In this document: positions 1 to 13,451 of the stretch, in pieces
Position numbering within the stretch: position 1 is the stretch's first letter
How the letters are laid out: the number at the start of each line of letters is the position of its first letter
From: Candidatus Brocadiaceae bacterium
Lineage (GTDB): Bacteria; Planctomycetota; Brocadiia; SM23-32
Direction of reading: 5' to 3'
DNA length: 13,451 nucleotides
Assembly: GCA_003567495.1 (NCBI GenBank)
Contig: PWZK01000002.1
Coordinates: forward strand, 1-13,451
Notes under the pieces: generated by a model
Database searches by the model: none
Told to the model about the DNA's origin: nothing
The model's input: only the letters and a program-made list of their open reading frames with translations
Position numbers and translations under genes: made by a program

Positions 1-1
1 T

Positions 2-1630
2 CCGTTTTACATGGGCTACATCATCCGCGGCCCCATAAGTGATGGTGATCTGACCGGGGTTTTCATCAGCACCACCATATTGATCGCTATGATAGCTTTT
101 ATGCTGTTTGTATTCTACTGGCGTTCGCGCCTCGGGCAGGAATTGGGCGAGAATGTGATTCACGACCTGCGCAATGCCGTCTTTTCGCACATACATTCGA
201 TGCCCATGCGCTATTTTGATACAACAAAACTGGGGCGGAACATCAGCCGTATGACCAACGATGCCGAAGCTGTAAGGGTCGGAGTGCAGAATGTGCTATT
301 CGTCAGCCTGGTTCAGCTTGGCCAGATGCTGGTGGCAGCCGGCATGATGGCATATCTGAATCTAAGACTCTTCCTGGTAATCCTGGCCATGGCACCTGTG
401 CTCTATATGATCGTCTCCTTTTTCAGGAAAAGATTGTCGGAGCTCTACCGGGAAATACAGGAAAGTTTCAGCCTGGTAACTTCCACTCTGGCAGAGAGCG
501 TTGACGGCGTGCGCGTAACCCAGGCTTTTGTTCGACAGGATGCCAACGCCCATCTTTTTCACAGCCTGGTCGAAGACCATGCCAAATGCCATATGGCCGC
601 AGCTCGCAACGTAGGAGTTTTTTTACCCATGCTCAATCTCAACGCTCAATTTTTTGTCGCCGTAGCGCTTATAGTAGGCGGCTGGCAGGTTTTTCACGGT
701 GACATGGCACCTGCGACCCTGATCCCGTTCTTTATCATGGTGCCTCTCTTCTTCGGCCCGATTCAGAATATCGGTAATCAGTACAACAGCGCCCTTTCGG
801 CGATGGCCGGCGCCGAAAGGATTTTTGAATTGCTGGATTGTCAACCGGAATGGCAGGACCCTCCGGAGGCAATCGAATTGGACTCGATCGAGGGACGGGT
901 TGAATTCCGCAACGTCTCATTCGGCTACAACCCAAAAGAACCTGTATTGCGAGACGTATCGTTCGCTGTCGAACCGGGCCAGAACGTCGCTCTCGTCGGG
1001 GAAACGGGCAGCGGCAAAAGCACCGTCATCAATCTTATCAGTAAATTTTATCTGCCCGACCACGGCCGGCTGTTAATCGACAATATCGACATTCGGCAGA
1101 TCGTCGGCCGTTCGCTGCAACGTCATATGGGCATCGTCCTGCAGCAAAATTTTCTTTTTACCGGCACGGTACTCGACAATATCCGCTATCCGCGTTCTCT
1201 TGCGACTCAAGACGAAGTTATCGGTATTCTGCAAAAACTCGACTGTCTGGATCTGATCGAAGCGTTGCCGCAGGGGCTATCTACGGTAGTCGGGGAGAAG
1301 GGAAGCGGGATCAGCCTCGGGCAGCGACAACTGCTCTGCTTCGCTCGTTCGATGCTGGCCGACCCCAAAATTATGATCCTTGATGAAGCTACAAGTTCGG
1401 TCGATACGATCACTGAAATGAGGATTCAACGTGCCCTCTCCGTGCTGCTTGAAAATCGCACCAGCTTCATTGTGGCACACCGTTTGTCCACTATTCGCCA
1501 TGCCGACATGGTTCTGGTTATGGATCGCGGTCAGATAGCCGAGCGCGGTTCGCACGAACAGCTGCTGCCGGCCAACGGCCTCTACACGCGGCTCTACCGC
1601 CGGTTTGCACAAACTGCCGAAGAGGATTAG
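2..1630 (+). CDS. ABC exporter, membrane domain plus ATPase, 5'-truncated by the window edge
   Basis: This is a half-transporter of the MsbA/multidrug-lipid exporter type: one transmembrane domain fused to one ATPase, expected to work as a dimer in the inner membrane. The frame is open to the first base of the window. The first Met (position 11) is followed by sequence typical of the loop after TM helix 1, so the true start lies upstream. Several hydrophobic helices fill the first ~270 codons. The ATPase shows Walker A GETGSGKST (about 998-1024), a Q-loop VLQQN, the signature ISLGQRQ (about 1310-1330, a common variant of LSGGQ), Walker B IMILDEATS (about 1370) and the H-loop AHRLS (about 1475). 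All catalytic parts are present, so it should be active. Substrate cannot be read. Because it converges on a lipid operon, export of a lipid or glycolipid is possible but not shown. A partner half-transporter could lie upstream. Confidence 0.93.
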   Translation, partial: PFYMGYIIRGPISDGDLTGVFISTTILIAMIAFMLFVFYWRSRLGQELGENVIHDLRNAVFSHIHSMPMRYFDTTKLGRNISRMTNDAEAVRVGVQNVLFVSLVQLGQMLVAAGMMAYLNLRLFLVILAMAPVLYMIVSFFRKRLSELYREIQESFSLVTSTLAESVDGVRVTQAFVRQDANAHLFHSLVEDHAKCHMAAARNVGVFLPMLNLNAQFFVAVALIVGGWQVFHGDMAPATLIPFFIMVPLFFGPIQNIGNQYNSALSAMAGAERIFELLDCQPEWQDPPEAIELDSIEGRVEFRNVSFGYNPKEPVLRDVSFAVEPGQNVALVGETGSGKSTVINLISKFYLPDHGRLLIDNIDIRQIVGRSLQRHMGIVLQQNFLFTGTVLDNIRYPRSLATQDEVIGILQKLDCLDLIEALPQGLSTVVGEKGSGISLGQRQLLCFARSMLADPKIMILDEATSSVDTITEMRIQRALSVLLENRTSFIVAHRLSTIRHADMVLVMDRGQIAERGSHEQLLPANGLYTRLYRRFAQTAEED

Positions 1631-1738
1631 TTGTTCATATGGACCTGGCGATATTTTTCCCGTTTGTTTGCACCCGGAGGCTAAAAAGTGGACAATGAAT
1701 GAACGGAAGGTTATAGCCGGGTACTCATAGCCTCGATT

Positions 1739-1787
1739 GTGCCAAGTATCACCGCCGCAACGTATAGCGTGGTGTGACGTTTGGCAC
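1739..1787. repeat. Imperfect inverted repeat (GTGCCAA...TTGGCAC)
   Basis: Arms GTGCCAA (1739-1745) and TTGGCAC (1781-1787) match perfectly, with inner CACC (1750-1753) facing GGTG (1771-1774). This gives a stem with an internal loop around a 17-nt apical loop. It lies about 110 bp past the ABC stop and directly abuts the repeat at 1788-1866. No T-run follows, so it is not a classic intrinsic terminator. An RNA fold or a repeat arm is equally possible. Confidence 0.45.
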
Positions 1788-1866
1788 TATCCCGAATATT
1801 TCATAAGCCAACGATAGTTGTTTTTTCCGCATCTGCACCACTGAGAACGCGTGAAATATGCGGGAT
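1788..1866. repeat. Intergenic repeat element with 15-bp inverted arms
   Basis: The arms ATCCCGAATATTTCA (1790-1804) and TGAAATATGCGGGAT (1852-1866) are inverted repeats with one mismatch in 15. Between them lie a mini-hairpin CAAC-GATA-GTTG (1809-1820), a T6 run, and the 16-mer CGCATCTGCACCACTG (1828-1843). The left 30 bp (1788-1817) recur with 26/30 identity at 7641-7670, and the 16-mer recurs inverted at 13352-13367. It has no coding content. It resembles a short dispersed palindromic (REP/MITE-like) element. It ends 27 bp before the next gene, so it may lie in that gene's leader. Confidence 0.6.
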
Positions 1867-1893
1867 TGATCTTTTTTACCGGGGGGCGGTTTT

Positions 1894-2325
1894 ATGCGCG
1901 TGCCTTTTTTTATCGTAATATGGTTTGCAATCTTCACGGCCTGGCTGTGGATAATGTACCGGGTTGAAAGGCAGTTCCGTTACACCGGCAGGACCGGTAC
2001 GCTGCTGTCGTTGAGCTTTTATAGCGCTGGAGTGGCAGGCGTCCTGATTTTAATCGGAAGCCGTAAACGCTCGCCTTTGCTTGCCAGATGGGTGGAATAT
2101 GTCATTGAAAGCAAACCCATCGAACAAGTCGGTGGTATTGTTTTGGGCAGCAAGAAGGTGACGCTGTTAAGGTACAGGGTGAGAGACTTCCTGGACGGCT
2201 TGCGCAGAAAGCCGCGTGGAGGGGATGAGTTGGGTATAATGCTTGACGATGAGGAGCCGGACATTACGATTAAAGATGATTACGCAGACATAATGATTGA
2301 CGATGATCCCGAAGACCGGCCTTGA
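1894..2325 (+). CDS. Small membrane protein of unknown function with acidic tail
   Basis: This encodes 143 residues that I do not recognise. Two hydrophobic helices are clear: residues 3-21, rich in Trp/Phe/Ile, and residues 36-55. A short basic loop (RVERQFRYTGR) joins them. A soluble C-terminal half of about 88 residues follows. Its last ~30 residues are strongly acidic, with a loose internal repetition of DITIKDD and DIMIDDD. The predicted form is an inner-membrane hairpin with a cytoplasmic tail. The ATG at 1894 follows a G-rich stretch (GGGGGGCGG, about 6 nt upstream) that can act as a weak ribosome site. The next gene starts 28 bp after the stop, so the two are probably co-transcribed and may act together. 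No enzymatic motif is visible. Confidence 0.72.
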   Translation: MRVPFFIVIWFAIFTAWLWIMYRVERQFRYTGRTGTLLSLSFYSAGVAGVLILIGSRKRSPLLARWVEYVIESKPIEQVGGIVLGSKKVTLLRYRVRDFLDGLRRKPRGGDELGIMLDDEEPDITIKDDYADIMIDDDPEDRP

Positions 2326-2341
2326 TTTTGCGGCTATTTTG

Positions 2342-2347
2342 GGAGGT
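2342..2347 (+). promoter_or_regulatory. Strong ribosome binding site that sets the next start
   Basis: GGAGGT lies 6 nt before the ATG at 2354. It is the best Shine-Dalgarno match in the window. The longer open frame from 2297 has no comparable site and would overlap the upstream gene by 29 bp, so the start at 2354 is preferred. Confidence 0.75.
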
Positions 2348-2353
2348 TTTCTT

Positions 2354-3076
2354 ATGGGCTACAGACTGGTTGATTTTCTTGTTTTTTTCCCCCTTTTTAT
2401 AATCATGCCCGTTGCCTGGCGCCGGAATCTTTTCGGATGTGCCATGCTGTTGGGGCGCTCTTTTTTTGCATTTTTGCTTTCCATGTGGCTTTTTACCCCG
2501 CTTGCACGCATTTCTTTCGGCGCAATAGAGGGTGTTCCATTGCCCTACTGGCAGGCCACATGGTTTTTTGTGCTCTGGGTAGTGGTATGGGCTCTCTTGC
2601 CCTTTGCAGTATTCAGGTTTACCAGGCCCGTTTCAGGCAACCTGAAGTTTGCCTGGAGCCGGCCGGGCAAGATACTTTCAGGTCTCCTTGCTTCCTGGTT
2701 TGCGATCAGCGCTTTAGCAGCCTTTTTATTCATGATACCCGAGGTCGAGGGGATGTACCTTATAAATGAGACATCCCCTTTTTTTCGCACAGAAAGGCGC
2801 GCCGAGCGGCTATACAGCAATTTTACCCTTACGAAGCCCGATACTTTGCTGACGGCACGAAAGGAAGCCGCCGCCGAATGGGTCTTTCAGAGGTTGCGGA
2901 GAGGGGAAATTGAGGACTTGCCCGAAGCCGATCATTTATCGGATTATTTCTGGGGCAGATACAGAAATCCCTGGGCGACGCAGAGATATGAAAAGCGGCG
3001 GTTGGAACTTCGCCGCGCGATAAAAGAAGGGCTTTCGGCGCGGGCTTTGGAAAAAGTTCCGGAGGGAGAGGATTAA
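2354..3076 (+). CDS. Multi-pass membrane protein, possibly CvpA-like
   Basis: With the start at 2354 this encodes 240 residues with four predicted membrane helices, at about residues 6-22, 26-48, 64-88 and 107-129. A soluble, charged C-terminal segment of ~110 residues follows, rich in Arg/Glu (RRAERL, EKRRLELRRAIKEG). The N-terminal pattern, a hydrophobic VDFLVFFPLF helix, then a short basic turn, then a long Gly/Leu/Phe helix, recalls the CvpA family. That is a resemblance by eye only and could be wrong. It follows the small membrane protein by 28 bp and likely shares its transcript. Its stop codon overlaps the stop of the convergent acyl ligase gene through the palindrome TTAA. No catalytic motif is visible. 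Confidence 0.75.
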   Translation: MGYRLVDFLVFFPLFIIMPVAWRRNLFGCAMLLGRSFFAFLLSMWLFTPLARISFGAIEGVPLPYWQATWFFVLWVVVWALLPFAVFRFTRPVSGNLKFAWSRPGKILSGLLASWFAISALAAFLFMIPEVEGMYLINETSPFFRTERRAERLYSNFTLTKPDTLLTARKEAAAEWVFQRLRRGEIEDLPEADHLSDYFWGRYRNPWATQRYEKRRLELRRAIKEGLSARALEKVPEGED

Positions 3077-4533
3077 CGTCGGAGCAGTTTTCCGCTGGCG
3101 GTTTTTGGAAGCTTATCAGCGAACGTAAAATCTTTCGGCACGCTGTACGAAGGCAGAGCCGAGTAGCAGTAGCGTCGCAACCGGCGGAGAGCTTCCGTCT
3201 TGTTCGCTTTACCACGCGAGTTGAGGACTATAGTTGCCACCGGTATCTGGCCGTAGACCGGATGCTCATTTCCGCAGACGAGCGACTCCCCCACTGCAGG
3301 ATGTGCGTCAAGTAATTCTTCAACTTCTTCCGGGAACACTTTCATTCCGGCGCAGATTATGACGTTTTTTTTCCGGCCGATAATCTTCAGGTTGCCGCCG
3401 GGGGCAATAAACCCGATATCGCCGGTTCTGAACCATCCGTCTTCCAGAACTTCCTCTCGAAACCGGAGCGGGGAGAGATAGGCGTCAAAAACGCCTCTGC
3501 CGCGAACGAGCAGTTCGCCGGCCCCGTCTTTATCCGGATTTTCGATGCGCAGCTCGTAGGCGGGCAGGATTTTGCCTACGGAGCCGATAGATTTTTCAGA
3601 AGGCGCCAGGTTAATAAAAGGAAGACCCACTTCAATTATTCCGTATGCTTCCGCGGGATAAAACCCGAACTTGCCGGCGAAAGCATGTGCGGTGTCGGAG
3701 GGGAGCTTCATGGCCGTTGAAATTGCCAGCCTTACGTTTCCAAGCGAGGCGGGTGCTACTCTCTCGTCGGTTACGAGCAGGTGGTAGTGGAGGGGTGATG
3801 CGTAGATGAGGGTTATCTCGCCCTCCATGGCCGCATCCCGGACGGAAACCGGAAAGTTGCGGTGTCCTACGACGATGGTCGCGCCTTTTCGAAGAAACAG
3901 CAGAATCGAGACTACGAAATGGTGGCTCATCGACAGCACCCACAGAACCCGGTCGTTTTTGTCGATTCCGAGGGCCTCGTTTGCCGCCTCAGTTCGTTCG
4001 TAGATTGTTCTGTGGGAGAGCATCACGCCCTTGCTGGCACCGGTTGTGCCTGAGGAAAAGCGGATAAATGCGGGCCGTAGCGAGCGGATTTTTTCCGGGA
4101 GCGGTCCGGCGCAGCTACGCGCGCGCCAGGTGAATTTTTTCCCGAAAATCTGAATGTTTAATGGTTCGTCGTTCGGATCGGGCGGGATCGTGCCGGTTTC
4201 AAACAACATGCCGTCGACATCGATCCGATCGATCAGGCGCTGCAACTCCGACGACGGCAGTGATATATCGACGGGCACTGCGGCGGCCCCGCATTCCAGC
4301 AGCGCGAGGGTGCCGGCGATGTATGCTGCGCCGTCGTTGCAGCAAAAAGCTATGCGCGTGCCCGAACCCGCGCCGTGTTTTTGCAGTTCATGCCGCAGGA
4401 GCTTTACTTCTTTAAGGAGGCGGCCGTAGGAAACAACCCGCCCGCCTTCGATCACCGCCGGCCTGCCTGGTTCGGATGCGTTGGCATGGCGTATGTCATT
4501 AACAATATTTATTTCTGTTTTGTAATCTGTCAT
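3073..4533 (-). CDS. AMP-forming acyl-CoA/acyl-ACP ligase (ANL superfamily)
   Basis: This encodes 486 residues, full length for an adenylate-forming acyl ligase that activates a carboxylic acid as acyl-AMP and passes it to CoA or a carrier-protein thiol. The phosphate-binding loop SSGTTGASKGV is at residues 160-170, the A5-like motif is YGIIEVG, and the ATP-ribose Asp is in GWFRTGDIGF. The hinge region IGRKKNVI follows, and the C-terminal catalytic Lys lies in PKTASGK (K482). Both subdomains are therefore complete. Its ATG follows the acyltransferase stop with no spacer (TAAATG), which implies translational coupling. In aryl-polyene and related clusters such ligases load an aromatic or fatty starter on an ACP, and the two ACPs in this operon fit that use. 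The substrate cannot be read from sequence. It is the last gene of the operon and overlaps the convergent gene by 4 bp. Confidence 0.92.
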   Translation of the reverse strand: MTDYKTEINIVNDIRHANASEPGRPAVIEGGRVVSYGRLLKEVKLLRHELQKHGAGSGTRIAFCCNDGAAYIAGTLALLECGAAAVPVDISLPSSELQRLIDRIDVDGMLFETGTIPPDPNDEPLNIQIFGKKFTWRARSCAGPLPEKIRSLRPAFIRFSSGTTGASKGVMLSHRTIYERTEAANEALGIDKNDRVLWVLSMSHHFVVSILLFLRKGATIVVGHRNFPVSVRDAAMEGEITLIYASPLHYHLLVTDERVAPASLGNVRLAISTAMKLPSDTAHAFAGKFGFYPAEAYGIIEVGLPFINLAPSEKSIGSVGKILPAYELRIENPDKDGAGELLVRGRGVFDAYLSPLRFREEVLEDGWFRTGDIGFIAPGGNLKIIGRKKNVIICAGMKVFPEEVEELLDAHPAVGESLVCGNEHPVYGQIPVATIVLNSRGKANKTEALRRLRRYCYSALPSYSVPKDFTFADKLPKTASGKLLRR

Positions 4534-5859
4534 TTATAACAGAAGTTTTTCTTTTATTTTGTCTGCAAGCGCACGGGCTTCTTCTTCCGGTATAAGGCCT
4601 TCTAAGTGGGATATGACGAGGTTGAGCCTGTTTTGAAAGAAATTAAAGAAAAGTCCCAGACCGGGCGGAACCGGCACGTGAGGTGTGTGTATCAGATTTT
4701 TCACACCGGCGTCGAGGAAGCTGGAGGAGCTGAATCCCGACTCTTTAAGGCAGGCAAAGTAGTTCGTGGCGACTTTTCCTTTTACCGGGATTTTTGACAG
4801 CAGTCGCATAACCGGCAGGGGAGCTATACGCGTAAGCATGCCGGCGTGATAGATATCATCCGGCAGGTTTTCCTTGATCTGCGAGTATAATTGATTCTGA
4901 AGGTTTCGCGTTAGCTCATCCCTGAATGCGGCAAGCCCCACGGGTATCTGGAAGAAAACGAATGAGATGTGATTGAAAAACAGTTTTTCCCAGATTTCAT
5001 CCGGCGTGCGCCGCACCACCGACACCGGCACCACGTAGTTCGTGTCGCCGCAGCCGCGATGCTCTATCAGGTTGTGCAGAGGTTCCATGACATATGCGAG
5101 CAGCGACGGCAGAGCGAGGGCGAAACCTCCGGATGCGGCGTTTAATTTTTCCCTTATCAGGCCGGTCTCCTCTTCGGAGAAACAAATTATACGGAAATGT
5201 GTGCTGCGGTTTCCTGAATGGGGTTTTACGGGCAGAGCGGCCAGGCCCTCGCGCGAGAGCTTCAGTTGCATGCGGTTCGTATTACGCCCGCCTTTGAAGC
5301 GGCGGCTCCATTGGTCCAGATGGTGCGATTCGGTAAGGTTTATCCGGTTAATCACCTCGTTTTCCGTTTCGCGGTCGAATTTTTCAATCAGTTCCAGGAA
5401 CGTTTCGGCGCCGAACGCATCGAGCAGGCGGTGGTCGAAGTGCATGGCCAGGAAGGAGCGGCCGGCTTGGGAGTTCAGTATCAGAAATCGGAGGTGCTCG
5501 CTGTTGTTTTCAAACCGCTGGTTGACATGAGCCTTTAAAACAGAAAGCGCTTCGCAGAAGTTGTCGTTTTTTATCTCTCTGACGCTTAGCGGCACGCGGT
5601 GCGGAGGGCGGCTGTTGACTTTCCAGTAAGGGCACAGGTTCCAACCCCTGGCCACGCGCCCGTATATAACGGGTAGCGCCCGGGCCAGGCGGTCGAGCGC
5701 TTCACGCAGCCTGCCGGGCGCCAGGGGCGTTTCGGTTTCCAGTATTATCTGGGATGAATTGCCATGCCCGCCGGCGGCTTTTGTCATTGAATCCAGGGTG
5801 TTTACCACCCAGTCTATGCCGGTCAGGTAGCGTTTTTGTAGGGGTTTTTTGGTATGCAT
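4534..5859 (-). CDS. Condensation-domain/acyltransferase-like protein
   Basis: This encodes 441 residues resembling the chloramphenicol-acetyltransferase/NRPS-condensation fold, which includes free-standing acyltransferases. The N-terminal part has the usual pattern of an early LTGIDW segment and a strand-helix region (residues 38-70). The active-site loop reads HFDHRLLDAFG at residues 140-150. It keeps the second His (H143) and the Asp (D147) of the HHxxxDG motif, but the first His is Asp and the Gly is Ala. Later segments (NYVVPVSVVRR, SHLEGLIPEEEA) also fit the fold. A likely role is moving an acyl chain from a carrier protein or CoA to an alcohol or amine acceptor. The ligase gene follows with no gap. 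The start is preceded on its own strand by a run of nine C and has no good ribosome site. The acceptor is unknown. Confidence 0.75.
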   Translation of the reverse strand: MHTKKPLQKRYLTGIDWVVNTLDSMTKAAGGHGNSSQIILETETPLAPGRLREALDRLARALPVIYGRVARGWNLCPYWKVNSRPPHRVPLSVREIKNDNFCEALSVLKAHVNQRFENNSEHLRFLILNSQAGRSFLAMHFDHRLLDAFGAETFLELIEKFDRETENEVINRINLTESHHLDQWSRRFKGGRNTNRMQLKLSREGLAALPVKPHSGNRSTHFRIICFSEEETGLIREKLNAASGGFALALPSLLAYVMEPLHNLIEHRGCGDTNYVVPVSVVRRTPDEIWEKLFFNHISFVFFQIPVGLAAFRDELTRNLQNQLYSQIKENLPDDIYHAGMLTRIAPLPVMRLLSKIPVKGKVATNYFACLKESGFSSSSFLDAGVKNLIHTPHVPVPPGLGLFFNFFQNRLNLVISHLEGLIPEEEARALADKIKEKLLL

Positions 5860-5863
5860 TGTC

Positions 5864-5872
5864 GGGGGGGGG
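5864..5872. repeat. Nine-G homopolymer next to a start codon
   Basis: Nine consecutive G on the plus strand (C on the coding strand) lie 4 bp upstream of the acyltransferase ATG, where a ribosome site would be expected. Tracts of this length are prone to slippage. Phase-variable spacing is possible, but this could equally be a chance or assembly-sensitive run. Confidence 0.7.
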
Positions 5873-6042
5873 AAGACATATATTCAGAGTTCCGGAAGTG
5901 GTTATTGGGTTTGAACCACCTTAACGTTTCGCGAAAAAGTCACTAACGGCCCTTTTTTGCGATGTGCTTGACATCGCTGGCGAGAAAACAAGAAGATACC
6001 CTTCCGTGCATCGTGCCATTTATTCTCCAATATAACCGAAGT

Positions 6043-6074
6043 CGCTATCGGGATCGGGATCGCTATCGGGATCG
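6043..6074. repeat. Short tandem repeat of CGCTATCGGGATC units
   Basis: The block CGCTATCGGGATCG at 6043-6056 recurs at 6061-6074 with an 18-bp period. Inside it are hexamer steps of ATCGGG and ATCGCT. It is simple-sequence DNA with no coding sense in the gap, sitting about 190 bp upstream of the acyltransferase start. Confidence 0.7.
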
Positions 6075-6153
6075 AATAAAAATGGTCTCATGGCTTTTTC
6101 CCGGAGATCAGGATATGTGACATTCGGCTAACCCGCATTTTTCACAAAGCAAC

Positions 6154-6189
6154 TAATTCTTTTTCAAGACTTCGCTTGAAAAAGAATTA
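6154..6189. terminator. Perfect 15-bp hairpin, possible terminator or processing site
   Basis: TAATTCTTTTTCAAG (6154-6168) and CTTGAAAAAGAATTA (6175-6189) are perfectly complementary around the 6-nt loop ACTTCG. The stem lies 120 bp downstream of the ACP stop on the minus strand, inside the operon gap. There is no T-run after the stem on either strand, and the stem is AT-rich, so a standard intrinsic terminator is not proven. It could attenuate or stabilise the upstream mRNA. Confidence 0.5.
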
Positions 6190-6309
6190 ATAAAACGACC
6201 AAGACAACGGCTACGACTGAACGGCACGACACCATATTTTAGTACATCGACAGTTGTGGTTGATGTCAGGACATAGGCTTTAGCATGACGCGCCGTTGTT
6301 GCTGGATAT

Positions 6310-6561
6310 TTATTTTTTCATGGCATTTTTAATCGCCTCTGCAAGCGATGCCGCATCCTGTAGCGAACGGGCGTCGAGTCCCGATTCCATAAGTCTTATC
6401 CCGTATTCTTTCTCGATAAAAATCAAGAGCTCGATCAGGCGGATTGAGTCTATGCCCAGCGATTCGAGCGAGCTGTCGGGGCTTACGGCTCCTTCGTCAA
6501 GTCCCAGAATCGTGGCTATTTCATTGACCAGTGCGTCTTCAATGTCTTTTTTAGTTACCAT
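6310..6561 (-). CDS. Acyl carrier protein (downstream copy)
   Basis: This encodes 83 residues with the size and helix pattern of a type II acyl carrier protein. The phosphopantetheine site is GIDSIRL with the acceptor Ser at residue 39, preceded by DSSLESL as in typical carrier proteins. It is acidic overall with a basic C-terminal end (KNAMKK). It holds a growing or finished acyl chain as a thioester. It starts 15 bp after the ketosynthase-like gene, so it is co-transcribed with it. Its sequence around the Ser differs clearly from the other ACP of this operon (GLDSLDG). The two probably serve different steps or partners, as paired ACPs do in aryl-polyene clusters. Confidence 0.92.
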   Translation of the reverse strand: MVTKKDIEDALVNEIATILGLDEGAVSPDSSLESLGIDSIRLIELLIFIEKEYGIRLMESGLDARSLQDAASLAEAIKNAMKK

Positions 6562-6576
6562 TGGATTTTGTTTTTA

Positions 6577-7641
6577 TTACCGGTATGTTTTATCGATTCT
6601 TATGGTTCTTTTGTGGCCTTCTTTATCCAGTTTTATGCAGTCTATAGTCTCCGCGGCCTTTTGATATCCTTTGCCACAGTGTTTTATGTCCCGTTCTCCG
6701 GCGTTCGGCTGGGAAGCGAAGCGCCGACCGCTTCGGACCATCATGGCGGCTATGGCGCACTGAAAAGCGTTGCCGGTCATCATGCTGCCAAAGAAGGGGG
6801 TATAGTTTGCCACGGACGCGGAGGCCGAGGCGACTGGCAGGTATCCGCTTTCCGGACCCGAAAGGCCCTCTGCGTCCAGGATAGTTATATCCGGTTCGGG
6901 CCCGGCGGCGTTTACCGCCGTTATAAACGGGCCCTCGGCGTTTTCGTCGGGACGGGTAAGAGCGAAAAAAACGGCGCCTTCCCCGGGCACGGCGGACGGA
7001 TTATCGCTGAATGCAACAGGGCTCGGGCGTCCGTCTGCCGGCACATCAGCCATGCGGCTGCATACATGCAGCATTACCTCTCCGAGTTCTTCGACGGCGC
7101 CGGCAAGTACGGCGTCGCAGCGTCGCCGGGCAAGCATACATTCCGCGACCGTCAGTGCGTGATTAAAAGCGAAATCAAAATCGGTAAGCGTTTGTACCGG
7201 CCCGTGTGTCCGGAGCCGGGTGGTGATATAGCCGGCTGCAGCGTTATGAACGGAGTGTGAAAAGTCGGTAGGCGACACCGAAGCGTCGCCGAAATCGAGT
7301 ATCCCGTTGAGAAACTTGAAGGTGCGCACGTGTGGCCCCAGTCCGGTGGCCACCAGAACGCCCGTTCGGTCCGGCGAAACATTTTCAAGCCCGCTTTTAT
7401 GCCAGGCGTCGCAGGCCGCGATAGTCGCCATCTTGCTCGTACGGTCGGCGCGGCGCATGTTTTTCAGAACGGTTTTATCCTTCAGAACTTCGTCGGGAAC
7501 GGTGAAAGCGGGCACGGGGTGTTCTATGCCGGGGACGGTCACGCGGCCGGGGGGGCGCCAGGGGCCTTCCATCGCTTTCTCAAGCGCTCCGGCGCCTCTG
7601 CCATGTGTGCTCACCATGCCGATTGAATGGATTTGTATCAT
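6577..7641 (-). CDS. Catalytically degenerate beta-ketoacyl synthase-like protein (chain-length-factor type)
   Basis: From the ATG at 7641 this encodes 354 residues of thiolase fold. The segment SPTDFSHSVHNAAAGY (residues 123-138) is the hallmark of the 'ketoacyl-synt_2' type seen in aryl-polyene clusters. Ungapped alignment with the neighbouring ketosynthase over AGxxDE puts Asp (within TDFDFAF, residues 153-159) where the catalytic Cys should be. The HGTxTxxND region is replaced by DAEGL and the second His motif by FFGSMMTG. It should not condense chains itself; a structural or chain-length partner for the adjacent ketosynthase is the likely role. A longer frame to 7737 exists but would overlap the ketosynthase by 65 bp. 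The start at 7641 leaves a 31-bp spacer and begins the conserved IQIHSIGMVS strand. The spacer is itself a repeat copy (7641-7670). Confidence 0.85.
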   Translation of the reverse strand: MIQIHSIGMVSTHGRGAGALEKAMEGPWRPPGRVTVPGIEHPVPAFTVPDEVLKDKTVLKNMRRADRTSKMATIAACDAWHKSGLENVSPDRTGVLVATGLGPHVRTFKFLNGILDFGDASVSPTDFSHSVHNAAAGYITTRLRTHGPVQTLTDFDFAFNHALTVAECMLARRRCDAVLAGAVEELGEVMLHVCSRMADVPADGRPSPVAFSDNPSAVPGEGAVFFALTRPDENAEGPFITAVNAAGPEPDITILDAEGLSGPESGYLPVASASASVANYTPFFGSMMTGNAFQCAIAAMMVRSGRRFASQPNAGERDIKHCGKGYQKAAETIDCIKLDKEGHKRTIRIDKTYR

Positions 7642-7670
7642 ATCCCGTATATTTTTTAAACCAACGATAG
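7641..7670. repeat. Partial copy of the 1788-1817 repeat, between the two ketosynthase genes
   Basis: This 30-bp stretch aligns without gaps to 1788-1817 with 26 identities. Both begin TATCCCG and end CCAACGATAG. It fills almost exactly the 31-bp spacer between the ketosynthase stop and the next ATG, and its first base is the first base of that ATG. It is therefore in the ribosome-binding region of the downstream gene. The right half of the element is absent. Confidence 0.6.
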
Positions 7671-7672
7671 AA

Positions 7673-8854
7673 TTATTTCTTGCAAAACACCAGGGCGGCG
7701 TTACTGCCGCCGAATGCGAGCGACGAGGAGAGAGCACCGCGTGCGTTCACGTTCATTTTTCCGGTTACGGGCGGCACCGGTATAGCCGGGTCCGGTTCGG
7801 TGAATCCCGCATTGCCGGGTATCCAGCCCTCTTTCAGGTTCAATGCTGTAAAAACCGCCTCCAGGGCGCCTGCGGCGCCGAGCGTGTGACCGGTCAGCCC
7901 CTTGGTGGAAAAATACCGGACCTCGTCGCCAAACATTGTCTTCAGTGCGGCGCCTTCCACCTGGTCGTTGTCAGGTGTGGCCGTTCCGTGTGCATTTACA
8001 AAACCTATGTCCCGGGGCCGAAGCGACGCGTCGGCCAGGGCGTTTTTTATTGCGAGTTTTAGCCCCAGTCCCTCGGGATGGGGGGCGGTAAGATGGTGCG
8101 CATCACACGATGACGCATAGCCGGCAAGCCGCAGGTTGCTTTCGGATCCGCGCAGACGGGCCGATTGTTCGGTTTCGAGTATTAAGATTCCCGCCCCCTC
8201 GCCCAGGTTGAGCCCGTCACGGTTTCTGTCGAAGGGTCGGCACGGAGTGTGGCTCATTATTCCGAGGGAGTTAAACCCGCACAGCGGCACCCGGTTGAGT
8301 TCGTCCGCTCCGCCTGCGACAGCCACATCACAGAGTCCGGCCCGGAGCCAGCACAGCGCCGTTCCTATGGCGTCGGCTCCCGAAGAACAGGCGTTTACGA
8401 CGGTGCTTCGCGGCCCTTGGCAGGCGAAGGCGGCTGCCGCGACGGCGGCCAGGTTGCCGCTAAGAAAATCCTTGACGGGCTGCAGGTCGGGTCGGCCGCT
8501 CTCGCGGTATTGTCTGTAGAAGGGCAGGTTGTTTAGCTGACATGCGACGGTAGTTCCCAGGCATACACCTATTCTGATGCCGGAAACCAGGTGCGGGTTG
8601 CCCGCTTCCGCCAGTGCTTCACGGGCGGCATGCAGGGTGAGTTCTGCGGTCCGCGAGGTCGGCCGGGCCTTTGAAGTGGTCGCCTTCTGAAAGCGCCGGG
8701 CCTCGAATACAGGGCGGTCAACCTCCGTTTCAAAAAGCGTTGTCGGCTCCGGTTTTCTTTTGCCGGAATCCAGCGTTCTGAGGGTTTCAGACAGATTTTC
8801 TCCGGCGGCCGACACGGCACCCAGTCCCGTGATCAGTATTTTTCGTTCAGACAT
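7673..8854 (-). CDS. Beta-ketoacyl-[ACP] synthase, FabF type
   Basis: With the ATG at 8854 this encodes 393 residues, close to FabF length. It catalyses decarboxylative Claisen condensation of malonyl-ACP with an acyl thioester. The full Cys-His-His triad is visible: C156 in VVNACSSGAD, H289 in FVNAHGTATPDND and H323 in KGLTGHTLGAAGA. The C-terminal LAFGGSNAALVF loop is also present. The chosen start opens with ERKILITGLGAVSAAG, the first strand of the fold. A longer frame to 8947 only translates a 9-bp tandem repeat and is rejected. No clear ribosome site precedes the ATG. It lies between its ACP (upstream) and the dead ketosynthase partner (31 bp downstream), matching the paired KS/CLF layout of type II systems. 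Confidence 0.95.
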   Translation of the reverse strand: MSERKILITGLGAVSAAGENLSETLRTLDSGKRKPEPTTLFETEVDRPVFEARRFQKATTSKARPTSRTAELTLHAAREALAEAGNPHLVSGIRIGVCLGTTVACQLNNLPFYRQYRESGRPDLQPVKDFLSGNLAAVAAAAFACQGPRSTVVNACSSGADAIGTALCWLRAGLCDVAVAGGADELNRVPLCGFNSLGIMSHTPCRPFDRNRDGLNLGEGAGILILETEQSARLRGSESNLRLAGYASSCDAHHLTAPHPEGLGLKLAIKNALADASLRPRDIGFVNAHGTATPDNDQVEGAALKTMFGDEVRYFSTKGLTGHTLGAAGALEAVFTALNLKEGWIPGNAGFTEPDPAIPVPPVTGKMNVNARGALSSSLAFGGSNAALVFCKK

Positions 8855-8870
8855 GGCGTTTTGGGGGGAT

Positions 8871-8924
8871 TCATAGGACTCATAGAACTCATGGGGCTTA
8901 TAGGACGTATAGGACTCATAGGAC
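8871..8924. repeat. 9-bp tandem repeat, six units (TCATAGGAC)
   Basis: Six consecutive 9-bp units follow the consensus TCATAGGAC: TCATAGGAC, TCATAGAAC, TCATGGGGC, TTATAGGAC, GTATAGGAC, TCATAGGAC. Decay continues into 8925-8933. The tract starts 17 bp upstream of the ketosynthase ATG, in the spacer after the ACP gene. The period is a multiple of three, so several frames read through it as three-residue repeats. This explains spurious open frames on both strands. Confidence 0.85.
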
Positions 8925-8983
8925 CTATACCCGGCTATATAGAGCACATCGAGCCCGCTTGCCAGCTATGGCCGTTATCTCGC

Positions 8984-9262
8984 TCAGGAAAATTCGCCCG
9001 CGTTTTTAACGACGTAATCGGCGAGCGTGTTGATGGACTGGAAGATTTCTTTTCCTTTCTGCATATCTTTAACATCCAGTCCGTAATTGCGCTGCAGCAT
9101 AACGACCACTTCCACGCCGTCGAGCGAGTCGAGCCCGACGCCGTCTTCTTCAAACAGCGGCTCGTCGTCACCGATCTCCTGAGGCTCGATATCTTCAAGC
9201 GACAGGCTTTCAACCAGCAAATCTTTCAGTTCTTTTTTTATCTCTTCCAGGTTCTTTTTCAA
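8984..9262 (-). CDS. Acyl carrier protein (upstream copy)
   Basis: This encodes 92 residues with a typical carrier-protein pattern and the phosphopantetheine site GLDSLDGVEV (acceptor Ser at residue 46). It is preceded by an unusually acidic segment, DDEPLFEEDGVG. It carries acyl intermediates for the ketosynthase pair. The start codon is TTG at 9262, preceded 9 nt upstream by AAGGA. No in-frame ATG gives a better start, and the N-terminal helix KNLEEIKKELKDLL begins right there. The 129-bp spacer to the ketosynthase contains the 9-bp tandem repeat. The motif GLDSLDG and the acidic loop set it apart from the second ACP of the operon. This ACP type recalls those next to FabF-like enzymes in unusual-lipid clusters. 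Confidence 0.92.
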   Translation of the reverse strand: MKKNLEEIKKELKDLLVESLSLEDIEPQEIGDDEPLFEEDGVGLDSLDGVEVVVMLQRNYGLDVKDMQKGKEIFQSINTLADYVVKNAGEFS

Positions 9263-9428
9263 GGTGTTTTGTCCTTGTCAAAAATAAGGTTACTTTGTAG
9301 CCGTGCTGATTGTACAGCTAAAAGACATTTAATTCAAGTTAATTGTGAGTTGTTTGCGTAAGTTTCCCAGGCTAGTAATGAAACGGCCTTTCGGGTCTGA
9401 CGACAAAGCCTGTAGCGACATTAAGCGC

Positions 9429-10604
9429 CTAATTTCTCATTTCAGATTCCGGATTGTCCGGCCTGGGTTGTTTGCGTTCCAGTATCTTAGCCGTGCAGAA
9501 GATGATCAGCGCGCAAATGCTTGCGAGTGCGGGCGCCACTACCAGCGAACCTACACACCAGTCGAAAAATCGCTGTAGCGGTTCCTTGCCCAGCTGTCTT
9601 ATCGATGCCTGAGTGATGACATGGCCGTTACGCATGTAGTAGCCGAAAGCGATACATATTCCGGGCACCAGCGGCGGCATGCAGATGTTCTGGATAGAAA
9701 GCGCCATTATTCTGTTCAGGCGCAGCCGCATTGTCACAAAAAGTACCGTGATCATATGGAGACTGATCAGCGGCAAAGCGCCGAGAAAGACGCCGGTCCA
9801 GGCAGCGGCGGCCAGTCCGCGCGGAGAAGCGTTTTCTCCCAGCAGCCTTCTGAGCACTCTTGTGGGATGTCTGAAAAGTTCTGTTGGAGAAAATTCGCGC
9901 GGCACCAGTCTTTTGAACGGCCACGGGATCATCCGTCGTCCTATAAGCCGACTGTGTGTGAGTGAGATGCGCAGATTATCTGCCAGCGGGCGGAATCCCG
10001 AAACCCTTTCTTCAGGGCCATGGTAACGCACCTTTACCGGAATCGATTTAAGCTTAAGCCCGGCCCATGCGGCGCGTGCAAGGACTTCGATTTCGAAGTC
10101 GTAGCGGCGGCATTTCAGGGGTAATTTTTTTATATGCCGCACGGGGTAGGCGCGGAACCCGCTTTGCGTGTCGCGTACCGGCCGGCCCGTTTCGAGTCTG
10201 ACCCAGAAATCCGAGAATCGGCGCCCGAATCGGCTCTTTCCGGGCATCCGGCCCACTACCTTTTCCCGGGCCCCTATGATGATGGTATCTTCTCTAAGTT
10301 CGGGGATGAACCGGAGAAGATCTTCAGGAAAATGCTGCCCGTCGCCGTCGATTGTAATGGCGAAGCGCGCGCCGTGGCGAGCGGCGAAATTGAACCCGCT
10401 CTTAAGCGCAGCTCCCTTGCCGCGGTTTTCCCGGTGTCGCAGCACGTTGATATCGGAATCCGCAAAGATCTCCTGCAAATCGGCATCAGTGCTGCCGTCG
10501 TCAACGACAAGAACATTCGGCAGGTGGCTGCGGCATTCCCGTGCTACCGTCCCGACGGTGCCGGCGTTGTTGTAAACCGGTATAATGCACCATATGTTAT
10601 CCAT
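9429..10604 (-). CDS. Family 2 glycosyltransferase fused to DUF2062-like membrane domain
   Basis: This encodes 391 residues in two domains. Residues 1-225 are a GT-A glycosyltransferase of the dolichyl/polyprenyl-phosphate sugar synthase type: start IIPVYNN, VVDDGSTD (33-40), metal-binding DGD in TIDGDGQH (84-91), and DTQSGFRAYP (145-154), the acceptor-side motif of that family. Residues ~245-385 are a DUF2062-like region with at least two hydrophobic stretches (GVFLGALPLISLHMITVLFV and a last helix near 350-375) and the conserved LNRIMALSIQN. The protein should transfer a sugar from a nucleotide sugar at the membrane. Inside a KS/ACP operon it probably glycosylates the lipid product or a carrier lipid. 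It is separated by 166 bp from the ACP and 114 bp from the radical SAM gene, the latter gap with a hairpin. Confidence 0.88.
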   Translation of the reverse strand: MDNIWCIIPVYNNAGTVGTVARECRSHLPNVLVVDDGSTDADLQEIFADSDINVLRHRENRGKGAALKSGFNFAARHGARFAITIDGDGQHFPEDLLRFIPELREDTIIIGAREKVVGRMPGKSRFGRRFSDFWVRLETGRPVRDTQSGFRAYPVRHIKKLPLKCRRYDFEIEVLARAAWAGLKLKSIPVKVRYHGPEERVSGFRPLADNLRISLTHSRLIGRRMIPWPFKRLVPREFSPTELFRHPTRVLRRLLGENASPRGLAAAAWTGVFLGALPLISLHMITVLFVTMRLRLNRIMALSIQNICMPPLVPGICIAFGYYMRNGHVITQASIRQLGKEPLQRFFDWCVGSLVVAPALASICALIIFCTAKILERKQPRPDNPESEMRN

Positions 10605-10653
10605 TCGCAGTTATGTCGTCCCTTCAGAACTTTTTTCTTGTACGTCACCCGGC

Positions 10654-10701
10654 CCTATGGCTTCGCTTCGGCCCCGTTCGGGGCCTGCGCTTCGCCATAG
10701 G
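10654..10701. repeat. Palindromic hairpin between radical SAM and glycosyltransferase genes
   Basis: An outer stem CCTATGGC/GCCATAGG (10654-10661 with 10694-10701) and an inner stem GGCCCC/GGGGCC (10670-10675 with 10680-10685, loop GTTC) are both perfect. They are separated by an 8-by-8 internal loop that carries CGCTTC in both arms. It lies in the 114-bp spacer within the operon. There is no T-run, so a repeat unit of REP type or an mRNA processing/stability hairpin is more likely than a terminator. Confidence 0.6.
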
Positions 10702-10718
10702 CTATAACATATCGCGCT

Positions 10719-12053
10719 TTAAGCGCCCAGCAGATCCCACAGCGCTCCCGAATGGCCCAGCTTGTGGAGCAGCTGGAGTTTATCGTCAAGCATGTCCGGC
10801 GGGAAAAGCACGTGTCTGAGCGGCTTGAACGCTTCTGTCAGCGTTTTTTCCAGCCAATCCCGGTCCAGGCCCGGCGAGATGTAATACACCGGTTCGAGCA
10901 GGTCGTTTTTTTCCGAGACTACATTTTCACCGAGTGCGATTTTGTGCAGATTGGTATCGGGCAGAATTCTGATGCCCATGAACACGAATGCCGCCGTGCA
11001 TCTGAGGTTTTTGATATTCGATATGCCTTCGGCCACGGTTTCCCGCGTTTCTTGGGGGCCTCCGAACATGAAATAGTGAGCGGTTGCGATGCCCGCGTCT
11101 CTGAACATGTCGTTTGCACTTACCACATCGTCCCAGTTAAATGATTTTCTCTGGCCGCGCAGCGTCCTGTCGCACGCTGCATCCGAACCCAGCTCGGCCG
11201 CCTGCAGCCCTGTCTGTTTCATCAGCCCCACATTTTCGCGGGTGATGCCCGAAGGCTTAAAAAAAGCGGACCACCTGATATTGACATTTTTTTCTTTCAT
11301 TTCCCGGAGTATGGAAAGATAGGTTTCTTCATCGTCATTGAAAACGGAGTCGGTGAAAAACAGGTAACTTGCGTTATGCTTTTTTTCCAAAGTCCGGATA
11401 TCGCTTACCACGTCTGCCGGCTCGCGCGCCCGGATTTTTGTACCTTCCAGAGCGGGATAGGAACAGTAAACGCATTTAAGCGGACAGCCTCGTTTGCTCT
11501 GAACCGAGGCGACGCTCCCTTTTTCAAGGTAGTTTGCTACGAGCTTTTTGTCATAGAGTGCGGAGGGTATTTCGGGCGGCGAAAGCCATCCGTCTGCACG
11601 CATAATTGTGCCGCTTTCAGGCCAGCCGTTGTTTTCGCCGGCCTCTATCAGTCTGACAAAAATTTTCTCGCCTTCACCCACTATGCCGAAATCGGCGCCT
11701 GTTACGCGCATTATCTGTTCTGGCAGAATGGAGAACCCCGGGCCGCCCAGCACTATTTTTGCGCTGCTGTGGCGCCTTATACATTCAGCAATATCCACCA
11801 CACGGTCGATATAGCGCTCTTCATGCAGCATGTTTACGTTGTCTATGTTGCGCACGGAGATGCCGGCAAGCTCCGGCTGTTCCCGGGATATGGCAGCCGC
11901 CAGTGCCCGGGCGGGGTCTTTTTCTTGCATGACGTCGAATATGACCGCCTCATGTCCGGCGTTTTCAGCCGCAGCCGCGATCATGCTCAGGCCGAGCGGA
12001 TACACCGGGTAGGGCGACGTGGCGGTGTTGGCTGAGATCAAAATTGTTTTCAT
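10719..12053 (-). CDS. B12-binding-type radical SAM protein (second of pair)
   Basis: This encodes 444 residues. Residues 1-~140 are a Rossmann-like cobalamin-binding-type domain (ILISANT at the N-terminus, GISVRN, VLGGPGFS, DFGIVGEGE). The canonical DxHxxG cobalamin ligand motif is not visible, as in many members. The radical SAM core follows with CPLKCVYC (Cys190, 194, 197), the CxxxCxxC site that binds the 4Fe-4S cluster and SAM, and later MFGGPQET typical of the core barrel. Such enzymes methylate unactivated carbons or rearrange/cyclise carbon skeletons. Members occur in hopanoid and proposed ladderane lipid clusters. Its ATG overlaps the stop of the upstream radical SAM gene (ATGA), showing coupled translation. 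The substrate is presumably an acyl chain on one of the ACPs, which is inference. Confidence 0.88.
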   Translation of the reverse strand: MKTILISANTATSPYPVYPLGLSMIAAAAENAGHEAVIFDVMQEKDPARALAAAISREQPELAGISVRNIDNVNMLHEERYIDRVVDIAECIRRHSSAKIVLGGPGFSILPEQIMRVTGADFGIVGEGEKIFVRLIEAGENNGWPESGTIMRADGWLSPPEIPSALYDKKLVANYLEKGSVASVQSKRGCPLKCVYCSYPALEGTKIRAREPADVVSDIRTLEKKHNASYLFFTDSVFNDDEETYLSILREMKEKNVNIRWSAFFKPSGITRENVGLMKQTGLQAAELGSDAACDRTLRGQRKSFNWDDVVSANDMFRDAGIATAHYFMFGGPQETRETVAEGISNIKNLRCTAAFVFMGIRILPDTNLHKIALGENVVSEKNDLLEPVYYISPGLDRDWLEKTLTEAFKPLRHVLFPPDMLDDKLQLLHKLGHSGALWDLLGA

Positions 12054-13309
12054 GGTTTATCGCGTCCCCACCTGCGTGTTCTGTTAAGTTTTATTCTCCT
12101 GAACGTGCCGTCCTCTTTTTCTCTTTTTATAACATCGACGTAAAGTTTGGCCATTTTAATCTCTATGCTGCAGTCGTGATAGAAGGTATTCCAGGCGTAT
12201 TGGTTGAGTTCGTTTAGCTTTTCCACGCTCAATTGTGCGGGCTGAAAAACCGTTTCTCCGCACGTGTAGCGCGCCCAGTCGTTATGAAGAATGCGCCCTT
12301 GCTGTTGAAGCTCTTCTCGCAGCGGCGTGCCGGGGAAAGGGGTCATTATGGTGAACTCGGCCAGGTCAAGTTCAAGTTCGAGCAAAAAATCCACCATGCG
12401 TTTGATATAATCTTCATCGTGTTTATCTAGTCCAAGCAGTATGGTGCCTTCCACCCCTATGCCGCGTTCTTTATATCGGCGGATACGCTCCGCTATAACC
12501 TCGGACATATCCACTATTGCCTGGTACACGTACCAGCATCCCGCCCGGGCGGCAAGGTCGAGTATTTCGTCGTCGTCTTTTATGGGGTGCGATATCCATT
12601 TTTTCTTCAGGGGGATCAGCGCTCTGAAAAGTTCTTTTTCCCAGTCATCGTCCTGCGCCAGCGAGTTATCGACGAAGAACAGGCGGTTGTTATCTATCCC
12701 GGCGACTTCTTCGACGACATTTTCTATGGGTCGCGGCCTGAAGCATCTGCCGCCCAGGTATGGCGTGCAGCACGGGAAACAGTTGAAGCGGCAGCCGCGC
12801 GAGGCATGCACCAGATCGACCATCTGAACGCCCCGGAAGTTGTAGAGTTCGCGTTGCAATATGTCGCGCCTGGCCGGTTTGATAAGCGCGGGGTCCGGGT
12901 TGTTCCTGAGGAAATCGTATACCGGTTTCAATTGTCCTTTCCGTGCATCTTCGATTACCGATTCCATGCGACCTTCCGCTTCGCCGAGAAAAACGCTGTC
13001 GGCATGCCGGAGCGTTTCTTCGGGATGCAGCATTGTGCCTATTCCGCCGAACATTACGGGCATTTCCATCTCTCTGAACCTGTCTGCAATCTGCCAGCCT
13101 CGCGGCATCTGGCATGTAAGCATGCAGGAAATGGCTACCAGGTCGGCATCCGTGTCGTAATTTATTTCCTGCACGTGCTCATCGCAGAATGATACTTCCA
13201 CATCCGGCGGAAGTGCTGCGGCAAAACAGACCGGACCGTGCGGCGGCAGGTGAAATTCGGGCTGGTTCGGCAGCTTCGGCCATTTTGGATAGATCAGTTC
13301 TATTTTCAT
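12050..13309 (-). CDS. B12-binding-type radical SAM protein (first of pair)
   Basis: This encodes 419 residues and is the first operon gene visible. The N-terminal ~125 residues form a B12-binding-type domain (IELIYPKWP, LVAISCMLT, VMFGGIGTMLHPEE, FLGEAEG) without an evident DxHxxG His. The radical SAM core carries CRFNCFPC (Cys173, 177, 180) with an extra adjacent Cys181. It continues with TILLGLDKHDEDYIKR and MTPFPGTPL, a C-terminal barrel pattern common to this subgroup. It shares the architecture of the following radical SAM protein but differs widely in sequence, so the pair is not a recent duplication. The two are translationally coupled. No good ribosome site precedes the ATG at 13309. 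A role in modifying the lipid chain is inferred from the neighbours only. Confidence 0.88.
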   Translation of the reverse strand: MKIELIYPKWPKLPNQPEFHLPPHGPVCFAAALPPDVEVSFCDEHVQEINYDTDADLVAISCMLTCQMPRGWQIADRFREMEMPVMFGGIGTMLHPEETLRHADSVFLGEAEGRMESVIEDARKGQLKPVYDFLRNNPDPALIKPARRDILQRELYNFRGVQMVDLVHASRGCRFNCFPCCTPYLGGRCFRPRPIENVVEEVAGIDNNRLFFVDNSLAQDDDWEKELFRALIPLKKKWISHPIKDDDEILDLAARAGCWYVYQAIVDMSEVIAERIRRYKERGIGVEGTILLGLDKHDEDYIKRMVDFLLELELDLAEFTIMTPFPGTPLREELQQQGRILHNDWARYTCGETVFQPAQLSVEKLNELNQYAWNTFYHDCSIEIKMAKLYVDVIKREKEDGTFRRIKLNRTRRWGRDKP

Positions 13310-13332
13310 GGGTATATTTCAGGCGCTTAACC

Positions 13333-13451
13333 TGCTTTTCTCACAAGCCTCCAGTGGTGCAGATGCGAAGAAAGCAAGCGCCGCTGTATTCGAATACTGC
13401 AAGCGCGGCTTTCTGAAGCAGATGTGCCGCTGGAGGCTTGCCCGAAGGGCA
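13333..13451. repeat. Long imperfect palindrome (about 119 bp) at the right edge
   Basis: The centre GTATTCGAATAC (13386-13397) is a perfect 12-bp palindrome. The arms CAAGCCTCCAG (13344-13354) and CTGGAGGCTTG (13430-13440) are perfect, and beyond a 3-nt mismatch the pairing continues (TGCTTTTC 13333-13340 against GAAGGGCA 13444-13451, two G-T pairs) to the last base of the window. The left arm holds CAGTGGTGCAGATGCG (13352-13367), the inverse of 1828-1843. It lies 24 bp upstream of the first radical SAM gene. It may continue outside the window. A repeat element, a strong RNA hairpin or a recombination site are all possible. Confidence 0.65.

Follow-up and report, generated by a model that had tools for sequence, protein, structure and literature searches.

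The question raised by this locus is what a planctomycete makes with a ketosynthase and acyl carrier protein (ACP) system whose genes lie beside those of two B12-binding radical SAM proteins, and how that product relates to aryl polyenes and to the ladderane lipids of anammox bacteria. The window, that is, the whole stretch of 13,451 nucleotides that was analyzed, is one entire contig of a fragmented planctomycete genome (G000). An earlier note on this DNA had described nine minus-strand genes at 3073-13309 that encode an active ketosynthase, a dead ketosynthase partner, two distinct ACPs, an acyl ligase, a condensation-like acyltransferase, a fusion of a family 2 glycosyltransferase with DUF2062 and two radical SAM proteins. 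All nine open reading frames (ORFs) are present and belong to the families claimed, the condensation-like assignment being a likely one:

12050..13309, minus strand: RS2, B12-binding radical SAM protein of a family without an NCBIfam name of its own (PF02310, 36.8 bits, cut-off 32.1; PF04055, 24.2 bits, below 29.5; CxxxCxxC kept)
10719..12053, minus strand: RS1, B12-binding radical SAM protein, TIGR04072 (rSAM_ladder_B12; 586.1 bits, curated cut-off 360; 585.7 in the genome search)
9429..10604, minus strand: GT2-DUF2062, family 2 glycosyltransferase and DUF2062 domain in one protein (PF00535, 60 bits; PF09835, 42 bits; DGD at residue 86)
8984..9262, minus strand: ACP1, aryl-polyene-type acyl carrier protein (GLDSL motif; passes the aryl-polyene ACP model PRK09184 narrowly, with 70.8 bits against a cut-off of 70)
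7673..8854, minus strand (ORF to 8947): KS, active beta-ketoacyl-ACP synthase (best NCBIfam model PRK09185, yet 320 bits against a cut-off of 407)
6577..7641, minus strand (ORF to 7737): CLF-like, ketosynthase partner without the catalytic Cys
6310..6561, minus strand: ACP2, second acyl carrier protein (PF00550, 45 bits; GIDSI motif)
6152..6191, minus strand: 17-pair hairpin in the ACP2-CND gap, a possible terminator (pattern scan)
4534..5859, minus strand: CND, likely condensation-like acyltransferase (family profile against a peptide synthetase chain, E 3.8e-6)
3073..4533, minus strand: LIG, AMP-forming acyl ligase (PF00501, 176 bits; PF13193, 65 bits)

Two starts were revised from the sequence. 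KS most likely begins at 8854 and not at 8947, because translation of the longer ORF passes through a 9-bp tandem repeat (8867-8924) in its first 31 residues, and CLF-like most likely begins at 7641 and not at 7737, since the alignment of homologs begins there. A 450-bp gap containing the hairpin divides ACP2 from CND and LIG, so that a single transcript for all nine genes is putative. The hairpin pattern scan returned 21 such sites against 15.5 (sd 4.2) expected by chance, and promoter and terminator scans of the window were near chance level. Neither an Rfam scan of the window at the gathering threshold nor a tRNA scan gave a match.

These nine make up less than half of the about 24 genes in the locus. 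Another contig of the same genome (C241) carries the upstream half, its genes in the same order as on a 35-kb contig from a genome of the same genus (G001), where both halves form one continuous run of about 26 kb and 24 genes. This synteny identifies the window as the downstream part and C241 as the upstream part of one locus; the contig ends, when compared, do not overlap, and the join is made by synteny only. The whole locus encodes the ketosynthase and its dead partner, three ACPs, a ketoreductase, dehydratases, ligases, a thioesterase, a PlsC-type acyltransferase, LolA and an RND exporter, together with a radical module of three B12 radical SAM proteins, a SPASM radical SAM protein and a CrtI-like oxidase. 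It joins two known kinds of machinery, an aryl-polyene/flexirubin-like one and a radical one.

A search of related genomes for the same gene set, which the earlier note had proposed, found the genes together rather than kept apart. The run is retained in G001 and in part in a further genome (G002), whose contig ends with no CLF within the 0.9 kb past KS; a LIG homolog was looked for in the G001 stretch and none was found. The order RS2-RS1-GT2/DUF2062-like-ACP1-KS-CLF recurs in two genomes of another class, and RS2 directly precedes RS1 in the present genome and in G001, G002, G093 and G257, which span two classes. Matches to RS2 and RS1 have 17 contigs of equal size in common, against a control mean of 0.73 and maximum of 3. 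Synteny in related genomes and this excess of common contigs led to the rejection of a chance neighborhood. The association is weaker for CND: it has 7 such contigs in common with RS2 and 8 in common with RS1, where the controls reach at most 5 in each case.

KS retains all of its catalytic residues (Cys163, His298, Lys328, His333, Glu342 and Phe392), whereas Asp replaces the catalytic Cys in its partner. An active KS is found in all 10 loci compared, with Glu342 retained in 9 of the 10, and the Cys is lost in 9 of 9 partners; in the residue alignment, the three anammox-family partners have a gap at the position of His298. Eleven partners, those of the anammox family and of the window included, form one side of a tree branch (support 100/99). 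In having a KS followed by a Cys-less CLF, the window resembles an aryl-polyene/flexirubin-type highly reducing type II PKS. Rattray 2009 (PMC2649909), in its account of the anammox locus, saw no polyketide-synthase-like enzymes and left altered FabF paralogues unexplained. One of these, Kuste3348, clusters in the tree with the dead partner of the window and comes after an active ketosynthase; residues, position and tree suggest that one of the paralogues may be a chain length factor. The KS of the anammox locus is nearest FabF and not an aryl-polyene KS, in contrast to PRK09185 here.

The likeness to aryl-polyene clusters that the earlier note pointed out is borne out by ACP1, KS, a FlxY-like ligase, LolA and ApeP/ApeI-like dehydratase domains, most of them below curated cut-offs. 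FlxY is the best model for the C241 ligase (466 bits, cut-off 520), the LolA2 model scores 93 bits (cut-off 125), and the ApeP-like domain reaches 25.7 bits in G000 and 31.6 in G001 (cut-off 27); the ApeI-like protein, at 21.0 bits (cut-off 28.5), exceeds the FabA-like cut-off (32.3 against 23). The locus has functional counterparts for 14 of 18 genes in the Escherichia coli cluster apeA-R (PMC8253772); ApeA, ApeB, ApeG and DUF3261 were looked for there and not found. Common to aryl-polyene/flexirubin clusters and the locus are the KS/CLF pair, the aryl-polyene-type ACP, ligase, ApeP/ApeI-like domains, thioesterase, LolA, RND, acyltransferase and glycosyltransferase. Unlike those clusters, the locus has four or more radical enzymes, a CrtI-like oxidase and a condensation-like protein. 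The last, CND, has no Pfam match when searched alone, its likeness being visible through its family: PF00668 is found in 10 of the 41 members of the CND alignment (query included, drawn from 120 listed condensation-like proteins), and the HRxxDA motif in 102 of the 120 listed relatives. For the GT2 part of the fusion protein, polyprenyl-phosphate glycosyltransferases are the closest family, at 83 bits where the cut-off is 370. Glycosylation of the product and a change in its carbon skeleton, both suggested in the earlier note, are putative.

RS1 and RS2 both have B12-binding and radical SAM domains. RS1, whose score supports the suggested likeness to proposed ladderane clusters, carries PF02310 (73.5 bits) and PF04055 (59.4 bits) over cut-off; its best named neighbors besides TIGR04072 are below theirs, and CxxxCxxC occurs in all 120 listed relatives. 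Fourteen genomes exceeded the TIGR04072 cut-off (G037 was left out of the comparison of longer stretches), and the control search matched in 14 of 14 genomes, over cut-off in none. A literature search for TIGR04072 or its product name found no paper. In a quick tree (short frame L068 left out; L060, in a wrong frame and on a very long branch, ignored), RS1 falls outside the anammox branch, in a 16-row branch separate from seven anammox-family rows. RS2 is strongly conserved, with about 70% identity between phyla (alignment of 20 of the 120 listed proteins, query included); Desulfosarcina sp. BuS5, a cultured bacterium, has an RS2 that is 71% identical. RS2 was rejected as an ortholog of an anammox-locus enzyme: relatives at 34-39% identity belong to the same wider group but to a different branch.

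Several parts of the locus are akin to the anammox locus (kuste3335-3352 type; Rattray 2009, PMC2649909). Both have a TIGR04072 radical SAM protein, a SPASM radical SAM protein beside a FlxY/PaaK-type ligase, a KS followed by a dead partner, FabG, ACP, RND, a CrtI-like protein and GT2. The ligase adjoins the SPASM protein on C241, and the best matches to the two adjoin RS1 in six of six anammox-family genomes, four with a hydrazine synthase match (G015, G020, G028, G040) and two without (G048, G061); 'anammox family' (f5) was itself assigned from hydrazine synthase matches and gene content. However, RS1 and the SPASM protein are directly adjacent in the anammox locus and 8.7 kb apart in G001, and the anammox locus has no close RS2, the relative from the other branch being located, in three of these genomes, 10-12 kb upstream of RS1. 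It also has two methyltransferases (Kuste3347 type and a second); a search for these on the window, C241 and the G001 stretch gave no match, and the scanned genes contain no methyltransferase domain.

Ladderane-type clusters outside anammox bacteria are already known, and this locus is a further variant. The antiSMASH class 'ladderane', named after the Rattray locus (PMC4489286), occurs in non-anammox phyla of the Cariaco Basin (PMC9902471) and by its description is, like the present locus, known outside anammox. Clusters of the Desulfotalea psychrophila, Geobacter and Pelobacter type, from anaerobes without known ladderanes, by their description share with the present locus a radical SAM protein, a FabF-like protein, a PaaK-type ligase, a CrtI-like protein and a membrane protein; the passages on them in Rattray 2009 (PMC2649909) include neither an RS2-RS1 pair nor an aryl-polyene likeness.

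As a whole, the data are moderately well explained by a biosynthetic locus of about 26 kb in which a radical module alters a polyene chain that is then exported to the outer membrane. The putative product is most likely a radical-modified polyene acyl lipid of the envelope. The explanation is favored by the RS1 score, the gene order common to C241 and G001, the 14 aryl-polyene functions, the residues and tree of KS and its partner, the ligase and SPASM matches beside RS1, and the adjacency of RS2 and RS1 with their excess of common contigs. Against it stand the scores below cut-off of most aryl-polyene/flexirubin models, the FabF-like KS of the anammox locus, a search of the G000 genome that found no aromatic ammonia-lyase, the synteny-only join of C241 and the window, and the LIG and CLF homologs not found in the G001 and G002 stretches. 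The analysis establishes gene content, synteny, the family of RS1, the catalytic residues and the relationship of several parts to the anammox locus; we infer the order of steps, the polyene intermediate, the radical chemistry, the lipid anchor and the export. The polyene chain would be altered by an anaerobic radical module (RS1, RS2, RS3, the SPASM radical SAM protein joined to a dehydratase-like domain, and the CrtI-like oxidase) through ring closure, C-methylation or desaturation. The thioesterase and the PlsC-type and condensation-like acyltransferases may then release the chain or move it to a lipid on which GT2-DUF2062 perhaps acts, and the RND/LolA pair would carry it to the outer membrane.

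A tentative extension, possible but not probable, is that a common scheme underlies this locus and ladderane loci: an aryl-polyene-type KS/CLF, with Kuste3348 as chain length factor, would make a conjugated polyene on an ACP, and the TIGR04072 enzyme would close rings, with no need to desaturate a saturated fatty acid. In several anaerobic phyla, the branch of the window with its RS2-RS1 pair would then yield another ring-modified polyene lipid.

An unlikely alternative to the radical-modified lipid is an aryl-polyene/flexirubin-like envelope pigment to which the B12 radical SAM proteins add methyl groups only, with no new rings. Most characterized B12 radical SAM enzymes methylate, according to PMC13142503; no ApeB- or Kuste3347-kind methyltransferase was found in the locus, and nearly the whole aryl-polyene set is there. 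However, RS1 belongs to a family proposed for ladderane lipids and not to a known methylase family, and no aromatic ammonia-lyase was found in the G000 genome; the E. coli cluster likewise lists none. Distinctly less likely is the alternative offered by Rattray, long-chain polyunsaturated fatty acids or hydrocarbons formed through desaturation of fatty acids by CrtI-like and radical enzymes. The locus does encode a CrtI-like oxidase, and D. psychrophila, with a similar locus, is reported to lack ladderanes and to make hydrocarbons of the C31:8 and C31:9 type (PMC2649909), but a KS/CLF with ketoreductase and dehydratase can form double bonds during elongation, and the RND, LolA, PlsC and thioesterase genes suit an envelope lipid better.

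That the host makes true ladderanes is very improbable, in spite of the RS1 score and of the ligase-SPASM pair, KS/CLF, RND, CrtI-like protein and GT2 common to both loci: RS1 lies outside the anammox branch, no methyltransferase gene was found, and ladderanes are reported to be unique to anammox bacteria (PMC4790861). Hydrazine synthase (PF18582) is matched in none of nine host-family genomes against 41 of 73 relatives, some anammox-family genomes also having no match; an anammox host was rejected on the nine genomes, and the host is probably not an anammox bacterium. Also rejected, as hardly credible, was an ordinary operon for fatty acid synthesis that has been enlarged by accessory genes and whose radical enzymes serve other pathways: several ketosynthases are FabF-like, but the dead partner is fixed beside KS, the ACP is of aryl-polyene type, export genes are present, and RS2-RS1 stays with KS/CLF across classes.

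Ladderane biosynthesis is an unsolved problem, for which candidate genes were put forward in 2009; a report of 2016 described attempts to express them in E. coli as unsuccessful (PMC4790861). If an altered FabF paralogue is a chain length factor, the missing polyene could come from a KS/CLF pair, and KS would belong with its partner in expression trials. The locus also points to RS2 as a strongly conserved companion enzyme. Coming from a family in which no hydrazine synthase was detected, it combines a near-complete aryl-polyene-like set with a radical module; this opens the idea to testing and offers a concrete suggestion of how such lipids could arise.

ORF calling places nine minus-strand genes at positions 3073-13309 of the window, as the earlier note had proposed, and Pfam and NCBIfam, with which gene families were assigned, bear out its two ACPs, acyl ligase, GT2-DUF2062 protein and two B12 radical SAM proteins. 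The window is the entire contig C1 (13,451 bases) of the host genome, G000 (2.16 Mb, 387 contigs, 82% complete).

12050-13309, minus strand: RS2, first gene of the run, B12-binding radical SAM protein
Second gene, minus strand: RS1, B12-binding radical SAM protein, TIGR04072 ('lipid biosynthesis B12-binding/radical SAM protein') at 586.1 bits, cut-off 360
Third gene, minus strand: GT2-DUF2062 (Pfam/NCBIfam)
Fourth gene, minus strand: ACP1, PRK09184 model at 70.8, cut-off 70
Fifth gene, minus strand: KS, ketosynthase, likely start 8854
Sixth gene, minus strand: CLF, ketosynthase-like partner, likely start 7641
Seventh gene, minus strand: ACP2, carrier protein
Eighth gene, minus strand: putative condensation-like protein, 441 aa, no Pfam match on its own
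Ninth and last gene, minus strand: LIG, AMP-forming ligase

The mechanically called starts of KS and CLF are probably too early, 8854 and 7641 being likelier. Between ACP1 and this probable KS start, a 9-bp tandem repeat at 8867-8924 (6.4 copies, GGACTCATA) keeps the frame open, which gives the called KS ORF its odd first residues and makes it appear 31 residues longer. Genes of the run overlap or lie at most 170 bases apart, except that ACP2 is separated by 450 bases from the last two genes. Inside this gap, a pattern scan located a 17-pair A+T-rich hairpin (6152-6191), possibly a terminator or a relic; terminator-like sites as a class show no clear excess over chance (21 found versus 15.5 expected, sd 4.2). 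Outside the run, a domain-less plus-strand ORF (2297-3076) is convergent with the ligase gene, their ends overlapping by 4 bases, and an ABC exporter-like gene lies further left on the plus strand (11-1630).

The proposed pairing of an active ketosynthase with a dead partner also stands. When 10 ketosynthases were aligned with 9 partners, ten loci being represented, Cys163, His298, Lys328, His333 and Phe392 proved intact in all ketosynthases and Glu342 in nine of the ten; the Cys is gone from all nine partners, with Asp in its place in that of the window. The carrier-motif serine is present in ACP1 and ACP2 alike. For the 441-aa protein, a condensation-like acyltransferase is a reasonable assignment by remote likeness: its family profile matches a peptide synthetase chain (E 3.8e-6), 102 of 120 listed relatives carry HRxxDA, and 10 of 41 family members match Pfam Condensation (best 6.3e-6), with 2-oxoacid_dh in 11 of 41 (best 0.005).

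The upstream half of the locus is found on another contig of the host genome, C241 (19,221 bases), and both halves lie together on a 35,015-base contig of the same-genus genome G001, where all genes point in one direction. The order there is RS3 (a third B12 radical SAM protein), FabG, CrtI-like oxidase, KSb, ACP3, PlsC, PaaK-type ligase, a SPASM radical SAM joined to an ApeP-like domain, LolA, RND (MMPL) exporter, a domain-less 230-aa protein, FabA-like dehydratase, thioesterase, KSc, a second domain-less protein, RS2, RS1, a beta-lactamase-family protein, GT2, ACP1, KS, CLF, ACP2 and the condensation-like gene. C241 carries RS3 through the protein preceding RS2 in identical order. Since the ends of C241 and the window contig share no overlap, the link between them is one of synteny; combined, the halves comprise about 26 kb and 24 genes. 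The PF00144 beta-lactamase-family gene between RS1 and GT2 (L036:18137-19417 in G001) is absent from the window, and no homolog of the window's LIG turned up in the G001 stretch. A third genome, G002, has both parts split over two contigs, with a partial RS3 and no CLF in the 0.9 kb past KS, at the contig end. The two complete RS3 proteins are 67% identical. That of C241 (L096:3373-4836), which heads the locus, is nearest to HpnJ (165 bits) and BchE (146), far under their cut-offs. The SPASM and ApeP-like domains form one protein at L096:10838-12313.

Compared with an 18-gene table of the E. coli aryl-polyene cluster (PMC8253772), the window and C241 together provide 14 of the 18 functions, a functional match that does not imply orthology, and the earlier comparison with such clusters holds. 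Shared are CLF, lysophospholipid acyltransferase, two ACPs, acyl ligase, two dehydratase-like domains, glycosyltransferase, thioesterase, LolA, RND, KS, KR and a further KS; neither contig yielded the lipoprotein, methyltransferase, pyrophosphatase or DUF3261. Several proteins score under the cut-offs of aryl-polyene-type models: KS against PRK09185 (320, cut-off 407), the C241 ligase against FlxY (466, cut-off 520), LolA against LolA2_flexi (93, cut-off 125) and the ApeI-like domain (21, cut-off 28.5). The ApeP-like domain scores 25.7 in G000 and 31.6 in G001 (cut-off 27). Aryl-polyene systems are known to contain a KS-CLF pair, a second KS and two ACPs (PMC8358021), and export via RND/LolA has been proposed (PMC8253772). 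A search for aromatic ammonia-lyases found one in G093 and none in G000, G001, G002, G005 or G015.

The gene set, which the earlier note had suggested seeking in related genomes, is kept in G001, in parts in G002, and in core order in G093 and G257, two genomes of one genus in a class other than the host's. In the latter two, RS2, RS1, a GT2/DUF2062-like ORF, ACP1, KS and CLF recur in this order, with an RND gene further along. The G093 ORF is a 27% BLAST match to GT2, and Pfam assigns it DUF2062 and a lipid A acyltransferase domain, with no GT2 domain.

The likeness to ladderane clusters, also drawn earlier, holds given the RS1 score against TIGR04072. The cut-off of this model is exceeded in 14 of 147 genomes searched. 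A KS-like ORF is present in 11 of the 13 such loci for which a longer stretch was read, and is missing from G096 and from G061 (whose contig starts 1.6 kb before RS1). In G015, a single-contig anammox-family genome (4.4 Mb, two hydrazine synthase matches), RS1 is surrounded by polysaccharide deacetylase, KS, dead partner, methyltransferase, KS, PaaK-type ligase, SPASM radical SAM, FabG, ACP, FabZ, a second methyltransferase, MMPL, CrtI-like and GT2 genes, in agreement with the kuste33xx genes as described in PMC2649909. The dead partner of G015 has Ser163, Asp328, Asn333, Asn342 and Ser392, which are those that the paper gives for Kuste3348; a sixth comparable position is gapped in the alignment.

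Six anammox-family genomes, four with hydrazine synthase matches, were searched genome-wide with the C241 SPASM protein, the C241 ligase and the window CLF. The best SPASM match lies directly beside RS1 in all six (313-333 bits, runner-up 74), and the best ligase match directly adjoins the SPASM gene in all six, interrupted by stops in G040 and truncated at the contig end in G061. The dead partner finds its best match at the locus in four of six, weakly (26-33 bits, others close behind). In a tree of 36 ketosynthase-like proteins, in which fast-evolving rows may attract each other, a single branch (100/99; recovered in 100% of 200 bootstrap trees) sets 11 dead partners, including four from the anammox family, apart from all other proteins. 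Among the G015 proteins, the ligase scores best with FlxY (422 of 520) and the ACP with PRK09184 (60 of 70); the KS comes closest to FabF (394), and this argues against deriving that KS simply from an aryl-polyene system.

The two loci also differ. In a quick tree, the window RS1 falls in a 16-row branch (100) together with proteins named Omnitrophica, Desulfobacterales, Nitrospirae and Planctomycetota; seven anammox-family rows (99) stand separate from it. A close RS2 relative is absent from the anammox-family genomes examined; three of them carry, 10-12 kb upstream of RS1, a gene for a B12 radical SAM protein with 34-39% identity, which branches elsewhere within the wider group. Whereas the G015 locus has two methyltransferases, domain scans and similarity searches found none in the window, C241 or the G001 stretch, and the ApeP-like tail of the C241 SPASM protein is missing from its anammox-family homolog. 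Hydrazine synthase (PF18582) is absent from all nine genomes of the host family (67-96% complete) and present in 41 of 73 genomes searched, some nearly complete anammox-family genomes also having no match. Another member of the host family, G005, has a rearranged locus on contig C11 (L049) with condensation-like, ligase, KS, CLF and SPASM genes; its RS1-like protein scores 327 bits, under the TIGR04072 cut-off, and the genome has no RS2 match at 1e-20.

RS2 is 83% identical within the genus, above RS1 (69-72%), GT2 (76-80%), KS (64-66%), CLF (60%) and the condensation-like protein (62%), and is exceeded by ACP1 alone (84-90%). Between phyla it is about 70% identical, versus about 55% for RS1, and its mean column identity is 79% in a 20-sequence alignment; either transfer or strong constraint may be the reason. 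A match of at least 47% identity occurs in 4 of 294 sampled genomes of the phylum. Among the best 120 of 7113 matches to RS2 and the best 120 of 2549 to RS1, CxxxCxxC is present throughout (queries included), and 17 'longest contig' lengths are common to both lists. Shifting one list by 1 to 100 bases either way left on average 0.73 such lengths in common, and never more than 3. This indirect evidence suggests that, among these relatives, RS2 and RS1 genes share contigs widely.

Ladderane-type clusters outside anammox bacteria were already known (PMC2649909), are expressed in the Cariaco Basin (PMC9902471), and 'ladderane' exists as an antiSMASH class (PMC4489286). Rattray 2009 (PMC2649909) reports that polyketide-synthase-like enzymes were not found. 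We found no paper naming the dead FabF paralogue as a chain length factor in a search that left subscription journals mostly uncovered, so that priority is unproven. Ring closure of ladderanes by B12 radical SAM enzymes is a published proposal, and a 2026 BchE preprint counts 'ladderane synthase' among the few non-methylating members (PMC13142503). Judged by sequence, RS1 and RS2 could close rings, methylate or desaturate.

The ladderane and aryl-polyene comparisons belong together: judged by its genes, the locus joins a synthase of aryl-polyene type to a ladderane-type radical module that includes a conserved second B12 enzyme. In the proposed pathway, a ligase would load a starter onto an ACP, and KS/CLF, FabG and the dehydratases would elongate it into a polyene. 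This chain would then be altered by the radical enzymes and the CrtI-like oxidase; acyltransferases and perhaps GT2 would attach the product to a lipid, and RND and LolA would export that lipid.
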